DNA from: Deltaproteobacteria bacterium RIFCSPLOWO2_12_FULL_60_19
GTDB taxonomy: Bacteria; Desulfobacterota; Binatia; UBA9968
Reading direction: 5' to 3'
Assembly (NCBI GenBank): GCA_001798595.1
Contig: MGSS01000075.1
Coordinates: forward strand, 1-58,299
DNA length: 58,299 bases
The notes beneath the pieces were generated by a model that searched no databases, was not told the DNA's origin, and worked only from the letters and a program-made list of their open reading frames with translations. Numbering within the stretch: position 1 is the first letter of the stretch; the number at the start of each line of letters is the position of its first letter. Below are positions 1 through 58,299 of this stretch, piece after piece. Position numbers and translations under genes: made by a program.

Positions 1-2
1 AA

Positions 3-500
3 TCTCTGGCCTGCATCAACGCCCAGACGCAACTATTTTACGACTGGATCTTTTCCCGACAGTTTCAGTACACGATCCGTCCGAACTACAAATCGGCGGC
101 GGCGGCGATCGCCCGGGACGAAGTCCCGGACTTAGAGGGGGACGCCGACTACCCGCTGGTTCCGACTCACCAACTTCAGATCGACTTTGACACCGGACCG
201 TTCAGCGGCACGACGGTCGTGTTGCTGATGGTGTACGACGCCAAGCGCTGGTCGGAGGTTTTGCCTTGCCCGCGGCCGGAAACCGTCGCCAAGATGAAGG
301 CGGCGCAAGAGGAAGCTGCCAAAGAAGAGCAAAGACTGCAATCGCTGGCGGCGAACGTGGCCGAGCCGTTGCGCGCGGAGTTGATCGAGCTTATGAAAAA
401 AGGCCGGCGGGTCGATGCCGTGAGGCGATACGCCGTCGTCTCCGGAGAAGATCTGGCGACGGCGAGGCGTGTGGTCGAGCTGCTCATGCCGAGGCAATAA
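3..500 (+). CDS. hypothetical protein, 5'-truncated, L7/L12-C-terminus-like tail
   Basis: The reading frame is open from the window edge to the TAA at 498-500, giving the last 165 residues of a longer protein. I do not recognise the family of the N-terminal part. The tail (LIELMKKGRRVDAVRRY, then a short helix ending VVELL) resembles the C-terminal fold of ribosomal protein bL7/L12 and its stand-alone paralogues, where a K/R-rich helix is followed by an EAKxxVE helix. A charged, probably coiled segment (KAAQEEAAKEEQRLQSL) precedes it. A shorter in-frame ATG at 219 exists, but the upstream codons read as normal protein, so I treat the gene as partial. No function can be assigned. Confidence 0.65.
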   Translation, partial: SLACINAQTQLFYDWIFSRQFQYTIRPNYKSAAAAIARDEVPDLEGDADYPLVPTHQLQIDFDTGPFSGTTVVLLMVYDAKRWSEVLPCPRPETVAKMKAAQEEAAKEEQRLQSLAANVAEPLRAELIELMKKGRRVDAVRRYAVVSGEDLATARRVVELLMPRQ

Positions 501-589
501 TGAGAGGCGCTAATTTTATTGTCTCGGTATCTGCGGTTGCCAGTCTTTGAAATTCCACGTCGCCTGTCTCACATTGGCCGTCAGGGCGG

Positions 590-1037
590 ACTAGTGTAGT
601 GTCTCACGCTGTTGGTACCTGATCCTAAGTTCGGCAGGCGAAACGGAGTCTTTTACCACGAAGGACACGAAGAGCACGAAGGAAGAGACAATCATGTTGA
701 AGTCCGGTCACTTTGCTAATCCAGTTCTCCGTTCTTTGTGTCCTTCGTAATACTATCCCTAAAAGTTTTCGTGGCCTGCGCAAATTTTTCGACCGCCCGG
801 AACTCCGGGACGCGGAGATTTACTCGCGCCAAGACGCCAAGAACGCAAAGTTAAAAGATGTTTTTCTTGGCGGCCTTTGCGCCTTTGCGCGAAAACCTCT
901 TCCTTCGTGTCCTTCGTGCCTTCGTGGTGAATCCTACTTTCCTCATTTTGGCTGCGGCTTTGCCGCGCTGTGCGCTTCGTGGTGAATACAGAATCCCTGA
1001 AAGATAAGTGCCTTAATTTAAGAGGCACTACACTAGT
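590..1037. mobile_element. MITE-like element with ~16-bp terminal inverted repeats
   Basis: ACTAGTGTAGTG at 590-601 is repeated in inverted orientation at 1026-1037. The match extends to 15 of 16 bp (ACTAGTGTAGTGYCTC). A TA lies at each outer edge, as for Tc1/mariner or IS630-type insertion. The 448-bp interior has no credible gene and holds short-period repeats. The right end covers the stop codon of the glycosidase gene at 1033. Inference: a non-autonomous transposable element. No second copy was seen in the window. Confidence 0.55.
655..932. repeat. short-period repeat arrays (CACGAAGGA and CGCCAAGAA words) with inverted partners
   Basis: 9-nt words occur in tandem: CACGAAGGA-type at 655-686 and CGCCAAGA-type at 825-850. 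Their reverse complements follow: CCTTTGCG words at about 873-894 and CCTTCGTG words at about 900-932. The region could fold into hairpins. Small open frames across it are repeat-derived and not credible genes. The same words recur at 21285-21510. Confidence 0.7.
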
Positions 1038-1887
1038 TGGTTTTGGGAAAGAAGCCGATAACGACGGGCACTTCCGTGGCGCCGGCGACGTATTCTTCGA
1101 ACTGGCCCGCCCGCAGGTAGAGCTGGGCTGAGCCGCCGCCGTCGAGGTTGAGCAGGTCGCGCGTCTGCAAGCGCCACTGCGCGGCGCCGAACAGCTCCTG
1201 CAGCTCCACCCAACTTAACCCGCCGAAGAGACTGTCGGTCACCGCGATGATAAGCCGCTGCTCCCTGTCGATGCCGACCAAAGCGCGCCGGCGCTGCCGT
1301 CCCGCGCCGAGCGACACGGTTAAAGAGTCGCCTTTCATCAACAGCAACGGTCCGGCCTGCAGCGCCTCGTCGGCCTGTTCGGGAGTGAATCGGTCGCGGT
1401 GGACGATGAAGGGGAGATGGTCTTTAACGGCGAGGATGCCGGTATAGAGAGCGGCGGGAGAGATCTGCGGCGTTACCTCGGACGAGGCGGCCTTGAGAAA
1501 GCCAAGCGGCTTGCTGTTTTCGTCGAAGTAGTTGGCGTTGATCGCGGCGATCGCGCCGCTCTTCTCCGCGAGGGTTTTGACGTTGACGCTCTTGACGTTG
1601 TATTGCGCGCTCCGCAAAATGCGTGGCGCAATCAGGCGCGTGTCGAAACGCGCGAGCTTGAGATCGATCAATTGATGGGGATCTTCACGCTGAAGCGCCA
1701 TCTTGCGAAACTCGGCGCCCTTCTGGACGGCCTTCCAGCTTCCCAAATCGGTAACCGCGAGGCCGGGGCTCGATTTGAGCCTGGTTCCGTTGGGCCGTCC
1801 CTGGCTCCAGCCGGTGGAGGGCAGAGCGATGAGGAAAAAGAGCAGGGCGAACAAGCTTGATTGGCGGAGTGTCATTGGTCTATACAT
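1033..1887 (-). CDS. exported phosphodiester glycosidase family protein (NAGPA/DUF2233 domain)
   Basis: The 284-residue protein begins with MYRPMTLRQ and a hydrophobic stretch ending near PSTGWSQG, a typical signal peptide. An ATG at 1875 is an equally possible start; upstream codons to 1971 are less likely. The domain covers about residues 75-284 and contains INANYFD, QAGPLLLMKG and NLDGGGSAQLYL, hallmarks of the phosphodiester-alpha-N-acetylglucosaminidase (uncovering enzyme) fold found in bacterial exopolysaccharide and peptidoglycan-associated proteins. The substrate is unknown. The TAG stop lies in the terminal repeat of the neighbouring MITE-like element, so the last residue or so may derive from the insertion. 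It stands alone on this strand. Confidence 0.85.
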   Translation of the reverse strand: MYRPMTLRQSSLFALLFFLIALPSTGWSQGRPNGTRLKSSPGLAVTDLGSWKAVQKGAEFRKMALQREDPHQLIDLKLARFDTRLIAPRILRSAQYNVKSVNVKTLAEKSGAIAAINANYFDENSKPLGFLKAASSEVTPQISPAALYTGILAVKDHLPFIVHRDRFTPEQADEALQAGPLLLMKGDSLTVSLGAGRQRRRALVGIDREQRLIIAVTDSLFGGLSWVELQELFGAAQWRLQTRDLLNLDGGGSAQLYLRAGQFEEYVAGATEVPVVIGFFPKTN

Positions 1888-1992
1888 GATAGCAAAAGGA
1901 CGCGGGGAGAGAAAACGGTGGCGGTAAAAAAAGGCGGGGTAAATTGTTTCGTTGAACTCGGCGGGGCGCAAGCGTAAACAGGAGGAGGTTCT

Positions 1993-2388
1993 ATGCTGGA
2001 GAAGATCTTCGGCTGCGGGCGCGGCTACTCGCTTTTCATATTGCGCGTATTCGTCGGCGTTGTTTTTGCCGCCTATGGCTGGCTCAAGCTTACTAATCTT
2101 CAGGGCTTCGCCGGCTTTCTTGAGCAGGCGGCGGGTGTGCCTTTCGCCGGCGTCATGGCGCCCGCGGTCGCCGCGATTGAGTTCTTCGGCGGTTTGGCGC
2201 TTGTCCTTGGCGCCAGCACGCGACTTGCGGCGCTCCTCCTCACGGGAGTCATGGTCGTGGCGATGATCACCGTGACGCTCGGGAAAGGCTTTGCCGGCGG
2301 CTACGATCTGAACCTTGCGCTGCTCGGCGGCCTGCTGGCGCTGCTGTTGGCCGGCCCGGGAAAGCCTGCTGTCGGAGGGGATTTGTAG
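1993..2388 (+). CDS. DoxX family membrane protein
   Basis: A 131-residue protein with about four membrane segments. It shows the DoxX pattern: LRVFVGVVFAAYGWLKL near the N-terminus, then a long hydrophobic run with EFFGGLALVLGASTRLAAL, then a Gly/Asp-bearing loop (GGYDLN) before the last helix. DoxX proteins are small quinone-associated or redox-linked membrane proteins; a specific role cannot be given. The start is fixed by a strong ribosome site, AGGAGGAGG, ending about 6 bases upstream. It is followed by a lipoprotein gene and a transporter gene on the same strand, which may be co-transcribed. Confidence 0.85.
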   Translation: MLEKIFGCGRGYSLFILRVFVGVVFAAYGWLKLTNLQGFAGFLEQAAGVPFAGVMAPAVAAIEFFGGLALVLGASTRLAALLLTGVMVVAMITVTLGKGFAGGYDLNLALLGGLLALLLAGPGKPAVGGDL

Positions 2389-2456
2389 AGCTTGGATTTA
2401 AGAGATATCGTCGAAAAGTCGTCGTCGGCAATTTTATTTCAACAGGGAGGTGTCCG

Positions 2457-2678
2457 ATGAGAAATTGGACCAGCATGTTTGCGTGTGCGGCGGTCATCCT
2501 GCTGTTGGGGGCAGGCTGCGGGAAGGGCGATAAAAGCTCCGCCGAGAGGGACGCCGAAATTAAGAAGACCCTTCAGGAAGGGGTGCAGCGCGAGCAGAAG
2601 ATGTACGAAGGGATGCAGAAGGGGATGGAGCACATGGAGAAGAGCATGGAGGAGCAAAAAGAAAAGGCAAAGAAATAA
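2457..2678 (+). CDS. small lipoprotein, hypothetical
   Basis: A 73-residue protein starting after a good ribosome site (AGGGAGGTG). Residues 1-20 form a lipoprotein signal with lipobox LLGAGC, so the mature protein should begin at Cys20 and be membrane-anchored. The remainder is a single very charged amphipathic helix rich in E, K, M and Q (KMYEGMQKGMEHMEKSMEEQ), probably coiled coil. I do not recognise a named family. It is small but well supported by signal, ribosome site and length. A pore or stress role would be guesswork. Confidence 0.75.
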   Translation: MRNWTSMFACAAVILLLGAGCGKGDKSSAERDAEIKKTLQEGVQREQKMYEGMQKGMEHMEKSMEEQKEKAKK

Positions 2679-2694
2679 TCTTCGCCTCCGAGCC

Positions 2695-3585
2695 ATGCCC
2701 ATCAACCTACAGATGGGAGTCTTCTACGCCCTCCTTGCAGGGATACTGTGGGGAATCGGCCCGTTGCTGCTCAAGAAGGGGATGACGCTCTCCAATGTCA
2801 GCGCGGCGACGCTCATCGAGCAGTGCGTCTCGGTCCTCGTGCTTGGAATCCTTGCCGGCTTGCGGGGGGAACTGGTTCAGCTCGACTTCGCGAGCAAAGC
2901 CTTCCGGTTCTTTGCCTTGGCCGGGATCATCGGCGCCAGCTTCGGGAAGATCTTCTATTACAAGGGCATCGACACGGTCGGCGCCTCGAAGGCGACTTCG
3001 GTCAAGAACAGCTCGCCGCTCCTGACGACAATTTTGGCCGTTGTCTTTCTGGGAGAGGATCTCACGCTTCCGATCGCCCTCGGTGTCGTTTTGATCGTTT
3101 TCGGCATCGGGGTGCTTACACGAATGGAGATCAAAGGCGAAGGCCGGCCGAATCGCCTGATATATTTTTTCTATCCGCTCCTTGCGGCGATCTGTTTCGG
3201 TATCAATCCGGTCTTCAAAAAGATGGGAATCAACGCGGCGAATCTTCCCACCCTTGGCTCCTTCACCAGCCAAGCCACGGCCCTGGCCGTCATGCTCACA
3301 GCGGGGCGCTTGCTTAAGATCAAGCCGAAGTGGGAGCCGATCCCGATGAAGAGCCTCGTCTTGTTTTCCGTCTCCGGGATCACGGAAGCTCTGGGATCGC
3401 TGTTTACTTTCTACGCCTTAAGCTACGCGCCGGCGGTGCTGGTCTCGCCGGTCTGGCGCATCTCCCCGCTGGTAACTTTCGTCCTCGCGCGGTTTATGCT
3501 GAAAGGGGTCGAGGTGGTGACGCTGACGGACGGCATGGCCGCCTCCCTGATCGTTGGGGGAATTTTTGTTCTCAGTCTGGGCTAA
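2695..3585 (+). CDS. EamA/DMT family transporter
   Basis: A 296-residue integral membrane protein with about ten hydrophobic helices in two repeats, the layout of EamA (drug/metabolite transporter) proteins. Typical stretches are ALLAGILWGIGPLLLKKG at the start of repeat 1, SSPLLTTILAVVFLGED at its end and SPVWRISPLVTFVLARFMLKG in repeat 2. The start at 2695 (MPINLQMGV) was chosen because the first helix begins just after it. An ATG at 2713 is also possible, and neither has a clear ribosome site. The frame continues upstream to 2479, but that part overlaps the lipoprotein gene. The substrate is unknown. Confidence 0.85.
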   Translation: MPINLQMGVFYALLAGILWGIGPLLLKKGMTLSNVSAATLIEQCVSVLVLGILAGLRGELVQLDFASKAFRFFALAGIIGASFGKIFYYKGIDTVGASKATSVKNSSPLLTTILAVVFLGEDLTLPIALGVVLIVFGIGVLTRMEIKGEGRPNRLIYFFYPLLAAICFGINPVFKKMGINAANLPTLGSFTSQATALAVMLTAGRLLKIKPKWEPIPMKSLVLFSVSGITEALGSLFTFYALSYAPAVLVSPVWRISPLVTFVLARFMLKGVEVVTLTDGMAASLIVGGIFVLSLG

Positions 3586-3595
3586 ACTTTCTTGG

Positions 3596-3940
3596 CTAAC
3601 GCGGATCGCGCGGCGTCATTTCAAAAACCACGCGCTCCAATAGCGGCGGGGAGTCGCGCAAGGTGAGAACGCGCACGCGAAGCTGGTCGTCCACGATCTG
3701 CCGCGACTGGCAGGCCAAACGCTCGCCTCCCGCTCTCACTTCTACGGCGGGATTGTTCAGCATGTTTTGGCACCAGTGTTTGCCCTGAACATTGCTCGAA
3801 GCGGCGTAGAATTTTCCGTCGAGATAAACCATCCTCAACTCCACCGTCCGCGGCAAGCCGGTGCGCCTGCCGACGGTGGTAAGCTCGCCCACGAAGACGT
3901 AACCGTTGCGCAAATTCATGGACTGAATATAGGCTCTCAA
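3596..3940 (-). CDS. nitroreductase/F420-type split-barrel protein, 5' end disrupted
   Basis: The 114 residues contain GELTTVGRRTGLPRTVELR, a short segment, then AASSNVQGKHWCQNMLNNPAVEV, the signature of the deazaflavin-dependent nitroreductase (DDN/DUF385) family. These proteins have a split-barrel fold and bind F420 or another flavin-like cofactor. There is no ATG in a suitable place. A TTG at 3940 can start the frame, but family-like codons (WFTELANKF) continue upstream until a TGA supplied by the end of a MITE-like element at 3979. The native start has therefore probably been displaced or lost, and the gene may be weakly expressed or a recent pseudogene. The C-terminus looks intact. Confidence 0.7.
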   Translation of the reverse strand: MRAYIQSMNLRNGYVFVGELTTVGRRTGLPRTVELRMVYLDGKFYAASSNVQGKHWCQNMLNNPAVEVRAGGERLACQSRQIVDDQLRVRVLTLRDSPPLLERVVFEMTPRDPR

Positions 3941-3978
3941 AAACTTGTTGGCAAGTTCGGTAAACCAATCCCAGGCCG

Positions 3979-4091
3979 GTCAAAAAGGTCCCAGATACAA
4001 GGCGTGCGAAGGCCTGCGAGCGGAGGCGTACTCCTCCGGTACGTTGACGCGAAGCGGGCCGAGCACAACGCAGCAAATGGGCCTTTTTCAA
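3979..4091. mobile_element. 113-bp MITE/REP-like palindromic element
   Basis: The ends are inverted copies: GTCAAAAAGGTCCC on the left and GGGCCTTTTTCAAC on the right (two mismatches). The middle is palindromic around GGAGGCGTACTCC. It lies in the gap between a minus-strand nitroreductase gene and a plus-strand diiron-oxidase-like gene. A related end, TTTTTCAGCAGCCTGC, occurs at 11032-11047. Its left end provides the stop codon that interrupts the nitroreductase frame. Confidence 0.6.
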
Positions 4092-4162
4092 CGGCCTGTT
4101 GCAGCCTTGACTACGTTTGGTGCGCAAGATAGCGTTGGCACAACCAAGCCGGGAGAAAAAAT

Positions 4163-4948
4163 ATGGAAGCGACGACACCGCAGCTCGGAGTTAAAATGAG
4201 CGTCCAAGAGGCCAAGGCGTACGTGGATGGGATCAACGCCAAGGTGGTGCGACGATGGCAGGAGCGCGTCAACCAGGGTCCGTTCATGCGAGGTCTCAGC
4301 GACGGCAGCTTGCCGCTGCCGGTAATTCGCCTTTTTTTCAAAAACTGGGGCGCCTTCACGATCGAGATCAACACGCTGATCGCCGCCTCGTACCACAAAC
4401 ATCTCGGTTTTTTTAAGCGGCACGCCGATCTGTTGGGGCCGTTCGGCGCCAAGGTGGCCGATGAATTTATCCATCCGAAGCCGCCGGGCCACGTCCTCGT
4501 CATGTTGCAAACCGCCAAGGCTCTCGGACTCTCTGAAGAAGAAGTCCTGCGCCACCCGATGTTGCCGGAGGCGCGCGCGATCCTCGATTTCAAACGCGCT
4601 CTCCTGTGGGAAGGGACGGTGGCGGAGTGGTGGTTTTCGATGCTGACGGAAGAGCCGATCGGCCACTGGGCGGCGGCCTGGTACAAAGCTCTGACCCGCC
4701 ACTACGGCTTTACGCGCGAGCAGGCGATCTATTTTTCCACGCACGAGGAGGCCGATCTCAAAGAGCACGACGACGGCGTGATGGGCCACGGCAGCTTCAA
4801 CCGGGCGGTGATCGAGCGGGTTCTTCAAGACGGCTATGCCGACGTGCGCGAAGGGTACAACCTGGAATACTGCGCGCTGACCGCGGTCGATCTCTACGGC
4901 GTAATGCACCGGGGCGCTTACGAGATCGGAATGGCCGAGAAAAAGTAA
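4163..4948 (+). CDS. TenA/PqqC-like iron-containing redox enzyme (heme-oxygenase-like diiron fold)
   Basis: A 261-residue, all-helical protein of the TENA/PqqC superfamily, usually annotated as iron-containing redox enzyme. Candidate metal ligands lie in conserved blocks: EINTLIAASYHKH, DEFIHPKPPGH, EGTVAEWWFSMLTEEPIGHW and FSTHEEADLKEHDDG. The E...H...E...H plus DxxEH pattern is that of heme-oxygenase-like diiron oxidases. The start at ATG 4163 has GGGAG upstream; a second ATG (residue 12) is possible. A close-family paralogue with the same blocks is at 30881-31678. The next gene, a dienelactone hydrolase, begins 18 bases downstream, so the two probably form an operon. The substrate is unknown. 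Confidence 0.85.
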   Translation: MEATTPQLGVKMSVQEAKAYVDGINAKVVRRWQERVNQGPFMRGLSDGSLPLPVIRLFFKNWGAFTIEINTLIAASYHKHLGFFKRHADLLGPFGAKVADEFIHPKPPGHVLVMLQTAKALGLSEEEVLRHPMLPEARAILDFKRALLWEGTVAEWWFSMLTEEPIGHWAAAWYKALTRHYGFTREQAIYFSTHEEADLKEHDDGVMGHGSFNRAVIERVLQDGYADVREGYNLEYCALTAVDLYGVMHRGAYEIGMAEKK

Positions 4949-4966
4949 CAAGAGTTGGAGTAAGCT

Positions 4967-5791
4967 ATGGCGAAAACAAAAACATCACAGGTATCCTCTT
5001 CGATGGTTCGTCTCTCAAGCGGGCTGGCCGGATTTCGCGCTCTGCCGAAGAGCAAAAGGAAACGTCCCGGCGTGATTCTGCTGCATGAGAGATACGGCGT
5101 CCTCAAGCACACCAAGGATCTGGCGATCAAGCTGGCGCAGGCGGGCTATATCGGTTTCGCGCCGAATCTATTCTGGCGCTTCACCGGCGACAAAAAGGCC
5201 CTGGAGCGCGGAGAGGTGCGCTCGGAGCTGCGCGACAGCGAGGTAATCGAGGATATCGACCAGTCGATCGACTACTTGAGAAAGCTGGACTCGGTCGAGC
5301 CGACGCAGATCGGAATCATCGGCGTCTGCCAGACCGGCCGCCACGCGTTGCTGCCGGCGGCGCATCGCAAAGACCTCTCGTCTTGCGTCGTTTTCTACGG
5401 CGCCGCGGGCGGCAAGGAGTGGAGCACGGACGAATACCGGCCGGAGACGATCGAAGCGCTGCTGCAAAAACTCTGCTGCCCGCTGCTCGGTGTCTTCGGC
5501 GAGGCGGACCACATCATCTCGGTCGACGACGTTATCAGGTTCCGCGGCGCTCTGGAGCAGAGCAAAAAAAGCTATCACATTCGCATCTATCGCGACGCGC
5601 CGCACGGCTGGCTCAACGACACGATGCCCGGTAGATACCGCGAGGCGGCGGCCAAGGATGCGTGGAAGCTACTGCTCTCGTTTCTGAAGAAGAGCTTCGG
5701 CGGCGGCTGGGACAGAGGCAGGGTCCAGTGGAGATTCGAGAGCGACTTCTCCACGAGCTACGACTACAAGAAGAACGTAAGACTGGAATAG
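4967..5791 (+). CDS. dienelactone hydrolase family protein
   Basis: A 274-residue alpha/beta hydrolase. It shows the classic dienelactone hydrolase triad: nucleophile Cys121 in IGVCQTGRHA, Asp181 in VFGEADHI and His213 in APHGWLND. VILLHERYGV near residue 37 is the usual oxyanion strand. Family members hydrolyse dienelactones or related esters in aromatic degradation. This one is slightly longer than the usual 230-240 residues because of a basic N-terminus and a C-terminal tail after residue 245. It starts 18 bases after the diiron-oxidase-like gene, suggesting they act on the same pathway. Confidence 0.88.
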   Translation: MAKTKTSQVSSSMVRLSSGLAGFRALPKSKRKRPGVILLHERYGVLKHTKDLAIKLAQAGYIGFAPNLFWRFTGDKKALERGEVRSELRDSEVIEDIDQSIDYLRKLDSVEPTQIGIIGVCQTGRHALLPAAHRKDLSSCVVFYGAAGGKEWSTDEYRPETIEALLQKLCCPLLGVFGEADHIISVDDVIRFRGALEQSKKSYHIRIYRDAPHGWLNDTMPGRYREAAAKDAWKLLLSFLKKSFGGGWDRGRVQWRFESDFSTSYDYKKNVRLE

Positions 5792-6099
5792 AGGGTGTCC
5801 GGCGGATACCGCGGACGATGAGCCGAGACCTTTTCACTTGCGTCATTCCCGCGAACGCGATCCCTCAGGGCGCAAGGCTTCGGGCCGCGGCCGATAGGGT
5901 GTTGCCATGAGTCGAAGCATTCTCATCGGACGTCCGCGGCCCTCTCCCTCGCGCCCCTCGGTCTCGCCGGGAAAGCCGGCGCCCGTTCGAGGAGCCCGCG
6001 CATCCGATACTGCCGGTGGGAATAAGCAGCGACCCATTGCGCGGACTCGGAGAGCGGGTGACGGCTTTCCCTGTGAACTATGTTCAGGAGTATGACAAG
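5792..6099. other. 308-bp gap without convincing gene
   Basis: Several short frames cross this gap on both strands, but none has a ribosome site plus recognisable protein. Composition is GC-rich throughout. I see no repeat array, strong promoter or terminator in it. Confidence 0.5.
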
Positions 6100-6816
6100 A
6101 TGCGCGGCCCTAGAGGCCAGATTGGCGCGGTGACTCCGACCTATCTGGACGAGGCGGGGGATTGGTTCAAAGTGGTCCCGGAGGGCGTGAACGTTATCTT
6201 CGCCACGCTCGGCGTCGAAGATCACACGCCGCAGGAATTTCACAAGGCGCAGGAAGTTGTGGAACGGGCCGCGCGCGGGCTGGTCAAGGCGGGCGCGGGC
6301 GCCGTGATTCTCGGCGGCTCGCCTCTGGTGGCTTCCGACAAAGGCGTGGGGACCAGCGGCCTGGCGCGCGATCTGGAAACGGAAACCGGAGTACCAGTAA
6401 CCACGGGGCAAGAGGCTGCGGAGCTGGCGCTGCGGGTTTTGGGGGTTAAGAAACTGCTGCTCGTTACTCCGTACAGGGAGAGTCTCAACGACGGGATGAA
6501 GCGCCGTTTGGAAAAGAGCGGCTTTGAGGTTCTCTGCCTTAAGACCACGCTCTCCCCTGGGCCGAGGGAGATGGCGCAGTTGCCGCCCGAGCTGCCGCTC
6601 AGCCTGGCCAAAGAGGCCTTTCGAGCGCGGCCGGATGCCGACGGGATTTACATTCCCAATCCCAAGTGGCAGACGCTGCAAGCCATCGCGCCGTTGGAGG
6701 CGGATCTAAAAATTCCCGTTGTGACAACGGTGCAGGCTTCGGCCTGGTGGGGACTCAAGATGCTTAAAATCAAAGAGGCGAGGCCGGGCAATGGAAAGCT
6801 CATGGAGCATCTTTAA
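6100..6816 (+). CDS. Asp/Glu racemase-like protein (maleate isomerase/arylmalonate decarboxylase group)
   Basis: A 238-residue protein. It begins MRGPRGQIGAVTPTYLDEA and has ILGGSPLVASDKGV, PVTTGQEAAELALRVLGVKKLLLVTPY and IYIPNPKWQTL, the repeated-domain layout of the Asp/Glu/hydantoin racemase superfamily, nearest to maleate isomerases and arylmalonate decarboxylases. The usual first catalytic Cys is replaced by Gly/Ser-rich sequence (GGSP), and no Cys is seen in the second site (IPNPKWQ), so a standard two-Cys racemase reaction is unlikely. The start was set at ATG 6100 because GGAG lies 9 bases upstream and earlier codons look non-coding. It is 18 bases before a substrate-binding protein gene. 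Confidence 0.7.
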   Translation: MRGPRGQIGAVTPTYLDEAGDWFKVVPEGVNVIFATLGVEDHTPQEFHKAQEVVERAARGLVKAGAGAVILGGSPLVASDKGVGTSGLARDLETETGVPVTTGQEAAELALRVLGVKKLLLVTPYRESLNDGMKRRLEKSGFEVLCLKTTLSPGPREMAQLPPELPLSLAKEAFRARPDADGIYIPNPKWQTLQAIAPLEADLKIPVVTTVQASAWWGLKMLKIKEARPGNGKLMEHL

Positions 6817-6834
6817 ACGGTAAAGGAGCAAGCG

Positions 6835-7791
6835 ATGAGAAAAATAATTTTTGCGGCCGGTTGTTCAATCGTTGTCTTATTTGGCTGGATTCATGCCTTC
6901 GCCGTCGAGCGCGCGATGATCGGCACGCCGAGCCGCGGCCTGTTCGAGTTTCCCGTCGTCGCGGCGATGCGCAAGGGATTCTTTCAGGATGAAGGCTTGA
7001 ACGCCGACAAGGTGCAGATGCAGCCGGCGATCGGTGTGAAGGCGCTGGTTTCCGGCGATATTGACTATCTACTTGCGTGGGGTTCCACGCTACGCGCCGC
7101 GGTGACGGGCGTGCCCATTAAAGTGGTCGCCAGCATGTCCGCCAGACCGCTTCACGTTCTCATGGTCCGGCCGGAGATCAAGTCGGGCAAAGATCTCAAG
7201 GGCAAGACGATCGGCGTCGATTCTTTTGCCGGGACGGTGGATTATCTCTCGCGCGTGGCCGTCCGGCACTTCGGCCTCGATCCGGACAAAGATGTCCAGA
7301 TCATCGTGAGCGGCGAAAGCCCGCTGCGTCTCGCGGCGATCCGCGCGGGGTCGATCCACGCGACTCCCATCGACGTCGCCTTCGCCGTCAAGGCGGAAGA
7401 AGAAGGAATGAAGCGATTGCTCAATCTGGCGGATCTGATCGATCTCCCGCTCTCCGGCATCGGTGTAACCGACAAAAAACTTCAGACCGAGCGCGAGCAG
7501 GTTAAAAAGGTGATCCGCGCCACGCTCAGGGGGACGCGCTTCATGAAGCAGAACCGAGCGGAAACGCTGCAGATGATGACCGATTACCTCCGCATCACCC
7601 CGGCGCAGTCCGCCCAAGCCTACGACGCCTCGATCAACTCTTTCACCGAAGACGGCTTCGTCAGCGACAAGGGCCTTCAGCTCGACGTGCAGTTGACGAG
7701 AGAAAGGCTCAAGCTCGCCAAAGAGATTCCGCTGAGCCAGGTGGTGGACTGGAGCTTGCTGAGGGAGATCAAGGGAGAAAAGAGCAGGTAA
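6835..7791 (+). CDS. ABC transporter substrate-binding protein, SsuA/TauA/NMT1 type
   Basis: A 318-residue exported protein with signal peptide residues 1-24 (ending HAFAVE). It shows the NMT1/SsuA-like pattern: FPVVAAMRKGFFQDEGLNAD, a ligand-pocket strand, then GKDLKGKTIGVDSFAGT and IRAGSIHATPIDVAFAVKAEEEG. Such proteins bind nitrogen- or sulfur-containing organic ligands, but many of these solitary genes have no linked permease, and none is here. The ribosome site AAAGGAG precedes the start. It probably shares a transcript with the racemase-like gene 18 bases upstream. The last 56 bp of homology are duplicated downstream at 9163-9218. Confidence 0.85.
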   Translation: MRKIIFAAGCSIVVLFGWIHAFAVERAMIGTPSRGLFEFPVVAAMRKGFFQDEGLNADKVQMQPAIGVKALVSGDIDYLLAWGSTLRAAVTGVPIKVVASMSARPLHVLMVRPEIKSGKDLKGKTIGVDSFAGTVDYLSRVAVRHFGLDPDKDVQIIVSGESPLRLAAIRAGSIHATPIDVAFAVKAEEEGMKRLLNLADLIDLPLSGIGVTDKKLQTEREQVKKVIRATLRGTRFMKQNRAETLQMMTDYLRITPAQSAQAYDASINSFTEDGFVSDKGLQLDVQLTRERLKLAKEIPLSQVVDWSLLREIKGEKSR

Positions 7792-7806
7792 GATAGAAGA
7801 TCGCTG

Positions 7807-8241
7807 CTAGTGCGCTCCAGGGGGTAGAACAGTGAATCCTTCCCGATGTGAGGCGTCACGTAGCCGGCCATCGAATGACACAAACACGGCGTCTCTGGTC
7901 TGCCTTTGGCACCACTGTAAGGCAGCGGCGAGTTGAAAGGCGTCGGCTGCCCGTAGGGGATGTACCGCGAGGGAACGTTCTGCTGTTTCACGGACCACGT
8001 CGGTCGGCTGAATCTCAATCCAACTATCGATCAGTGGCTGCAAGACCTGACGGGCTTGTCTTTCGCCTGCGGCCGTTAAGCTTCCCTCTCGAACCTGGCG
8101 CGCGAGCGCCGACACGCACTCGGTCCGCGCCGCCCACCACACCACCATCGAGGGGTCTCGATTCAGGGCAGCCTTGACTGTTGCGCTGTTGGCTTCGTTC
8201 ACACACAGCGGAATTATTGCCGAGGTATCCCAGAACCTCAC
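7807..8241 (-). CDS. VapC-like PIN domain ribonuclease toxin
   Basis: A 144-residue PIN-domain protein. Acidic catalytic residues are visible at Asp5 (MRFWDTSAI), Glu41 (ARTECVSAL), Asp100 (LRAADAFQLAAAL) and Asp124 (VSFDGRL), the four expected for Mg-dependent RNA cleavage. The ATG overlaps the stop of the upstream antitoxin gene by 4 bases, the usual translationally coupled toxin-antitoxin arrangement. Both genes lie on the opposite strand to their neighbours and sit between two copies of a substrate-binding gene's 3' end, consistent with an acquired module. Confidence 0.85.
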   Translation of the reverse strand: MRFWDTSAIIPLCVNEANSATVKAALNRDPSMVVWWAARTECVSALARQVREGSLTAAGERQARQVLQPLIDSWIEIQPTDVVRETAERSLAVHPLRAADAFQLAAALQWCQRQTRDAVFVSFDGRLRDASHREGFTVLPPGAH

Positions 8242-8528
8242 CAGCCCTCCTCCCTCTCTTTCAGGGCGGCCTTCAAAATCAATCCTTTAGGGTCCTTTGG
8301 CCTAGGCAGGTTCCAGAAGCCCTTGGGTAATTTCCCAGAGCCGCACTTCACCAATCCCTGTTTCTCCATTTCGGCCAGATGTTGGTTAAGTGTTGGCATA
8401 CCTTTCGCCGGGGAGAGCTTGGCGACGGGCCGGCCGCGCTCGGTCACCAGCACCTCTTCTCCGGCTTTTACTTGTCTCAGGTACTCGCTAAGCGACGCCT
8501 TGAGTTTCGATACTGTGGCGGTCTTCAT
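8238..8528 (-). CDS. Phd/YefM-type antitoxin
   Basis: A 96-residue protein. The N-terminal MKTATVSKLKASLSEYLRQV followed by VTERGRPVAKL is the Phd/YefM antitoxin dimerisation and DNA-binding fold. The C-terminal half (PKGFWNLPRPKDPKG and a charged helix) should wrap around the PIN toxin encoded immediately downstream. The 4-base overlap with the toxin and the promoter-overlapping inverted repeat upstream fit autorepression by the toxin-antitoxin complex. Confidence 0.85.
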   Translation of the reverse strand: MKTATVSKLKASLSEYLRQVKAGEEVLVTERGRPVAKLSPAKGMPTLNQHLAEMEKQGLVKCGSGKLPKGFWNLPRPKDPKGLILKAALKEREEGW

Positions 8529-8540
8529 ATAATTCCTCTC

Positions 8541-8588
8541 TGGTTAAACAGATGTAACCATTATGGTCAAGTCAAAGCGCTCTGTCAA
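8541..8588 (-). promoter_or_regulatory. sigma-70 promoter and inverted-repeat operator of the toxin-antitoxin pair
   Basis: On the minus strand, TTGACA (8588-8583), a 17-base spacer and CATAAT (8565-8560) form a near-consensus promoter. The perfect inverted repeat TGGTTA-N8-TAACCA (8541-8560) abuts and shares one base with the -10 and lies in the start region. This placement is expected for an autoregulatory Phd-family operator. Confidence 0.65.
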
Positions 8589-8806
8589 CCTTGCCGGCCA
8601 GGTTCGCCTTAGCATTCCGATGAAGAATCTCTGGGGCTAACGGGTTGCAGACGGGATGGAATTATACGGACGCGTGGTTATCGGCAATTGCGGTGGTCGG
8701 ACGACCTTGACAATTTCGGCAAACAGCAAGAGAATCGCCGATGTTTCGACGAATCCAGTTGGCAAGTCGAGCTGTGCAAGCGGATGCAGGGTCGTCGTAA
8801 ACAGAC

Positions 8807-9130
8807 ATGCAAAAAAGAAAGACACCGCGGACCCCTTCGGAGGACGATCTCTCTCCCGCGCAGAGGCGAGAGTTGGCGAGACGGATCGCGGACGCCAATG
8901 ACCCAGTGCGCTATGTCGTTTACTCCGACCTGCTTCGTAACGGACGTTGGCGGCTCTTCTTGGATGTGTCCGGTGACGGGTACTGGAACACGATCGACAA
9001 GGCCACGTTGTTCAAGCGAGAGCGGGTCGCCCGGGCCGTCGCCAAGGTCTACTCCAAAGGCAGAAGAGATCTTTTGGTGGCAAAAATCACAACGAAGCGC
9101 GGCAAGCGCAGGGTCTTGGAGTACGAGTGA
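8807..9130 (+). CDS. hypothetical protein
   Basis: A 107-residue basic protein beginning MQKRKTPRTPSEDDLSPAQR, with a central part (YVVYSDLLRNGRWRLFLDVSGDGYW) and a very basic C-terminus (ITTKRGKRRVLEYE). It has normal-looking amino-acid composition and fills the space between the toxin-antitoxin promoter and the nuclease gene. I do not recognise a family. It may be a small nucleic-acid-binding protein, judging only by charge. The ribosome site is poor, so moderate doubt remains. Confidence 0.5.
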   Translation: MQKRKTPRTPSEDDLSPAQRRELARRIADANDPVRYVVYSDLLRNGRWRLFLDVSGDGYWNTIDKATLFKRERVARAVAKVYSKGRRDLLVAKITTKRGKRRVLEYE

Positions 9131-9162
9131 GCGTTAGATCAAGATAATCCTAGAATCTGTAC

Positions 9163-9244
9163 CCAAAGAGATTCCGCTGAGCCAAGTGGTGGATTGGATC
9201 TTGCTGAGGGAGATCAAGCAAAGGACAGGCAAACAACTATGTCG
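9163..9244 (+). pseudogene. 3' remnant of a substrate-binding protein gene
   Basis: Bases 9163-9218 match 7718-7773, the end of the substrate-binding protein gene, at 53 of 56 positions. Two of the three differences are synonymous, and the frame (KEIPLSQVVDWILLREIK) continues to a TGA at 9245-9247. The rest of the gene is absent. It marks either a lost tandem paralogue or the far edge of a duplication made when the toxin-antitoxin island arrived. Confidence 0.7.
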
Positions 9245-10300
9245 ATGAAACTGACACATTTCTTTAAAGGTAACCTCCGTAGGGAAGAGTCAACTTCTGC
9301 CTTCTTGGCGATGGCGCTTGAGGGTGTTCCGAAGTTCAGGAGGCATTTCTTCGAGATGGTCTTGCCAAACGAGGCTGCTTCACTGAGCGAGCGAGTATGG
9401 GATGTCTCGGTCGAGAAGGATTGGGTCGACGTGAGGATGAATGCTGATGGCTTGATTGTTATCATCGAAAACAAGGTGAATTCGGGTGCCAAGCGCCAAG
9501 AGCAATTGCTTGAATACTACAATAGAACGCGTCGGACAGTTCCCTCGTCGAGAATCATCGCTGTGTATCTAGCCCCTGGACAAATCGGCGTAGACGAGGT
9601 CGTAAGAGTAAGGGATTCAGCCCAATTCCGGTCCGATGATCGCGCCGAGCATCTTTCTTGGGAAGAGATATTAGCGTATTCGTCAGATCCCGCCGACATT
9701 CGTGACGATCTTGTACAGAGCGGGCTTAGTTCGGTTAAGGAGATCATCGAAGAGGCGAGACATGGCATATACTTCGCGGAGGGCGATCGTGGAACGATTC
9801 GAGACATGGTGAACCACGCCCGTGATCTCGTGGCTCAAGGTTTTGAAAAAAAAGAACCAATTCTTTCTCTACAGCGTTGGAGCGGAAAGGATTTTGAGCA
9901 AATTTTGACTGTGCGCACTAATATTAGCATCTGGCTTGACGCTGTGTTCGAAGTAGAGGAGGAGCCTCCATTCTCACCGCTAAACCTGTATAATCAAGCT
10001 GGAGAGATGGGAATCCGGGTTCGGTCCCAATTCAAGCTAGCCGAGAAAGTTAGAAAGACTAATTCATTGCTTGCACATTTCTGGACTCAGAATATGGGTT
10101 CCGCGGGTTACGACGTGTCTGGGGTTGGTCGGCACACTCAGGATAAGAAGGGATGGTTCAGTCATGAGAGGGAGATTCACGGAACTGAGGAATCAATCTC
10201 CAAGTGCTTGGCGGGAACCGCAGTGGCGGTGATTGAGGGATTGTCAAATCTCCTTTCTCGTGAGGGATTCAAGCTGGTTGAAGATCGACATGTAAATTAA
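9239..10300 (+). CDS. PD-(D/E)XK nuclease superfamily protein
   Basis: A 353-residue protein starting at MSMKLTHFF. A PD-(D/E)XK core is visible at residues 17-105: an early Glu (REEST), Asp64 in DWVDVRMN, then IIENK with Glu77 and Lys79, followed by a glutamine-rich helix (KRQEQLLEYYN) and the strand SSRIIAVYLAP. This is the layout of the PDDEXK_4-type family, often near defence or mobile genes but also solitary. The C-terminal half is unrecognised. Codon use is visibly less GC-rich than in most neighbours, suggesting recent transfer. No methylase or ATPase partner is adjacent. The first codons overlap the substrate-binding gene remnant. Confidence 0.75.
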   Translation: MSMKLTHFFKGNLRREESTSAFLAMALEGVPKFRRHFFEMVLPNEAASLSERVWDVSVEKDWVDVRMNADGLIVIIENKVNSGAKRQEQLLEYYNRTRRTVPSSRIIAVYLAPGQIGVDEVVRVRDSAQFRSDDRAEHLSWEEILAYSSDPADIRDDLVQSGLSSVKEIIEEARHGIYFAEGDRGTIRDMVNHARDLVAQGFEKKEPILSLQRWSGKDFEQILTVRTNISIWLDAVFEVEEEPPFSPLNLYNQAGEMGIRVRSQFKLAEKVRKTNSLLAHFWTQNMGSAGYDVSGVGRHTQDKKGWFSHEREIHGTEESISKCLAGTAVAVIEGLSNLLSREGFKLVEDRHVN

Positions 10301-10325
10301 ACCGATTCAGTTCAGCTTCGCAAAT

Positions 10326-10907
10326 TTGAAAATTATACGTCCCTTCTACGAACAGCCCACGGTCGAGGTCGCCCGGCAATTGCTGGGCAGGTACTTGGTG
10401 CGAAAGCATCCTGACGGACTGACCGTCGGGCGAATCGTGGAAACCGAGGCCTACATCGGGCCGGACGATAAAGCCTGCCACGCGTCGCGCGGCAGGACGG
10501 CGCGCACGGAGATCATGTTCGGGACGGCGGGGCATGCCTACGTCTACTTCATCTACGGTTTTTACTACTGCTTAAATATCGTAACGGAAGAGAAAGATTT
10601 CCCATCGGCGGTGCTGATTCGCGCAGTGGAGCCGTTGGAGGGCATCGAACTAATGAAGTCAAGAAGGCGGACCGAGAAACTGCACAATCTCGCTAGCGGG
10701 CCGGGCAAACTCTGCCAGGCCTTCGCGATCGATAGGTCTCTGAACGGTGCCGATATCTGCGACAAAACTCTTTACGTGGAAGATCGCGGTGAGCCGCCGC
10801 CGAAGATTCTAGCCGGACCTCGGATCGGCGTGGACTACGCGGGCGAGTGGAAGAATAAACCCTGGCGTTTCTTGATTCGGGGGAGCGAGTTTGTGTCGCG
10901 GCCTTGA
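10326..10907 (+). CDS. 3-methyladenine DNA glycosylase (AAG/MPG family)
   Basis: A 193-residue protein of the alkyladenine glycosylase type that removes alkylated purines in base-excision repair. Visible family blocks are RQLLGRYLV, IVETEAYIGPDDKACHA with the catalytic Glu in ETEAY, FGTAGHAYVYFIYGFYYCLN, AVLIRAVEPLEG and ASGPGKLCQAFAID, which together are near full length for bacterial members. The start is a TTG at 10326; no ATG fits. The gene follows the nuclease gene by 25 bases but has normal high-GC codon use, so the two need not share origin. Confidence 0.92.
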   Translation: MKIIRPFYEQPTVEVARQLLGRYLVRKHPDGLTVGRIVETEAYIGPDDKACHASRGRTARTEIMFGTAGHAYVYFIYGFYYCLNIVTEEKDFPSAVLIRAVEPLEGIELMKSRRRTEKLHNLASGPGKLCQAFAIDRSLNGADICDKTLYVEDRGEPPPKILAGPRIGVDYAGEWKNKPWRFLIRGSEFVSRP

Positions 10908-10942
10908 CGATTAATCAGGTTTCTCAAGAAGCGGCCCACGTG

Positions 10943-11047
10943 CTTCGACACGCTCAGCACGAACGGCAAATCTTCAATCTTCTCAATTTCCCCTCCGTTC
11001 GCCTTGAGCTTGTCGAAGGGCCGACGTTGAGTTTTTCAGCAGCCTGC
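10943..11047. repeat. long inverted repeat (TTCGACA...TGTCGAA type)
   Basis: TTCGACACGCTCAGCACGAA at 10944-10963 pairs imperfectly with TTCGCCTTGAGCTTGTCGAA at 10998-11017, giving a hairpin in the convergent gap between the glycosylase and the molybdenum hydroxylase genes. It ends with TTTTTCAGCAGCCTGC, similar to the end of the 3979-4091 element. Related TTCGAC/GTCGAA hairpins are at 14289, 21328 and 30824. Confidence 0.6.
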
Positions 11048-11907
11048 TAAGCTAAAGCCTTAACGAAAGCGCGGCGGAGGTAGACGCCGATCAGGTGGCG
11101 CTTGTATTCGGCGCTGCCTTCGAGGTCGTCGACGGGGTCGGCGGCGTCGGCGAGAACTTTTGCCGCGTCGTCCAACTGCTTCTCGACTTTGTCTCTCGGA
11201 CCGGCGAGCAGGGCGTCGGCCTGGTCGGAGCGGCAGGGCTTTGGACTTACGCTGCCCACGGCGGCTCTCGCCTTTGTTATGCTGCGACCGTTGCCATCTA
11301 CATCCAGCACCAGCGCTAAGCCGAGCGTCGGGCGCTCGTGAGTTTGAAACTTGAGATACGCGGCGCGCTGCGACTTGGCGATCCGAGGGATGTCGATGCC
11401 GATCAAAAGTTCATCTGTAGCGAGCGTCGTTTCGTAAGCGCCGACGATCAGCTCCTCCATGCCGAGAGTCCTCTCTCCGCTCCGTCCCTGAACATGCACG
11501 TGGGCTTGAAGCGCAAGCAGCAGAGTTGCCGGGTCGGAGTGGGGCTCTGCAAAGCAGAGATTTCCTCCCAGCGTTCCGGTCGATCGCACGCGGACGTTGG
11601 CGACGTGGTTGGCCATCTCCGCTAAAACGGGAAATTTTTCTCGCACCGGAACAGACTGTTCGATCGCTCGATGCGTGACGGTTGTGCCGATATGGAGTGA
11701 CGCGTTGCCGATCTCGATCTCATCGAGCCCGGGAACCGTCTTCACGTCCACCAAATGCTCGTAGCGCAGCAGGTCATGCTTCATCGCGAGGAGCAACTCC
11801 GTGCCGCCGGCGTAAAGACGCCCTTTCTCGCCGTAGTGCGAAAGCATCTCAGCCGCTTCTTTCACGGTTTTCGGCTGGTGTATCTGGAAACGTCTCAGTG
11901 GCATCAT
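11047..11907 (-). CDS. molybdenum hydroxylase FAD-binding (medium) subunit
   Basis: A 286-residue CoxM/XdhB-like subunit that passes electrons via FAD. It contains FQIHQPKTVKEAAEML, the FAD-binding YAGGTELLLAMK (about residues 33-44), and TLGGNLCFAEPHSDPA around residue 110, the second FAD loop. The C-terminal domain ends normally. There is no inserted Fe-S loop as in 4-hydroxybenzoyl-CoA reductase. It is the third gene of a large-subunit set encoded in the order small, large, medium on this strand, separated from the large subunit by a 7-nt repeat array. Confidence 0.9.
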   Translation of the reverse strand: MMPLRRFQIHQPKTVKEAAEMLSHYGEKGRLYAGGTELLLAMKHDLLRYEHLVDVKTVPGLDEIEIGNASLHIGTTVTHRAIEQSVPVREKFPVLAEMANHVANVRVRSTGTLGGNLCFAEPHSDPATLLLALQAHVHVQGRSGERTLGMEELIVGAYETTLATDELLIGIDIPRIAKSQRAAYLKFQTHERPTLGLALVLDVDGNGRSITKARAAVGSVSPKPCRSDQADALLAGPRDKVEKQLDDAAKVLADAADPVDDLEGSAEYKRHLIGVYLRRAFVKALA

Positions 11908-11944
11908 ATCGATTTTGGATTTTGGATTTTGGATTTTAGATTGA
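11908..11944. repeat. heptamer array (GGATTTT)n
   Basis: The 7-nt word GATTTTG/GGATTTT is repeated about four times with small changes, between the medium- and large-subunit genes. No inverted partner is seen in this gap. The same word fills the gap at 20040-20188 in both orientations. Confidence 0.75.
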
Positions 11945-11959
11945 ATGCAAGACGAAACT

Positions 11960-14245
11960 TCATTGTTTCCGTTCCTTAAGTGCGCGCCAGACTTTTTCTG
12001 GAGTCAGCGGCGCGCTTCGGATACGGACGCCGACGGCGCGCTCGACGGCGTTGGCGATGTTGGCCGCCATCGAGTTGAGCGACGCCTCGCCGCCGCCTTT
12101 GGCGCCATAGGGGCCGACGCCGTCCTGATTCTCGACCAGGTGTAGCTCGACCTGCTTCGGCAGGTCCGAAAAGCGCGGCAGGCGGTAATCCAAGATGGAA
12201 CCGTTCATCAACTGCGGCCCCTGGTAAATCAGTTCTTCGAACAAGCCGATGCCCATGCCCATGGTCGCCGCGCCGAGGTCTTGACCTTCCGCCAGGGCGG
12301 GATTGATCGCGAGTCCTACGTCCCCGACGGTGGCGAGTTTCTCCACGGCGATCTTGCCTGTTTCCTGATCGACGGAAACTTCGACGCCGGTGCAGGCGGT
12401 TTCCCAAAAGACCGGTAGCTGAGCGAACTTCCCGGACTTCCGAATGTAAGAGCGGCCGATAACTTCGCCGTCGGGAAGCCCGTAGAACTTGCTGATGACC
12501 TCCGACCAGTTGAGTTGGGCTTCGCCGCAGCGCACGCCGCCGCGAATGGCTTGAATCTGTTCGACCTTGACCTTGAGCACGTCCGCGGCCATCACTACCA
12601 TCTGCTGGATCGCTTCGCGGCTCGCTTCTAAAACGGCGCTGCCCATCAACGTCGTGGTGCGGCTCGCGCCGGTTGAGCGGTCGTAAGGCGTGATGGCGGT
12701 ATCCGACGACACCACGTGAACGTTTTCGAAAGGAACTCCCAATTCTTCGGCGGCGATCTGCGGAATGACCGTGTGGCTTCCCTGCCCGAGCTCGGTGCTG
12801 CCGGTCAAGATCGTTACGGAGCCGTCGGCGTGGACGCGCACCGCCGTCGAAGTCAGCGGATAGGCGCCGGCGTCGCTGCCCGAGCAGGCGACGCTTCGGC
12901 CACGGCCTTTCGCTAAAGGTTCTTTCCAGCCGATCGCCTTAGCGGCGATGTCTAAATCTTCCTTGAGCGTGCCGTCGAAGGAGCGCATCTTGGGGAAGAA
13001 TTCTTCTCCCGGCTTGGCCACGTTCGCCAAGCGAAACTCGTACGGGTCCTTGCCGATCTTAGCCGCCAGCTCGTCGATCTGCGATTCTCCCGGCAACGTC
13101 ACCTGGGCGCAGCCGAAGCCGCGGTACGAGCTGGCCGGCACGGTGTTGGTGTAAAAGGAGCAGTTGTCGATCTGGACGTTGGGAATCGAATAAGGCCCGA
13201 CGCAGCGGTTGGTCGATTTTTCGACCACGAGCGGGCTGTTTTCGGCGTAGGCGCCGGTGTTCATGTAAATCCGCGCCTGGCGCGCGATGATCTTGCCGTC
13301 GGCATTTACCGCCGTCCGCATCCAGGTATAGGCGTCGTCGCTCCGCGTCGTGAGCATCGCCTCTTCGATGGTCAGTTGCAACTTTACCGGCCGCTTGGCT
13401 TTCCAGGAACAGGCGGCGGCCAGCGGCTCGATCTTGGTGTAGGACTTGCTCCCGTAGCCGCCGCCGACGAACGGCACGATCAAGCGGACCTGGCTCACCG
13501 GCAGGTTGAAAATAGACTTGAGATCGTGGCGGACCATGAATGGATGCTGCGCCGAGGAGTAGACCGTGACGCCGTTGTCGTTTACATCCGCGATCGCGAC
13601 GTAGGCCTCCATAGCATACGCATACGTCATGGGGAAATAGTATTCGCCTTCGACGACCGCCGCGGCTTTTTTGAACGCCGCTTCAACGTCGCCCCACTTG
13701 ATATGCGCTTCCTGGCAGATATTCGTCCCCCGCCCGGCGGCGACTTCTCCTTCGAAGCCGCGGAGCGCGCCGGCCTCGAACTTCTTCTCGTGCAGCAGCG
13801 GCGCGTCCTTCGCGATGGCGTCTTCGGGAGTCAAGACGGCTTTCAGTTCTTCGTATTTAACTTCGATGTGTTCGAGCGCTTCGAAGGCGGTCCGCTCGTC
13901 GACGGCGACGGCCGCGGCGACGGGCTCGCCGACGTAGCGCACTTTTCCGATAGCGAGCAGCGGATGGTCCTTGACGGCGTGGCCGTAATACGGGTCCAGC
14001 CCCTCCAGATCGTTGCCGGTAATGACGCAATAGATGCCCGGCCGCGACGCGGCCCCTGATGCGTCGATGGAGAGAATCTTGGCGTGAGCGTAAGGGCTGC
14101 GCAAAACCTTGGCGTAGGCCATGCCGGTCAGCTTCACGTCGCTGACATAGGTCGCCTTGCCGGTGACTTTCGCGCGACCGTCCCGGCGCGGGACCGAGTG
14201 GTTGACGACGTGGAATTCTCCTTTCTTTCCCGCCTTTTGACTCAT
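11960..14245 (-). CDS. molybdenum hydroxylase large (molybdopterin-binding) subunit, xanthine dehydrogenase family
   Basis: A 761-residue catalytic subunit carrying the molybdopterin cofactor. It shows RRDGRAKVTGKATYVSDV at the N-terminus, PFVGGGYGSK in the Mo-binding region, SYRGFGCAQ in the active-site loop and GPYGAKGGGEASLNS near the C-terminus with the catalytic Glu of the GxKGxGE motif. The active-site loop is not AYxCSFR, so it is not a form I CO dehydrogenase. It should hydroxylate a heteroaromatic ring, aldehyde or similar carbon with water as oxygen donor. Linked flavin monooxygenases and a bicupin gene suggest ring catabolism, but the substrate is unknown. Confidence 0.92.
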   Translation of the reverse strand: MSQKAGKKGEFHVVNHSVPRRDGRAKVTGKATYVSDVKLTGMAYAKVLRSPYAHAKILSIDASGAASRPGIYCVITGNDLEGLDPYYGHAVKDHPLLAIGKVRYVGEPVAAAVAVDERTAFEALEHIEVKYEELKAVLTPEDAIAKDAPLLHEKKFEAGALRGFEGEVAAGRGTNICQEAHIKWGDVEAAFKKAAAVVEGEYYFPMTYAYAMEAYVAIADVNDNGVTVYSSAQHPFMVRHDLKSIFNLPVSQVRLIVPFVGGGYGSKSYTKIEPLAAACSWKAKRPVKLQLTIEEAMLTTRSDDAYTWMRTAVNADGKIIARQARIYMNTGAYAENSPLVVEKSTNRCVGPYSIPNVQIDNCSFYTNTVPASSYRGFGCAQVTLPGESQIDELAAKIGKDPYEFRLANVAKPGEEFFPKMRSFDGTLKEDLDIAAKAIGWKEPLAKGRGRSVACSGSDAGAYPLTSTAVRVHADGSVTILTGSTELGQGSHTVIPQIAAEELGVPFENVHVVSSDTAITPYDRSTGASRTTTLMGSAVLEASREAIQQMVVMAADVLKVKVEQIQAIRGGVRCGEAQLNWSEVISKFYGLPDGEVIGRSYIRKSGKFAQLPVFWETACTGVEVSVDQETGKIAVEKLATVGDVGLAINPALAEGQDLGAATMGMGIGLFEELIYQGPQLMNGSILDYRLPRFSDLPKQVELHLVENQDGVGPYGAKGGGEASLNSMAANIANAVERAVGVRIRSAPLTPEKVWRALKERKQ

Positions 14246-14271
14246 TGACCTTCCTTGGCCTCAGCACATTG

Positions 14272-14396
14272 CAAAGTGAAAAATGTGGTTCGACCTAGCT
14301 CACCACCATGAGACCTGTCGAATGGCAAAATGAAAAATGCAAAGTTTCAGGAAACTTCTTCCATTTTAAACTTTTCCCTTTTCATTTTTCATTGCT
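14272..14396. repeat. heptamer (AAAATGC-type) arrays and TTCGAC hairpin
   Basis: AAAATGnAAAATG words at about 14276-14345 and their complements (CATTTTTCATT) at 14375-14392 flank an imperfect palindrome TTCGACC...TGTCGAA at 14289-14322. That palindrome is nearly the reverse complement of 30824-30856. The right arm is read through by the small-subunit gene, giving its final residues NEK and the stop. Confidence 0.7.
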
Positions 14397-14855
14397 TAGC
14401 TTTTGCGCGGCCTTTTGGATCGCCCGCACGATCGGGACATAGCCGGTGCAACGGCAGATGTTGCCGTCCATGTAATGAACGATCTCTTCGCGCGAGGGCT
14501 TGGGGTTTTCGTCGAGCAGCGCTTTGGCCGCGAGAATCATTCCCGGCGTGCAGAAGCCGCACTGAAACGCGAACTCGTCGATGAAAGCCTGTTGAACCGG
14601 ATGGAGCGCGCCGTCGGGCTTGGCCAGCCCTTCGATCGTGACGACGTTGCGCTCCCGCGCCTCGTAGGCGAGCAGCGTGCACGAGCTGACCGGAAGGCCG
14701 TCGATCAAAACCGTGCAGGCGCCGCAGACCTGAACTTCGCATGAAATCTTGGTTCCGGTGAGATTCAGCCGCTCGCGCAGGACTTCGGCCAGAGTCTCCT
14801 GGTGCTCGTATTCGACCTCGATGGGCCGGCCGTTCAAATTAAACGATAACTTCAT
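14382..14855 (-). CDS. molybdenum hydroxylase (2Fe-2S) small subunit
   Basis: A 157-residue CoxS/XdhC-like ferredoxin subunit. The plant-type 2Fe-2S site is CEVQVCGACTVLIDG plus the downstream Cys in LPVSSC. The second, C-terminal cluster site is CGFCTPGM with CRCTGY. The ATG at 14855 (MKLSFNLNGRPIEVE) is preferred because GGGG lies 6 bases upstream; further in-frame upstream codons are repeat-derived. It is first of the three hydroxylase genes and follows a flavin monooxygenase gene by about 80 bases. Its last codons lie inside an AT-rich repeat arm, so the native C-terminus may differ. Confidence 0.92.
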   Translation of the reverse strand: MKLSFNLNGRPIEVEYEHQETLAEVLRERLNLTGTKISCEVQVCGACTVLIDGLPVSSCTLLAYEARERNVVTIEGLAKPDGALHPVQQAFIDEFAFQCGFCTPGMILAAKALLDENPKPSREEIVHYMDGNICRCTGYVPIVRAIQKAAQKLSNEK

Positions 14856-14860
14856 GCTGG

Positions 14861-14930
14861 ATCCCCATAGTTCAGGTCGTTCAAGTCGTTCAAAAGGTTT
14901 GAACCATTGAACCAATTTGAACTCTTCGTG
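14861..14930. repeat. 9-nt word array (GTTCAAGTC) with inverted copies
   Basis: GTTCAGGTC, GTTCAAGTC and GTTCAAAAG at 14872-14898 are followed by TTTGAACC, TTGAACC and TTTGAAC at about 14898-14923. The array could form a hairpin between the flavin monooxygenase and small-subunit genes. Confidence 0.7.
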
Positions 14931-14936
14931 CCCGTT

Positions 14937-15959
14937 TCAATCATAGTGCGGCAGAATCTCCTCGGACCAAAGAGTCATTTGCCTGATCAGATTATCGATG
15001 GTCGGATAGATGATTTTAAGCTCAAAGTGTTGCACGCCCGCCTCGATAAACTCGTCGATCCTACGGCGCACGTCGCTCACGGAGCCGAAAATATGGCGGT
15101 CGAGGGCGAACTGCATGCTGTCGATGTCCCGTTCGTAGCTTTCGCTGCTGGTCTTGAGCGTCGGCATAGCGAGGGCGAGTCCTTCGTCCCGCGTCTTCGC
15201 GATGGTCGCGAGCTTTTCGACGGCGATGGTGATTTTGGATGGGTCGCGGCCGTTCGCCCTGGCGGTGTCAGCCAGGATGCCGCAGCCCACCTTCATCTCC
15301 TTTGGAGACAGCCAGCCGGGAATCCAGCCCTCGCCGTATTTACCGGCGCGCTTGGCCGCCAGCTTCATCCAGCCGCCCACCCAGACCGGCGGATGGGGTT
15401 TCTGCACCGGCTTGGGAAAAATCTCCGCGTTCTTAAATGCGATGAAATTTCCCTGGTATGAAGCCAGGGGCTGCGTCCAGACCGCTTTCATCGCCTCGAT
15501 ATATTCGTCGGTGCGGTCGCCCCGCTTGTCGTAGGGCACGCCGAAGACGCCGAATTCGTCCGACTCGCGCGTCGCCTTCGAGCCGAGACCGACGCCGACG
15601 ATCAGCCGTCCCTTGGCCAGCCAGTCCAACGTGGCATATTGCTTCGCCGCATAAATCGGATTGCGGCAGGGCATGACCAGGCAAGCCACGCCCAGCGTGA
15701 TGCTCCTGGTCTCGGCGGCGAGGTAAGACAAGACCGACGTAGCCTCGTAGAAGTTCGCGTCCTGCGTGTCGGTGATGGCTTCAGCGGCGCCGGAGGAGAT
15801 GTGATGACGGTGCATCTCCGAGCTCCAGACCACATGGTCATGCACCCAGACCGAATCGAAGCCCAGCTCTTCCGCTTCCTTGGTCGCCTTGACAATATTC
15901 TCGATACTCGAAAGCGGCCCCGAGTTCGGAACGCGCACCCCAAATTGAATCTTGTGCAT
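14937..15959 (-). CDS. LLM class flavin-dependent oxidoreductase
   Basis: A 340-residue TIM-barrel protein of the bacterial luciferase-like monooxygenase/F420-dependent superfamily. Family features are FGVRVPNSGP at the first strand, LGFDSVWVHDH, ITLGVACLVMPCRNPIYAAKQYATLDWLAKGR and GVGLGSKATRESDEFG, then HPPVWVGGWMK. Whether it uses FMN or F420 cannot be told from motifs seen here. ATG 15959 was chosen because AGGGG lies upstream at proper distance. It starts 9 bases after the hydrolase gene and belongs to the regulator-to-hydroxylase cluster. A second member is at 16982-17980. Confidence 0.9.
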   Translation of the reverse strand: MHKIQFGVRVPNSGPLSSIENIVKATKEAEELGFDSVWVHDHVVWSSEMHRHHISSGAAEAITDTQDANFYEATSVLSYLAAETRSITLGVACLVMPCRNPIYAAKQYATLDWLAKGRLIVGVGLGSKATRESDEFGVFGVPYDKRGDRTDEYIEAMKAVWTQPLASYQGNFIAFKNAEIFPKPVQKPHPPVWVGGWMKLAAKRAGKYGEGWIPGWLSPKEMKVGCGILADTARANGRDPSKITIAVEKLATIAKTRDEGLALAMPTLKTSSESYERDIDSMQFALDRHIFGSVSDVRRRIDEFIEAGVQHFELKIIYPTIDNLIRQMTLWSEEILPHYD

Positions 15960-15968
15960 GGTCAACCC

Positions 15969-16886
15969 CTATGCCTGTTCCGTGATTTCGACCTTGTGAT
16001 ATTTCAAGTGGCGGTTGTACCAATCGACCACGTTGGCGGCCACGTCGTTGAAGTAATCGTTGTAGATCCCGTAGTGCGTGGTCTGCTTGTAGAGGACCAA
16101 TTTTTTCGGCTCGCCGGCCTTCTCGTACAGCCGCACCGACTGCGCCTCCGGCGTCACCGCGTCGTTTTCCACGGCGATAAACAGCACCCCGCGCGGCGCG
16201 ATCTTGTGGACGACCTCTTCGGGGCTGTATTCGATGATCGCCTCGGCGCATTGCAGCGGCATCTGGTCCGGGATCTTGTCCGCGACCTCTTTCTTGATCG
16301 TCGTCGTTTTGCGCTCGGGCGTCGCCACCATAATCTCCTCGCGCGCGCTGACGATTTCGCCTACGCCGGTGAGCGCGCGCTTTTTGCGGTCCGCCTCGAC
16401 GCGTTTCAGATAGTCCACCCATTCGTATTCCCGCCGCATCGAGTGGAGCCAGTCCCTGCCGTTGCTGATGCCGAGGTAGCAGACCGCGCATTTGACGCGC
16501 TCATCGATCGCCGCGACGTAAACGGCGTTGCCGCCGCCGGTGCCGCCGGAGCCGTAAGTGGCGATCCGGTTCGGGTCGACGTCGGCGCGCGTTTGCATAT
16601 AGCTGATCGCGTTGCGGATATCCGCCACCTGCCATTCGGGCATGACCCAGCCGCGATCTTTGCCTTCGCTGTCGCCCCAGCCGCGGTAGTCGAAGCAGAG
16701 GCAGGCGTAGCCCGCCTCGCAGAGCTTCTCGAACATCAGGGCGTAATGTTTGGCGTCCTTGAGGCCGAGAAAGCCGGGACCCTGAACGATCCCGGGCCAC
16801 GGTTTGCCCGCGTCTCCGTCGGGAAGATAGATGTTTCCGCTGAGTTTGTCGCCTTCGCTGTAAAACGTTACTTTCTCGTTTCGCAT
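15969..16886 (-). CDS. alpha/beta hydrolase, nucleophile atypical
   Basis: A 305-residue alpha/beta hydrolase with PGIVQGPGFLG (oxyanion strand), CLCFDYRGWGDSEG and the elbow region YGSGGTGGGNAVY at residues 111-123. In related hydrolases the Ser nucleophile would sit at the centre of this elbow, but here it reads Gly-Ser-Gly-Gly-Thr-Gly-Gly. The nucleophile could be Ser113 or Thr116, or be missing. A distal Asp (VENDAVTPEAQ) and His (TTHYGIYN) are present. It lies between two flavin monooxygenase genes, 9 bases from the downstream one, so a hydrolytic step on the same pathway is the natural inference. Confidence 0.82.
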   Translation of the reverse strand: MRNEKVTFYSEGDKLSGNIYLPDGDAGKPWPGIVQGPGFLGLKDAKHYALMFEKLCEAGYACLCFDYRGWGDSEGKDRGWVMPEWQVADIRNAISYMQTRADVDPNRIATYGSGGTGGGNAVYVAAIDERVKCAVCYLGISNGRDWLHSMRREYEWVDYLKRVEADRKKRALTGVGEIVSAREEIMVATPERKTTTIKKEVADKIPDQMPLQCAEAIIEYSPEEVVHKIAPRGVLFIAVENDAVTPEAQSVRLYEKAGEPKKLVLYKQTTHYGIYNDYFNDVAANVVDWYNRHLKYHKVEITEQA

Positions 16887-16914
16887 CTCAAACTCCTGTC
16901 GTCCGGTTTAGGTC

Positions 16915-16975
16915 TGGACGATTCGTGTTCGTGATTCGTGATCGTGTTCGTCGAGCACGAGCACGGGCCACGTGC
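16915..16975. repeat. short-period array (GATTCGTGT-type) with inverted copies
   Basis: GATTCGTGTTCGTGATTCGT-type units are followed by CGAGCACGAGCACG. The words GTTCGTG and CACGAGCA pair loosely, so the gap between the hydrolase and monooxygenase genes could form a hairpin. The same word family invades the riboswitch at 39555-39630. Confidence 0.65.
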
Positions 16976-16981
16976 ACATCT

Positions 16982-17980
16982 TTATGCCCGCAGCGCCGGC
17001 AAAACTTCCTTACCCAGATAGTCGATCTGCTGGTACCAGTCGGCGTAGCGAAAGCGCAGGTCGTAAACGATATGATTGAGCCCGGCTTCCTCATAGCGCT
17101 TAGTGTCGCGCGCGATATCCGCCGGTGTTCCGGCGATGAGCAGGCCTTCGATGTCCTCTACCTTGGAGAATGTGCCGGATGCCGGCTTTACCCAGGTCTT
17201 CTTGCTGGGGGCGTTGCCTTCGTTGATCAGACCCTTGACGTTCACCTTGCCGAGCGCGACGTCTCTGTTCTTATCGATGCTGGTAATAGGGATCGCGCCG
17301 GTGGTAACCATGGGCCGTCCCGCCAGCTTGCACTGCTCTTCGAGGTACTTGACCATCTTATTAAAGGTAGCCGTGGGAATACGTCCGGGCATCCAGCCGT
17401 CGCAGTAGTCCGCCGCGCGGCGGCAGGAAGCCGGCGTGCCGCCCCCGTACCAAATCGGAATCTTTTTGCTCGGCGTCGGCTTGAGCTCGACGTCTTTGAA
17501 GTCGTAGTAATCGTCTTTGTAGGTGATCTTTTCACCGGCCCAGAACCGGCGGCAGAGCTGGGCGTTGATTTTCGCGATGTTGGCGCGATCTTGTAAAGTA
17601 GTCTTCTTATGACCCGCCGCTTCGAATTCGTGGGGAAAGGTGCCGAGGCCAAGCCCCATGATGATATTGCTGTCGCACAGCGTGCTGAGGCCCGCCATGG
17701 ACTGCGCTAGATGAATCGGATGGCGGTGCGAGATCATCGTGCCGGTGCCGAGGGTAAGTTTCTTACACACCGTCGCGACGGCCGCGAGGATCAACAACCC
17801 CTCGATATGGGTATTATCCTCGCCTTCCATTCCATGCGGTTCGAAGACCAAATGGTCTCTGACCCAAACGGAATCGAAACCGTAGGCCTCCGCCTTTTTC
17901 GCTCCCTCGACACATCTTTCGGCCGAGCCATACTCGCAAAAATGCGGCAGCAGCAAGCCGAACTTCAACTTAGTAGCCAT
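16982..17980 (-). CDS. LLM class flavin-dependent oxidoreductase
   Basis: A 332-residue luciferase-like/F420-type TIM barrel starting MATKLKFGLLLPHFCEYGS. Shared blocks with the neighbour at 14937 are AYGFDSVWVRDHLVF, LTLGTGTMISHRHPIHLAQSMAGLSTL and IMGLGLGTFPHEFEAAG. The start at 17980 has AAGGAG about 9 bases upstream; the frame is open for 66 more codons but these overlap the regulator gene. It follows the RpiR regulator by 35 bases and is probably the first structural gene of the operon. Two related monooxygenases in one cluster suggest sequential oxidations or different substrates. Confidence 0.9.
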   Translation of the reverse strand: MATKLKFGLLLPHFCEYGSAERCVEGAKKAEAYGFDSVWVRDHLVFEPHGMEGEDNTHIEGLLILAAVATVCKKLTLGTGTMISHRHPIHLAQSMAGLSTLCDSNIIMGLGLGTFPHEFEAAGHKKTTLQDRANIAKINAQLCRRFWAGEKITYKDDYYDFKDVELKPTPSKKIPIWYGGGTPASCRRAADYCDGWMPGRIPTATFNKMVKYLEEQCKLAGRPMVTTGAIPITSIDKNRDVALGKVNVKGLINEGNAPSKKTWVKPASGTFSKVEDIEGLLIAGTPADIARDTKRYEEAGLNHIVYDLRFRYADWYQQIDYLGKEVLPALRA

Positions 17981-18015
17981 GGATATGCTCCTTTCTTCTT
18001 CCAGGCGGGCGCCGG

Positions 18016-18858
18016 TTATGGCCCGTATCCTTCCAACAGTTGGTCGAGATCGTTTAACGCCTTGATCGATTCGGCTTTCTTTGTCCAGCTGACCGCTATC
18101 GCCAGCGCGTTGACCAGCGAGAAGGCCGGCGTCAGCGAGTTGACCGTGGTGTGAAGCCCCCGCTTGGCGTAGAGGCAAGCCGTGGCGGCCTTGGCGATGG
18201 CCGAGCTGGGAAAGTCGGTGATCCCCAAAATGGGCGTGCCGACTTTCTTAGCGTGCTGCAAGGCGACCTGGACTTCGCGAGGCACGTGCAGGAAGTCGAT
18301 GGCGATCAAGACGTCCTGTTTCTCCATCAACGCCAGTTGCTCCAACAGAGAAGTTCCTCCGGTCAGAAAGAGCCAGCGGGTGTCTTTTTTAACCCGCACC
18401 AGCCGGAAGTGAAGCAGGTAGGCGAGGGCCATGGAGGCGTTCAAGCCGATGATGAAGACCTTGCGCGCCCGCCAGATGATCTCGGTCGCCTTGTGAAAAT
18501 CCGGGAACGACGCGGCTTGCAGCGTTTCCTGCAGGAGTTGGATGTCCCGCTTGATGAGCTTGGCGAAGATATTCTCGTCGTTGCCCAGCTCGGCGAAGGT
18601 TTCTTCCATCCGCGCCGCGGCGCGCAGCTTGCCGCGCATCTGCTTCTGAATCTCGCGCTTGAAATGGGGAAACCCCTTGTAGCCCAGGCTCTTGGCGAAC
18701 CGCACCACGGTGGATTTGCTGACCCCTACGGCCTGGGCGAGGTCGTTCACGTTCGAGAGCAACAGGGCGGCGCTGTCGGCTTGCAGGTAATGGCCGAGCC
18801 GCTTTTGCGCCCCGTTGAGCGTATGGACCTTGGTAAAGATGGCTTTGATGGCAGGCAT
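18016..18858 (-). CDS. MurR/RpiR family transcriptional regulator
   Basis: A 280-residue regulator. Residues about 35-78 form the HTH_6 domain (SNVNDLAQAVGVSKSTVVRFAKSLGYKGF), and residues about 125-265 a SIS domain (KVFIIGLNASMALAYLL, VLIAIDFLHVPREVQVAL, ILGITDFPSSAIAKAA) that normally binds a phosphosugar-like effector. It heads the minus-strand catabolic cluster and faces the bicupin gene across a 112-base divergent promoter containing a long dyad. The likely role is repression or activation of both sides, with control of its own gene. The effector is unknown; control of aromatic-type genes by this family is unusual. Confidence 0.92.
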   Translation of the reverse strand: MPAIKAIFTKVHTLNGAQKRLGHYLQADSAALLLSNVNDLAQAVGVSKSTVVRFAKSLGYKGFPHFKREIQKQMRGKLRAAARMEETFAELGNDENIFAKLIKRDIQLLQETLQAASFPDFHKATEIIWRARKVFIIGLNASMALAYLLHFRLVRVKKDTRWLFLTGGTSLLEQLALMEKQDVLIAIDFLHVPREVQVALQHAKKVGTPILGITDFPSSAIAKAATACLYAKRGLHTTVNSLTPAFSLVNALAIAVSWTKKAESIKALNDLDQLLEGYGP

Positions 18859-18871
18859 GAAACTTTTGTTT

Positions 18872-18934
18872 CAATTATCGCACGGAAACTTTCTTGTCAA
18901 TGCTGTTGACAGAATTTTTTCGACGCGATAATTA
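18872..18934. promoter_or_regulatory. symmetrical divergent promoter and putative RpiR operator
   Basis: The 61-bp dyad 18873-18933 has a perfect core TGTCAA-TGCTG-TTGACA (18895-18911) and perfect outer arms AATTATCGC/GCGATAATT. About 20 of 28 arm positions match. The core supplies both -35 boxes: TTGACA at 18906 with TAATTA at 18929 (17-base spacer) for the bicupin gene, and TTGACA on the minus strand with TAATTG at 18877-18872 (17-base spacer) for the regulator. One bound regulator could therefore control both directions. Confidence 0.75.
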
Positions 18935-18970
18935 AGTCTATCGTTCAAAGATCCGCAGGAGGAACGTTCC

Positions 18971-20035
18971 ATGGCGACCAAGATGACAAAAGAATTCGCA
19001 GTCCATCCGTATCTTCAGTTCATGATGGACACGTACAGTCCGTATAAGAAGTGGATCGCGTCGGAAGGCATTCCGATTATGAGCGGCTCGTACGTGCCCG
19101 ACGTGCGCGACGTCAAGCTGGGCGACTGGAAGCGGCGCGGGGTCAAAGGCGCCTACCTGACTTTTTCCGATCAATTGGTGGCGGACGCTTATATCTGCGA
19201 GATTCCTGCGGGCGGGAATACCAAACCACAGCGGCAGCTCTACGAGGAGATCGTTCTCATCGCCTCGGGCCGCGGCGCCACGACCATCTGGTACGACGGG
19301 ACCGCCAAGCGGACTTTTGAATGGGAGAGAGGCAGCGTGTTTGCGATCCCGCTGAACGCGTGGCACCAGCATTTCAACGCGACGGGCAGCGAGCCGGCCC
19401 GCTACATCTCGCTCACCAGCGCGCCCGTGGCCTTCGAACTCTACCGCGACCCGGAATTCATCTTCAACACCGACTACATGTTCAAGGACCGTTTCGATCC
19501 TAAAGACGAGGAATTTTTCAGCCGCGAGGGAAAATACCACACGCAATATTACGGCGGGATCTTCCACACCAACTTCATCGCCGATATTCGCAAAATCAAC
19601 CTGGTTCCGCGAGAAAAGCGCGGTAAAGGCACGCGCAACATGTACATCCACATGGCGGGCAGCGCCATGCTCGCCCACGTGTCGCAATTTCCCGTCGGAC
19701 GCTACAAGAAGGCACACAAACACGGGCCGGGGGCTCACGTGTGCTTGCTGGACTCGACGGGCTACACGCTGATGTGGGACGAAGGCGAGGAGCCCAAGAG
19801 ATACGACTGGCATGAAGGCAGCGTGGTCTGTCCGCCGGCCGGGACCTGGCATCAGCACTACAATACCGGCAATGTCCCGTGCAAGTTTGTCGCGCTCCAC
19901 GCCAACACGGCGGTGCAGAGGGAAGAGGGCGGCATCGATCAGATCGACTTCGACAACGAAGATGCGGCGCTCCGAAAGATGTACGAGGAAGAGTGCGCCA
20001 AGAATGGCGTCAAGCCGGACATGGACCAATCATGA
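18971..20035 (+). CDS. bicupin protein (gentisate 1,2-dioxygenase-like fold)
   Basis: A 354-residue protein with two cupin domains. Domain 1 (about 75-150) has YLTFSDQLVADAYICEI, RQLYEEIVLIASGRG and FAIPLNAWHQHFN. Domain 2 (about 225-315) has HVSQFPVGRYKKAHKHG, PGAHVCLL and CPPAGTWHQHYN. The repeated WHQH(F/Y)N and the HKHGPGAH cluster are potential metal ligands. Bicupins of this kind include gentisate-type ring-cleaving dioxygenases, but I cannot show that it cleaves a ring. A strong AGGAGG precedes the ATG. It is transcribed divergently from the RpiR regulator and its monooxygenase/hydroxylase operon, so it is probably part of the same pathway. Confidence 0.8.
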   Translation: MATKMTKEFAVHPYLQFMMDTYSPYKKWIASEGIPIMSGSYVPDVRDVKLGDWKRRGVKGAYLTFSDQLVADAYICEIPAGGNTKPQRQLYEEIVLIASGRGATTIWYDGTAKRTFEWERGSVFAIPLNAWHQHFNATGSEPARYISLTSAPVAFELYRDPEFIFNTDYMFKDRFDPKDEEFFSREGKYHTQYYGGIFHTNFIADIRKINLVPREKRGKGTRNMYIHMAGSAMLAHVSQFPVGRYKKAHKHGPGAHVCLLDSTGYTLMWDEGEEPKRYDWHEGSVVCPPAGTWHQHYNTGNVPCKFVALHANTAVQREEGGIDQIDFDNEDAALRKMYEEECAKNGVKPDMDQS

Positions 20036-20188
20036 TAATTTTCGATTTTGGGTTTTAGATTTTGGATTGAAGACGGAGCTCAGTACAGGTTTTCGATTTC
20101 CGATTGAAGGCGGAGCCAAACTCCATCCAAAATCTTTTATCCATGTTTTTGTCTCCTTAATCTAAAATCTAAAATCGGCAATCCAAAA
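20036..20188. repeat. heptamer arrays (GGATTTT / AAAATCC) in inverted orientation
   Basis: GATTTTGGGTTTTAGATTTTGGATTG at about 20045-20070 is in the left arm, and AATCTAAAATCTAAAATC plus AATCCAAAATC at about 20159-20190 in the right. The arms can pair, giving a hairpin in the convergent space between the bicupin and substrate-binding genes, where it could stop transcription from both sides. Confidence 0.75.
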
Positions 20189-21160
20189 TCATCTAATGAC
20201 CTTATCCGCCCTCACCAGCACGTTGGGCGGAATCGTCAGGCCGATCTGCTTGGCCGTTTTGAGGTTGATGATCAACTCAAATTTCATCGGCTGCTCCACG
20301 GGGAGGTCGGCGGGCTTGGCGCCTTTGAGAATTTTGTCGACGTAATTTGCGGCGCGGTGGTATAAATCAGCTATGCTGACCCCGTACGCCATCAGGCCCC
20401 CTTCCTCGACAAATTGCCTCGTCGGGTACATGCCCGGCCAACGCTTCTTTGCCGCAAGTTCCACAATCCGCTTCGAATTAAGAGTAGTTAACGGATCCAG
20501 AATGGTCAGAAACGCGTTCGGGCGCGCCTTTGTCGCCCCGGCCAATACAGCGTCAATATCTTCTGCAGAGCGAGCCTCCAGCGGTTGGAGTTGCAACGAA
20601 AATGCTCGCGCCGCGCCTTTTGCTTCTTCAAAACCTGCCACCGAAGCCTGACTCGCCGGATTCCACAGCACCGCCACGCGGGTAATCTTGGGAAAAGTCT
20701 CCTTCAGCAGCTCCAGGCGCTTGCCGCTCAGGTCCAACGGCAATACGGTGAGCCCGGTGACGTTTCCCCCTGGTTTCGCCAAGCTGGCGGCAAGCCCGCC
20801 CCCGACCGGGTCTCCGGTGGTTAGCACGATGGGAATGGTTCTGGTCACTTGCTGTGCGGCGTGAGCGCTTCTGTTTGTCGTGACCACGATGAGATCGATC
20901 TTGAGGCGAACCAGCTCAGCTGCAAGTTCGGGGAGCCGATCGGTTTTTCCCTCGGCATAGCGGTACTCAATGACGATGTTCTTTCCCTCGACATAGCCCA
21001 GCTCGCGCAGACCCCGCTGAAATGACGCCAGATGGGGCTGGTCGCGAGAGCCGAAAAAGAGCATCCCTATACGATGAGTCTTCGCCTGCTGCGCCTCGGC
21101 CACGGAGCAAAGCGCAAGGAGCGTAGCGCTAAGCGCCAGACCAGTGATGGTTTTTCTCAT
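20189..21160 (-). CDS. ABC transporter substrate-binding protein (TrpX/ABC_sub_bind family)
   Basis: A 323-residue exported protein with signal peptide (LALSATLLALCSVAEAQ). It shows HRIGMLFFGSRDQPHLASFQRGLRELGYVEGKNI, followed by a YRYAEG motif and PIVLTTGDPVGGGLAASLAKPGGNVTGLT, the signature of the ABC_sub_bind family (tryptophan/tyrosine-type binding proteins). No permease or ATPase gene is linked. ATG 21160 is chosen over a TTG at 21172 because GGAGGAG lies just upstream. A terminator-like hairpin with a U-run ends only about 10 bases before the start, which is unusual for a leader. Confidence 0.9.
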   Translation of the reverse strand: MRKTITGLALSATLLALCSVAEAQQAKTHRIGMLFFGSRDQPHLASFQRGLRELGYVEGKNIVIEYRYAEGKTDRLPELAAELVRLKIDLIVVTTNRSAHAAQQVTRTIPIVLTTGDPVGGGLAASLAKPGGNVTGLTVLPLDLSGKRLELLKETFPKITRVAVLWNPASQASVAGFEEAKGAARAFSLQLQPLEARSAEDIDAVLAGATKARPNAFLTILDPLTTLNSKRIVELAAKKRWPGMYPTRQFVEEGGLMAYGVSIADLYHRAANYVDKILKGAKPADLPVEQPMKFELIINLKTAKQIGLTIPPNVLVRADKVIR

Positions 21161-21170
21161 CGTCTCCTCC

Positions 21171-21207
21171 AAATAAAAAAGCCCGGCCGGTAAGAAACCG
21201 TTCGGGC
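21171..21207 (-). terminator. intrinsic terminator-like hairpin in a gene leader
   Basis: On the minus strand GGCCCGAACGGT and ACCGGCCGGGC form a stem with loop TTCTT, followed by TTTTTTATTT. It lies directly upstream of the substrate-binding protein start at 21160. It may end transcripts from the cyclodeaminase gene or act as an attenuator. Confidence 0.6.
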
Positions 21208-21284
21208 CGAGGAATTACGGATCGAACTTGCGGCCAGAGCAGAGTCAGCCGGAAGGTGTCGAAATTTATTGGTACCGTAGTTTG

Positions 21285-21510
21285 TCTTTTCTCTTTGGCG
21301 TCCTTTGCGGTTAAAATCCTCTCATGGTTCGACTGGCTCACCATGACCCTGAGCATAGTCGAATGGGTCACCACGAAGGGCACGAAGCACACGAAGTTTG
21401 GATGATTCATCGCGCCAAGCCGCCAAGCACGCCAAGGAAGGAATTTTTTCCTCCGAACTTTGCGCCCTTTGCGGCTTTGCGCGAGTCACATCTTAGGATA
21501 GTTATCGCGC
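21285..21510. repeat. short-period repeats (CACGAAGG, CGCCAAGC) and TTCGACT hairpin
   Basis: The 391-bp gap before the cyclodeaminase gene contains TTCGACTGGCTCA...GAGCATAGTCGAA (21328-21363), CACGAAGGGCACGAAGCACACG words (about 21372-21397), GCGCCAAGCCGCCAAGC words (about 21411-21437), and inverted TTTGCGCCC/TTTGCGGC words (about 21461-21483). The words match those in 655-932. No gene is credible here. Confidence 0.7.
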
Positions 21511-21551
21511 TAAGACGCCAAGACCGCAATGAGGGCCTCACTATCGCTCCT

Positions 21552-22619
21552 TCACGGCGAGTAGGCTTTCTCGCCGCGTCGCGTCATGAATAGCTCCAAA
21601 GGCAGCTCGGTGCCGATGCCTTTCTCCCGCGCCTTCTCATAAACTTTTCTGGCCGTCGCCGCAAATTGGATGCCCATGCCGGTGTTGTTTTTGAAAAGAG
21701 TGATCTCCCGCTCGTCTTTTCTGCCGCGGCATTTGCCGTTGAGCAGCTCGCCGAGTTCGTGGAGGTCTTCCGGCTTCAACATGCCCCGATCCAACCGGTC
21801 GGCGAACTCCGCCTGCCGGTCGAGGAAGATCTGCGGCTTGTAGCCGACGACGATCAGCCCGGCTCGTTTGATCGTCTCGTCGTCCAACTCGCGGCGCGGC
21901 AGGTAGCCGTCGCCGCCGACGATGCTGTTGACGTGCGCTCCCTCTTTGAGCCACCGCCCCTCCACCACCGGCTCCACCGTGTTGGTCGCGGCGGTGACGA
22001 TATCGCTCTCCCGCACCGCCTCCTCCGCGGAAGCGACCGGCACGACCTCCACGCCGCACATCTCGCTCATCTCACGCGCGAACTTTTCCCGGTTGGGCTG
22101 AGTCGGGCTGTAAACTTTTATCTTCTTCAGCCGGCGCACCGCGAGCGCCGCCGTGAGCTGCGTGCGCGCCTGCTCGCCGGAGCCGAGCAACCCCATCACT
22201 TCCGCGTCTTTGCGCGCCAAATACTTTGTCGCTACTCCGCTGGTCGCGCCGACGCGCATGGCCGATATCACGTGATCATCCATGATGGCGAGCAACTCGC
22301 AGGTGTCCATGTCGAACAGAAAGACCAGGCCGACGAAGTCTCCCGGATAGACTCTCCGTTTCGCGCCGGCGACCTCGACTTCCTTGGAAAAGCTCGAATC
22401 GATGCGCAGCGCCATCGACTTCATCCCCGGCACGAGCCCCATGATGTTGTTGAAGTAGTACTGCCCGCCTTCTTCTTTCCAAGGCGTGCGGAGGCGCGCC
22501 CGAGGAGAGTTCATCGCCACGCCTTGCCCCAACTCGCGGAAGGCCTCTTCGATCGCCGCGATCTCCTCGTCCATCGGCACCAAGCCGTCGATCTGCTTGT
22601 TTTTTAACACCAAGACCAT
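21552..22619 (-). CDS. ornithine cyclodeaminase/mu-crystallin family protein
   Basis: A 355-residue NAD(P)-dependent protein. RVGATSGVATKYLARKDAEVMGLLGSGEQARTQL (about residues 124-157) is the conserved substrate-site helix followed by the Rossmann GxGxxA-like loop. AHVNSIVGGDGYLPRRELDDE is the later conserved block. Family members include ornithine cyclodeaminase, alanine dehydrogenase, ketimine reductases and opine-like synthases, so a precise reaction cannot be given. It is monocistronic by appearance, with repeats downstream and the ferredoxin terminator upstream. Confidence 0.88.
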   Translation of the reverse strand: MVLVLKNKQIDGLVPMDEEIAAIEEAFRELGQGVAMNSPRARLRTPWKEEGGQYYFNNIMGLVPGMKSMALRIDSSFSKEVEVAGAKRRVYPGDFVGLVFLFDMDTCELLAIMDDHVISAMRVGATSGVATKYLARKDAEVMGLLGSGEQARTQLTAALAVRRLKKIKVYSPTQPNREKFAREMSEMCGVEVVPVASAEEAVRESDIVTAATNTVEPVVEGRWLKEGAHVNSIVGGDGYLPRRELDDETIKRAGLIVVGYKPQIFLDRQAEFADRLDRGMLKPEDLHELGELLNGKCRGRKDEREITLFKNNTGMGIQFAATARKVYEKAREKGIGTELPLELFMTRRGEKAYSP

Positions 22620-22712
22620 GAACTTAGCTTCTTCGTCAGAAACACACCGACATTAGTCCAAACAGAGCTCGTGGCGCAAGCTCGGATGGGTGAAGAGGAT
22701 CTAGGAGTTGTG

Positions 22713-22745
22713 AAAAAAAGGGCAGTGTCCGAGGGGACACTGCCC
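22713..22745 (-). terminator. rho-independent terminator of the ferredoxin gene
   Basis: A perfect 11-bp stem, GGGCAGTGTCC (22720-22730) with GGACACTGCCC (22735-22745), has a 4-base loop. On the minus strand it is followed by seven T residues (22719-22713). It lies about 50 bases after the ferredoxin stop. Confidence 0.92.
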
Positions 22746-22793
22746 TAGTCCGAAAGCTTGGTTTAAAATTCGGCGAGACGGTCGGGGGAGCGC

Positions 22794-23066
22794 TTACTTT
22801 TTTCTGTTCTTAAACCAGTCGGCGTCGATCTGGATAAAGTGCTTCCACTTGTCCGGAGTCGCGGCTTCCTCGAAGATCGCCTCGACCGGACATACCGGCT
22901 CACAAGCGCCGCAGTCGATGCACTCCTCGGGATCGATATAAAGCTTGGTTTCTTTGGCGAACTCTTCAGCCTCATTTTTGGTCGGATGAATGCAATCCAC
23001 CGGGCAGACGTCCACGCAAGCTGTATCTTTCACGTTAATGCACGGCTCAGCAATTATGTAGGTCAT
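22794..23066 (-). CDS. ferredoxin, 7Fe/8Fe bacterial type
   Basis: A 90-residue electron carrier with two cluster-binding regions. The N-terminal block is CINVKDTACVDVCPVDCIH, with the wider Cys spacing of 7Fe ferredoxins (3Fe-4S plus shared 4Fe-4S ligands). The second is CIDCGACEPVCPVEAIF, a complete CxxCxxCxxxCP motif. The C-terminal extension (KWKHFIQIDADWFKNRKK) is typical of FdxA-like proteins. It has its own promoter-like sequence, ribosome site GGGAGG and terminator, so it appears monocistronic. It could serve any of the nearby oxidoreductases. Confidence 0.93.
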   Translation of the reverse strand: MTYIIAEPCINVKDTACVDVCPVDCIHPTKNEAEEFAKETKLYIDPEECIDCGACEPVCPVEAIFEEAATPDKWKHFIQIDADWFKNRKK

Positions 23067-23096
23067 CGAATCCTCCCGTAGACAAACAGTTTTTTC

Positions 23097-23125
23097 CTAC
23101 TATCAAATCGGATAATTTAAGTCAA
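23097..23125 (-). promoter_or_regulatory. putative promoter of the ferredoxin gene
   Basis: On the minus strand TTGACT (23125-23120), a 17-base spacer and TAGTAG (23102-23097) lie about 30-60 bases before the ferredoxin ATG, in an AT-rich stretch. The -10 is a moderate match only. Confidence 0.4.
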
Positions 23126-23139
23126 TTGTCCCGGCGCGC

Positions 23140-24591
23140 CTAGCCTTTAATCACCCCTACAGGCCGGAAGCGGGCGACCTTTCGGGAAATGCCCGCCAGG
23201 TCCATCGTCTCTACGACATCGGCAACATCTTTGTAGGCGTGAGGCATCTCCTCGGCCATCGTGCCGCGCCCCCGATAGCGCGCGACGACGCCCCGGCGCG
23301 CCATCTCCTGGTCGATGTTGATCCCCAGGCTCTGCTTCTTCGACTGCGTGCGGCTCATCACCCGGCCGGCGCCGTGGCAGGTGCTGCCAAAAGTTTTTTC
23401 CATGGCCGCTTCGGTCCCGACCAACAGGTACGAATAGCGTCCCATGTCACCGGGGATGAGAATCGGCTGGCCGGTTTTTTGGTACGCCTCAGGAATCTGC
23501 GCGTGGCCCGGAGGAAAGGCGCGCGTTGCTCCCTTGCGATGAACGCAGAGCCGGCGCTTTTGGCCGTCAACGACGTGGTCTTCGATTTTCGCGATGTTGT
23601 GGCACACGTCGTAAATCAGCGAAAAGCCCAGCTCGGCCGGATTCGTATTTAAGGCTTTCAGAAAAGCTTTCTCCGCCAGGCTCATGATGACCTGGCGATT
23701 CACCCAGGCATAGTTGGCGGCCGCCGCCATCGCGCCGAGGTAGTCCTGTCCTTCGGGGGAGTTGATCGGCGTGCAGGCGAGTTGGCGGTCCGGAAGCTGA
23801 ATGTCGTACTCGGCCATCGCCTGATTCATCACCTTGAGAAAATCTTCGCAGGTCTGGTAGCCCAGACCGCGCGAGCCGGTGTGAATCAGAACGACCAGCT
23901 GATCGGAGAAAATACCGAGTGAGTTTGCAATCTCCGGGAGATAAATCTCCTCGACCTTGCCGATCTCCAGAAAATGGTTTCCCGAACCGAGCGTCCCGAC
24001 CTGCTTTAACCCTCGCTCCAGGGCGCGGTCGCTCAAAAGCTCCGGGTCCGCGCTCTCAAGCCGTCCGCCTTCCTCCATGTATTCCAGGTCCTCGGCCCGG
24101 CCGTAGCCGTGCTCCACCGCCCAACGCGCGCCGTCGCGCAGCAGCCGCTTTTCGTTTTCTTTCGACAGCTTCGGAATCGCTCCCTCGGCGCCGACGCCGG
24201 AGGGAATGAGCGAGAAGAGCGCCTCGACGATTTGAGGAATCTTTTCGCGGACATCCTTGAAGGCCAAACTGGTCTTCACCAGCCGCACGCCACAATTGAT
24301 ATCGTAGCCGACACCGCCCGGCGAAATAACCCCTTCATCGAAGTCCATCGCGGCGACGCCGCCGATGGGAAAGCCGTAACCCCAGTGAATGTCCGGCATG
24401 GCGAGGGAGTAGCCGACGATTCCGGGAAGGTAGGCCACGTTCATGACCTGTCTCAGGCAGTTGTCGTCCTTAAGAGCGGCAAAGAGTTTCTCCGTGGCGT
24501 AGATCCGCCCCGGCACGCGCATGCCGCCCTGCCGGGGAATCTCCCAGAGGTAGTCGTCAACGCGGGTGATCTTGATCTCTTCGCTGGTCAT
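23140..24591 (-). CDS. rtcB: RtcB family RNA-splicing/repair ligase
   Basis: A 483-residue GTP- and Mn-dependent ligase joining 2',3'-cyclic phosphate or 3'-phosphate RNA ends to 5'-OH ends. Diagnostic residues are visible: GYDINCGVR with Cys100 as Mn ligand, GTLGSGNHFLEIG, IHTGSRGLGYQ, VCHNIAKIE, CVHRKGATRAFP, and TCHGAGRVMSRTQ with the His that takes GMP. There is no intein. ATG 24591 is used; a GTG two codons earlier is possible. It is the last gene of an operon with archease and a DHH phosphoesterase, about 100 bases after archease and separated from it by a palindromic repeat. Confidence 0.96.
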   Translation of the reverse strand: MTSEEIKITRVDDYLWEIPRQGGMRVPGRIYATEKLFAALKDDNCLRQVMNVAYLPGIVGYSLAMPDIHWGYGFPIGGVAAMDFDEGVISPGGVGYDINCGVRLVKTSLAFKDVREKIPQIVEALFSLIPSGVGAEGAIPKLSKENEKRLLRDGARWAVEHGYGRAEDLEYMEEGGRLESADPELLSDRALERGLKQVGTLGSGNHFLEIGKVEEIYLPEIANSLGIFSDQLVVLIHTGSRGLGYQTCEDFLKVMNQAMAEYDIQLPDRQLACTPINSPEGQDYLGAMAAAANYAWVNRQVIMSLAEKAFLKALNTNPAELGFSLIYDVCHNIAKIEDHVVDGQKRRLCVHRKGATRAFPPGHAQIPEAYQKTGQPILIPGDMGRYSYLLVGTEAAMEKTFGSTCHGAGRVMSRTQSKKQSLGINIDQEMARRGVVARYRGRGTMAEEMPHAYKDVADVVETMDLAGISRKVARFRPVGVIKG

Positions 24592-24633
24592 ATTCACCTG
24601 CGCTTGGATTGTTCACCGTTGGGTTGAGTTAAG

Positions 24634-24678
24634 CCCTCACCCCATCGCTCTCCCTTAGGGAGAGGGCGAGGGTGAGGG
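24634..24678. repeat. REP-like inverted repeat (CCCTCACC...GGTGAGGG)
   Basis: CCCTCACCCCATCGCTCTCCC pairs with GGGAGAGGGCGAGGGTGAGGG across a TTA loop with one imperfect step. It lies between archease and rtcB. The CCCTCACCC...GGGTGAGGG word is a widespread intergenic repeat in high-GC bacteria. It may stabilise or attenuate the operon message. Confidence 0.8.
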
Positions 24679-24690
24679 GATTCGCGCCGC

Positions 24691-25119
24691 TTAAACATCG
24701 AAGATGATTCTTGCGCGCCACATTCCCTTCTCTTGCCAAACTCTGAACCCATGATAGGTCACGCCTTTGATCTCCGTATGAAATTTGTGCCGTTTGAGGT
24801 CGAGGGCCTCTCCTTTGACTATCGCCTCGACGCGACCCGGCTCGATGGTCATGATGTCACATTGCTTGCCGATGAATCCGCGAAGGTTAAATTGCGCCAG
24901 CAGCTCGCAGAGCCAGGCGTGCAAAAGTTCTTCCCAGCCTTCGGCGATTGCTGAAATGTGGATCTCTTGTTTGGGTTCGATCCCCGCGGTGTCGGCGATC
25001 AGGCCGTACAAGGCTTCACCGGCGAGTTTGAACAGGTCGGCCGGGTCGGTGGCTTCGACTTCGAAGCCCAAATCGGCGGTATGCTCGATCTCGCGGACCG
25101 ATCGCTTTGCCTCATTCAT
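24691..25119 (-). CDS. archease, RtcB activator
   Basis: A 142-residue protein. REIEHTADLGFEVEATDPADLF at the N-terminus, LHAWLCELLAQFNLRGF in the middle and KGVTYHGFRVWQEKGMWRARIIFDV at the C-terminus are typical archease blocks, including the acidic metal-site residues (H13, D16 and the final Asp). Archease speeds RtcB guanylylation and multiple turnover. It overlaps the end of the DHH gene by 8 bases and lies just upstream of rtcB, the common pairing. Confidence 0.95.
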   Translation of the reverse strand: MNEAKRSVREIEHTADLGFEVEATDPADLFKLAGEALYGLIADTAGIEPKQEIHISAIAEGWEELLHAWLCELLAQFNLRGFIGKQCDIMTIEPGRVEAIVKGEALDLKRHKFHTEIKGVTYHGFRVWQEKGMWRARIIFDV

Positions 25120-26506
25120 GAGGCTGGTCTTCCTCGCGCTCGGCGATCAGCGGCACGATCGCCTCGCGGATCACCTTCTCGCTCACCTCGCCGAATCTTT
25201 CTTTGAAGCGGTCAAGCGGCACGACGGCTTTCGCCATTGCGCGGTGGCCGCCGGCGCTGCCGATCTGGTCGAACAGCCGCTTCATGATATCGCCCGCGCT
25301 TTTGACGTAGCCGACGTTTCTGACCGAGATCACCACCCGGTTGCCGGAGAGGCCGGAGACGATGGCCCATTCCACGCCTTCGATCTGGAGACAGAACTCC
25401 GCCATCTGCGGAATCACGTCCTCCCGCTTGACCTCGCCCATATGGATCACCGCGACGCCGTCTTCCAACTGCAAGCGGCTGAGCGCCCGGCCGAGCGCTT
25501 CGAGATCCTCGCGCGGCAGCGCCGGCCGTTCCATTCTCGTAATCAAAGCGCGGCTGGCGAACGGGTAGAGAAAGGTAAAGGCCTCGAGATCGGCGATGTG
25601 GCTTCCGCGCTCCAGGAACAGCGTGTCGCTTTTGATCCCGTAGAGGAGCGCGGTGGCGAGTCTTTGCGACGGTTCCATCCCCGCAGCGCGGAGATATTCC
25701 GTGAATATGGTAGAGGTTGCGCCGTACTGGGTTCTAAGATCGGTGAAGCGCGCCGGAAACGGCGCCCGCTTGGGATGGTGATCGACTACCAGATCGACCT
25801 TGCCCAGCGGCCTCTGAAAATAGGGCGGCTGGACATCGACCAGGGCAAGCTTCGCGCCGTCCTGGTGCAAGTCTTCATGAGTGATGCGGTCGATCTGGAT
25901 CTCCAAAAGGCGAATCATCGCGAGATTTTCCGGCCTCGTGACTTCCCCGAAGGTGACGATGGGCGTGGTCGCGCGGTTGCGGCCCAGCAGCTCGCGCAGG
26001 GCCAAGGCGCTGCCGATCGCGTCGGGGTCGGGATCGTGCTGGAGCAGGATGTGGATTTTGTCCTTTTCGCGAAAGAGGGAACGGATTCTCTCCACCGTGC
26101 GCCGGTTGATCGTGTCGAGGAGCTGCGGCGCGCAGAATTCCTCGAACATATCCTCCAGCGGGAGGCGGCGCAGCAGCGGATCTTTGTGATTTCCCGTCGC
26201 CTCTTTCTCGGAAGAGAGCGAGACGATCGGCAGCTCCGGTTTCGCGGTTCGTAACAGCATGTAGACCTGCTCGCGCAACTGGCGGCTTCTGATAAACAGG
26301 ATGACCTGGTTGACCCGGTCCAGATGGGCTTTTTCGTAGGTCGTATCGGCAGTCAAATCGCCCGACTGACTGCTGCCGCCGCGCCGCCTGATTCGCCGGG
26401 CCGCTTCGCTCTCCTGGACGAGGAACAGAACCTCGCCCCGTTTGGTCGCGAGCTTGCGCATGAACTGAAAGAGCAGGTCGTCTTCGCAGATCGCTAAATA
26501 TTTCAT
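25112..26506 (-). CDS. DHH-family phosphoesterase (NrnA-like) with N-terminal Rossmann-like domain
   Basis: A 464-residue protein. Residues 1-140 look like a degenerate TrkA-N/RCK-like Rossmann domain (MKYLAICEDDLLFQFMRKLA, then VNQVILFIRSRQLREQVYMLL). Residues about 150-460 are the DHH/DHHA1 phosphoesterase: ILLQHDPDPDAIGSALAL, LALVDVQPP, VDLVVDHHPK, and GSAGGHRAMAKAVV in DHHA1. NrnA-like enzymes degrade nanoRNA and 3'-phosphoadenosine 5'-phosphate. It is first in the operon with archease and rtcB, overlapping archease by 8 bases, so a role in RNA end repair or clean-up of short RNAs is a reasonable inference. Confidence 0.88.
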   Translation of the reverse strand: MKYLAICEDDLLFQFMRKLATKRGEVLFLVQESEAARRIRRRGGSSQSGDLTADTTYEKAHLDRVNQVILFIRSRQLREQVYMLLRTAKPELPIVSLSSEKEATGNHKDPLLRRLPLEDMFEEFCAPQLLDTINRRTVERIRSLFREKDKIHILLQHDPDPDAIGSALALRELLGRNRATTPIVTFGEVTRPENLAMIRLLEIQIDRITHEDLHQDGAKLALVDVQPPYFQRPLGKVDLVVDHHPKRAPFPARFTDLRTQYGATSTIFTEYLRAAGMEPSQRLATALLYGIKSDTLFLERGSHIADLEAFTFLYPFASRALITRMERPALPREDLEALGRALSRLQLEDGVAVIHMGEVKREDVIPQMAEFCLQIEGVEWAIVSGLSGNRVVISVRNVGYVKSAGDIMKRLFDQIGSAGGHRAMAKAVVPLDRFKERFGEVSEKVIREAIVPLIAEREEDQPHE

Positions 26507-26689
26507 CGGGCTAATCCCTCGAAAGGGACAGTTAGAACGCTGATGTGGAGATTGTCAGACGGGAAATTCGGCCTTTGCAAAACACAGAAAAAGCCTAGCA
26601 CCTCCCCCCCCGTTTTTCCACCGGGGTTGAATGAGGCTTATCCGCTGCGTATAAGGATTAGATTCGGTAGAGCGGAGCCATCCAAAATT

Positions 26690-27916
26690 ATGATCAACAG
26701 CGGCGAGAGAGGATTCGGCCTTCCCAAATTCAGCCTGGCGGAGCGGGAGCGGCGCTGGGGCAAGGTCCGCGAGCTGATGCGCGCCGCGGGCCTCGACGCG
26801 ATCATCGGCTTTCCCAACCAGAGCCACTGGGACCAATTTCAGGCCGACATCCGCTATCTCACCCACATCGGCGGCCATCAGTTCGAAGTCGCCATGGTCT
26901 TTCCGCTCTACAGGGATGTGACCGCCTTTGTGCGCGGCGCGAACGAAGTCGAGTGGTGGGCGATCGCGCAGGATTGGGTGAAGGACATTCGCGCCACGCG
27001 CAGGACCTGGGGCGAGCCCGTGATCGACCGGATGAAGGAGCTGAGCCTCGACACGGCGCGCATCGGCGTGAGCGGCCTGGGCGGTCTTCTGAGAGCGCCT
27101 GAGGGCACCGTGGTCGCGGGCATGCTGGAAAAAGTGAAGACAGCCTTTCCCAAGGCGCAATTTGAGAACGCCACCGAGCTGCTGCAGGATGCGCGCTCGA
27201 TCAAAGGGGCGGAAGAGGTCGCCTTCGTCGAGCGCGCCGCGGGAATTCTCGATCGAGTCGTCGAAGCGCTGCTGGCCAAGGCGCGCGTCGGCGTCATGGA
27301 AAACGAGATCGTTGCAACCATCTGGCACACGATCATCGCCAACGGCGGCGACTACCCTTCGATGACGCACTGGGGCGCCGGGCAGGGCGTCCCATGGGCC
27401 AGCCGCATCGCGCCGCATAGAAAGCTCCAGGCCGGCGACATGATCAACACGGAGCTGGAGGCAAAATACGGCGGCTATATCGCTCAGACCGTCCAGGCCG
27501 CCTGTCTCGGCAAAATCCCCGCCGAGCTGACGCGCGCGTTTGATACAAGCGTCAGGATCTTCGACGATCTGGTCCGCTTTATGAAGGCCGGCGTCACATT
27601 CCGCGAGGTGATCAGCCGTTATCAAAAGCTGGTCCGGGAATCGGGTCACATTCCCAAAGGCATGCTGCTCCACGGGCGCGGCATCGGCGAGGACCGGCCG
27701 CAGGTGACGGGCGAGGCGGATGTGAGTTACAACGCGGCGCAATATACGATGCACCTCGATATCCCGCTGGTGGAGGGCAATGTCTTTGTGCTCAAGCCGG
27801 GCGCGATGCCGTCGGAGGCGCCGGATTCGATCCGCTGCGGCGATACGGTGGTGATCACGGCGAACGGCGCGCGGAGGCTGGGAAAAAGAAAGTTCAGTTT
27901 TCCGGAGATTCTTTGA
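26690..27916 (+). CDS. M24 (Xaa-Pro aminopeptidase/creatinase) family protein with altered metal site
   Basis: A 408-residue pita-bread-fold protein with a creatinase-type N-terminal domain (residues 1-165) and the M24 domain after EVAFVERAAGILDRVVEALL. The second half has MTHWGAGQGVPW, HGRGIGEDRPQ and LVEGNVFVLKPG. Where metallopeptidases have an Asp ligand pair (ID.G..Y.GY..D), this one reads MINTELEAKYGGYIAQ, so the Asp ligands are Glu and Gln. It may be creatinase-like (metal-independent C-N hydrolase) rather than a peptidase. The ATG at 26690 was chosen; upstream codons are C-rich and non-coding in look. Confidence 0.82.
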   Translation: MINSGERGFGLPKFSLAERERRWGKVRELMRAAGLDAIIGFPNQSHWDQFQADIRYLTHIGGHQFEVAMVFPLYRDVTAFVRGANEVEWWAIAQDWVKDIRATRRTWGEPVIDRMKELSLDTARIGVSGLGGLLRAPEGTVVAGMLEKVKTAFPKAQFENATELLQDARSIKGAEEVAFVERAAGILDRVVEALLAKARVGVMENEIVATIWHTIIANGGDYPSMTHWGAGQGVPWASRIAPHRKLQAGDMINTELEAKYGGYIAQTVQAACLGKIPAELTRAFDTSVRIFDDLVRFMKAGVTFREVISRYQKLVRESGHIPKGMLLHGRGIGEDRPQVTGEADVSYNAAQYTMHLDIPLVEGNVFVLKPGAMPSEAPDSIRCGDTVVITANGARRLGKRKFSFPEIL

Positions 27917-27982
27917 ATGTGATCGATGTCTTGGTAAGTAGGACATACACGCGCCAATCAAAAACTTTTTGGGGAGGTCGGC

Positions 27983-28414
27983 ATGGAAAAGTTAACGGGC
28001 ATACAGACTCTCGATGCGGTCGAGCAGACCCGCTGGGACAAATCGACCGGCAGGAACTACGTGCGCTTGACCGACAGCGATCGCTGCCACATCGCGCTTA
28101 ACTGCTACGAGCCGGGCGTCAACGACGAGATGCACTGTCATCCGGGCTCGGACCACACCTTCTTCGTCGTGGAAGGGGAGTGCACGATCAGAGGACTTAA
28201 AGATGGCGAGGAGCACAAGCTGACCCGGCACCAGGGCGTCCATATCGCCGCGGGCTACTTCTACCAGCTCAACAATACGGGCAAGGACAGGCTCATCCTT
28301 TATCAGGTGAGCACCAATCCCAACCCCAGGCCGAAGAAGGGCAAGGTCATCTACGGCATCGATACGAGTTTGAAGGAGCATCTCCTCGGCCGGCTGACGG
28401 GGCAGCAGCCATGA
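27983..28414 (+). CDS. single-domain cupin protein
   Basis: A 143-residue cupin. Motif 1 is NDEMHCHPGSDHTFFVVEGECTIRG and motif 2 HQGVHIAAGYFYQLNNTG; three His and acidic residues are in place to bind a metal. GGGGAGG precedes the ATG. It follows the M24 gene by about 65 bases and overlaps the next small gene by 4 bases, so the three are probably co-transcribed. No enzyme activity can be deduced. Confidence 0.85.
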   Translation: MEKLTGIQTLDAVEQTRWDKSTGRNYVRLTDSDRCHIALNCYEPGVNDEMHCHPGSDHTFFVVEGECTIRGLKDGEEHKLTRHQGVHIAAGYFYQLNNTGKDRLILYQVSTNPNPRPKKGKVIYGIDTSLKEHLLGRLTGQQP

Positions 28415-28680
28415 CCGTAAAAGACGTACAAGAGTGGTGCAAGGCCAACCGGCTCGATGCCCGCGGGATCATCCGCGGCGGCGAGTTTTTTATCCGCCAC
28501 GCCTCAGGGGAGACTTCCTCCAGTCTTCCTACAGCGCAGCAGGTCCTACACTGGGACCTTCACATCGGCGACCGCCGCCTGCCGGCAAGTCCCTCCGACA
28601 TGGAGCGGCTGGTCACCGGCAAAATCAGCCTGGATAATTTGACCCAGGCGATGAGCCGCGAGGGCAGACGGCCGGAGTGA
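28411..28680 (+). CDS. hypothetical protein, translationally coupled to cupin
   Basis: An 89-residue protein starting at the ATGA overlap with the cupin stop. It begins MTVKDVQEWCKANRLDARGI and later has HWDLHIGDRRLPASPSDMERL. It is hydrophilic with no signal or membrane segment. I do not recognise the family. The overlap supports that it is translated. Confidence 0.65.
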   Translation: MTVKDVQEWCKANRLDARGIIRGGEFFIRHASGETSSSLPTAQQVLHWDLHIGDRRLPASPSDMERLVTGKISLDNLTQAMSREGRRPE

Positions 28681-28715
28681 GGGGAGATCACCGTGAAAAA
28701 CGCTGACGCGTTGGG

Positions 28716-29099
28716 TTAGGCCAGGGTTAAGCGGCCGGTACGGAAATCAAGCGTTAAACTTTGACCACGAAAAAAATCCAGACCCAATAAACCATCAACG
28801 CCTGCACTGGGCGGCAAGGTGTGGCACAGCACCTCAAAGCTTGTGCGCTCCTGTCCCACCGCTACAATCTTTTCCACCACGACGCGTGGCACAAACTCCA
28901 CACCGCTCCCCGTCGTTACCTGGGTGCGATCCGATACCAAAGCTGGATCATAGCCGATAGCAACCAGTGCGGCCACGTTCACCAGCGTACCCGTGGCGCC
29001 GGTATCCACTGCCAGTCTGAGCACGGCGCTTCCTGAAGGCCCCCAGATCTCTGCGGGAACAATAATCAGCCCCCGTTTGGGCTCGAAGGGAAAACTCAT
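28716..29099 (-). CDS. retropepsin-like aspartic protease family protein
   Basis: A 127-residue protein with AVDTGATGTLVN, giving catalytic Asp32 in the D-T-G-A motif, followed by the flap region and VDGLLGLDFFRGQSLTLDF at residues about 100-118. This is the single-domain retroviral-type protease layout seen in bacterial clan AA aspartic proteases, active as dimers. The start MSFPFEPKRG overlaps the stop of the preceding 75-residue gene by 4 bases. Substrates are unknown. The pair resembles small two-gene cassettes common in uncultured bacteria. Confidence 0.8.
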   Translation of the reverse strand: MSFPFEPKRGLIIVPAEIWGPSGSAVLRLAVDTGATGTLVNVAALVAIGYDPALVSDRTQVTTGSGVEFVPRVVVEKIVAVGQERTSFEVLCHTLPPSAGVDGLLGLDFFRGQSLTLDFRTGRLTLA

Positions 29100-29323
29100 A
29101 GAACGACCGCCGTGCCTTCGGGCATCTTGCCCGTGTACAACACGGCGAATCGCTTGGGGCGCAATTCCACGGCCTTGCGATAGACTTCGTCTCGATCCTT
29201 GCCGTGCCAAAGCACCCTGCCACCTTGCACTTCCAGGGCTTCATTAGTCTGAGGGTTCTCAAGCAGGACCCACTCGGACTCAAATTGGGCCTCGATTTGG
29301 GCGACAGTCATGACATCATCCAT
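29096..29323 (-). CDS. small hypothetical protein, partner of retropepsin-like gene
   Basis: A 75-residue protein (MDDVMTVAQIEAQFESEWVL) with a good ribosome site (GGGAGG). It contains VLWHGKDRDEVYRKAVELRPKRFAVLYTGKMPEG, a compact alpha/beta segment known in proteins encoded beside aspartyl-protease-like genes. It overlaps the downstream protease gene by 4 bases, so the two are translationally coupled. I cannot name a function; a partner or inhibitor role is only speculation. Confidence 0.75.
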   Translation of the reverse strand: MDDVMTVAQIEAQFESEWVLLENPQTNEALEVQGGRVLWHGKDRDEVYRKAVELRPKRFAVLYTGKMPEGTAVVL

Positions 29324-29416
29324 ACGGTGTCCTCCCGGTTGGATTATAGCATCGGGTAACGGTCCGACGAAAGCGCAGCGTTTGGCGCTCTTGTGGCCTA
29401 GCTACTCAGTGAGTCG

Positions 29417-29620
29417 GTGAGTCGGAGGGTAGGAGGAGAGATCAGGAAACTCAGAAAAGCCAGGAGAATGACTCAAGCAGAGCTAACGCGCGCCGCCCGC
29501 CTGCTTCGCCCTAACCTTGCTCGCATTGAGGCGGGAAGACATCGTCCAACCATAGACACGTTAGAAAAGCTCGCCGGTGCGTTGAAAACTCCCGTCGTGG
29601 ATCTGATTGCCGGCAGGTGA
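29417..29620 (+). CDS. small XRE-type helix-turn-helix protein
   Basis: A 67-residue protein that is essentially one HTH_3/Cro-C1 domain: IRKLRKARRMTQAELTRAARLLRPNLARIEAGRHRPTIDTLEKLAGAL (residues 9-56). The predicted start is a GTG at 29417 inside a GAGTCGGTGAGTCGG repeat. An upstream start is not evident, so the true N-terminus is uncertain. It stands between two minus-strand genes. It may be an orphan antitoxin-like regulator. No toxin partner is adjacent. Confidence 0.6.
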   Translation: MSRRVGGEIRKLRKARRMTQAELTRAARLLRPNLARIEAGRHRPTIDTLEKLAGALKTPVVDLIAGR

Positions 29621-29688
29621 GCCGTTTTTCCGGATTTTGGACCCGGTAAGGTATCAGCGGATCAATTTCCGAAACTCGTGTTAAGCCT

Positions 29689-30720
29689 TTACTTCTTGGT
29701 CGCCACGATGAGCGTCGTTCCGGGCATGGTGCTGGGGATGTCGGCGTGGCTCTCGATTGAGGCGAAGCCGGCGGCTTTGAGCCACCGGGTATACTCGGAT
29801 AACGTCCAGCACTCGCCGCCCGGCGTGTGCGTCAGGGTATAGACAGAGAAGCGGAGCGCGAAGGTGGGCTCGGTGCGCTCTTCGTTGGGCAGGAAGTCGT
29901 TGACGACGAACAGGCCGCCGGGCTTGAGCGCCTTGTAGGCGGCGCGGAAAAGCTCTTGGTTGCCTTCCGGCGATTCGAAGCGGCAGAAGTTGCTGGCGAT
30001 CGCCAGATCGTAAGAGATCTCTTCGATCTTAGCGCTGCGGAACTCGCCGTCGATAAATCGGATCTTTCCCTCCAGGCCGCGCTCGCGATTCAGCTTCTTT
30101 GCGACGGCGTTGACGTTGGGCCAATCGAGCTGTGTGACCTCAGCCGACGGGTCGCGCGTGACAATCGTCATGCCGAAGATGCTCGAGCCGCCGGCGATGT
30201 CTAACACGCGAAGCCCCTTGCGCTTCGCGCCGATTTCCAAAATATCGCACAGCGCCTTCGCCACCGGCTGAGCTATCGGGATGATCCCTAAAACCAGCTT
30301 CTCCCAAACCTCCAGCTCGGTGTTCGTATCCATCCGGCTGAGCGGCTTGCCGGTCTTGAGCGTCTCAATGAGATGGGCCATGCCGTCCCAGAGGGCCAGG
30401 GCGACGTGGCGGAAATCTCCCATGTAAGAGGGCTTGCCGCGCACTAAAAAAGCCTCGCTGATCGGCGTCAGAAAATATTTTCCGTCCCGCTTCTCGATCA
30501 TCGCCAGGGCGAGGAGACCATCGAGGACGATCCGCGTGGCCCTGGGGTCGGTTCCGGCCGCGCGGGCGATCTCTTCGTAGCCGTGAGAGCCGCGGGCGAT
30601 GTGGGTGAAAAAATCGTACTCGATAGCGGCGTTGAGAATCTGGCTGTTGCCGAAATCTCCCAGCAGGCGCATCAGGGGACGGGGGGAGAGGCCCTCTTTC
30701 GTGCTGGCGGACTGACTCAT
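29689..30720 (-). CDS. SAM-dependent O-methyltransferase (acetylserotonin/plant OMT-like)
   Basis: A 343-residue methyltransferase with an N-terminal winged-helix dimerisation domain (residues 15-105: LLGDFGNSQILNAAIEYDFFTHIA) and a Rossmann SAM-binding domain with VLDIAGGSSIFGM in motif I and LKPGGLFVVNDFL downstream. This two-domain form is that of small-molecule O-/C-methyltransferases, such as those in polyketide, bacteriochlorophyll and quinone pathways. It is the last gene of the five-gene minus-strand operon with radical SAM, SDR, oxidase and diiron-like enzymes, so it probably tailors the same product. Confidence 0.85.
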   Translation of the reverse strand: MSQSASTKEGLSPRPLMRLLGDFGNSQILNAAIEYDFFTHIARGSHGYEEIARAAGTDPRATRIVLDGLLALAMIEKRDGKYFLTPISEAFLVRGKPSYMGDFRHVALALWDGMAHLIETLKTGKPLSRMDTNTELEVWEKLVLGIIPIAQPVAKALCDILEIGAKRKGLRVLDIAGGSSIFGMTIVTRDPSAEVTQLDWPNVNAVAKKLNRERGLEGKIRFIDGEFRSAKIEEISYDLAIASNFCRFESPEGNQELFRAAYKALKPGGLFVVNDFLPNEERTEPTFALRFSVYTLTHTPGGECWTLSEYTRWLKAAGFASIESHADIPSTMPGTTLIVATKK

Positions 30721-30734
30721 GATGAAAACGGCTC

Positions 30735-30878
30735 CTTAGGCAATGCAAAATAAAAATTGCAAAATGTAAAAGTAAAAATTACGGACCCGTGTTTTCCGTC
30801 ACTTTGCATTTTTCAATTTGCCATTCGACAAGCTCATGGTGGTGAGCTAGGTCGAACCACAATTTGCCTTTTGAATTG
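30735..30878. repeat. heptamer (TGCAAAA-type) arrays and TTCGAC hairpin
   Basis: GCAAAATAAAAATTGCAAAATG at about 30743-30763 with inverted CATTTTTCAATTTGCC at about 30807-30822 surrounds an imperfect palindrome TTCGACAAGC...GCTAGGTCGAA at 30824-30856. The latter is nearly the reverse complement of 14289-14322. It separates the methyltransferase and diiron-like genes. Confidence 0.7.
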
Positions 30879-30880
30879 AC

Positions 30881-31678
30881 TCACTCGCGGTAGAGGCCTT
30901 CCTTGTTCACGAATTGATAGACGCCTTCGAAGAACCAGGCGAAGTAGGCCTGGCCCATGCGCAGGCAATACTCCAGGCTGAAGCCGGGGCGGGTGTCGGC
31001 GCGACCTTCTTCCAACATTTTTTTCAGCACCATCCAGTCGAGACCCGCGTGCGCCATCACGCCGTCATGCTCTTCGAGGTCCGCTTCCGCATGAACGCGG
31101 AAGTAAACGATTTTCTCCTCGGGGATCTTGTAGGCTTTTCTGAGCGCTCCGCCGAAAAACTTGGCCCAATGGCCGACCGCCTCTTCCACGCAGAACGACG
31201 CCCACCATTCCGCCATCGTGCCTTCGTAAAGCACGCCGCGATAGTATTCCAAAAAGGCGCGGCACTCCGGCAGCATCTCGTACTCGATCATCTCATCGTC
31301 GGTCAGGCCGAAGTTTCTCCCTTGCTCCAACACGATCCGGATATGGCCCGGCGGCGTCGGATGGATCATCTCGTCCGCCACGTGGTTGGCGAAGTGTTTC
31401 TGCAATTCAGGATGGCGCTTGAAAAACGGCAGGTGGCGTTGATAGGCGACGCCGTGGAAGTTATTGATCTCGGCCACAAAGCCGTACCAGTTTTGCCAAA
31501 AAACTTTGATGGCCTCCATCGGCAGGGTTCCCTTGGCCAAATCCGTGTGAAACCGGCCTTTGAATAGCCAGCGGTCCGCCAGCCCCATCAGGTACTTTTT
31601 CAGATCTTCGACCACCGCCTCGGCCTCCTGCGGCGACAATCGCTTGCCGAAATAGTCCTTTTTATAGTTTGCAGCCAT
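30881..31678 (-). CDS. TenA/PqqC-like iron-containing redox enzyme (heme-oxygenase-like diiron fold)
   Basis: A 265-residue all-helical protein sharing motifs with 4163-4948: EINNFHGVAYQRHL, DEMIHPTPPGHIR, YEGTMAEWWASFCVEEAVGHW and FRVHAEADLEEHDGV. The Glu/His/Asp sets match heme-oxygenase-like diiron oxidases, which do oxidative C-C or C-N bond chemistry in several natural-product and cofactor pathways. Good ribosome site AGGAGG. It sits between an FAD-linked oxidase and a methyltransferase in a five-gene operon, which gives it a plausible biosynthetic role. Substrate unknown. Confidence 0.85.
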   Translation of the reverse strand: MAANYKKDYFGKRLSPQEAEAVVEDLKKYLMGLADRWLFKGRFHTDLAKGTLPMEAIKVFWQNWYGFVAEINNFHGVAYQRHLPFFKRHPELQKHFANHVADEMIHPTPPGHIRIVLEQGRNFGLTDDEMIEYEMLPECRAFLEYYRGVLYEGTMAEWWASFCVEEAVGHWAKFFGGALRKAYKIPEEKIVYFRVHAEADLEEHDGVMAHAGLDWMVLKKMLEEGRADTRPGFSLEYCLRMGQAYFAWFFEGVYQFVNKEGLYRE

Positions 31679-31702
31679 GTGTTCCTCCTTGGATAGGTGA
31701 CC

Positions 31703-31730
31703 GTAGGGGCGACCGGCCGGTCGCCCCTAC
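31703..31730. repeat. 28-bp perfect palindrome
   Basis: GTAGGGGCGACCGG is followed immediately by its exact reverse complement. It lies in the 76-base gap between the FAD-oxidase and diiron-like genes. The GTAGGGGCGACC...GGTCGCCCCTAC type is a common intergenic repeat in high-GC bacteria. It could form a very stable hairpin within the operon message. Confidence 0.85.
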
Positions 31731-31754
31731 AACACCTACCGCCTCATGCCTTCT

Positions 31755-33239
31755 TCAAGCCAGCGTTCCCGGATTCAGAATGTTATTCGGATCGACCATC
31801 TGCTTGATCTCTTTTACCAGGTCGTACAGATTCGTCAGTCGTTGATAGGGGTACGGTCCTTTGGTGCTGACCGTCGGCGCGGTCCAGACGACGCCGCGTT
31901 TATTGCTGAATTCCGCCACCATCCCCATCCACTTGCGGAGCTTCGCCACATCGGCGTCGTCGTAAGGATTATAAAAGACAAAATACTCCTCTTTCATCGC
32001 CAGATCGCGAGTCACGTAGCTGTCGTGCTGCGGCGAATGCTCGGGGTCCCACAGGCCGCACTCCCGCTTCGCTGCCTCATCAAGATCGTACATCTCTTTT
32101 AAGAAAACGATCGGGTACATCTTAGAAGTCACGGCGAACATGCCGGTGTGGCGCACGACCGAGCTGCACCAGCCGTCGGGGCCCATGATGTGGAAATCGG
32201 GCCAGCCGTGCAGGCCGTGCTCCTGCGCCTTGGCGCCCATCGACTTCTCCGCGATCTCCCGCACCTCGACCCCGCGCTGCTCCTGGTAGATCTTTCTCAT
32301 CCTTTTCTCTTTGTAAGCCAGCTCTTCGGCGTCGCGCGCGAAGAGGATCGTCTTTAGAAAAAACCAGGCGTCATCGGGAATCTTGGACTTGTCATAGAGT
32401 CCGTCTTCCATCGGCCAATGGTACTGCCAGCGATCGACGAAATGGATGTCGTAGACAACCTCTCCCTTAACCAGCCCCAGCATGGCCTCCTGGATGTTTT
32501 CCAGCTGGTCGCGCCGAAAGCTGTAACAGTAATCGTGCAGCCACTCTCTCCGCCCCTCGATGGCGCGCAGGCAGACTTTGCTGATGATGCCGAGCCCGCC
32601 CGCCGAGAGAGTGAAGAGTCCCATCAAATCGGGGAGATGAATCCATTTCTGAAACGGGCCGAACGTCGTGCCTTGGTTGGCGAGGGCGCCCAAGCGCACC
32701 GTCTCGCCGTTGGCGAGCACGACTTCCAGGCCGATCACCATGTCGGCGATCCAGCCGTAGCGCGTCATGCCGTAGCCGATGCCGCCTTTGCTGATCATCG
32801 CGCCGATCACGACCGAGGGGCCGTAAGTGCCGTAGTTCGGCAGCATCAGTCCGTGCTGCCTCAGCGCGTGGTGGATGCCATAGACGCTCGCGCCCCCTTC
32901 GGCGATCACGTATTGTTGCGTCGGGTTGACCTCGAGAATTTTGTCCATCCCCAGCATGTCGAGCAGGATGCCGCCTTTGAGCGGCGAGCTGATCCCCATG
33001 CCGACGCCGCCCTTGGCGACGATCGGGATTTTGTGCTCGTTGGCGAAGCTCAAAATCTTCGCCACCGAATGGCGGCCGGCTGAGTCGGATTCCACTCTGA
33101 CGATCACATCCGGCAGCGCCTTGTACGCGCCGTAGGCGAGGGTGTGCTGGTAGTTGATCTTGTCGATCGGGTTGGTCGAGACCAGGCGCGGGCCGACGAT
33201 CTCTTTGAGCTTAGAAACGATTTCGTCGAGAGACAGCAT
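31755..33239 (-). CDS. FAD-linked oxidase (VAO/PCMH family)
   Basis: A 494-residue flavoprotein. Residues 40-220 form the PCMH-type FAD domain: PDVIVRVESDSAGRHSVAKI, IVAKGGVGMGISSPLKGGI, GGASVYGIHHALRQHG and GPSVVIGAMISKGGIGYG. The C-terminus ends VDPNNILNPGTL, typical of FAD-linked oxidase C-terminal domains. Family members include 4-cresol/vanillyl-alcohol oxidases, glycolate and alkyl-glycerone-phosphate enzymes. ATG 33239 was chosen; codons upstream are from a repeat array. It lies between SDR and diiron-like genes in the five-gene operon. Confidence 0.88.
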   Translation of the reverse strand: MLSLDEIVSKLKEIVGPRLVSTNPIDKINYQHTLAYGAYKALPDVIVRVESDSAGRHSVAKILSFANEHKIPIVAKGGVGMGISSPLKGGILLDMLGMDKILEVNPTQQYVIAEGGASVYGIHHALRQHGLMLPNYGTYGPSVVIGAMISKGGIGYGMTRYGWIADMVIGLEVVLANGETVRLGALANQGTTFGPFQKWIHLPDLMGLFTLSAGGLGIISKVCLRAIEGRREWLHDYCYSFRRDQLENIQEAMLGLVKGEVVYDIHFVDRWQYHWPMEDGLYDKSKIPDDAWFFLKTILFARDAEELAYKEKRMRKIYQEQRGVEVREIAEKSMGAKAQEHGLHGWPDFHIMGPDGWCSSVVRHTGMFAVTSKMYPIVFLKEMYDLDEAAKRECGLWDPEHSPQHDSYVTRDLAMKEEYFVFYNPYDDADVAKLRKWMGMVAEFSNKRGVVWTAPTVSTKGPYPYQRLTNLYDLVKEIKQMVDPNNILNPGTLA

Positions 33240-33251
33240 TTTTTCGGGTCT

Positions 33252-33377
33252 AATGCAAAATGCAAAATGCAAATTGAAAAATGTAAAATGCGGGAACGGG
33301 ACAGGAATTTAACGACTCAAGCCGGATTTTAAGGAGATTTTGCGCTTTGCCTTTTGCAATTCTCATTTTTCATTTTC
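33252..33377. repeat. heptamer (TGCAAAA) array with inverted arm
   Basis: TGCAAAATGCAAAATGCAAA followed by TGAAAAA and TGTAAAA (33253-33288), period 7, is matched by inverted words CTTTTGCAATTCTCATTTTT (about 33350-33369). The hairpin lies between the SDR and FAD-oxidase genes. Confidence 0.8.
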
Positions 33378-33379
33378 GG

Positions 33380-34150
33380 CTAGAGTTGCAGATGGCTTCC
33401 GCCGGTGACGAGGATATTGCTGCCGGTGATCATATTGGTTTCGTCGCCGGCGAGAAAGGCGATCGTGCCGGCCACGTCCTCCGGGTAGAGGTGCTTCTGG
33501 ATCGGCCGGTTCTTGCGAACTCGCTCCTTGAACTCTTCCGACATGACCGTAGAGGCGTCGGTCAATGTAAACGCCGGCGTGACGACATTCACCGTGATGC
33601 CCAAGGGTCCCAACTCGATGGCCAGGGTCGTTGCCGCCACTTCCAGCGCGGCCTTCGCCGCGGCGTAGGCGCCCAGCCGGGGTAGAGGCTGCTGCGCCAG
33701 GCGGGAGCTTAAAACGACGATCTTGCCCTTTTTCTTTTCGATCATCCCGGGAACGAAAGCGTGAACGCCGTTGTAGAGCGCGCCGAGCTCTTTGCGCGTA
33801 GCCTCCTCGAACCCATGCCAAGAGATTTGGTGCAGCGGAGCGATCTCAAAGGGGAAGAAGGCGTTGTTGATGAGAACATCAACCTGGCCGAGCGTTTTTT
33901 CCACCGCGCGGCGCATGTCGTCGACCTGGGCCTGGTCGGTGACATCGGCCTGAAAGACCATCCCCTTCGCGCCCTCTTTTTCCACTTCGTTGAGGACCTC
34001 AAGCGCGCGTTCGCGGTTCTGTAGGTAGTTCACCACCACCGACGCGCCGCAATGAGCGAGGCGCTTGGCGGCGGCCGCGCCGATGCCCCGGCTCGCTCCG
34101 GTAACGAGAACAACTCTGCCTGACAGAGGCTGGCGTCCGTCTTGTTCCAT
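33380..34150 (-). CDS. short-chain dehydrogenase/reductase
   Basis: A 256-residue SDR. The cofactor loop is VTGASRGIGAAAAKRLA (residues about 16-32), followed by FQADVTDQAQVDDM and LINNAFFPFE, and the catalytic pair in LGAYAAAKAALEV (Y-x-x-x-K). It is of classical length and NAD(P)-dependent. It starts 18 bases after the radical SAM gene and precedes the FAD oxidase, in the five-gene operon. The substrate is not predictable. Confidence 0.93.
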   Translation of the reverse strand: MEQDGRQPLSGRVVLVTGASRGIGAAAAKRLAHCGASVVVNYLQNRERALEVLNEVEKEGAKGMVFQADVTDQAQVDDMRRAVEKTLGQVDVLINNAFFPFEIAPLHQISWHGFEEATRKELGALYNGVHAFVPGMIEKKKGKIVVLSSRLAQQPLPRLGAYAAAKAALEVAATTLAIELGPLGITVNVVTPAFTLTDASTVMSEEFKERVRKNRPIQKHLYPEDVAGTIAFLAGDETNMITGSNILVTGGSHLQL

Positions 34151-34168
34151 AGTCGCGCCGGATCGGAG

Positions 34169-35650
34169 TTAGATCGCTACGGCGTCTTCAGCCGCGCCCT
34201 TTTCGTATTTCGCCGCGTTCTCTTTGAACGAGAGAAACTTCATCCGCACGTAGGGCGAGCTGTAGCCGTTCAAGATCCGCTCGATCCTGCCCGGCTTGCT
34301 GTAGAAGGCCTGAAAAGCCCAGCCGGTCAACTGTCCCAACTGTTGCCGCGTCAGATGTTTCGTCGGCATGACGCCGTGCTCCAGGTCGTAGAGGCTCATG
34401 TCGTCGATCTCGATGTTGTTTTCCTTGACCGCGCGCTTCCAGATCGGAGAGCCGGGTATGGGATTCAGCAGCTGGATCATCACGATGTCCGGGTCGATTT
34501 CGTCGACGGCCTTGAAACGTTGTCGGATCTTCGCCGCGTCGTCTTCCCAGAAGCCGTTGAGATAGGTCGCCACCGTCGAGATATCGTTCCGGCGCAGAAA
34601 GCCGATGATCTCTTTTAATTCTTTGACGCCGACTTTCATCGGCCCTTTATGCGCCTCCGCGATCTCCTCGTCGGTCCCTCCATCGATCCCGATCAGCACC
34701 TGATACATCCCGACCTTGCGCAGCCGGGGAATGAGGTCCATGTCCCGGATAAAGTTCTGGGCGCGCCCGAGACAGAACCAGCTCATGTCGAGTTTCTTTT
34801 GCTCCAACGCCTCGACCAGATCGACCATCTTCCGGCGGTCGGAGTTGAAATCGTCGTCCATGAAAGTGAGCGCCTTGACGCCGTATTTTCGGTGCAGCAG
34901 CTCCATCTCTTCGGCGATCTTTTTGCCGCCGCGGGTGCGGTGAGAGCTGAAGTCGCGCGGGCTCCGCGGATCGACCAGCCACCACTCGTAGCAGAAATGG
35001 CACGCGCCTTCGCAGCCGCGCGAGGTCACCGCCTCGTTGTAGTTGGGAATAACGGAGTAACCACAATACCGGTCCATCGGGAACAGATCGTAGGCCGGCG
35101 CGGGCAGCTCGTCGAGATTGGTGATGAGCGGTCGCGGCGGGTTGAGAACGACCTCGGCGCCGTTGCGCCAGCAGAGTCCTTTGATCCCGCTCAATTTCGG
35201 CGCGGGTTGCTTGAGCTCGTCCAGTAGTTCCGCCATCGTATATTCGCAATCGCCAAAAACGGCGACGATCGCGAAATCGAGCTGCGGGTTTTCCCGCATC
35301 AGCTTCTGCGGGATCGCCGTGTACATGAGTCCGCCGGCGACCGTGACGGTTTTGGGCGCGATTTCCTTGATGCGCTTCATCGCCGCGTGAAAGCGAGTGA
35401 GCTGGGCCGCGCCGCCGGAAGCGGCGATCATGTTGCCGAAGAAGACGGCGTCGGGCTTTCTGCGCCGCACCTCTTCGAACATCTGCTCGTCGTTCAGCTC
35501 CAGGGCGCGACAGTCCAGGACTTCAACGTCGGCGCTCTTTTTCTCGCGAACGAAGGCAGCCAGTTGGGCGTGGAGCGCGTTGGTTGCGAGGTGGCGGTCG
35601 CCCCAGGGGGCCCAGTTTCCCATTGGCGGTGTAATGAATAGAAGTTTCAT
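34169..35650 (-). CDS. B12-binding-domain radical SAM protein
   Basis: A 493-residue protein. Residues 1-165 fold like a cobalamin-binding domain (LLFITPPMGNWAP, PDAVFFGNMIAAS, VTVAGGLMYTA); the cobalamin-His motif DxHxxG is not seen. The radical SAM cluster is C213-E-G-A-C217-H-F-C220. The segments YGVKALTFMDDDF and GMYQVLIGIDGGTDEEI are typical barrel strands of this class, related to hopanoid/Mg-protoporphyrin/methyltransferase-like enzymes. It is the first gene of the five-gene operon. B12 uptake genes lie directly on the other side of this locus. Confidence 0.9.
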   Translation of the reverse strand: MKLLFITPPMGNWAPWGDRHLATNALHAQLAAFVREKKSADVEVLDCRALELNDEQMFEEVRRRKPDAVFFGNMIAASGGAAQLTRFHAAMKRIKEIAPKTVTVAGGLMYTAIPQKLMRENPQLDFAIVAVFGDCEYTMAELLDELKQPAPKLSGIKGLCWRNGAEVVLNPPRPLITNLDELPAPAYDLFPMDRYCGYSVIPNYNEAVTSRGCEGACHFCYEWWLVDPRSPRDFSSHRTRGGKKIAEEMELLHRKYGVKALTFMDDDFNSDRRKMVDLVEALEQKKLDMSWFCLGRAQNFIRDMDLIPRLRKVGMYQVLIGIDGGTDEEIAEAHKGPMKVGVKELKEIIGFLRRNDISTVATYLNGFWEDDAAKIRQRFKAVDEIDPDIVMIQLLNPIPGSPIWKRAVKENNIEIDDMSLYDLEHGVMPTKHLTRQQLGQLTGWAFQAFYSKPGRIERILNGYSSPYVRMKFLSFKENAAKYEKGAAEDAVAI

Positions 35651-35771
35651 GTGTTTCTCCTAACCGGCCGGATACTTCGCCCCAAAATAGTTAATACGTA
35701 AACAATTGTCAAGGTGGGCTGCTGCCGGGCCCGCTGTTGACAGGGGAACCAGAGTGCGGGAAAAGAGAAAG

Positions 35772-36494
35772 ATGCTTTCACTTTTACAGGCGATTAAGTT
35801 CCTTACAGCCGCTCCGTGGCCGACAAGCAGGGAGGCGGCGCCGCAAGAGGTGGCACAGTCCGCCGCCTTTTTCCCCTTGGTCGGATTCTTTTTGGGGATC
35901 GTGCTGGTCTTGGTGGACCGCCTGTTGGACCCTTATCTCGCCTCGGAGATCCTGAGCGTTGTGCTGGTCACGGTTCTCATATTCGCGACGCGCGCCGCGC
36001 CTCTGGCCGATCTAGCGAGCACCTGGGATCAGTTAGCCCCGAGGAAAAACAGGCCCCTTGCCGGTTCGCGCATAGGCCCAGATTTGGGTCTGTTCGGTTT
36101 ACTGGCGGTCCTGGTAGTCATCGCTCTCAAATTTCGCGCTATCGAGGTAATGGGCGAAGCGCGCGCCCCCGGTCTGTTGTTGGCGCCGGCCCTGGGGCGC
36201 TGGGCGATGGTGGTGCTGGGTTACGGTGCGAGTTCTACGGGCGAGGATGAACAGGAAATCGACGTAGACGGTATCAGGGGTAAGCAGTTGATTCTGGCAA
36301 CTGGCTTGCTGCTGTGCGGCGTCTTCCTGATCGCCCGGCGGGTGGGGCTTTGGGTGGCGTTATGGGTTTCGCTCTTGGCGCTCGGGAGCCGGTACCTACT
36401 CCACCGCCGACTGGGCGGAGTCGCTGGGAAAAATCTCGGCGCGGTCGCGGAGATGAGCGAGGCGCTGGCATTTGTTCTCTTTGCCACCCTTTAG
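35772..36494 (+). CDS. CobS-like membrane protein, divergent (adenosylcobinamide-GDP ribazoletransferase family)
   Basis: A 240-residue, about six-helix protein. It aligns with CobS over MLSLLQAIKFLTAAPWP, AAFFPLVGFFLGIVL, SRIGPDLGLFGLLAVLVVIALK and GGVAGKNLGAVAEMSEALAF. CobS joins adenosylcobinamide-GDP to alpha-ribazole using Mg2+. The usual acidic motifs are changed: the HLDGLADTADG loop reads APLADLASTWDQ, KDSRIG reads AGSRIG, and TGD reads AGK. Most Mg ligands are therefore lost, and the protein may be a non-catalytic relative. ATG 35772 is chosen over an upstream in-frame start for lack of coding look there. It heads the cobalamin block. Confidence 0.7.
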   Translation: MLSLLQAIKFLTAAPWPTSREAAPQEVAQSAAFFPLVGFFLGIVLVLVDRLLDPYLASEILSVVLVTVLIFATRAAPLADLASTWDQLAPRKNRPLAGSRIGPDLGLFGLLAVLVVIALKFRAIEVMGEARAPGLLLAPALGRWAMVVLGYGASSTGEDEQEIDVDGIRGKQLILATGLLLCGVFLIARRVGLWVALWVSLLALGSRYLLHRRLGGVAGKNLGAVAEMSEALAFVLFATL

Positions 36495-36552
36495 CAGGCC
36501 GGCCACAAAGGCCCATATGCCATAGCCCGCCTGGGAATCTCTCTCCGGGCCG

Positions 36553-36825
36553 ATGCGATACGTCGTTGGTAAGCTGCCCTCAAAAACTGAGAGTATCTCT
36601 GGACTACGCTTGCATCTCCTCGTCCCATGCATCGTAGCGGTTCTCGGCATCCACGGAATCAACCGCCAGGTGATTTTGCTTTACGGCTCGCTTCCCTCGG
36701 CGGTGATCAACTACGTTCTGACGGCAAAATACACCCGCAACTCCGAGCTCACCGTCTCCATCATCGTGCTCTCGACTCTCCTCTCCCTGGCGACTGTCCC
36801 GTTAGTTTTCTGGTTGATTCGGTAA
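36553..36825 (+). pseudogene. C-terminal fragment of an AEC (auxin efflux carrier) family transporter
   Basis: The 90 codons encode two or three membrane segments ending SLPSAVINYVLTAKYTRNSELTVSIIVLSTLLSLATVPLVFWL, the typical last part of AEC family transporters (about 300 residues). The N-terminal two thirds are missing; the space upstream is only about 60 bases from the CobS-like gene. It is therefore a gene remnant. It could be read as a small peptide gene, but no function would be expected. Confidence 0.75.
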
Positions 36826-36878
36826 TCGCCAGAAGTCCCCGTGAAGAGGGCAATATCCGCCCGTGCTCTTTCGCGCGT

Positions 36879-38219
36879 CTAGGAAGCGCGTCGCTTTGTC
36901 GGCGGACGGAGAAAAAAAGTCAGGAAGGCCGAGACGATCAACATGCCGATGAAGAGGCTGAAGGAGAGAAAGTAGCTTTGGGTGGCGTCGAAGAGCAGGC
37001 CGAAAAAGGGCGGTCCCCCGGCGGCGAAGGCGTGGGTCAGGAGCGCGCCCATGCCGCGGATCTTTCCGAGCGAGACGCGCCCGAAGTAGTTGGCCCAGAT
37101 CATCTCCGACAGGATGGAGGTGCCGCCCATCCCGATGCCGTATAGAAAAAAGCCGGCATAGAGGGAAACCACCCCGGGAGCGAAGAAGGCCCAGGAAAGC
37201 CCCGCGGTTTGGATCAGAAACTTGACCATGATGAGTCTGGCGATATTTCCCCGCTCGGCGAGAACCCCCCAAACGATGGGTGTGCTGAACTGCATGGATG
37301 CGATAATGCTCAATACCGCCGCTCCTACCATGGCCGAATGGCCCTGATCGGTTACGAAGGCGAAGACGTGAAGATTCAGGCCGGTCACACCGACGCTCGC
37401 GACGCCGAAGGTGATGCAGATGAGCCAGAAGGCCGGAGTGCGGAGCGCCTCGCGGCGGCTCCAGGCGACGACGTCGACTTTCGCGCTCCGCCGCAGCCTG
37501 GCGGCGGCCCCGCCCGCAGGCGACTCGCTCTCGTGTGGCGCGGGGGATCTACCGTCCGGCAGAAGTCCCATGTCTTCCGGGCGCCGGCGCATAAAGAGCA
37601 GCGACGGGCCAACGACCAACGCCAGCGTCACAAGGCCGAAGACGGCCCAGGTCGCCCGCCATCCCGCGTATACGATGAGGGAGGCCGCCAGGAGAGGCAT
37701 TGCGACTTTGGCCAGGCCGTGGCCCATGCCGGCTAAAGCGAGCGCGCGGCCGCGCATGCGAACGAACCAGCGCGAGATGGAGACGTTGACCACCATCGAA
37801 CCCATGAGCGCGTCGCCCGGGCTGACCAGGAGCCAGCGGACCAGAAGGAACTGCCAAAAATCCCTCGCCTGGCCGAGGAGGAGAAAGCCCGCCCCCGAGA
37901 TGAGACCGCCGGCGGCCATGAGCCACTTCCCACCATGCCGGTCTATCAGCGAGCCGATCAGCGGCGCCGCGACCGCGCTGACGAGGATCTCTCCCGAACG
38001 GACGAGCGAGAAAACGCCACGGGAGATCCCGAGATCTTCAGACAGCGGTTTCAGGAAAACGCTGAGCGTGCTCGATATCGAGAAGGCGGAAGCGATGTAC
38101 GCAAGAAAGCCGACGGCGACGATTACCCAGCCGTAAAAAAATTTTGTCGGGTGGTTTGTATATTCAGCGCCGGACGAGGGTTGCACGCTCTTCGTTGTAT
38201 CAAGGATCGGATGAAGCAT
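36879..38219 (-). CDS. MFS transporter
   Basis: A 446-residue, 12-helix major facilitator. YGWVIVAVGFLAYIASAFSISSTLSVFLKPLSEDLGISRG begins helix 1-2, GSLIDRHGGKWLMAAGG is the loop 2-3 motif (G-x-x-x-D-R-x-G), and a hydrophilic central loop lies near residues 200-230. The type resembles monocarboxylate/oxalate-formate antiporters (FYGWVIVA start). It runs convergent to the CobS-like gene and divergent from the riboswitch-controlled genes. ATG 38219 (MLHPILD) was used; an upstream ATG at 38231 is possible. Confidence 0.85.
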   Translation of the reverse strand: MLHPILDTTKSVQPSSGAEYTNHPTKFFYGWVIVAVGFLAYIASAFSISSTLSVFLKPLSEDLGISRGVFSLVRSGEILVSAVAAPLIGSLIDRHGGKWLMAAGGLISGAGFLLLGQARDFWQFLLVRWLLVSPGDALMGSMVVNVSISRWFVRMRGRALALAGMGHGLAKVAMPLLAASLIVYAGWRATWAVFGLVTLALVVGPSLLFMRRRPEDMGLLPDGRSPAPHESESPAGGAAARLRRSAKVDVVAWSRREALRTPAFWLICITFGVASVGVTGLNLHVFAFVTDQGHSAMVGAAVLSIIASMQFSTPIVWGVLAERGNIARLIMVKFLIQTAGLSWAFFAPGVVSLYAGFFLYGIGMGGTSILSEMIWANYFGRVSLGKIRGMGALLTHAFAAGGPPFFGLLFDATQSYFLSFSLFIGMLIVSAFLTFFLRPPTKRRAS

Positions 38220-38275
38220 AAAGGCCGGCAAGAATAGGCCCGCATAAGAATTTCACCCGGAGCGTCAAAAACTTC

Positions 38276-38304
38276 TTGACAAGTTTTTTCGCGCGGTGTA
38301 CTTT
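38276..38304 (+). promoter_or_regulatory. promoter of first cobalamin riboswitch transcript
   Basis: TTGACA (38276-38281), a 17-base spacer and TACTTT (38299-38304) lie just upstream of the riboswitch, which would begin near the expected transcription start. Confidence 0.7.
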
Positions 38305-38314
38305 TCTCTTTACT

Positions 38315-38465
38315 CTAAGCTCCAGGGAAGTCCGGTGCAAATCCGGCGCGGTCCCGCCACTGTAATGGCGACGAAAGCCGCAAGTTAAGCCACTGTGCGC
38401 CTTAGGCGCGCGGGAAGGCGCGGCGAGTAGAATCAAGCCAAAGCCAGGAGACCTGCTTAGAACGC
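38315..38465 (+). ncRNA. cobalamin riboswitch 1
   Basis: Consensus blocks are present in order: GGAAGTCCGGTGCAAATCCGG, then GCGGTCCCGCCACTGTAA, GCCACTGTGCG, GGGAAGGCGCGGCGAGTAG, and AAGCCAGGAGACCTGC. It precedes the TonB gene. A small GAGAA/TTCTC hairpin followed by seven T residues at about 38491-38510 may be the expression platform (transcription termination). Binding of adenosyl- or other cobalamin should lower expression. Confidence 0.95.
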
Positions 38466-38546
38466 GTTAACCGGCCTCTCCGGGAGAGAGAGAAAGGTTC
38501 TCATTTTTTTCCTCCAACTCTCGTTGAGGCCGGATGAGAAGCTCCG

Positions 38547-39386
38547 ATGAAGCTTTGCTCGTCTCTGTTGATTTCTGCGATGTTTCACGCCGCCGTGCTG
38601 TTACTGCCGCCGGCGGGGTTTGAGCCTCGCCCCCAGGAGCTTATTCCCGTGGTCGTCCTGGGTGTCGCTGAAGGTGATGGTTCGACCTTGCTCACCACGG
38701 GGGAGGGTGGTGGGGGCGGTGCATCTGGCGCAAAACCGCAAGGCAATGGAGCGCCGGAGCAGCGGACAGTGAAAAAGGCGCCAGCCAAAAGCGAAGCTGT
38801 CGCGCCAGCCGGCGACGGAGTGGGTACGCTACTCGCTTCCGCACAGATGGCGGTCAAAACTCAGGTGGCGCTGGAGGCTGTGAGCGACGTTGGGATCGCC
38901 GTGGCGGACGTCAGCGGGAATGGCGCAAGTCAATCTCGTGTGAGTTCCGCGCCGGCAGACGGTCAGGCTGGTGAGGCGGGATTTTCCGCGGGCGGCGCCG
39001 GAACGGGTGGAAACGGGAGCGGAATCGGCGCGGCGGGAACCGGCAACGGACTCGGCTTAGCAGGGGACGGGCATGGCGGAGGAGGGCTGGGCGTAACGCC
39101 AATCTATGCCGGAGTGAGTTACGCGCACACGCCCAAACCGGCCTATCCCGAAGAGGCCAGAAAAGCAGGCTGGGAAGGGACTGTGATACTCGGTGTCCTG
39201 GTGGATGTTGGAGGGAAGGCGGAAAAAATTGAGATCAAAGGCAGTTCCGGTTACGCGCCGCTCGATCAGGCGGCGGTGGAGGGTCTCAAGCGGTGGCTTT
39301 TTCGTCCAGCGCGCTACGGCGAGAGAGCGGTGGAGAGTTGGGTGAAGATTCCGGTCGTTTTTCAGTTGGCTGAAGTCAAAGATTAA
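38547..39386 (+). CDS. TonB family energy-transducing protein
   Basis: A 279-residue protein with one N-terminal membrane segment (CSSLLISAMFHAAVLLLP), a long low-complexity periplasmic spacer rich in Gly, Ala and Ser (e.g. GGAGTGGNGSGIGAAGTGNG), and a C-terminal TonB domain (PKPAYPEEARKAGWEGTVIL, then LDQAAVEGLKRWLFRPAR). The spacer is Gly-rich rather than the Pro/Lys-rich spacer of classical TonB. It energises outer-membrane receptors with ExbB/ExbD, which are not in the window. It is controlled by riboswitch 1 and sits before the TonB-dependent receptor. Confidence 0.9.
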   Translation: MKLCSSLLISAMFHAAVLLLPPAGFEPRPQELIPVVVLGVAEGDGSTLLTTGEGGGGGASGAKPQGNGAPEQRTVKKAPAKSEAVAPAGDGVGTLLASAQMAVKTQVALEAVSDVGIAVADVSGNGASQSRVSSAPADGQAGEAGFSAGGAGTGGNGSGIGAAGTGNGLGLAGDGHGGGGLGVTPIYAGVSYAHTPKPAYPEEARKAGWEGTVILGVLVDVGGKAEKIEIKGSSGYAPLDQAAVEGLKRWLFRPARYGERAVESWVKIPVVFQLAEVKD

Positions 39387-39433
39387 CCGTCTAACTCAAT
39401 TTTAAGGAGGCAAACAGAAGCGATCTTATCAAC

Positions 39434-39665
39434 CGCAGGTGGATGTACGGGAAAGGGGTGAAAATCCCCTGCTGCCCCGCAACTGTGACGGCCACGAAAG
39501 CCGCACTGAGCCACTGTGCGCCTCAGGCGCACGGGAAGGCGCGGCGAGTAGGACTGATCGTGATCGTGGATCGTGACCGTGTTCGTTCAAAGAAATTTAC
39601 GAGCACGAGGGACGAGCACGAACACGACTAAAAAGCCTAAGCCAGGAGACCGGTCCTTCCTGCCC
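39434..39665 (+). ncRNA. cobalamin riboswitch 2, with repeat insertion
   Basis: Blocks GCAGGTGGATGTACGG, GGGGTGAAAATCCCC, GCCCCGCAACTGTGA, GCCACTGTGCG, GGGAAGGCGCGGCGAGTAGGA and AAGCCAGGAGACCGGTC are in order. Compared with riboswitch 1, about 70-80 extra bases (39555-39630) lie between GAGTAGGA and AGCCAGGAGACC. It precedes the TonB-dependent receptor. An AAGGAGG lies upstream at 39404-39410 without a following start codon. Confidence 0.92.
39555..39630. repeat. short-period repeat hairpin inside riboswitch 2
   Basis: GATCGTG-type words (TGATCGTGATCGTGGATCGT) followed by loop bases and ACGAGCACGAGG/GAGCACGAACACG words. The two halves pair imperfectly, and the word family matches 16915-16975. 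It occupies the variable peripheral-stem position of the aptamer. Confidence 0.75.
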
Positions 39666-39674
39666 TAACAACTT

Positions 39675-39698
39675 CCCCTTTCGCGGGAAAAGGAGGGG
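39675..39698 (+). promoter_or_regulatory. ribosome-site-masking hairpin of riboswitch 2
   Basis: CCCCTTT (39675-39681) can pair with AAAGG and GGGG of AAAAGGAGGGG (39688-39698), which contains the ribosome site 4 bases before the receptor ATG. This suggests translational control by the riboswitch. Confidence 0.6.
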
Positions 39699-39701
39699 CC
39701 C

Positions 39702-41723
39702 ATGTTCTCGATCTTTCTTTTTTTCATTTCGGTTTTACTTTCCACTTTCGCCTACGCCGCGGAGCCGAGCCAGGAAGAGAGCCTGCCGTCGGTCGTGGTG
39801 ATCTCCACCAGACTCCAAGACGTCGAGGAGGAGGCATCCAAGGTTCCGGGCAAAGTCATCGTCATCACAGCCGAGGAGATTCAGCGGCTCGGCGCGAAAA
39901 CCGTGCAAGAGGTCCTCCAGTATCAAACGGGTGTCGTCCTCTACGATCAGATCGGCAACGAGTTTCAGCCGACGATAGATTTTCGAGGCTTCAACGGCCA
40001 GCCGGTCCCCGCCACCGCCGTTTTCCTGGACGGCGTCCGCGTCAACGAGCCGGACTTCAACTCGACAAACTTCGATCTCATCCCGATCGAAGATATCGAA
40101 CGGATCGAAATTATGCCGGGGACGGCCACAGTTTTCGGGCGCAATGCCCTGGGTGGAGTGATCAACATCAGAACCAAACGGGGCCGGAAAGACAAGCCCC
40201 ATGTCGGATTGGAGATCGGCGGAGGCAGTTATGGCCGGCAGAAATATTCCTTCACCTCGGATGGGCCGCTCCCGCTGGACAAGTTCGATTACTACGTCGG
40301 TACGACGCGCGAGCTGACCGACGGATTTCGCGAGGCGTCGGGAGGCCGGATTACCCGTATCTTCGGCAAGCTAGGTTTCAGGTATGAAGATAAAACCGAC
40401 GCGACGCTTTCCTACACGCACGTCGAGGATCACCTCAAGCAAGCCGGCTCTCTGCCCGCCAGCCGTCTTCGCCGCGACTACAACGATAACCTGACCCCCG
40501 GGGATTTCTCGAACAGCAATCTTCACCTGGTTGCGCTCAACGTGCGGCAGAAGCTGTCCGCGGGCTTCTCCCTTGCGCTGAACGGTTTTGTCCGGATGAA
40601 CGACCAGGAGTCGTTTGTCAGGGGCCTCTCCAGCGTCTCAACGCTCCTGACAGAAACGACCTCCGGCGGCACTACGATCCAGGCGACGCACGACGGCGTC
40701 ATTCTCGGCAGGAAGAACCTTCTCAGTCTCGGCGCGGAATATACCCGCAACCGCTTCGACATCGTCAACTCCGGCCTTTTCTTCCCGGCCTTTTCCTTCC
40801 TTACTCGTCAGTCGACCAAGGAAGACGTCGCCGGAGCTTACCTCACCGACAGCTTCACTCTCTTTGACTCGCTGGTTCTGAGCGGCGGTGTCCGCTACGA
40901 CTGGGACCGGTACGATTTTACCGATAAGATCGACCCGGCGCTCAGCGGGGGAAAAATTTTCCGTCGGGTAAGTCCCAAAGCGGGCCTCGTCTTTACGCCC
41001 ATTAAGGATTTAAGCTTCTCATTCAACTACTCCGCGGGAGTCAGAATGCCGACGGTCAGCGAAATCTTTGCGCAGGGACCGTTCGTTTCCAATCCCGACC
41101 TCGTGCCGATGACGAGCCGCAACTTTGAGCTTGGGGCCAAGGGCAAAATCGCGGATTGGCTGGAGGCTTCTCTTGCCCTGTTTTACATGCCGGTCAAGGA
41201 CGAGATTCTTTTTGTGATCACCGACCCGGTCAACTTCTTCGGCCGGAATGAAAACATCAGCAGCACGCTGAGAAAGGGCATCGAGCTTTCACTCAAAGGA
41301 CGCTACCGGAAGTGGTTCGACGCTTTTCTGAACTACACCGTGACGAAGGCCACCTTCGAGACCGACGTGCTCTTATCGTCGGGGCAGGTTAAAAAAGGCG
41401 ATGAACTTCCGATGGTTCCGCGCCATCGCGTCGGCCTTGGCATCAACCTCCATCCCGTGGAAGATCTGACGATCTCCATATTGGGAAGCTATGTCGGCCG
41501 GCAATTTTTTCTCAACGACGAGCCCAATCGATTCACAAAGCTGGAGGACTACTTCGTCCTTGGCAGCCGGGTCAGCTATCGGTGGAAGGACCTCACCGGC
41601 TATCTTATGGTGAACAATCTCACCAATCAAAAATACTCGACGTCCGGTATCAAGGTGGCCCAGCCCTTCGTTGTGCCCGCTCCCAGGATCAACCTGTTTG
41701 CCGGTTTGATTTATCGCTATTGA
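39702..41723 (+). CDS. TonB-dependent outer-membrane receptor (probable cobalamin/corrinoid transporter)
   Basis: A 673-residue protein with a signal peptide (FFISVLLSTFAYAA), a TonB-box-like LPSVVVIST near residue 28, a plug domain (KVIVITAEEIQRLGAKTVQEVL, IEIMPGTATVFGRNALGGVINI, residues about 45-165) and a 22-strand barrel region ending INLFAGLIYRY with the C-terminal aromatic. Control by a cobalamin riboswitch makes uptake of cobalamin or a related corrinoid the most likely role, analogous to BtuB, although overall similarity to any named receptor was not tested. It lies just after tonB-like and before cobalt-transport-like genes. Confidence 0.92.
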   Translation: MFSIFLFFISVLLSTFAYAAEPSQEESLPSVVVISTRLQDVEEEASKVPGKVIVITAEEIQRLGAKTVQEVLQYQTGVVLYDQIGNEFQPTIDFRGFNGQPVPATAVFLDGVRVNEPDFNSTNFDLIPIEDIERIEIMPGTATVFGRNALGGVINIRTKRGRKDKPHVGLEIGGGSYGRQKYSFTSDGPLPLDKFDYYVGTTRELTDGFREASGGRITRIFGKLGFRYEDKTDATLSYTHVEDHLKQAGSLPASRLRRDYNDNLTPGDFSNSNLHLVALNVRQKLSAGFSLALNGFVRMNDQESFVRGLSSVSTLLTETTSGGTTIQATHDGVILGRKNLLSLGAEYTRNRFDIVNSGLFFPAFSFLTRQSTKEDVAGAYLTDSFTLFDSLVLSGGVRYDWDRYDFTDKIDPALSGGKIFRRVSPKAGLVFTPIKDLSFSFNYSAGVRMPTVSEIFAQGPFVSNPDLVPMTSRNFELGAKGKIADWLEASLALFYMPVKDEILFVITDPVNFFGRNENISSTLRKGIELSLKGRYRKWFDAFLNYTVTKATFETDVLLSSGQVKKGDELPMVPRHRVGLGINLHPVEDLTISILGSYVGRQFFLNDEPNRFTKLEDYFVLGSRVSYRWKDLTGYLMVNNLTNQKYSTSGIKVAQPFVVPAPRINLFAGLIYRY

Positions 41724-41812
41724 GCGGCGCCGGCGTCCGCTTAGATGGTTGTCACGAGATAAAAAAGCTGTTAAAAGTCGCATCCAGAACCAGATCAACA
41801 AGGAGAGTCCAG

Positions 41813-42340
41813 ATGAAACCACGGATGGCGTTGTTAACGACAATAATTTTCGGCGCGGCCGCGCTGCGGCTGCTTCCTCATGCGCCCAACTTCGATCCGA
41901 TCACGGCGCTGGCGCTGTTCGGCGGCGCGCAGATCGAAGACAGGCGCTGGGCCTTTGTTCTACCGCTGGCGGCGATGCTGCTGAGCGATCTGCTCATTGG
42001 GTTTCACCCGTTGATGCCGGTCATCTATCTGACGTTCGCGCTGGTGGTGTGGATGGGAATTTCTTTGCGCCGCCGGCTCAAGCCTCTCCCCGTGGCCGGG
42101 GCGGCGCTCGGGGCAGCGACGCTCTTTTTCGTCGTCAGCAACTTTGCCGAGTGGACTTTAGGCATGTTGTATCCCAGGACCGTCGAAGGTCTGATCGCCT
42201 GTTACATCGCGGCGATCCCTTTCTTCGGCAACACCATCGGCGGGGCGCTGTTCTACTCCGCGGCGCTGTTCGGTGGCTTGGCGCTCGCGCAGAAAAGATT
42301 TCCGCAAATTGCTCCCGAATCGCGCCTGGCGGCGCGTTGA
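41813..42340 (+). CDS. DUF6580-like multi-pass membrane protein (possible ECF S-component-like)
   Basis: A 175-residue protein with about five membrane helices. The N-terminal ALRLLPHAPNFDPITALALFGGA, then PLAAMLLSDLLIGF and CYIAAIPFFGNTIGGALFYSA, are the recurrent blocks of DUF6580 proteins. These resemble substrate-binding S-components of ECF transporters and often sit beside TonB-dependent receptors. The ATG at 41813 has AAGGAG at proper spacing; upstream in-frame codons overlap the receptor gene. It lies in the cobalamin-regulated set, so a role in corrinoid or cobalt uptake across the inner membrane is inferred. Confidence 0.75.
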   Translation: MKPRMALLTTIIFGAAALRLLPHAPNFDPITALALFGGAQIEDRRWAFVLPLAAMLLSDLLIGFHPLMPVIYLTFALVVWMGISLRRRLKPLPVAGAALGAATLFFVVSNFAEWTLGMLYPRTVEGLIACYIAAIPFFGNTIGGALFYSAALFGGLALAQKRFPQIAPESRLAAR

Positions 42341-42372
42341 ATCCGGCGCGCGGGAGATGGACGGAGGCTTTT

Positions 42373-42573
42373 ATGGAACCAGCGATTCGGATTTCAGGTG
42401 AGCGGTGGATGGTCGCGGGCCTGACCTTGCTCGGCCTATTCTCGCTGTACGTCCTGGCGCTCGATCAAGGGCTTCTCCTTTCACTGGCACAGGGCCCGGC
42501 CGCCTTCGATATGAACCTGATTCATGAGTTCGTCCATGACGCGCGCCACGCTGCGGGTTTCCCCTGCCATTAA
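42373..42573 (+). CDS. cbtB: cobalt transporter subunit CbtB
   Basis: A 66-residue protein with one membrane helix (MVAGLTLLGLFSLYVLALDQGLLL) and the characteristic metal-binding C-terminus NLIHEFVHDARHAAGFPCH. This is the standard CbtB form. It pairs with CbtA, encoded downstream after a repeat hairpin, as a predicted cobalt transporter under B12 control. GGAGG lies about 7 bases upstream. Confidence 0.92.
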   Translation: MEPAIRISGERWMVAGLTLLGLFSLYVLALDQGLLLSLAQGPAAFDMNLIHEFVHDARHAAGFPCH

Positions 42574-42579
42574 AAGAAG

Positions 42580-42652
42580 TAGGCAGTAAGCAGTACGCAG
42601 TAGGCAGAAAGCTTCAGGGCTTTTGCTACTGCATACTGCCCGCTGCCTGTTG
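42580..42652. repeat. heptamer array (GCAGTAG) with inverted arm
   Basis: GTAGGCAGTAAGCAGTACGC then AGTAGGCAGA (42582-42608), period 7, is matched by inverted CTACTGCATACTGCCCGCTG (42627-42646). The hairpin separates cbtB from cbtA and could modulate read-through. Confidence 0.8.
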
Positions 42653-42656
42653 AGTC

Positions 42657-43382
42657 GTGGTGGACAATAAGTCTCTCGGCCAAATCCTCAAAGTTGCGCT
42701 GCTGGCAGGACTGATCGCCGGCACCGTTGCGGCGATCTTCCACTGGACTTTCACTGAATCCCTCATCGACAGAGCCATCGAGATAGAAAACCACGCGCAT
42801 GCGACGCTTGCGGGCTCTTCCGAAGAGCCCGTGGTCAGCCGTCCCGTGCAGAAGGCCGGTCTCTTTGCCGGCCTTCTGCTGTACGGAACGGCATGGGGAG
42901 CTCTTCTCGGGCTTCTAATTTACGCGGTCAGGCCGTGGTTTGTGAAGCTCGACTATGGGAGGCAGGGATTTTTGCTGGCTTTGTTACTCGGCTGGGCCGT
43001 GGTGATTTTTCCGATGCTCAAGTATCCGGCAAATCCGCCGGGAGTAGGAGAGGCGGAGACGATCGGCTATCGGCAAGGACTTTTCGTCGGTCTGATCGCG
43101 CTTTCATTGATAGGGGTGACGGTTGCCCTGGCTATCGAGCGCCGCTTGAGCGGAAAAGGGAACGTGAAACGAGCTGCTGTGGTGCTGGGTTACCTGATCT
43201 ATCTCGCCTTGATCTACTTCACGCTGCCGGGGAATCCAGATCCTATCAAACTTCCGGCCGACTTAATTGAATCGTTTCGCGCCCTATCGCTTGTGGGTCA
43301 GGTCCTGTTCTGGGGAGCTATGGGAGGATCGTTCTGGTGGCTGCGCCGCGGAGGAGCTGAACACTCTGATCGTCCGTCATGA
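42657..43382 (+). CDS. cbtA: cobalt transporter subunit CbtA
   Basis: A 241-residue membrane protein, about six helices. It shows LKVALLAGLIAGTVAAIFHWTFTE with a conserved His, QKAGLFAGLLLYGTAWGALLGL and FPMLKYPANPPGVG, the CbtA blocks. Start is a GTG at 42657 just after the repeat hairpin; no good ribosome site is visible. It should form the cobalt channel with CbtB. It ends in a 6-base convergent overlap with an acyl-CoA dehydrogenase gene. Confidence 0.92.
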   Translation: MVDNKSLGQILKVALLAGLIAGTVAAIFHWTFTESLIDRAIEIENHAHATLAGSSEEPVVSRPVQKAGLFAGLLLYGTAWGALLGLLIYAVRPWFVKLDYGRQGFLLALLLGWAVVIFPMLKYPANPPGVGEAETIGYRQGLFVGLIALSLIGVTVALAIERRLSGKGNVKRAAVVLGYLIYLALIYFTLPGNPDPIKLPADLIESFRALSLVGQVLFWGAMGGSFWWLRRGGAEHSDRPS

Positions 43383-44531
43383 CCGGTTCGCCTTCCTGTA
43401 CCCCAATGCGTCCTGGGCGATGATGATTTTCTGGATGTTCGATGAGCCTTCGACGATCTGGTACGACTTGGCGTCGCGGAGGTAGCGTTCCACGGGAAAT
43501 TCCGTCGAATAGCCGTAGGCGCCAAGGATTCTGAGCGCGGCGTCGGCGGCGAAGGCCGCCGCCTCGGCGGATGTGTATTTGGCGATCGACACTTCCAGAT
43601 TGTTCGGCTGCTTTTGGTCCGCCAGCCAGGCGGCGCGGTAAACGAGCAGCCGCGCCGCTTCTTCGTGCGCGACCATCTGGGCGATCAGATCCTGGTTCAT
43701 CTGGAACTGGCCGATTTTCTGGCCGAACTGCTCCCTCTGGTTGCAATAGCCGACCGCCGCCTCGCGAGCCGCGCGCGCCACGCCGAGGGCGCCGGCCGCG
43801 CAACTTAAGCGTGTCTGGTTCAACTGCCACATGCAGATCTTAAATCCGTCTCCCTCCTTGCCGAGGAGATTTTCCGCCGGCACCCGGAGATTCTCGAACG
43901 TCAGCTCGCCGATCGGCGAGGCATGGACCCCCATAGTATCGAGCGAACGGCGGCTTACGCCGGCCTGATTCAGATCGGCGTAAAAGGCGGAAATGCCGTG
44001 GTGTTTTTGCGCGCGGTCCGTATAGGCGTAGATTAACGCGGTATCCGCGACCGGGGCGTTGGAGATCCAGATCTTGGTGCCGTTGAGCAGGTAGGTGTCG
44101 CCATGACGCGCCGCCGTCGTGCGGAGCGCCGCGACATCGGAGCCCGCGTCCGGCTCGGTGATGGCGAAGCAGCCGATTTTTTCGCCGCGCACGAGCGGCG
44201 GAATCCACTTCTTCTTCTGCTCTTCGTTCCCGAAGTGGAGCAGCGCCAGCGCCGGCCCGATCTGCATGTTGATATAGACTCTGATGGCGGCGTGGACCCG
44301 GGCGATCTCTTCCGTAATGAGCGCGAGCGCGAGAAAGCCAAGGCCGTTTCCCCCGTAGCTCTCCGGGACGATGGCGCCGTAGAAGCCAAGGTCGCCCATC
44401 TTCCGGACCAGGTCTTTGCGAAACTTGTGTTCCTTATCGTCCTGCGCAGCGGTCGGCGCGATCTCCTTGGCGGCAAAATCGCGCGCCAGGTCGCGCGCCG
44501 CTTTTAAGTCGTCCGACAATTCAAAATCCAT
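43377..44531 (-). CDS. acyl-CoA dehydrogenase
   Basis: A 384-residue flavoenzyme of the acyl-CoA dehydrogenase family that makes alpha,beta-unsaturated acyl-CoA and passes electrons to ETF. It has KIGCFAITEPDAGSDVAALRTTA, LLNGTKIWISNAPVADTALIYA and the C-terminal DAKSYQIVEGSSNIQKIIIA, with the catalytic Glu in EGSSNIQ. Ribosome site AGGAGGA. It follows another acyl-CoA dehydrogenase on the same strand after a repeat hairpin. Together with the enoyl-CoA hydratase and SDR upstream this looks like a small beta-oxidation-type operon; chain specificity is not predictable. Confidence 0.94.
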   Translation of the reverse strand: MDFELSDDLKAARDLARDFAAKEIAPTAAQDDKEHKFRKDLVRKMGDLGFYGAIVPESYGGNGLGFLALALITEEIARVHAAIRVYINMQIGPALALLHFGNEEQKKKWIPPLVRGEKIGCFAITEPDAGSDVAALRTTAARHGDTYLLNGTKIWISNAPVADTALIYAYTDRAQKHHGISAFYADLNQAGVSRRSLDTMGVHASPIGELTFENLRVPAENLLGKEGDGFKICMWQLNQTRLSCAAGALGVARAAREAAVGYCNQREQFGQKIGQFQMNQDLIAQMVAHEEAARLLVYRAAWLADQKQPNNLEVSIAKYTSAEAAAFAADAALRILGAYGYSTEFPVERYLRDAKSYQIVEGSSNIQKIIIAQDALGYRKANRS

Positions 44532-44550
44532 AGTTCTCCTCCTAAGGAAT

Positions 44551-44625
44551 CGTAAAACGTAAGGGGTTAGGGGTTAGGCGTGGGGAAATCGAAGTCCCTT
44601 TACCCCTCACGCTTTACGCCTAACG
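44551..44625. repeat. heptamer array (GGGGTTA) with inverted arm
   Basis: AAGGGGTTAGGGGTTAGGCG (about 44561-44580) is followed by TACCCCTCACGCTTTACGCC (about 44601-44620). The right arm is translated as the last residues (VKREG) and stop of the downstream-numbered acyl-CoA dehydrogenase gene. Confidence 0.75.
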
Positions 44626-45757
44626 AATTGAGCAGGCTGCGCGCAATCACCAGCTTTTGGATTTCCGACGTCCCCTCGTAAATCCTGAGTGCGCGGACAT
44701 CGTTGTAGAGCCGCGCGACAGGAGTCTCCACCACGACGCCGATGCCGCCGTGGATCTGAACCGCCTGATCGACGATTTGCTGCGCCGCCTCCGTCGCATA
44801 GAGCTTTGCCATCGACGATTGCCTCTTGAAATCCTCCCCGCGATCGTGGCTCCAGGCGGCGTGATAGACGAGCAGTCGCGCGGCCTCTAGCTCCGTGGCC
44901 ATGTCGGCGAGTTTGAACTGGATGCCCTGAAACTGCGCCAGCTCCTGGCCGAACTGCCGCCGCTTTTGGCTGTGCCGGAGCGCTTCCTCCAACGCCCGTT
45001 GGCCGAAGCCGAGAGCCGCCGCCGCGACCGTGCAGCGCAGCGTATCGAGCGTGTCGAGAGCGATTTTGATGCCGTCGCCCTCCTGACCCAAACGATTCGA
45101 TTCGGGAACGATGCAATCCTCAAAGGCGATAACCCCGATCGGATGGGGAGAAATAACGCGAGTCTTCTCTTTTAAGACGAGGCCGGGATTGTCGCCTTCG
45201 ACTACGAAAGCGCTGAGGCCTTTAGCTTTTTTTCCGGGATCCGTCGAGGCGAAGACGACGTAGATATGGGCGATGCCGGCGTTGGAGATAAAGCGCTTGA
45301 TTCCGTTAAGGCAATACTCCTTGCCGCGCTTCACCGCGCGCGTCTGGATGGCGGAGATGTCGGAGCCGGCTTCGGGCTCGGTAACTGCAAAAGCCGCGAT
45401 GGCTTCGCCCCGGGCGACGGGCGGGAGGTATCGCTGCTTTTGGTCGTCGGTTCCGGCCAGCGTGATCGGGTAGCTTCCGAGCGCCTGCATCCCGAGCATC
45501 GTATCCGCGAGCGCCGATCCGCGCGCCAGCTCCTCGCGCAGCACGCACCAGTCGCGGGATTGTATGGTCTCTCTGACGCCGCCGAAGCGCTTCGGCGTAA
45601 CGTAGGCGACAAACCCCTCCCGCGCAAGCTCCTTCACGAGCCGCCGGGCCGCAGCCTCGACATCCGCCTCTTCCGCGCGGTTCAGCAGATGCTTGTCCAC
45701 CCAGGCGCGGACACGGGATTGGAGCGCGAGGTGATCTTGGTCGAAATAGGGGAGCAT
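44600..45757 (-). CDS. acyl-CoA dehydrogenase
   Basis: A 385-residue acyl-CoA dehydrogenase. Visible blocks are AIAAFAVTEPEAGSDISAIQTRA, CLNGIKRFISNAGIAHIYVVFA, and RALRIYEGTSEIQKLVIA with the catalytic Glu in EGTSEIQ. It is a paralogue of 43377-44531 and lies immediately upstream of it. The C-terminal six residues come from a repeat array, so the ancestral end may have been altered. It belongs to the minus-strand set beginning with the Lon-like protease and SDR genes. Confidence 0.94.
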   Translation of the reverse strand: MLPYFDQDHLALQSRVRAWVDKHLLNRAEEADVEAAARRLVKELAREGFVAYVTPKRFGGVRETIQSRDWCVLREELARGSALADTMLGMQALGSYPITLAGTDDQKQRYLPPVARGEAIAAFAVTEPEAGSDISAIQTRAVKRGKEYCLNGIKRFISNAGIAHIYVVFASTDPGKKAKGLSAFVVEGDNPGLVLKEKTRVISPHPIGVIAFEDCIVPESNRLGQEGDGIKIALDTLDTLRCTVAAAALGFGQRALEEALRHSQKRRQFGQELAQFQGIQFKLADMATELEAARLLVYHAAWSHDRGEDFKRQSSMAKLYATEAAQQIVDQAVQIHGGIGVVVETPVARLYNDVRALRIYEGTSEIQKLVIARSLLNSLGVKREG

Positions 45758-45928
45758 TCGCTACTTAGTCTGGATTATCTAGAGTCCTCGGGGGCAAGCC
45801 CTTCCGGTCGACGGCAATAAAACTCTACTTTTAGGCAACCTTCACGTTCGGTGCCGTCGCCCGTCAAGGCCTGCCCCTTCGGACAACACTATGTTGCGAC
45901 CTCTCATTGTGGCGTGAATTTTCCCGGT

Positions 45929-46726
45929 TTAGTTGTCGCGATTAAATACCGGCGCTCGTTTTTCGACGAAGGCGCGGTAGCCTTCATGAAAATCGGGGGT
46001 GTCCATGCAGACGGCCTGCGCCTTGGCTTCCATTTCCAACGCCGCTTCGAGATCCACGTGGATCTCGCGGTTGAGCAGGTCTTTGGTTACGCCGAGGGCG
46101 TAGAGCGGCCCCTGGCTCAGGCGGCGCGCCATCGCGTAGACTTGGTCCATCAACTCGGCGTGCGAGATCACTTTGTTGGCCAGCCCGATGCGGTAGGCCT
46201 CCTGGGCGTCGATAAAATCCCCGAAGAAGACCAGCTCCGTTGCTTTTCCCTGTCCCACGATCTTCGGCAGCAGGTGCAGCGCGCCCATGTCGGCGCCGGC
46301 GAGGCCGACTTTGGTGAACAGAAAAGCAAACTTCGCCTGGTCGGAGAGAATCCGCAAATCGCTCGCGAGCGCCAGCATCGCGCCGGCGCCGGCGGCAATG
46401 CCGTTCACGGCCGCGATGATCGGCTTCTTCAGATTGCGCATGTTTTTGACGACGTTGCAGGTCATGCGGGTGAAGCGATAGAGATCGTAGCTCTTCATCT
46501 GGAGCAGCTTTCCGATGATGTCGTGGACGCTGCCGCCGGAGCAAAAGCCTTTTCCCGTCCCCGTGAGCACGATGACTTTTACGGCCTTCTCATCGGCCAC
46601 GTCCTTCATCAGCCGCTCGAGCTCTCCGTAGCTCTGAAACGTCAGCGCGTTAAGCCGATCGGGATCGTTCAAGCGCACCGTGGCGATCCCGTCTTTCACT
46701 TCATAGAACAAACTCTCGTAAGCCAT
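45929..46726 (-). CDS. enoyl-CoA hydratase/isomerase family protein
   Basis: A 265-residue crotonase-fold enzyme. RLNALTFQSYGEL, VLTGTGKGFCSGGSVHDIIG (first oxyanion Gly-Gly) and AVNGIAAGAGAMLALASDLRI (second oxyanion segment) are in place. It probably hydrates the enoyl-CoA made by the neighbouring dehydrogenases. ATG 46726 has a strong GGAGGAGA; upstream in-frame codons are repeat-derived. Confidence 0.92.
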   Translation of the reverse strand: MAYESLFYEVKDGIATVRLNDPDRLNALTFQSYGELERLMKDVADEKAVKVIVLTGTGKGFCSGGSVHDIIGKLLQMKSYDLYRFTRMTCNVVKNMRNLKKPIIAAVNGIAAGAGAMLALASDLRILSDQAKFAFLFTKVGLAGADMGALHLLPKIVGQGKATELVFFGDFIDAQEAYRIGLANKVISHAELMDQVYAMARRLSQGPLYALGVTKDLLNREIHVDLEAALEMEAKAQAVCMDTPDFHEGYRAFVEKRAPVFNRDN

Positions 46727-46744
46727 TCTCTCCTCCTTCGGAGC

Positions 46745-46842
46745 ATTGCAAAATGAAAAATGCAAATTGCAAAATTCAAAGTCTAGCGTGCTCCGTAACT
46801 TTTGCACTTTTCAATTTGAACTTTGCATTTTGCATTAAGCCG
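46745..46842. repeat. heptamer (TGCAAAA-type) array with inverted arm
   Basis: TTGCAAAATGAAAAATGCAA with AATTGCAAAATT (46747-46778) pairs with inverted TTTTGCACTTTTCAATTTG and TTTGCATTTTGCATT (46800-46836). It fills the gap between the SDR and enoyl-CoA hydratase genes. The word is the same as at 33252 and 30743. Confidence 0.8.
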
Positions 46843-46846
46843 GGAC

Positions 46847-47626
46847 TCATACCATCACGGCGCCTCCGTCCACGTTGATCGCCTGTCCGGTGATTCCTCC
46901 GGTGGACTCCGAGGCCAGCATGACGGCCAGATCGGCCACCTCTTCGGGAGCGATCAGCCGGTTCTGTGGCGTGGCGCTTTTGAAAAGCTTCAGCACCTCT
47001 TCCACTTCTTTGCCGGTCTTCTCCGCCATTCGCGCCGCATTGCCGAGCGTGAGCTCGGTCTCGACGTATCCGGGGCAGATCGCGTTGACCGTCACTCCGG
47101 TGCGCGCCATTTCGATGGCCAGCGCGCGAGTGAGCCCGAGCAACCCGTGCTTGGAGGCGGTGTAGGCCGCGATGTAGGGGTACGCCACTTTGGCGACGGT
47201 CGAGGCGATGTTGATGATCCGGCCCCATTTTGCGGCGATCATCGCAGGCAAAAACACTTTGCAGCAATGATAGGCGCCGGTGAGATTGACTTTGAGCACC
47301 TGGTTCCACAGCCGGTCTTCCATCTCCAAAAAGGCCGCCGCGGGCGCCATGCCGGCGTTGTTCACCAGGATCTGTATGCCGCCGAACTCGCCGGCGATCT
47401 CGCGGTTGAGCGCGTCAACTTCATCCTTGCGCGTCACATCGCAGCACAGCGGCAGCGCCTTTGCTCCTTTGGCGCGAATCTCTTTAGCCACGGCGTCGAG
47501 CGAGGCTTGCGTTCGTCCGGTGATCGCCACCCGACAGCCCTCTGAAGCGAAGGCCAGGGCGATGGCGCGACCGATTCCCCGGCCGCCGCCGGTTACAAGA
47601 ACATTTTTTTCCCGGAGAGTCGCCAC
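46847..47626 (-). CDS. short-chain dehydrogenase/reductase
   Basis: A 259-residue SDR with VTGGGRGIGRAIALAFA (cofactor loop), LPLCCDVTRKDEV, LVNNAGMAPAAAF, and YIAAYTASKHGLLGLTRAL with catalytic Tyr and Lys; the end GQAINVDGGAVMV is typical of FabG/HBDH-like members. A 3-hydroxyacyl dehydrogenase role would fit the adjacent acyl-CoA genes. It starts at a GTG whose first base side overlaps the stop of the Lon-like gene by one base, so translation is probably coupled. Confidence 0.93.
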   Translation of the reverse strand: MATLREKNVLVTGGGRGIGRAIALAFASEGCRVAITGRTQASLDAVAKEIRAKGAKALPLCCDVTRKDEVDALNREIAGEFGGIQILVNNAGMAPAAAFLEMEDRLWNQVLKVNLTGAYHCCKVFLPAMIAAKWGRIINIASTVAKVAYPYIAAYTASKHGLLGLTRALAIEMARTGVTVNAICPGYVETELTLGNAARMAEKTGKEVEEVLKLFKSATPQNRLIAPEEVADLAVMLASESTGGITGQAINVDGGAVMV

Positions 47627-50082
47627 TAATCCTGCCCGCCTTCTTCCCGCCGCTTGCCGTTCGGCTTCTCACTCGCGCTCTTGAGGCGCTCGCTATACTC
47701 CTCCAACTTTTTGTCCACCAGACCGTTCACGGAATCGGGCGGATAGCGGCCCGCTCCGTCCCGCTCGCCCGCGGGAACGCCGGTAAGCACTTCAATACCC
47801 TCGTCAATGGTGCTTACGGCGTAGATATGAAATTTTCCCTGTGCCGCCGCTTCCACGACATCGCGGCGCAGCATGAGATTTCTCAAATTCGCTTTCGGAA
47901 CGAGCACTCCCTGATCTCCGGTAAGCCTCTTGAGCCGGCAAACGTCGAAAAAACCTTCGATCTTGCGATTGACGCCGCCGATCGGCTGGATCTCCCCGTT
48001 CTGATTCACCGAGCCGGTTACGGCGATATTCTGTTTGAGTGGAAGGCCGGTCAGGCTCGACAATATCGCGTAAAGCTCGGTCGAAGAGGCGCTGTCGCCG
48101 TCCACCCCCTCGTAGGACTGCTCGAAGCAGAGGCTTGCGGAGAGGGAAAGCGGCCGCTGCTGCGCGTGTTTCGCGCCAAGATAGCCGCTCAGGATCAACA
48201 CTCCCTTGTCGTGGGTTTTGCCGCTGAGCTTGGCTTCCCGCTCGATGTTGACGATGCCGTCTCTTCCGAGGAAGGTCCTGGCGGTGATACGCGAGGGTTT
48301 GCCGAAGCTGAAATCGCCTAACTGGTAAATTGCCAGCCCGTTCACCTGTCCCACCGCGGCGCCGGTGACATCGACGAGCAAGGTTCCCTGCGCGATCATT
48401 TCCCGGATTCGCTCTTCGATCAGGTTGAGCCGGAACGATTTTTCGTCGATCGCTTTTTCGACATGCTTGCCGCTAACCAACTCGCTGCCGTTTTTCTGCG
48501 CCCAGTAGTTGGACTCGACCAGCAGATCGACGATGTCGCTAAAGCGCGTGGAGAGTTTCTCCTGGTCCTCGACCAGTCTCGCGCTGTGCTCGATGACCCT
48601 CGCGACGCCGCTCGAATCGAAATGGCGCAGCCCCTCGCGCTCGCACGAGGCGCTGATGAAGCAGGCGTAGGCTGTGATGTTTTCCTTGGCGAGATCGATC
48701 TCGAAGTTGAAATCGGCCTTCACCTTGAAGGTCTCGCGGAAATCCGGGTCCATCGTCGACAGGGCGTGGTAGAGCATGGGATCGCCGATCATGATGATCT
48801 TCGCGTCGGCGGGGATCGGCTCGGGCCGGAGTCCCTGCGGAGCGAGCCAACCAAAAAAGGTCGCCGGCTCCTCGATCCTGAGATCGCGATTTTTGATCAC
48901 CCGCTTCAGCGCTTCCCAGACGCCCGGATTGGCCAGCACGTCGCGATCGTAGAGGACCAAGTAGCCGCCGTTGGCCCGGCTGATCGAGCCGGCCTTGATC
49001 ATGGTAAAGTCCGTGACGAATCCTCCCATCATCGGCCGCTTCTCGACCACGCCGAAGAGGTTGTGATAGGTGGGGTTGGTCTCGATCACGATGGGAGGCA
49101 CTTCCGTGTCGCTGTTGTCCACGAAGACGTTGACCCGGTAGGGGAGAAAGGGATCCGTGGGCGGCTCGATGGGCCCCAGGGCGGCGAACGGCAAGACCGG
49201 CGGCGGGATCTCTGTGCCCTTAAAGCGGCTGAGGTTTTTTAGAATGTGGCCGCGCAGGGCCTCCAGGTACGTCAGGACTTTGGGGTAGGCGCGATATTTT
49301 TCCGTCAGCTCGCCGAACGGGATGCGCACCAGGTACTCTCCCGCCTTTTGTTCGAGGCTGTCGAGCTGTTCGTTGATCTCGCGCTCGATCCTTTTTCCTT
49401 GGCGCAGCGCCTCGTCGACTTTGTCTTCGATCTGCCGGCGGCTCTCCTCCAGCCTCCCTTTCTCTTGCGGGTCGAGGGTAAGATACTCCTCCTCTTGCAT
49501 GGGTTTGCCGAGTTTGAGGGGGATGAGCGCCATGCCGGAAGGAGAGAGTTTCAGCGCGAAGCCGCCGTGCCTGGCCTCTTCGATCAGCCCTTCCATGATC
49601 TGCTGCTGTTGCCGTTGCATCTGCTCGATCAGGGATTGGCGCTGGCGGCCGAACTCATCGCTCTCGAAGGTTTTTTTTGCCTCCCGTTGGAGGTTTTGGA
49701 TCAACGCCTCCATGTCCCGCCTGAGCACCTTGCCCCAACCCCGGCGGATATTGATCGCTTGTGGCCGGTCCGGATCGATGAAATTGTAGATGTAGCACCA
49801 ATCCTCGGGAAACGGCGGATCACCTTCCACGGCGCTTTTTTGCGCGGTGAGTTTTTTAAGGAATGCTTTGATAATGCTGGTTTTTCCGGTGCCGGTGAGG
49901 CCGGTGACGAAGATATTAAAGCCGGGCTTGTTGACTCCGAGGCCGAACTCGATCGCGCGGATCGCCCGCTCCTGGCCGATAAAATCCTCAAGCGGCGTCA
50001 TGTCGGCGGTGCAGGAGAAGGGAAGCAGGGCCGGATCGCAACGCCATGCGAGCCTTGCGGCGGGTATCTCGTGAGGATTCAT
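47626..50082 (-). CDS. Lon-like ATP-dependent protease (AAA_32/Lon_C family)
   Basis: An 818-residue protease. Walker A is GLTGTGKTSI (about residues 60-68). A long coiled-coil insertion (QREAKKTFESDEFGRQRQSL and RRQIEDKVDEALRQGKRI) lies between 130 and 270. The S16 protease domain shows GVDGDSASSTELYAILSSLTGLP with the catalytic Ser and PIGGVNRKIEGFF with the catalytic Lys. This is the LonC/ComM-like family lacking the classical Lon N-domain. It likely degrades specific or damaged proteins in the cytosol. It is first in the operon with SDR, hydratase and dehydrogenases. Confidence 0.92.
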   Translation of the reverse strand: MNPHEIPAARLAWRCDPALLPFSCTADMTPLEDFIGQERAIRAIEFGLGVNKPGFNIFVTGLTGTGKTSIIKAFLKKLTAQKSAVEGDPPFPEDWCYIYNFIDPDRPQAINIRRGWGKVLRRDMEALIQNLQREAKKTFESDEFGRQRQSLIEQMQRQQQQIMEGLIEEARHGGFALKLSPSGMALIPLKLGKPMQEEEYLTLDPQEKGRLEESRRQIEDKVDEALRQGKRIEREINEQLDSLEQKAGEYLVRIPFGELTEKYRAYPKVLTYLEALRGHILKNLSRFKGTEIPPPVLPFAALGPIEPPTDPFLPYRVNVFVDNSDTEVPPIVIETNPTYHNLFGVVEKRPMMGGFVTDFTMIKAGSISRANGGYLVLYDRDVLANPGVWEALKRVIKNRDLRIEEPATFFGWLAPQGLRPEPIPADAKIIMIGDPMLYHALSTMDPDFRETFKVKADFNFEIDLAKENITAYACFISASCEREGLRHFDSSGVARVIEHSARLVEDQEKLSTRFSDIVDLLVESNYWAQKNGSELVSGKHVEKAIDEKSFRLNLIEERIREMIAQGTLLVDVTGAAVGQVNGLAIYQLGDFSFGKPSRITARTFLGRDGIVNIEREAKLSGKTHDKGVLILSGYLGAKHAQQRPLSLSASLCFEQSYEGVDGDSASSTELYAILSSLTGLPLKQNIAVTGSVNQNGEIQPIGGVNRKIEGFFDVCRLKRLTGDQGVLVPKANLRNLMLRRDVVEAAAQGKFHIYAVSTIDEGIEVLTGVPAGERDGAGRYPPDSVNGLVDKKLEEYSERLKSASEKPNGKRREEGGQD

Positions 50083-50187
50083 GCGTGTTCCTTGCCGGGT
50101 TACTGGGGCAAAGCATAGGGCCTATGCAACGCTAGGTCAACCGCCACCGTATTGCTACCCCGAACAACACGCTCTATAATCCAACCC

Positions 50188-51573
50188 ATGCTTCGCCGTG
50201 CTCAGCTTCTTCTGCTCATGTTCCTGGTTGCCGGATGCGGCTCGTACTTCAGGCCCAAAAATCCCGATGCGCCGCGGATCCAGGAAGATGAAGAAGTTCG
50301 GATGGGCCGCCAGTTTCGCCGGGAAATCAAGCAGCATCTCAAGCTGCTGAACCAGCCGGAGGTGGAGCGGTACGTCGATCAAGTGGGGCGCCGTGTGCTG
50401 TCGGCGATGGGGTCGCTGCCGTTTGACTACCGCTTCTTCGTCGTGGAGGAAAATCAACTGAATGCCTTCGCGGTGCCGGGCGGCTCGGTCTATTTGTATA
50501 CCGGCCTGATCGACAGGGCGAAAAGCACCGGCGAACTTGCGGGAGTCATGGGCCACGAAATCATTCACATCAAGGACAAGCACATGGCGCGCCTTTCCGG
50601 ACCAGATCCGCTGAGCCTTTTGGCCCTGGTGGCGATGATTCTTGCCCGAGGAGGCGCCGGCGCGCAGGCGGCGGGCGCGATCGCGCAAGGAATTTCGGCG
50701 ACGCGCCAGTTTGCTTACACGCGGCAGTTGGAATTAGAGGCCGATACGCTCGGCGTGCGATACATGGCGCAGGCGGGCTACGATCCGGCGGCCGCAGTGA
50801 GCTTCCTCAAGACGATGGATCAGGAAAGGTTCCTGAATCCCATTCAAGTGCCTGCCTACCTTCTGACGCACCCTTTGACTCCGGAGCGCGTGGCCAATAT
50901 GGAGCGGGTCGTGCGCTCCCTGAATGTCGATCGGCCTAGAGTAGACGGAGCTGATCCGCTCAAGAGGATTCAGGTGCTTATCCACCTGGAGCGAAACGAG
51001 GGGGAGGCGGTAATCGCCGAATATGGGAAGATGGTCAAACAGTCTCCCGAAAACGCCGAGGCGCGCCACCTTCTGGCGATCGCTCAACAACATGGGGGCC
51101 GGACGGCGCCGGCGCGTGAAAACTACGAAAAAGCAAGGGCGCTCGACCCGAAAAGGCCGGGGCTGGATCGCGACCTGGGAAGACTGTACACCCAGAGCGG
51201 GGAGTTTAACCTTGCTCACCAGGTCTTGGAGCGCGCCATGCGGGCCGAGCCCAGGGAACCTCTTACCTTTCTCTATTTGGGAGAGCTCTACGAGAAGGAA
51301 GCAAACCTGCGCGAGGCGGCAAGCGCCTACCTGGGCGCGCTCAATCTTGCGCCGCTGTGGCCGCTGCCGCCCTATCGCGTTGGAGTCGCTTACGGCAAGA
51401 TGGGCCGGCTCGGCGACGCCCATTACTACCTCGGCCGTTCCAACTTTCTTCAGGACGAAGATGAGCGAGCGATCGCCGACTTTGAGCGATCTATCAAAGC
51501 GTTCGGCCCGAACTCCCCGCGAACGCAGTTGGTCAGGGAAGAGCTGGAGATGCTGAAGGCCAGAAGGAGATAG
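50188..51573 (+). CDS. M48 family metalloprotease lipoprotein with TPR repeats (BepA-like)
   Basis: A 461-residue lipoprotein with signal MLRRAQLLLLMFLVAGC (lipobox LVAGC). The M48 domain shows ENQLNAFAVPGGSVYLYTGL, MGHEIIHIKDKH with the Zn-binding HEIIH, and LELEADTLGVRYM with the third ligand Glu. Residues about 280-455 are TPR-like repeats (RHLLAIAQQHG, LYTQSGEFNLAHQVLERAMR, LYEKEANLREAASAYLGAL). BepA-type proteases check assembly of outer-membrane proteins, consistent with a Gram-negative-type envelope. It is transcribed divergently from the Lon-like gene. Confidence 0.93.
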   Translation: MLRRAQLLLLMFLVAGCGSYFRPKNPDAPRIQEDEEVRMGRQFRREIKQHLKLLNQPEVERYVDQVGRRVLSAMGSLPFDYRFFVVEENQLNAFAVPGGSVYLYTGLIDRAKSTGELAGVMGHEIIHIKDKHMARLSGPDPLSLLALVAMILARGGAGAQAAGAIAQGISATRQFAYTRQLELEADTLGVRYMAQAGYDPAAAVSFLKTMDQERFLNPIQVPAYLLTHPLTPERVANMERVVRSLNVDRPRVDGADPLKRIQVLIHLERNEGEAVIAEYGKMVKQSPENAEARHLLAIAQQHGGRTAPARENYEKARALDPKRPGLDRDLGRLYTQSGEFNLAHQVLERAMRAEPREPLTFLYLGELYEKEANLREAASAYLGALNLAPLWPLPPYRVGVAYGKMGRLGDAHYYLGRSNFLQDEDERAIADFERSIKAFGPNSPRTQLVREELEMLKARRR

Positions 51574-51575
51574 AG

Positions 51576-51950
51576 TTAGTCCGCGGCGACTTGAGGGGAA
51601 AAAGTGTAGACCTTGCCTCTCACCGGCCTGGCAAGCTTTTGCTCCCGCTTCAACAAAAATTCCCGCATGTAGTCCGGATCGAATCCCAACAAACCGCAAA
51701 TATTATTGAAGGAAAAAAGCCAACCCGTGCCTTGGTCCTCGATCCACTCCAGGGCGTTTTGATAAAGCTCTCTGCCAGCGCTGCTTCTGGCGTTCCGATA
51801 CTTCTCCAGGCACTCCACGGCGTCCTTCATGATGGCGATCATCAGCCGCTTCTCCCCTTCGAGCTGGCGAGAGAGGCCGCGATTGCCCCAGAATTGGGAC
51901 GGGAAACAGGTATCCGGCTCCAGGATTCGCGCTAAGAAATCGTCGTACAT
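51576..51950 (-). CDS. hypothetical protein
   Basis: A 124-residue hydrophilic protein. The segment LYQNALEWIEDQGTGWLFSFNNICGLLGFDPDYMREFLLKRE is a motif I associate with small hypothetical proteins in Deltaproteobacteria-like genomes (conserved W-I, SFxxIC, LGxDPxYxRxxL). There is no signal or membrane segment. The function is unknown; a nucleic-acid-linked role is possible but unproved. It converges on the M48 gene with only 2 bases between stops. Confidence 0.75.
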   Translation of the reverse strand: MYDDFLARILEPDTCFPSQFWGNRGLSRQLEGEKRLMIAIMKDAVECLEKYRNARSSAGRELYQNALEWIEDQGTGWLFSFNNICGLLGFDPDYMREFLLKREQKLARPVRGKVYTFSPQVAAD

Positions 51951-52091
51951 ATACTGCTACTGCCCTTTTTTGAATGACTGAGAGTCTATTCATATATCAC
52001 GGATTTGGGGCGATTTCAACGCTATTCTGCCCCCGCTGGTCAGAAATGTACAGCTCGTTAAAACCGTCAGTGATTTCAATGGGTTATGAGT

Positions 52092-52799
52092 TTAAAGCCC
52101 ATCCATGAGGCCTGCCAGCCTGGCCTTGGCCACGTAGTGGTCCCAGACCTTTTGGATAACCGACTGTTTTCGCCGCCCTTTGCCTACACGGGCCACCTCG
52201 TCGTCGGTATAAAAACGGACAGGGCCTAGGGTCGAAGCCCAACAGAGCCTTGCCGCGCTTTCCTCCAGATCGATGCAGGCGGCGACGGTCCATTCGATTG
52301 ACTGCCCCGCCACAATCGAGCCGTGACCGCGCAGGATCGCGGCATCGCCGGCCCCCAGCGTTCGAGCGACGGCGTCTCCCTGTTCATTGGTGTGAATCAG
52401 CGCCGGGTCTTGATAGACCGGGATCGCCCCCGGACCGAAAAGGGTGCCGGGATTCGAGGCGGGGATCAACGGCCGGTCCGCCATGCTCAACACGACGACC
52501 ATGCGATTGTGGAGATGGGCAACGCTCTGGACGTCGTTGCGCGCAAGGTAGGTGCGGATGTGCATCGGCAGCTCGGACGGAGGATCCCACTTCCCCTCGA
52601 TCCGCTTGCCCTCCCGGTCCACCGTCACGATATCGTCGGGCGTGACTTCGCAGCGGCTGACCGGATGGCCGTGAATCAGAAAACGGTCCGTGCCGGGAAT
52701 TCTGACGCTGATGTGGCCGCTGTAGTCCACCAGCTCCGCAACGAACAGCATCCGGCAGGCCATCGCCAGCTTTCTTTTCAAATCATCGACTTCGGACAT
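52092..52799 (-). CDS. class II aldolase/adducin family protein
   Basis: A 235-residue protein. ACRMLFVAELVDYSGHISVRIPG, then SVAHLHNRMVVVLSM and AAILRGHGSIVAGQS provide the His metal ligands of class II aldolases (HLH and H in RGHG). Family members are fuculose/rhamnulose-phosphate aldolases, decarboxylases and uncharacterised relatives in aromatic catabolism. ATG 52799 has GAGAGGAGAG upstream; further in-frame upstream codons overlap the divergent pepF start. Its true substrate is unknown. Confidence 0.88.
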   Translation of the reverse strand: MSEVDDLKRKLAMACRMLFVAELVDYSGHISVRIPGTDRFLIHGHPVSRCEVTPDDIVTVDREGKRIEGKWDPPSELPMHIRTYLARNDVQSVAHLHNRMVVVLSMADRPLIPASNPGTLFGPGAIPVYQDPALIHTNEQGDAVARTLGAGDAAILRGHGSIVAGQSIEWTVAACIDLEESAARLCWASTLGPVRFYTDDEVARVGKGRRKQSVIQKVWDHYVAKARLAGLMDGL

Positions 52800-52956
52800 G
52801 GTGTCTCTCCTCTCGCTTGTGGGGCTTCTATTGAAGTGCTTCGTAAGCGCGCAATTTTTACTATCACAGACTTCCTCGATTTTATAGGTGAGCGGCAGCC
52901 CGCTTGCTCCCCCGGGCGATAAATGATTATTTGGCTCACTGCCCCAAGGAGTTTCT

Positions 52957-54765
52957 ATGGCCGGCAATAGCGCTGAAGGTGTTCAGTGGGACTTGAGCGA
53001 TCTCTTTTCCGCGCACGATGACCCGCGGATCGAAGCCGCGCTGAACGATTGTCGCGCTCGGGCGGAGAAATTCGCCGCGCGCTTTCGCGGGGAAATACTA
53101 CTGCCGGCAGGGCCCGATCCTCAGGCGCTTCTCGCCGCCCTTCCAGAGCTGGAAGAGATTTACGACACGATCAGCCGAGTGAGCAGCTACGCGAGCCTGC
53201 TTTATTCGGCGGATACTCTCAAGCCGGAGTATCAGGATCTGGAACAGCGCGTCGAGCAGAGAACGACAGAGATCCACAACCTGCTGCTGTTCTTCGAACT
53301 TGAGTGGCTGGCGCTCGAAAGCGAAGCGGCGGAGCGCCTCATTGCCCATCCCGCGTTAAGACACTACGGCCACTATCTCCGGCAACTACGCCGCTACCGC
53401 CCCCATCGCCTCTCTGAGTCGGAAGAGAGGATCGTCAACGAAAAGGACAACACGGGAAAGAACGCCTTCGCCCGGCTCTTTTCCGAGATTACCTCCGGCC
53501 TCGCGTTTCCGTTCGAGCAGGAGGGGAAAGTGGAAGAGTTGGGGCTGAGCGAGCTGCTCGCGCTGCTCCATCGGCCCGACCGCGAGCTGAGAAAGCGAGC
53601 GTGGGAGACGATCTTCCGCGGCCTCTCGCAACACGGCCAGGTGCTGACTTTCGTCTATGACACGCTGATTCAGGATCACCTGACGATGGATCGCCTCAGA
53701 CACTATTCCGGCCCGATGATCGAGCGCCACCTCGCCAACGAAATCGACGCCGAAGCCGTGGATCAAATGATGAAGGTCACGGAGGAGAACTACGGGATCG
53801 CGCACGACTATTTCAAACTGAAGGCGAGACTGCTCGGTCTGCCGCAAATCTCGCTCTACGACCAGTACGCGCCCGTGGGAAGACAGCTGCCGCCGTTTAC
53901 GTTTGCCGAGACGGAACGCGTGGTTCTGGAAGCTTTCGAGGCTTTCGCGCCGGTTTTTCGCACCATCGCCGCCGAGTTTTTCGCTAAACGCTGGATCGAC
54001 GCGGAGATCCGCAAGGGAAAACGGGGCGGCGCCTTCTGCGCCTCTCCGTCGCCCCGGCTCCATCCCTACATCCTCTGCAACTACACCGACAACTTGCGGG
54101 ATGCCATGACCGTAGCCCACGAATTGGGGCACGGATTGCACGGCTCGCTCAGCCGCAAGCAGAGCTTTTTGAATTACGACACGCCGCTCACGACCGCGGA
54201 GACGGCGTCGATCTTCGGCGAGATGCTGGTCTTCGATTATCTTGTCGGGCGCCAAACCGACGCTCAGGTCCAGATCGCGCTCATCGCCGGAAAAATCGAA
54301 GACGCCTTCGCCACGGTCTATCGCCAGAACGTGCTCACGCGCTTCGAGCAGTTGGTTTTCGCGGCGAGGCGGGAGAAACGACTTACGCCGGAGATGGTGG
54401 GAAGCTCGTGGATGGAAGCGAACGGAAAATACTACGGCGACGCGGTTGAGATGCCCGAGCCTTACCACTGGGGCTGGTCCTATATTCCCCACTTCATCCA
54501 TAGTCGCTTTTATTGCTACAGCTACGTTTTCGGCCAGCTTCTGGTGTTGTCGCTCTATCGGATGTACCGGGAGCAGGGAAAAAGTTTTGTCCCCAAGTAT
54601 CTCGCTCTGCTCGAGGCCGGCGGCTCGGACACTCCTGAGGCTCTGCTCAAGCCCCTAGGCGTGAACGTTCGCGATCCAAAGTTCTGGCAAAAAGGATTCG
54701 ACGAGGTCTGCGGTTTGATCGACAGGCTTGAAAAATTGGTCAAACAAATGCCACCTGAGGGCTGA
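52957..54765 (+). CDS. pepF: oligoendopeptidase F-type M3 metallopeptidase
   Basis: A 602-residue cytosolic peptidase. The Zn site is AHELGHGLHG (H-E-x-x-H near residue 388), and the remaining Glu ligand follows about 28 residues later (ETASIFGEMLVFDYL). The PepF_M3 arrangement fills the length: N-terminal helical domain with EEIYDTISRVSSYASLLYSAD, then the catalytic domain ending with HWGWSYIPHFIHSRFYCYSYVFG. It digests short peptides. It is divergent from the aldolase gene and followed by a 180-base gap. Confidence 0.95.
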   Translation: MAGNSAEGVQWDLSDLFSAHDDPRIEAALNDCRARAEKFAARFRGEILLPAGPDPQALLAALPELEEIYDTISRVSSYASLLYSADTLKPEYQDLEQRVEQRTTEIHNLLLFFELEWLALESEAAERLIAHPALRHYGHYLRQLRRYRPHRLSESEERIVNEKDNTGKNAFARLFSEITSGLAFPFEQEGKVEELGLSELLALLHRPDRELRKRAWETIFRGLSQHGQVLTFVYDTLIQDHLTMDRLRHYSGPMIERHLANEIDAEAVDQMMKVTEENYGIAHDYFKLKARLLGLPQISLYDQYAPVGRQLPPFTFAETERVVLEAFEAFAPVFRTIAAEFFAKRWIDAEIRKGKRGGAFCASPSPRLHPYILCNYTDNLRDAMTVAHELGHGLHGSLSRKQSFLNYDTPLTTAETASIFGEMLVFDYLVGRQTDAQVQIALIAGKIEDAFATVYRQNVLTRFEQLVFAARREKRLTPEMVGSSWMEANGKYYGDAVEMPEPYHWGWSYIPHFIHSRFYCYSYVFGQLLVLSLYRMYREQGKSFVPKYLALLEAGGSDTPEALLKPLGVNVRDPKFWQKGFDEVCGLIDRLEKLVKQMPPEG

Positions 54766-54801
54766 GAAAATGTCGAGGTTCGCCCGGAAGGTTCCCGAAA
54801 A

Positions 54802-54831
54802 TTGACAGAAGAGTGCCTCATCGGGTACGCT
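54802..54831 (+). promoter_or_regulatory. possible promoter before the DHH/CPBP fusion gene
   Basis: TTGACA at 54802-54807 followed at 18 bases by TACGCT (54826-54831). The -10 is a weak match, so this is tentative; it lies about 120 bases upstream of the start. Confidence 0.3.
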
Positions 54832-54947
54832 CCAACTAAACAAGGGATTTTCTATGATGTAGAGTTGAGGGTGGAGGCGAAAGTCGCGCCCATACAAAAC
54901 AGGCCTGGCTATTCCTAGCGGGCGGAAGGGTCGTTGCAATCCTAATT

Positions 54948-56723
54948 ATGCGGTTCCTCCAGAGTCACAACCAGTGGATGAGGGTGACGAGGGAGAACTC
55001 GGAGGGAGAGTTCCCTGTCGAGTTGCCGGATCGCTACTTGATCCGGAGGAGAGGGGAAGTCCAGGAACTGATCTGCAGTGAGTCGCCCACCATCACCGTG
55101 CGGATCGAGCGTGGCACGACAGTACCCGCCGGCGCTGTTCGTAAAGCGTCGCCGGGCAGCATCTATCTCGACGGCGCAGCCGAAGGGGGACCGTTCCTCG
55201 ACGTCGAAAAGGCAGTTTTCAACCTGGATCACCACGAAGGCTGTGTACGCTCTTTTACTCTCGCCACCTGCGAGCAGGCCATGGTGGTGGTCCGTAAGGG
55301 CCTGGATCTCCAGAAGAGAGATTGGACGATCTACGCCAACGATCCCGATCTCGATACCGTTCTTGCTGTCTGGGTGCTCCTCAATCATGTGCGCTTGAAC
55401 GAGGTCGACCCTGAAATCCGTAGCAGAGTCATGCCGCTCGTGCGCCTTCAGGGCGTTATCGATGCACACGGACTGGAGATGCAGGAGCTTTGCGGGTTGC
55501 CTCCCGAGCTGCAAGAAGCGCTCTTCGCGGCGCTAGAGCGGCTGCGGAGCAAGGAAGTCGCCCTGAAGAAGGGCGGGAAATGGCAGGAGATCGACTTCCT
55601 CCAATACACCGCCGATCTCTTGCGGACTATCGATGCGATCGTCTATTCCTCGCGTCACTTCGAAGGGGTCGTCGACATCGAGGAACTGTCCCGCGCCGAC
55701 CTCGGAGAGGACCGGCTGGCAATAGTCTGCCGGGGCGAGGGTGGGATCTACGAAGTGGAAGCATATCTCCGTCGGCTGCACGGCAAGCGCCTCGCCGCCA
55801 TCATCCTGCAACAGGATCCCGGCACCTATACCGTGCGCCAAGTCGATGCGTTCCTTCCGGCCACGCTCGACAGCGCTTATGAATGGCTCAACCTGATCGA
55901 TCCGGCAGCGGGGAGCCGCCACTCCGGTAATCGCTGGGGCGGCTCGGGGGAGATCGGAGGCTCGCCGCGGGCGACGGGGACGGCACTGACACCACAGCAA
56001 ATCGCCGATACCCTTGCCCGGGCGTATCGTAGGCCAACCGCGCTTCAGCGCCTGGCTGCCGTTGGTCTTGGGCTGTTGGGAAGCTGTGGGGTCATAATCG
56101 TAGCGATGGTGCTCACGTACTTCGTGGGCTGGCATCGCGATCCGCTCGGGTCGATCGAAAGCTACTTCAAGAATCATGCGGGGAGTTATGCGAGCGCGCT
56201 CATCTTATTCACGGCGGTGCTTGGCCTTGCTGTCCTCAGGCGTCGGCCAAAACTTTTCGGGCTGTGTGTTCCGGCTGGATTCGATTGGCTGTTTCTGTTT
56301 CCCGGAGCGGTGCTCGGAGGGCTGGGCGGAGGCGCCTGGATCTTTGCGGCCCCAATCATTAGCTCTCAGGTCTCCCTCAAGCATCGGTGGAGCGAGCTCG
56401 CCATCGCGATCGGCTTTCCGATTGCGGCCGAAGTGCTGTTTCGCGGGTTGGTGCACGGCACGCTCGCCCAGCGCTTCCCGATCCAGCACCCCGAGGGCCG
56501 CTGGTTTCTCTCCTGGCCGGTGATCATCTCAAGTTTGCTTTATGCGTCGTGGTCTCTGGTGCCCTTTCTTCCCTTTTCGTCCCCTGTTGTAAGCCTGACC
56601 TTTGCGGCAGCTCTTTTATTTGGAATCAGCTCCGGCATGGCTCGTGAGCGTTCGGAGAGCCTGTTGCCGTGCCTGATTCTGCACTGGTCCTGCCTGGCGA
56701 TAGTCGCGATCGCATCGTCCTGA
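54948..56723 (+). CDS. fusion of DHH-like phosphoesterase domain and CPBP membrane protease-like domain
   Basis: A 591-residue protein. Residues about 60-320 look like a DHH-type hydrolase: KAVFNLDHHEGCVRSFTLATC near residue 92-110, YANDPDLDTVLAVWVLLNH around 129-147, and later IAIVCRGEGG-like strands. Residues about 370-590 are a 6-7-helix membrane domain like CPBP (CAAX/bacteriocin-processing) proteases: AAEVLFRGLVHGTL in place of EExxxR, SSLLYASWSL and LILHWSC at the later sites. The first Glu and one His/Asn are altered, so protease activity is uncertain. Hydrophilic loop at 325-350. The gene precedes a secreted hydrolase by 2 bases. Confidence 0.75.
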   Translation: MRFLQSHNQWMRVTRENSEGEFPVELPDRYLIRRRGEVQELICSESPTITVRIERGTTVPAGAVRKASPGSIYLDGAAEGGPFLDVEKAVFNLDHHEGCVRSFTLATCEQAMVVVRKGLDLQKRDWTIYANDPDLDTVLAVWVLLNHVRLNEVDPEIRSRVMPLVRLQGVIDAHGLEMQELCGLPPELQEALFAALERLRSKEVALKKGGKWQEIDFLQYTADLLRTIDAIVYSSRHFEGVVDIEELSRADLGEDRLAIVCRGEGGIYEVEAYLRRLHGKRLAAIILQQDPGTYTVRQVDAFLPATLDSAYEWLNLIDPAAGSRHSGNRWGGSGEIGGSPRATGTALTPQQIADTLARAYRRPTALQRLAAVGLGLLGSCGVIIVAMVLTYFVGWHRDPLGSIESYFKNHAGSYASALILFTAVLGLAVLRRRPKLFGLCVPAGFDWLFLFPGAVLGGLGGGAWIFAAPIISSQVSLKHRWSELAIAIGFPIAAEVLFRGLVHGTLAQRFPIQHPEGRWFLSWPVIISSLLYASWSLVPFLPFSSPVVSLTFAAALLFGISSGMARERSESLLPCLILHWSCLAIVAIASS

Positions 56724-56725
56724 AG

Positions 56726-57625
56726 ATGACTCGCTGCTTGCTCTTGATCGTATTCTGTTTGGTTGCGACGGTGCGTTTTGCTCAGGCGCAATCGGTGCGC
56801 GGCGCGGAGCGCGTCGAGTTCGACAGCCTGGAACGGAGCGGCGGCCGGCCGATCCGGCTGTTCGGCTGGTTCTTTGCGGCGAAAAAGAATGCATCGGCCA
56901 AAACGCCGGCCGTTGTCGCGCTGCACGGCTGCGGCGGGCTGTACGGCCGCGATAAAGATCTGAACTCGCGCCACCGGGCGATGGCCGAGTTGCTCCAGCA
57001 AGAAGGCTATCACGCGCTGTTTCCGGACAGCTTCAAGCCGCGCGGCAAAGAGTCGCTCTGCAGCGAGAAAATCGGCACGCGTGACCTCACCAGCTCAAAC
57101 CGGCGTCTGGACGTTTTAGGCGCGCTCAACTGGATCGTAACGCGGCCGGAGGTGGACGGCAGGCATGTCGCGCTGCTCGGCTGGTCGCACGGCGGCAGCA
57201 CGGTCCTATCCGTAAACAACCGGCAATTGTCGGAGGTGGCCGCGCACGCGGTCAAGCCGCGCGCGGCGATTGCGTTCTATCCTGGTTGCACCGCTTATTT
57301 GAACGCGCGCGGAGGCTACCGTCCGAATGCGCCGTTGCTGCTGATGATCGGCGAGAAGGACGACTGGACGCCGCCTAAGCCGTGTATCGCGCTGCACGAA
57401 AAAGTGGGCAAGCAATACCCGGACGATATCTTCGAGCTGCGCGTCTACCCCGACAGCTACCACGACTTCGACGCCCCGAACGCGCCGCTCCGGGTGCGCA
57501 AAGACGTGCCGAACGGCGTTCACCCCGGCCAGGGCGTGACGACCGGCTCGAATCCGGCCGCGCGCAAACTGGCGTACGCGGAGATGCTGGAGTTTTTGCG
57601 GCAAAGAATAGGGGAGAAAGATTAA
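56726..57625 (+). CDS. secreted dienelactone hydrolase family protein
   Basis: A 299-residue exported alpha/beta hydrolase. The signal peptide is LLLIVFCLVATVRFAQAQ. Oxyanion strand PAVVALHGCGGL, nucleophile Ser154 in LLGWSHGGST, Asp213 in MIGEKDDWTPP and His246 in YPDSYHDFDAP form a full triad, with Ser in place of the family's usual Cys. It begins 2 bases after the DHH/CPBP fusion gene, so they are probably co-transcribed. The substrate is unknown. It is a periplasmic relative of the cytosolic enzyme at 4967. Confidence 0.88.
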   Translation: MTRCLLLIVFCLVATVRFAQAQSVRGAERVEFDSLERSGGRPIRLFGWFFAAKKNASAKTPAVVALHGCGGLYGRDKDLNSRHRAMAELLQQEGYHALFPDSFKPRGKESLCSEKIGTRDLTSSNRRLDVLGALNWIVTRPEVDGRHVALLGWSHGGSTVLSVNNRQLSEVAAHAVKPRAAIAFYPGCTAYLNARGGYRPNAPLLLMIGEKDDWTPPKPCIALHEKVGKQYPDDIFELRVYPDSYHDFDAPNAPLRVRKDVPNGVHPGQGVTTGSNPAARKLAYAEMLEFLRQRIGEKD

Positions 57626-57954
57626 GCTCCGACCGGAACGGCCTCACCCGAGGGTTTGGGACTGTACAGCCTTTTCGCAATCGATCTCAGAGTGGCCGAC
57701 AGGGACACGAGCAGAGCAGTGGTTATCAAAAAGCCAACAAGGGCCTTGTCGGTCTGATACGTCGCGCTTGCTGCTATCATCATAAAACCAAGTCCTTGTA
57801 CAAATTGTTCCTTGCCTGTCGCGTCTAAGCGATTCGCATTGCCTGCTATCTCGAATGATTGGCTAAGTCCAAGGTTCCGAGTCCGCACAACAAAATCTTT
57901 GAACGTTTGGGCAAGCCACGTTTGCGGTGTTACTGCGTTTAGATCCAGCAGCAT
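57622..57954 (-). CDS. hypothetical membrane protein
   Basis: A 110-residue protein. The N-terminal half is hydrophilic (PQTWLAQTFKDFVVRTRNLGLSQ), the C-terminal half has two hydrophobic stretches (FVQGLGFMMIAASATY and ALVGFLITTALLVSLSATL) likely to span the membrane. Codon use is noticeably more AT-rich than that of neighbours, suggesting transfer or chance. The start is ATG 57954. It overlaps the convergent secreted-hydrolase stop by 4 bases. Family unknown. Confidence 0.5.
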   Translation of the reverse strand: MLLDLNAVTPQTWLAQTFKDFVVRTRNLGLSQSFEIAGNANRLDATGKEQFVQGLGFMMIAASATYQTDKALVGFLITTALLVSLSATLRSIAKRLYSPKPSGEAVPVGA

Positions 57955-58009
57955 CAAATGTCCCGAAAGGAACCCGAGATTCTGGAAACCCGAGATGCCT
58001 TCAAATAGT

Positions 58010-58299
58010 CTACTTCATCCTAAACGCGGGCGGTACCACCTCGTCCACGCTCATCCCAGTCCAGTGCCATTTGGGGACGCTGTCCCAGACCTGTTCGCCT
58101 TTGGTTTGGACTTTTTCCAGCAACTCTTGTTCGTTGAGGCGGAGGTACTTGCCACCGTCAACGAGAATCTCACCGTCGACGATCACGGTCCGCACGTCGC
58201 GGCTGACGGCGGTTTCAACCAGCGCTTTGATCGGGTCGTGGACGGCGCCGAAGGCGATGTCTTTGAGATTGATGATCGCGATGTCGGCCTTCGCGCCTT
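58010..58299 (-). CDS. amidohydrolase family protein, C-terminal part (truncated by window end)
   Basis: The frame is open from the window edge to TAG at 58010. The 96 codons encode KGADIAIINLKDIAFGAVHD-type sequence followed by VRTVIVDGEILVDGGKYL and a helical tail ending VVPPAFRMK. This is the usual C-terminus of metal-dependent amidohydrolases of the cytosine-deaminase/atrazine-chlorohydrolase (TrzN-like) group: the small beta-sandwich domain closing the barrel. The catalytic part lies outside the window. An internal GTG could be mistaken for a start. Confidence 0.88.
   Translation of the reverse strand, partial: GAKADIAIINLKDIAFGAVHDPIKALVETAVSRDVRTVIVDGEILVDGGKYLRLNEQELLEKVQTKGEQVWDSVPKWHWTGMSVDEVVPPAFRMK

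Follow-up and report, generated by a model that had tools for sequence, protein, structure and literature searches.

Related systems

Parts of the locus described here resemble several known enzyme systems. BchE and HpnJ-type cobalamin radical SAM enzymes join a B12-binding domain to a radical SAM domain. The haem-oxygenase-like dimetal oxidases include CADD, UndA, BesC and SznF, and a ligand set of three histidines and three carboxylates is described for this family in PMC13108848. VAO-type flavoproteins that act with a CCG-domain Fe-S partner are represented by the GlcD–GlcF, LctD and LdhH pairs. The enzymes of the DHAP shunt are MtnP or MtnN–MtnK, MtnA and Ald2, and those of 5-deoxyribose salvage are DrdK, DrdI and DrdA. 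A variant of the shunt with a phosphorylase and the salvage of 5-deoxyribose are described in PMC10986504 and PMC6079011, respectively.

A conserved five-gene operon

The window (the whole 58,299-nucleotide stretch of DNA that was analysed) carries five ORFs on the minus strand between positions 29689 and 35650:

34169..35650, minus strand: rSAM, first gene of the operon, a cobalamin-binding (class B) radical SAM enzyme by PF02310 and PF04055
33380..34150, minus strand: SDR, a short-chain dehydrogenase/reductase by PF13561
31755..33239 (start corrected), minus strand: FADox, a VAO/GlcD-type FAD-linked dehydrogenase by PF01565
30881..31678, minus strand: HO, a haem-oxygenase-fold protein and probable dimetal oxidase/oxygenase by PF03070, PF14518 and a predicted model
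29689..30720, minus strand: OMT, a dimerising SAM methyltransferase, BchU/O-methyltransferase-like, by PF00891 and PF08100

All five lie where the earlier note placed them, on one strand, and Pfam concurs with each of the enzyme families that it named. Neither an NRPS, a PKS nor a precursor-peptide gene was seen inside or adjoining the operon, as that note had also reported. From rSAM to OMT the gaps are 18, 140, 76 and 160 bp, and the last three contain repeats that occur elsewhere in the genome.

The earlier note had looked to conservation across genera for support, and had held that retention of the five genes in close relatives alone would count against a single cluster. Of the 24 rSAM-bearing genomes, 16, the window genome counted, keep all five genes in this order on one strand, and they do so across genera. 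Five further genomes match the order up to a contig end and three deviate. A gene is incomplete in three of the 16 (OMT is cut in G404, OMT is cut and rSAM frame-shifted in G417, and rSAM is cut in G395), and in 13 of them the HO–OMT gap lies between −5 and 4 bp. Judged from sequence, the five genes form a real operon, transcribed as a single unit. The promoter sets and parts of the gap table do not include loci cut by contig ends, and for L057 and L112–L113, where spurious long ORFs confused the ORF tables, tblastn positions were used instead.

The operon finds so far fall in one family plus G418, a genome of another family with the first four genes up to a contig end; the contig scan for relatives used two short peptide patterns and reaches close relatives only. 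Public relatives are mostly labelled Deltaproteobacteria, and one is labelled Candidatus Binatia. Within the family rSAM is present in 23 of 25 genomes. Median identity to the window is 86% for HO, 84% for FADox, 80.5% for rSAM, 78% for OMT and 66.5% for SDR, against 79% and 73% for the products of the flanking genes RtcB and DHH, so that rSAM, FADox and HO equal or exceed their neighbours in conservation. This conservation, together with the presence of rSAM in nearly the whole family, makes a flexible secondary-metabolite cluster unlikely. As the genes are present family-wide, co-occurrence alone is weak evidence of a functional link. Genus g251 lacks HO (none of three genomes), and G399 and G407 (91 and 71% complete) lack FADox as well. 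With HO as the only query for mobile or viral spread, plasmids gave no match and viral contigs no relative; for a defence role, PADLOC gave weak generic matches only, to OMT and rSAM.

The five enzymes

The rSAM protein matches PF02310 at 43.7 bits (cut-off 32.1) and PF04055 at 43.1 bits (cut-off 29.5), and has CxxxCxxC at residues 213–220, reading CEGACHFC. With both domains and this motif it is a member of the cobalamin-dependent (class B) radical SAM family, and its orthologues are 75–84% identical. It shares the domain pair of BchE and HpnJ-type enzymes but differs from them in that every NCBIfam model shown scores far under its cut-off. The nearest is BchE (169.6 bits against 481.35 for TIGR02026); HpnJ gives 110.6 bits against 577.6. 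A hopanoid side-chain route, suggested by HpnJ/HpnG-like hints, was rejected as HpnH was above cut-off in two of 26 genomes, G000 not among them. SDR (PF13561, 183.4 bits) has the motifs TGASRGIG and, at residues 162–166, YAAAK, and is 63–75% identical across 18 loci. In OMT the sequence CRFES is conserved where the PDB relative 2r3s has LHHFD (alignment A4 and the PDB alignment), and its best NCBIfam match is BchU, at 34 bits against a cut-off of 276.1.

The best Pfam model for HO is TENA_THI-4 (PF03070, 31.8 bits), with PF14518 at 30.6 bits, both above cut-off. Its predicted model (pLDDT 80.9) matches the folds of CADD (Z 23.1), PqqC (21.7) and UndA (20.9). Residues E103, H112, E165, H196, D200 and H204 are invariant in all ten sequences of alignment A6 (two operon copies and eight paralogues), and their order and conservation suggest that they form the three-histidine, three-carboxylate ligand set of the dimetal oxidases. 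HO has the fold and probably the ligand set of that family, but scores only 27.8 bits with the CADD model, where 200 are required. A sequence search of the PDB with HO gave no match at E up to 0.1 and only unrelated-looking chains at E up to 10. An UndA-specific assignment with an ExxH ligand pair was dropped, since H106 is not conserved in the paralogues whereas H112 is.

FADox matches PF01565 at 102.7 bits. Its start was moved to the ATG at 33239 because homologues begin there and the listed TTG at 33272 is not conserved (alignment A1). Its PDB relatives are p-cresol methylhydroxylase (66.2 bits) and LctD (64.7 bits), and its substrate half barely matches FAD-oxidase_C (21.6 bits). A structure model with pLDDT 43 was discarded.

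A common operator and a second operon

The promoter of rSAM has the following elements:

35707..35712, minus strand: −35 box TTGACA, by sequence and position
35690..35703, minus strand: operator GTTTACGTATTAAC, between the −35 and −10 boxes, by sequence
35684..35689, minus strand: −10 box TATTTT, with a 17-bp spacer, by sequence and by eye

TTGACA occurs in all 21 rSAM upstream regions used. The operator is a palindromic 14-bp inverted repeat, GTTWA-N4-TTAAC, which was first spotted by eye and then tested by weight matrix, and it lies in the promoters of both the rSAM operon and a second operon on another contig. The second operon encodes a MarR regulator, CCG (a GlcF-like Fe-S protein), a nucleoside phosphorylase, an MtnA-like isomerase, a class II aldolase/SCP2 protein and an acyl-CoA ligase. 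A matrix built from rSAM promoters alone averaged 13.6 bits over ten of ten CCG promoters, against 3.4 bits (sd 3.2) in 600 shuffles and a mean of at most 2.8 in seven other upstream sets. In a window-by-window scan a peak appeared only at the operator (z 5.3–6.4); other places reached at most 3.0. Exact inverted 6-mers did not recur among the promoters.

The rSAM operator is the sole match to GTTWANGYNTTAAM in the 4.19 Mb of the window genome, and G398 has two exact matches to the pattern in 5.4 Mb, precisely the rSAM and CCG promoters. Eight genomes hold 19 distinct sites of the pattern, 12 of which are located elsewhere than the two promoters. L065, L066, L053 and L061 were kept out of matrix training and scored later, and were included in the window-by-window scan; L059, whose upstream region reads N, was excluded. 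At L019, L048, L049 and L064 the 14-mer chosen for training sits at a different place from the rest. The first matrix's best site in L111 is not the operator, which is weak both there (8.8 bits) and in L117 (8.2 bits).

In all ten fetched loci with CCG, the phosphorylase, isomerase and aldolase genes come immediately after it. Nine of these loci continue with the acyl-CoA ligase, L110 being truncated at a contig end, and nine have MarR in front, at 4021–4461 in L110 (contig C147 of G000). Of 27 genomes searched, 20 have an orthologue of CCG scoring 258 bits or more. In G412, CCG stands behind SDR and overlaps FADox by 4 bp, its frame being shifted near residue 303 by assembly error or decay, and in genus g251 the second operon is without CCG in both genomes read (L131 and L132). 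FADox occurs with no good CCG match in G395, where a contig end cuts the second operon, and in G405 and G418 (93, 87 and 81% complete, respectively); CCG occurs with no FADox match in G396, G402 and G414, of which G402 has a FADox fragment at a contig end. CCG is likely to be the Fe-S partner of FADox, as in the GlcD–GlcF, LctD and LdhH pairs. Unlike those pairs, the two genes are on different contigs in every genome with both, G412 excepted. The pair is also distant from the models: FADox gives 86.2 bits with GlcD (cut-off 567.9), and CCG gives 34.4 with GlcF (333), 142.4 with TfrB (385) and 100.4 with LdhH (800).

With PF01048, PF01008 and PF00596 together, the second operon contains the enzyme set of the DHAP shunt. 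The phosphorylase, isomerase and aldolase are common to it and to the shunt and 5-deoxyribose salvage, and on family membership it looks able to run a DHAP-shunt-type route. It differs from the described shunt in that the aldolase is fused to SCP2, a FadD-like ligase is present, the Fe-S protein leads and the operator is common with a radical SAM operon. The isomerase (508 residues) scores 255.2 bits with PRK05720 (cut-off 271) and 224.2 with TIGR00512 (279), and exceeds the wider subfamily model TIGR00524 (201.8, cut-off 185.85). It carries HCN and GAD..NGD motifs, which have a catalytic role. A second MtnA-type protein, 30–39% identical to it, is distinct and present in 24 of 25 family genomes. 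G418 yielded neither a CCG match nor an MtnA-like gene in the searches, and showed no clear operator.

A proposed regulon

The common operator links the two operons, as does the placing of CCG in g251: the second operon there lacks it, and one genome has it overlapping FADox. We propose, with belief and doubt about evenly weighted, that they form one lineage-specific regulon, in which a rSAM/methyltransferase operon is joined to a second operon that supplies an electron partner and disposes of nucleosides. The earlier note's single operon kept across genera stands, whereas its picture of five self-contained genes does not, given the second operon with its common operator and likely FADox partner. 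In the proposed regulon both operons would be switched together by a repressor that binds GTTWA-N4-TTAAC; the linked MarR protein may be this repressor. A small molecule would be built or modified by the cobalamin-dependent rSAM and by the methyltransferase, whose reactions would also release 5'-deoxyadenosine and S-adenosylhomocysteine. Further oxidation of the molecule would fall to SDR and FADox, FADox handing electrons to CCG as GlcD does to GlcF, and HO would carry out an O2-dependent step. To degrade the SAM-derived nucleosides, the enzymes of the second operon would phosphorolyse them, isomerise the product and split it in an aldol cleavage that gives DHAP and an aldehyde.

If this is true, a core pathway built on a cobalamin radical SAM enzyme and a haem-oxygenase-fold oxidase, for which no description was found in the literature searched, is common to most of a family known here from metagenome-assembled genomes only. 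Co-regulation of a radical SAM operon with what resembles a disposal route for SAM-derived nucleosides would also point to cells that make provision for the waste of their radical SAM enzymes. The regulon idea can be tested directly through the operator, the Fe-S partner and the set of eleven genes.

Alternative readings

The operons may instead be catabolic, which we consider rather unlikely. Here the five genes would degrade an aromatic or other growth substrate, with HO as the oxygenase that cleaves a ring or chain and with SDR, FADox and CCG as dehydrogenases, and the second operon would degrade nucleosides or a similar sugar phosphate. Among the paralogue loci listed, HO paralogues are found near UbiD-type decarboxylases (L021 and L027), a DHDPS-family aldolase (L021) and a cupin (L027), and one is near a dienelactone-hydrolase gene (window copy 4163–4948); the last gene of the second operon encodes an acyl-CoA ligase, and of 25 loci around the five genes 18 include a member of a transport-permease family. 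Yet the five-gene operon itself contains neither an importer nor a regulator, three of its genes are as conserved as the neighbouring RtcB or more so and, to our knowledge, a cobalamin radical SAM enzyme and a methyltransferase are unusual in catabolism.

Alternatively, both operons could make up one biosynthetic route that uses the ribose of SAM as a building block, a long shot in our estimate. In such an adenosylate-and-truncate scheme the radical SAM step would join a 5'-deoxyadenosyl group to an acceptor, perhaps lipophilic. The phosphorylase would then take off adenine, the MtnA-like enzyme isomerise the sugar phosphate and the SCP2-fused aldolase release DHAP, leaving the acceptor longer by a two-carbon aldehyde (+2 carbons), and SDR, FADox–CCG, HO, OMT and the acyl-CoA ligase would complete the chain.

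A role in cobalamin metabolism, such as making a lower ligand in a Bza-like way, was prompted by the surroundings:

35754–36494, divergent from the operon: CobS, part of a cobalamin block beside it
38300–38474 and 39404–39672: cobalamin riboswitches

The block also holds TonB and a TonB-dependent receptor, so the earlier note was right to place the operon beside a cobalamin-uptake block, whose uptake genes are riboswitch-controlled, and at L050 a single transporter gene separates the operon from riboswitches and TonB/receptor-type genes. As a conserved neighbourhood, however, it does not hold: riboswitches were found in two of five sequences searched, and the neighbours in many relatives are instead a permease, of a family seen in 18 of 25 loci, and a UPF0182 gene, of a family seen in 11. 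The association is local and not generally conserved by these counts, and with the BzaD model at 82 bits where 450 are required, a lower-ligand pathway was rejected and a cobalamin-related role is very improbable.

We give hardly any credence to the reading that the genes are left over from, or a variant of, a pathway to bacteriochlorophyll or another Mg-tetrapyrrole. The best NCBIfam matches of rSAM and OMT are BchE and BchU, and a Binatota genome study (PMC8262859) names homologues of bchE and bchU among the genes of that phylum; the same paper reports neither bchM nor a reaction centre, which counts against this reading. Both scores are far under the curated cut-offs, and BchH was not found in any of eight family genomes, in a search that was positive in five of 14 controls, three above cut-off; a bacteriochlorophyll remnant was rejected on these grounds.

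That five unrelated genes on separate transcripts lie together by chance, as the 140–160 bp gaps in the window genome might suggest, is next to impossible to credit against an order kept in two-thirds of the rSAM-bearing genomes, an HO–OMT overlap or gap of at most 4 bp in most of these, and larger window gaps that hold genome-wide repeats.

The five-gene operon

The five open reading frames that an earlier note had claimed at 29689-35650 are all present there on the minus strand of contig C75, one of the 162 contigs of the 4.19-Mb source genome, and the enzyme families it named are borne out by the Pfam domains of each gene:

34169-35650, minus strand: rSAM, a cobalamin-binding radical SAM enzyme (B12-binding and radical SAM domains)
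33380-34150, minus strand: SDR (short-chain dehydrogenase domain)
31755-33239, minus strand: FADox, a VAO/GlcD-type flavoprotein (FAD_binding_4, plus a trace of FAD-oxidase_C)
30881-31678, minus strand: HO, a haem-oxygenase-fold protein (TENA_THI-4/Haem_oxygenas_2)
29689-30720, minus strand: OMT, a BchU/O-methyltransferase-like protein (Methyltransf_2 and a dimerisation domain)

The start of FADox should be 33239, because homologues begin there. Among the matches listed (for SDR, 25 of 235 families), no protein reaches an NCBIfam cut-off. The nearest models, all under cut-off, are BchE for rSAM (169.6 of 481 bits), GlcD for FADox (86 of 568), CADD for HO (28 of 200) and BchU for OMT (34 of 276). 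A study of the Binatota reports bchE and bchU homologues (PMC8262859), some of which might be rSAM- and OMT-like genes. No description of the operon was found in the accessible parts of the literature searched on Binatota/Binatia radical SAM enzymes, biosynthetic gene clusters and this enzyme combination.

The gap between FADox and HO holds a 28-bp GC-rich palindromic repeat (31703-31730) that recurs on several contigs of the source genome. Further repeats, AT-rich and likewise recurrent, lie near 30741-30870 and 33243-33374 and widen the operon gaps in that genome.

Genomic surroundings

In many relatives one flank carries a divergent SsuC/TauC-type permease and UPF0182, families seen in 18 and 11 of 25 loci, respectively; the downstream flank is a DHH phosphoesterase-archease-RtcB group. 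The window retains the latter with a small insertion, and its opposite flank carries CobS (PF02654, 70 bits) and a cobalamin block. The proposed link to cobalamin uptake is thus local: many relatives have permease/UPF0182 neighbours, and Rfam finds cobalamin riboswitches in only two of the five sequences searched (the window and locus L050). Those of the window are in tandem (38300-38474 and 39404-39672, plus strand) and stand ahead of genes for TonB (38547-39386) and for a TonB-dependent receptor (39702-41723).

Distribution and conservation

A search of 58 relatives at E up to 1e-60 recovered rSAM in 24, comprising 23 of the 25 family genomes (source genome counted) and G418, from another family of the same order; at this threshold none was found in nine other genomes of the order or in 23 class genomes outside it. 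The conserved co-occurrence for which the earlier note had proposed a search is seen in 16 of the 24, which keep all five genes in order and on one strand, three with an incomplete gene (G395, G404, G417). In five a contig end falls within the operon (G402, G408, G411, G415, G418), the remainder lying on a second contig in G408. The other three deviate: G399 keeps rSAM-OMT, G396 has rSAM alone, and in G412 three contigs hold rSAM, OMT and SDR-FADox. Among the 16 five-gene genomes, 13 have an HO-OMT gap of -5 to 4 bp.

Identity to the window copies ranges from about 63% (SDR) to 91% (HO), with the medians tabulated below. This conservation looks like that of a core lineage trait, not of a flexible secondary-metabolite cluster.

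Median identity to the window (number of loci)
Operon genes: HO 86% (16); FADox 84% (17); rSAM 80.5% (21); OMT 78% (14); SDR 66.5% (18)
Flanking genes: RtcB 79% (4); DHH phosphoesterase 73% (10); archease 59% (7)

When 395 genomes sampled from across the phylum were searched for FADox (E up to 1e-40), only the source genome and G198 had it, along with a distant FADox relative in G077 (199 bits). The 19 loci from a scan of public genomes are titled Deltaproteobacteria (15), Proteobacteria, Candidatus Binatia, Syntrophobacter sp. and Candidatus Tectomicrobia (one each).

CCG and a second operon

On contig C636 of G412, which is the record of locus L089, the start of a CCG-domain Fe-S protein overlaps the end of FADox by 4 bp, behind an SDR; the CCG gene carries a frame shift near residue 303 in this record. 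A CCG-domain neighbour likewise accompanies the distant FADox of G077. Locus L090 (JACPCT010000267.1) is on a scaffold titled Candidatus Tectomicrobia in which a run of N at about 4570 joins a stretch almost identical to L089 (genus g251) to the remainder. Since this scaffold may be chimeric, its SDR-FADox-CCG is best not taken as evidence from another lineage.

CCG orthologues scoring 258 bits or more occur in 20 of 27 genomes searched; that of the source genome is on contig C147 (L110, 2690-3916). In all ten fetched loci the next genes encode a PNP_UDP_1-family phosphorylase, an isomerase resembling MtnA, and a class II aldolase whose SCP2 domain aligns to its end in every case. An acyl-CoA ligase follows in nine, the exception being L110, cut by a contig end, and a MarR gene lies ahead of CCG in nine. 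The isomerase, at 562 bits or more, occurs in 21 of 25 family genomes and was not found in seven others searched; a separate MtnA-type protein, 30-39% identical to it, is encoded elsewhere in 24 of the 25.

Genus g251 has the second operon complete except for CCG (L131, L132), which in G412 is placed with FADox; HO was found in none of three genomes, and G399 and G407 (both g251) lack FADox as well as a good CCG match. Co-occurrence of FADox and CCG is not perfect: FADox is present without a good CCG match in G395, G405 and G418, and CCG without a FADox match in G396, G402 and G414. With the exception of G395, these mismatched genomes are 87% complete or less; G395 and G402 are also affected by contig ends.

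A candidate operator in both promoters

The palindrome GTTWA-N4-TTAAC lies upstream of both rSAM and CCG. A weight matrix trained on 17 rSAM promoters only scores a mean of 13.6 bits (8.8 to 20.5) on ten CCG promoters, against 3.4 (sd 3.2, maximum 13.57, n=600) for shuffles; seven further sets of upstream regions, taken from these loci too, give means of -2.2 to 2.8 and single maxima of 5.1 to 9.3. Because the 14-mers of this matrix were chosen by a consensus drawn up with both sets in view, the test was repeated on 21 rSAM promoters anchored on TTGACA, taking every second 14-bp window. Peaks are confined to the windows at +8 to +14, which correspond to the operator (z 5.3 to 6.4; the rest at most 3.0), and the -35 box gives none. 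Controls in the operator tests were two-base block shuffles.

In the source genome the candidate operator (35690-35703) takes up the last part of the 17-bp spacer that separates TTGACA from TATTTT, and in many CCG promoters it lies, by eye, directly after a -10-like box; either placement would be suitable for a repressor. The pattern GTTWANGYNTTAAM has a single match in the source genome, in the rSAM promoter; G398 has two, one in each of the rSAM and CCG promoters, and G409 has these two plus one other. Across eight genomes (~40 Mb), rSAM and CCG promoters hold seven of its 19 distinct sites, a count that is not an independent test since the pattern was drawn from both sets. The remaining 12 may be chance, because a reversed control pattern gives 0 to 12 matches per genome. 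No clear site was found in G418 (3.9 bits), a single case in which CCG and isomerase matches are absent too.

From the shared candidate operator and the relocated CCG gene, we argue that the two operons form one unit. The rSAM/methyltransferase operon would act on a small molecule, while the second would remove SAM-derived waste and provide the electron acceptor of FADox. Such a division of labour is coherent, because radical SAM enzymes form 5'-deoxyadenosine as a by-product and are inhibited by it (PMC8102628); 5-deoxyribose salvage has been described (PMC6079011). The SCP2 domain of the aldolase and the FadD-like ligase leave room for a bolder reading, in which the 5'-deoxyadenosyl group would be attached to an acceptor and then truncated to a two-carbon extension.

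HO, OMT and paralogues

In all 14 aligned OMT orthologues CRFES stands where the PDB relative 2r3s has LHHFD, a place at which histidine is the usual O-methyltransferase base. Methyl transfer could therefore be C-, S- or acid-directed.

The HO model, built from 13 orthologues (pLDDT 80.9), matches CADD (Z 23.1, with 212 residues aligned at 2.1 A), PqqC (21.7) and UndA (20.9). Residues E103, H112, E165, H196, D200 and H204 are invariant in ten aligned sequences (two operon copies, eight paralogues), and as putative ligands fit the three-histidine, three-carboxylate set of dimetal enzymes of this fold (PMC13108848). A poorly predicted stretch of the model, 200-209, one of several, includes two of the three putative ligands that would lie on the helix termed flexible in that review.

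Nine HO-family matches (E up to 1e-30) were found in the source genome. One of them is a second HO-family gene in the window (4163-4948, plus strand; 40% identical), which lies upstream of a dienelactone-hydrolase gene (PF01738), and UbiD-type genes lie near HO paralogues in loci L021 and L027. A stand-alone rSAM paralogue, 56% identical, is found on contig C20 of the source genome (L020, 9321-10781, minus strand) and in nine other family genomes. The solitary rSAM of G396 (L053, 8733-10229) adjoins a UbiD-type gene and has a strong operator-like site upstream (18.0 bits).
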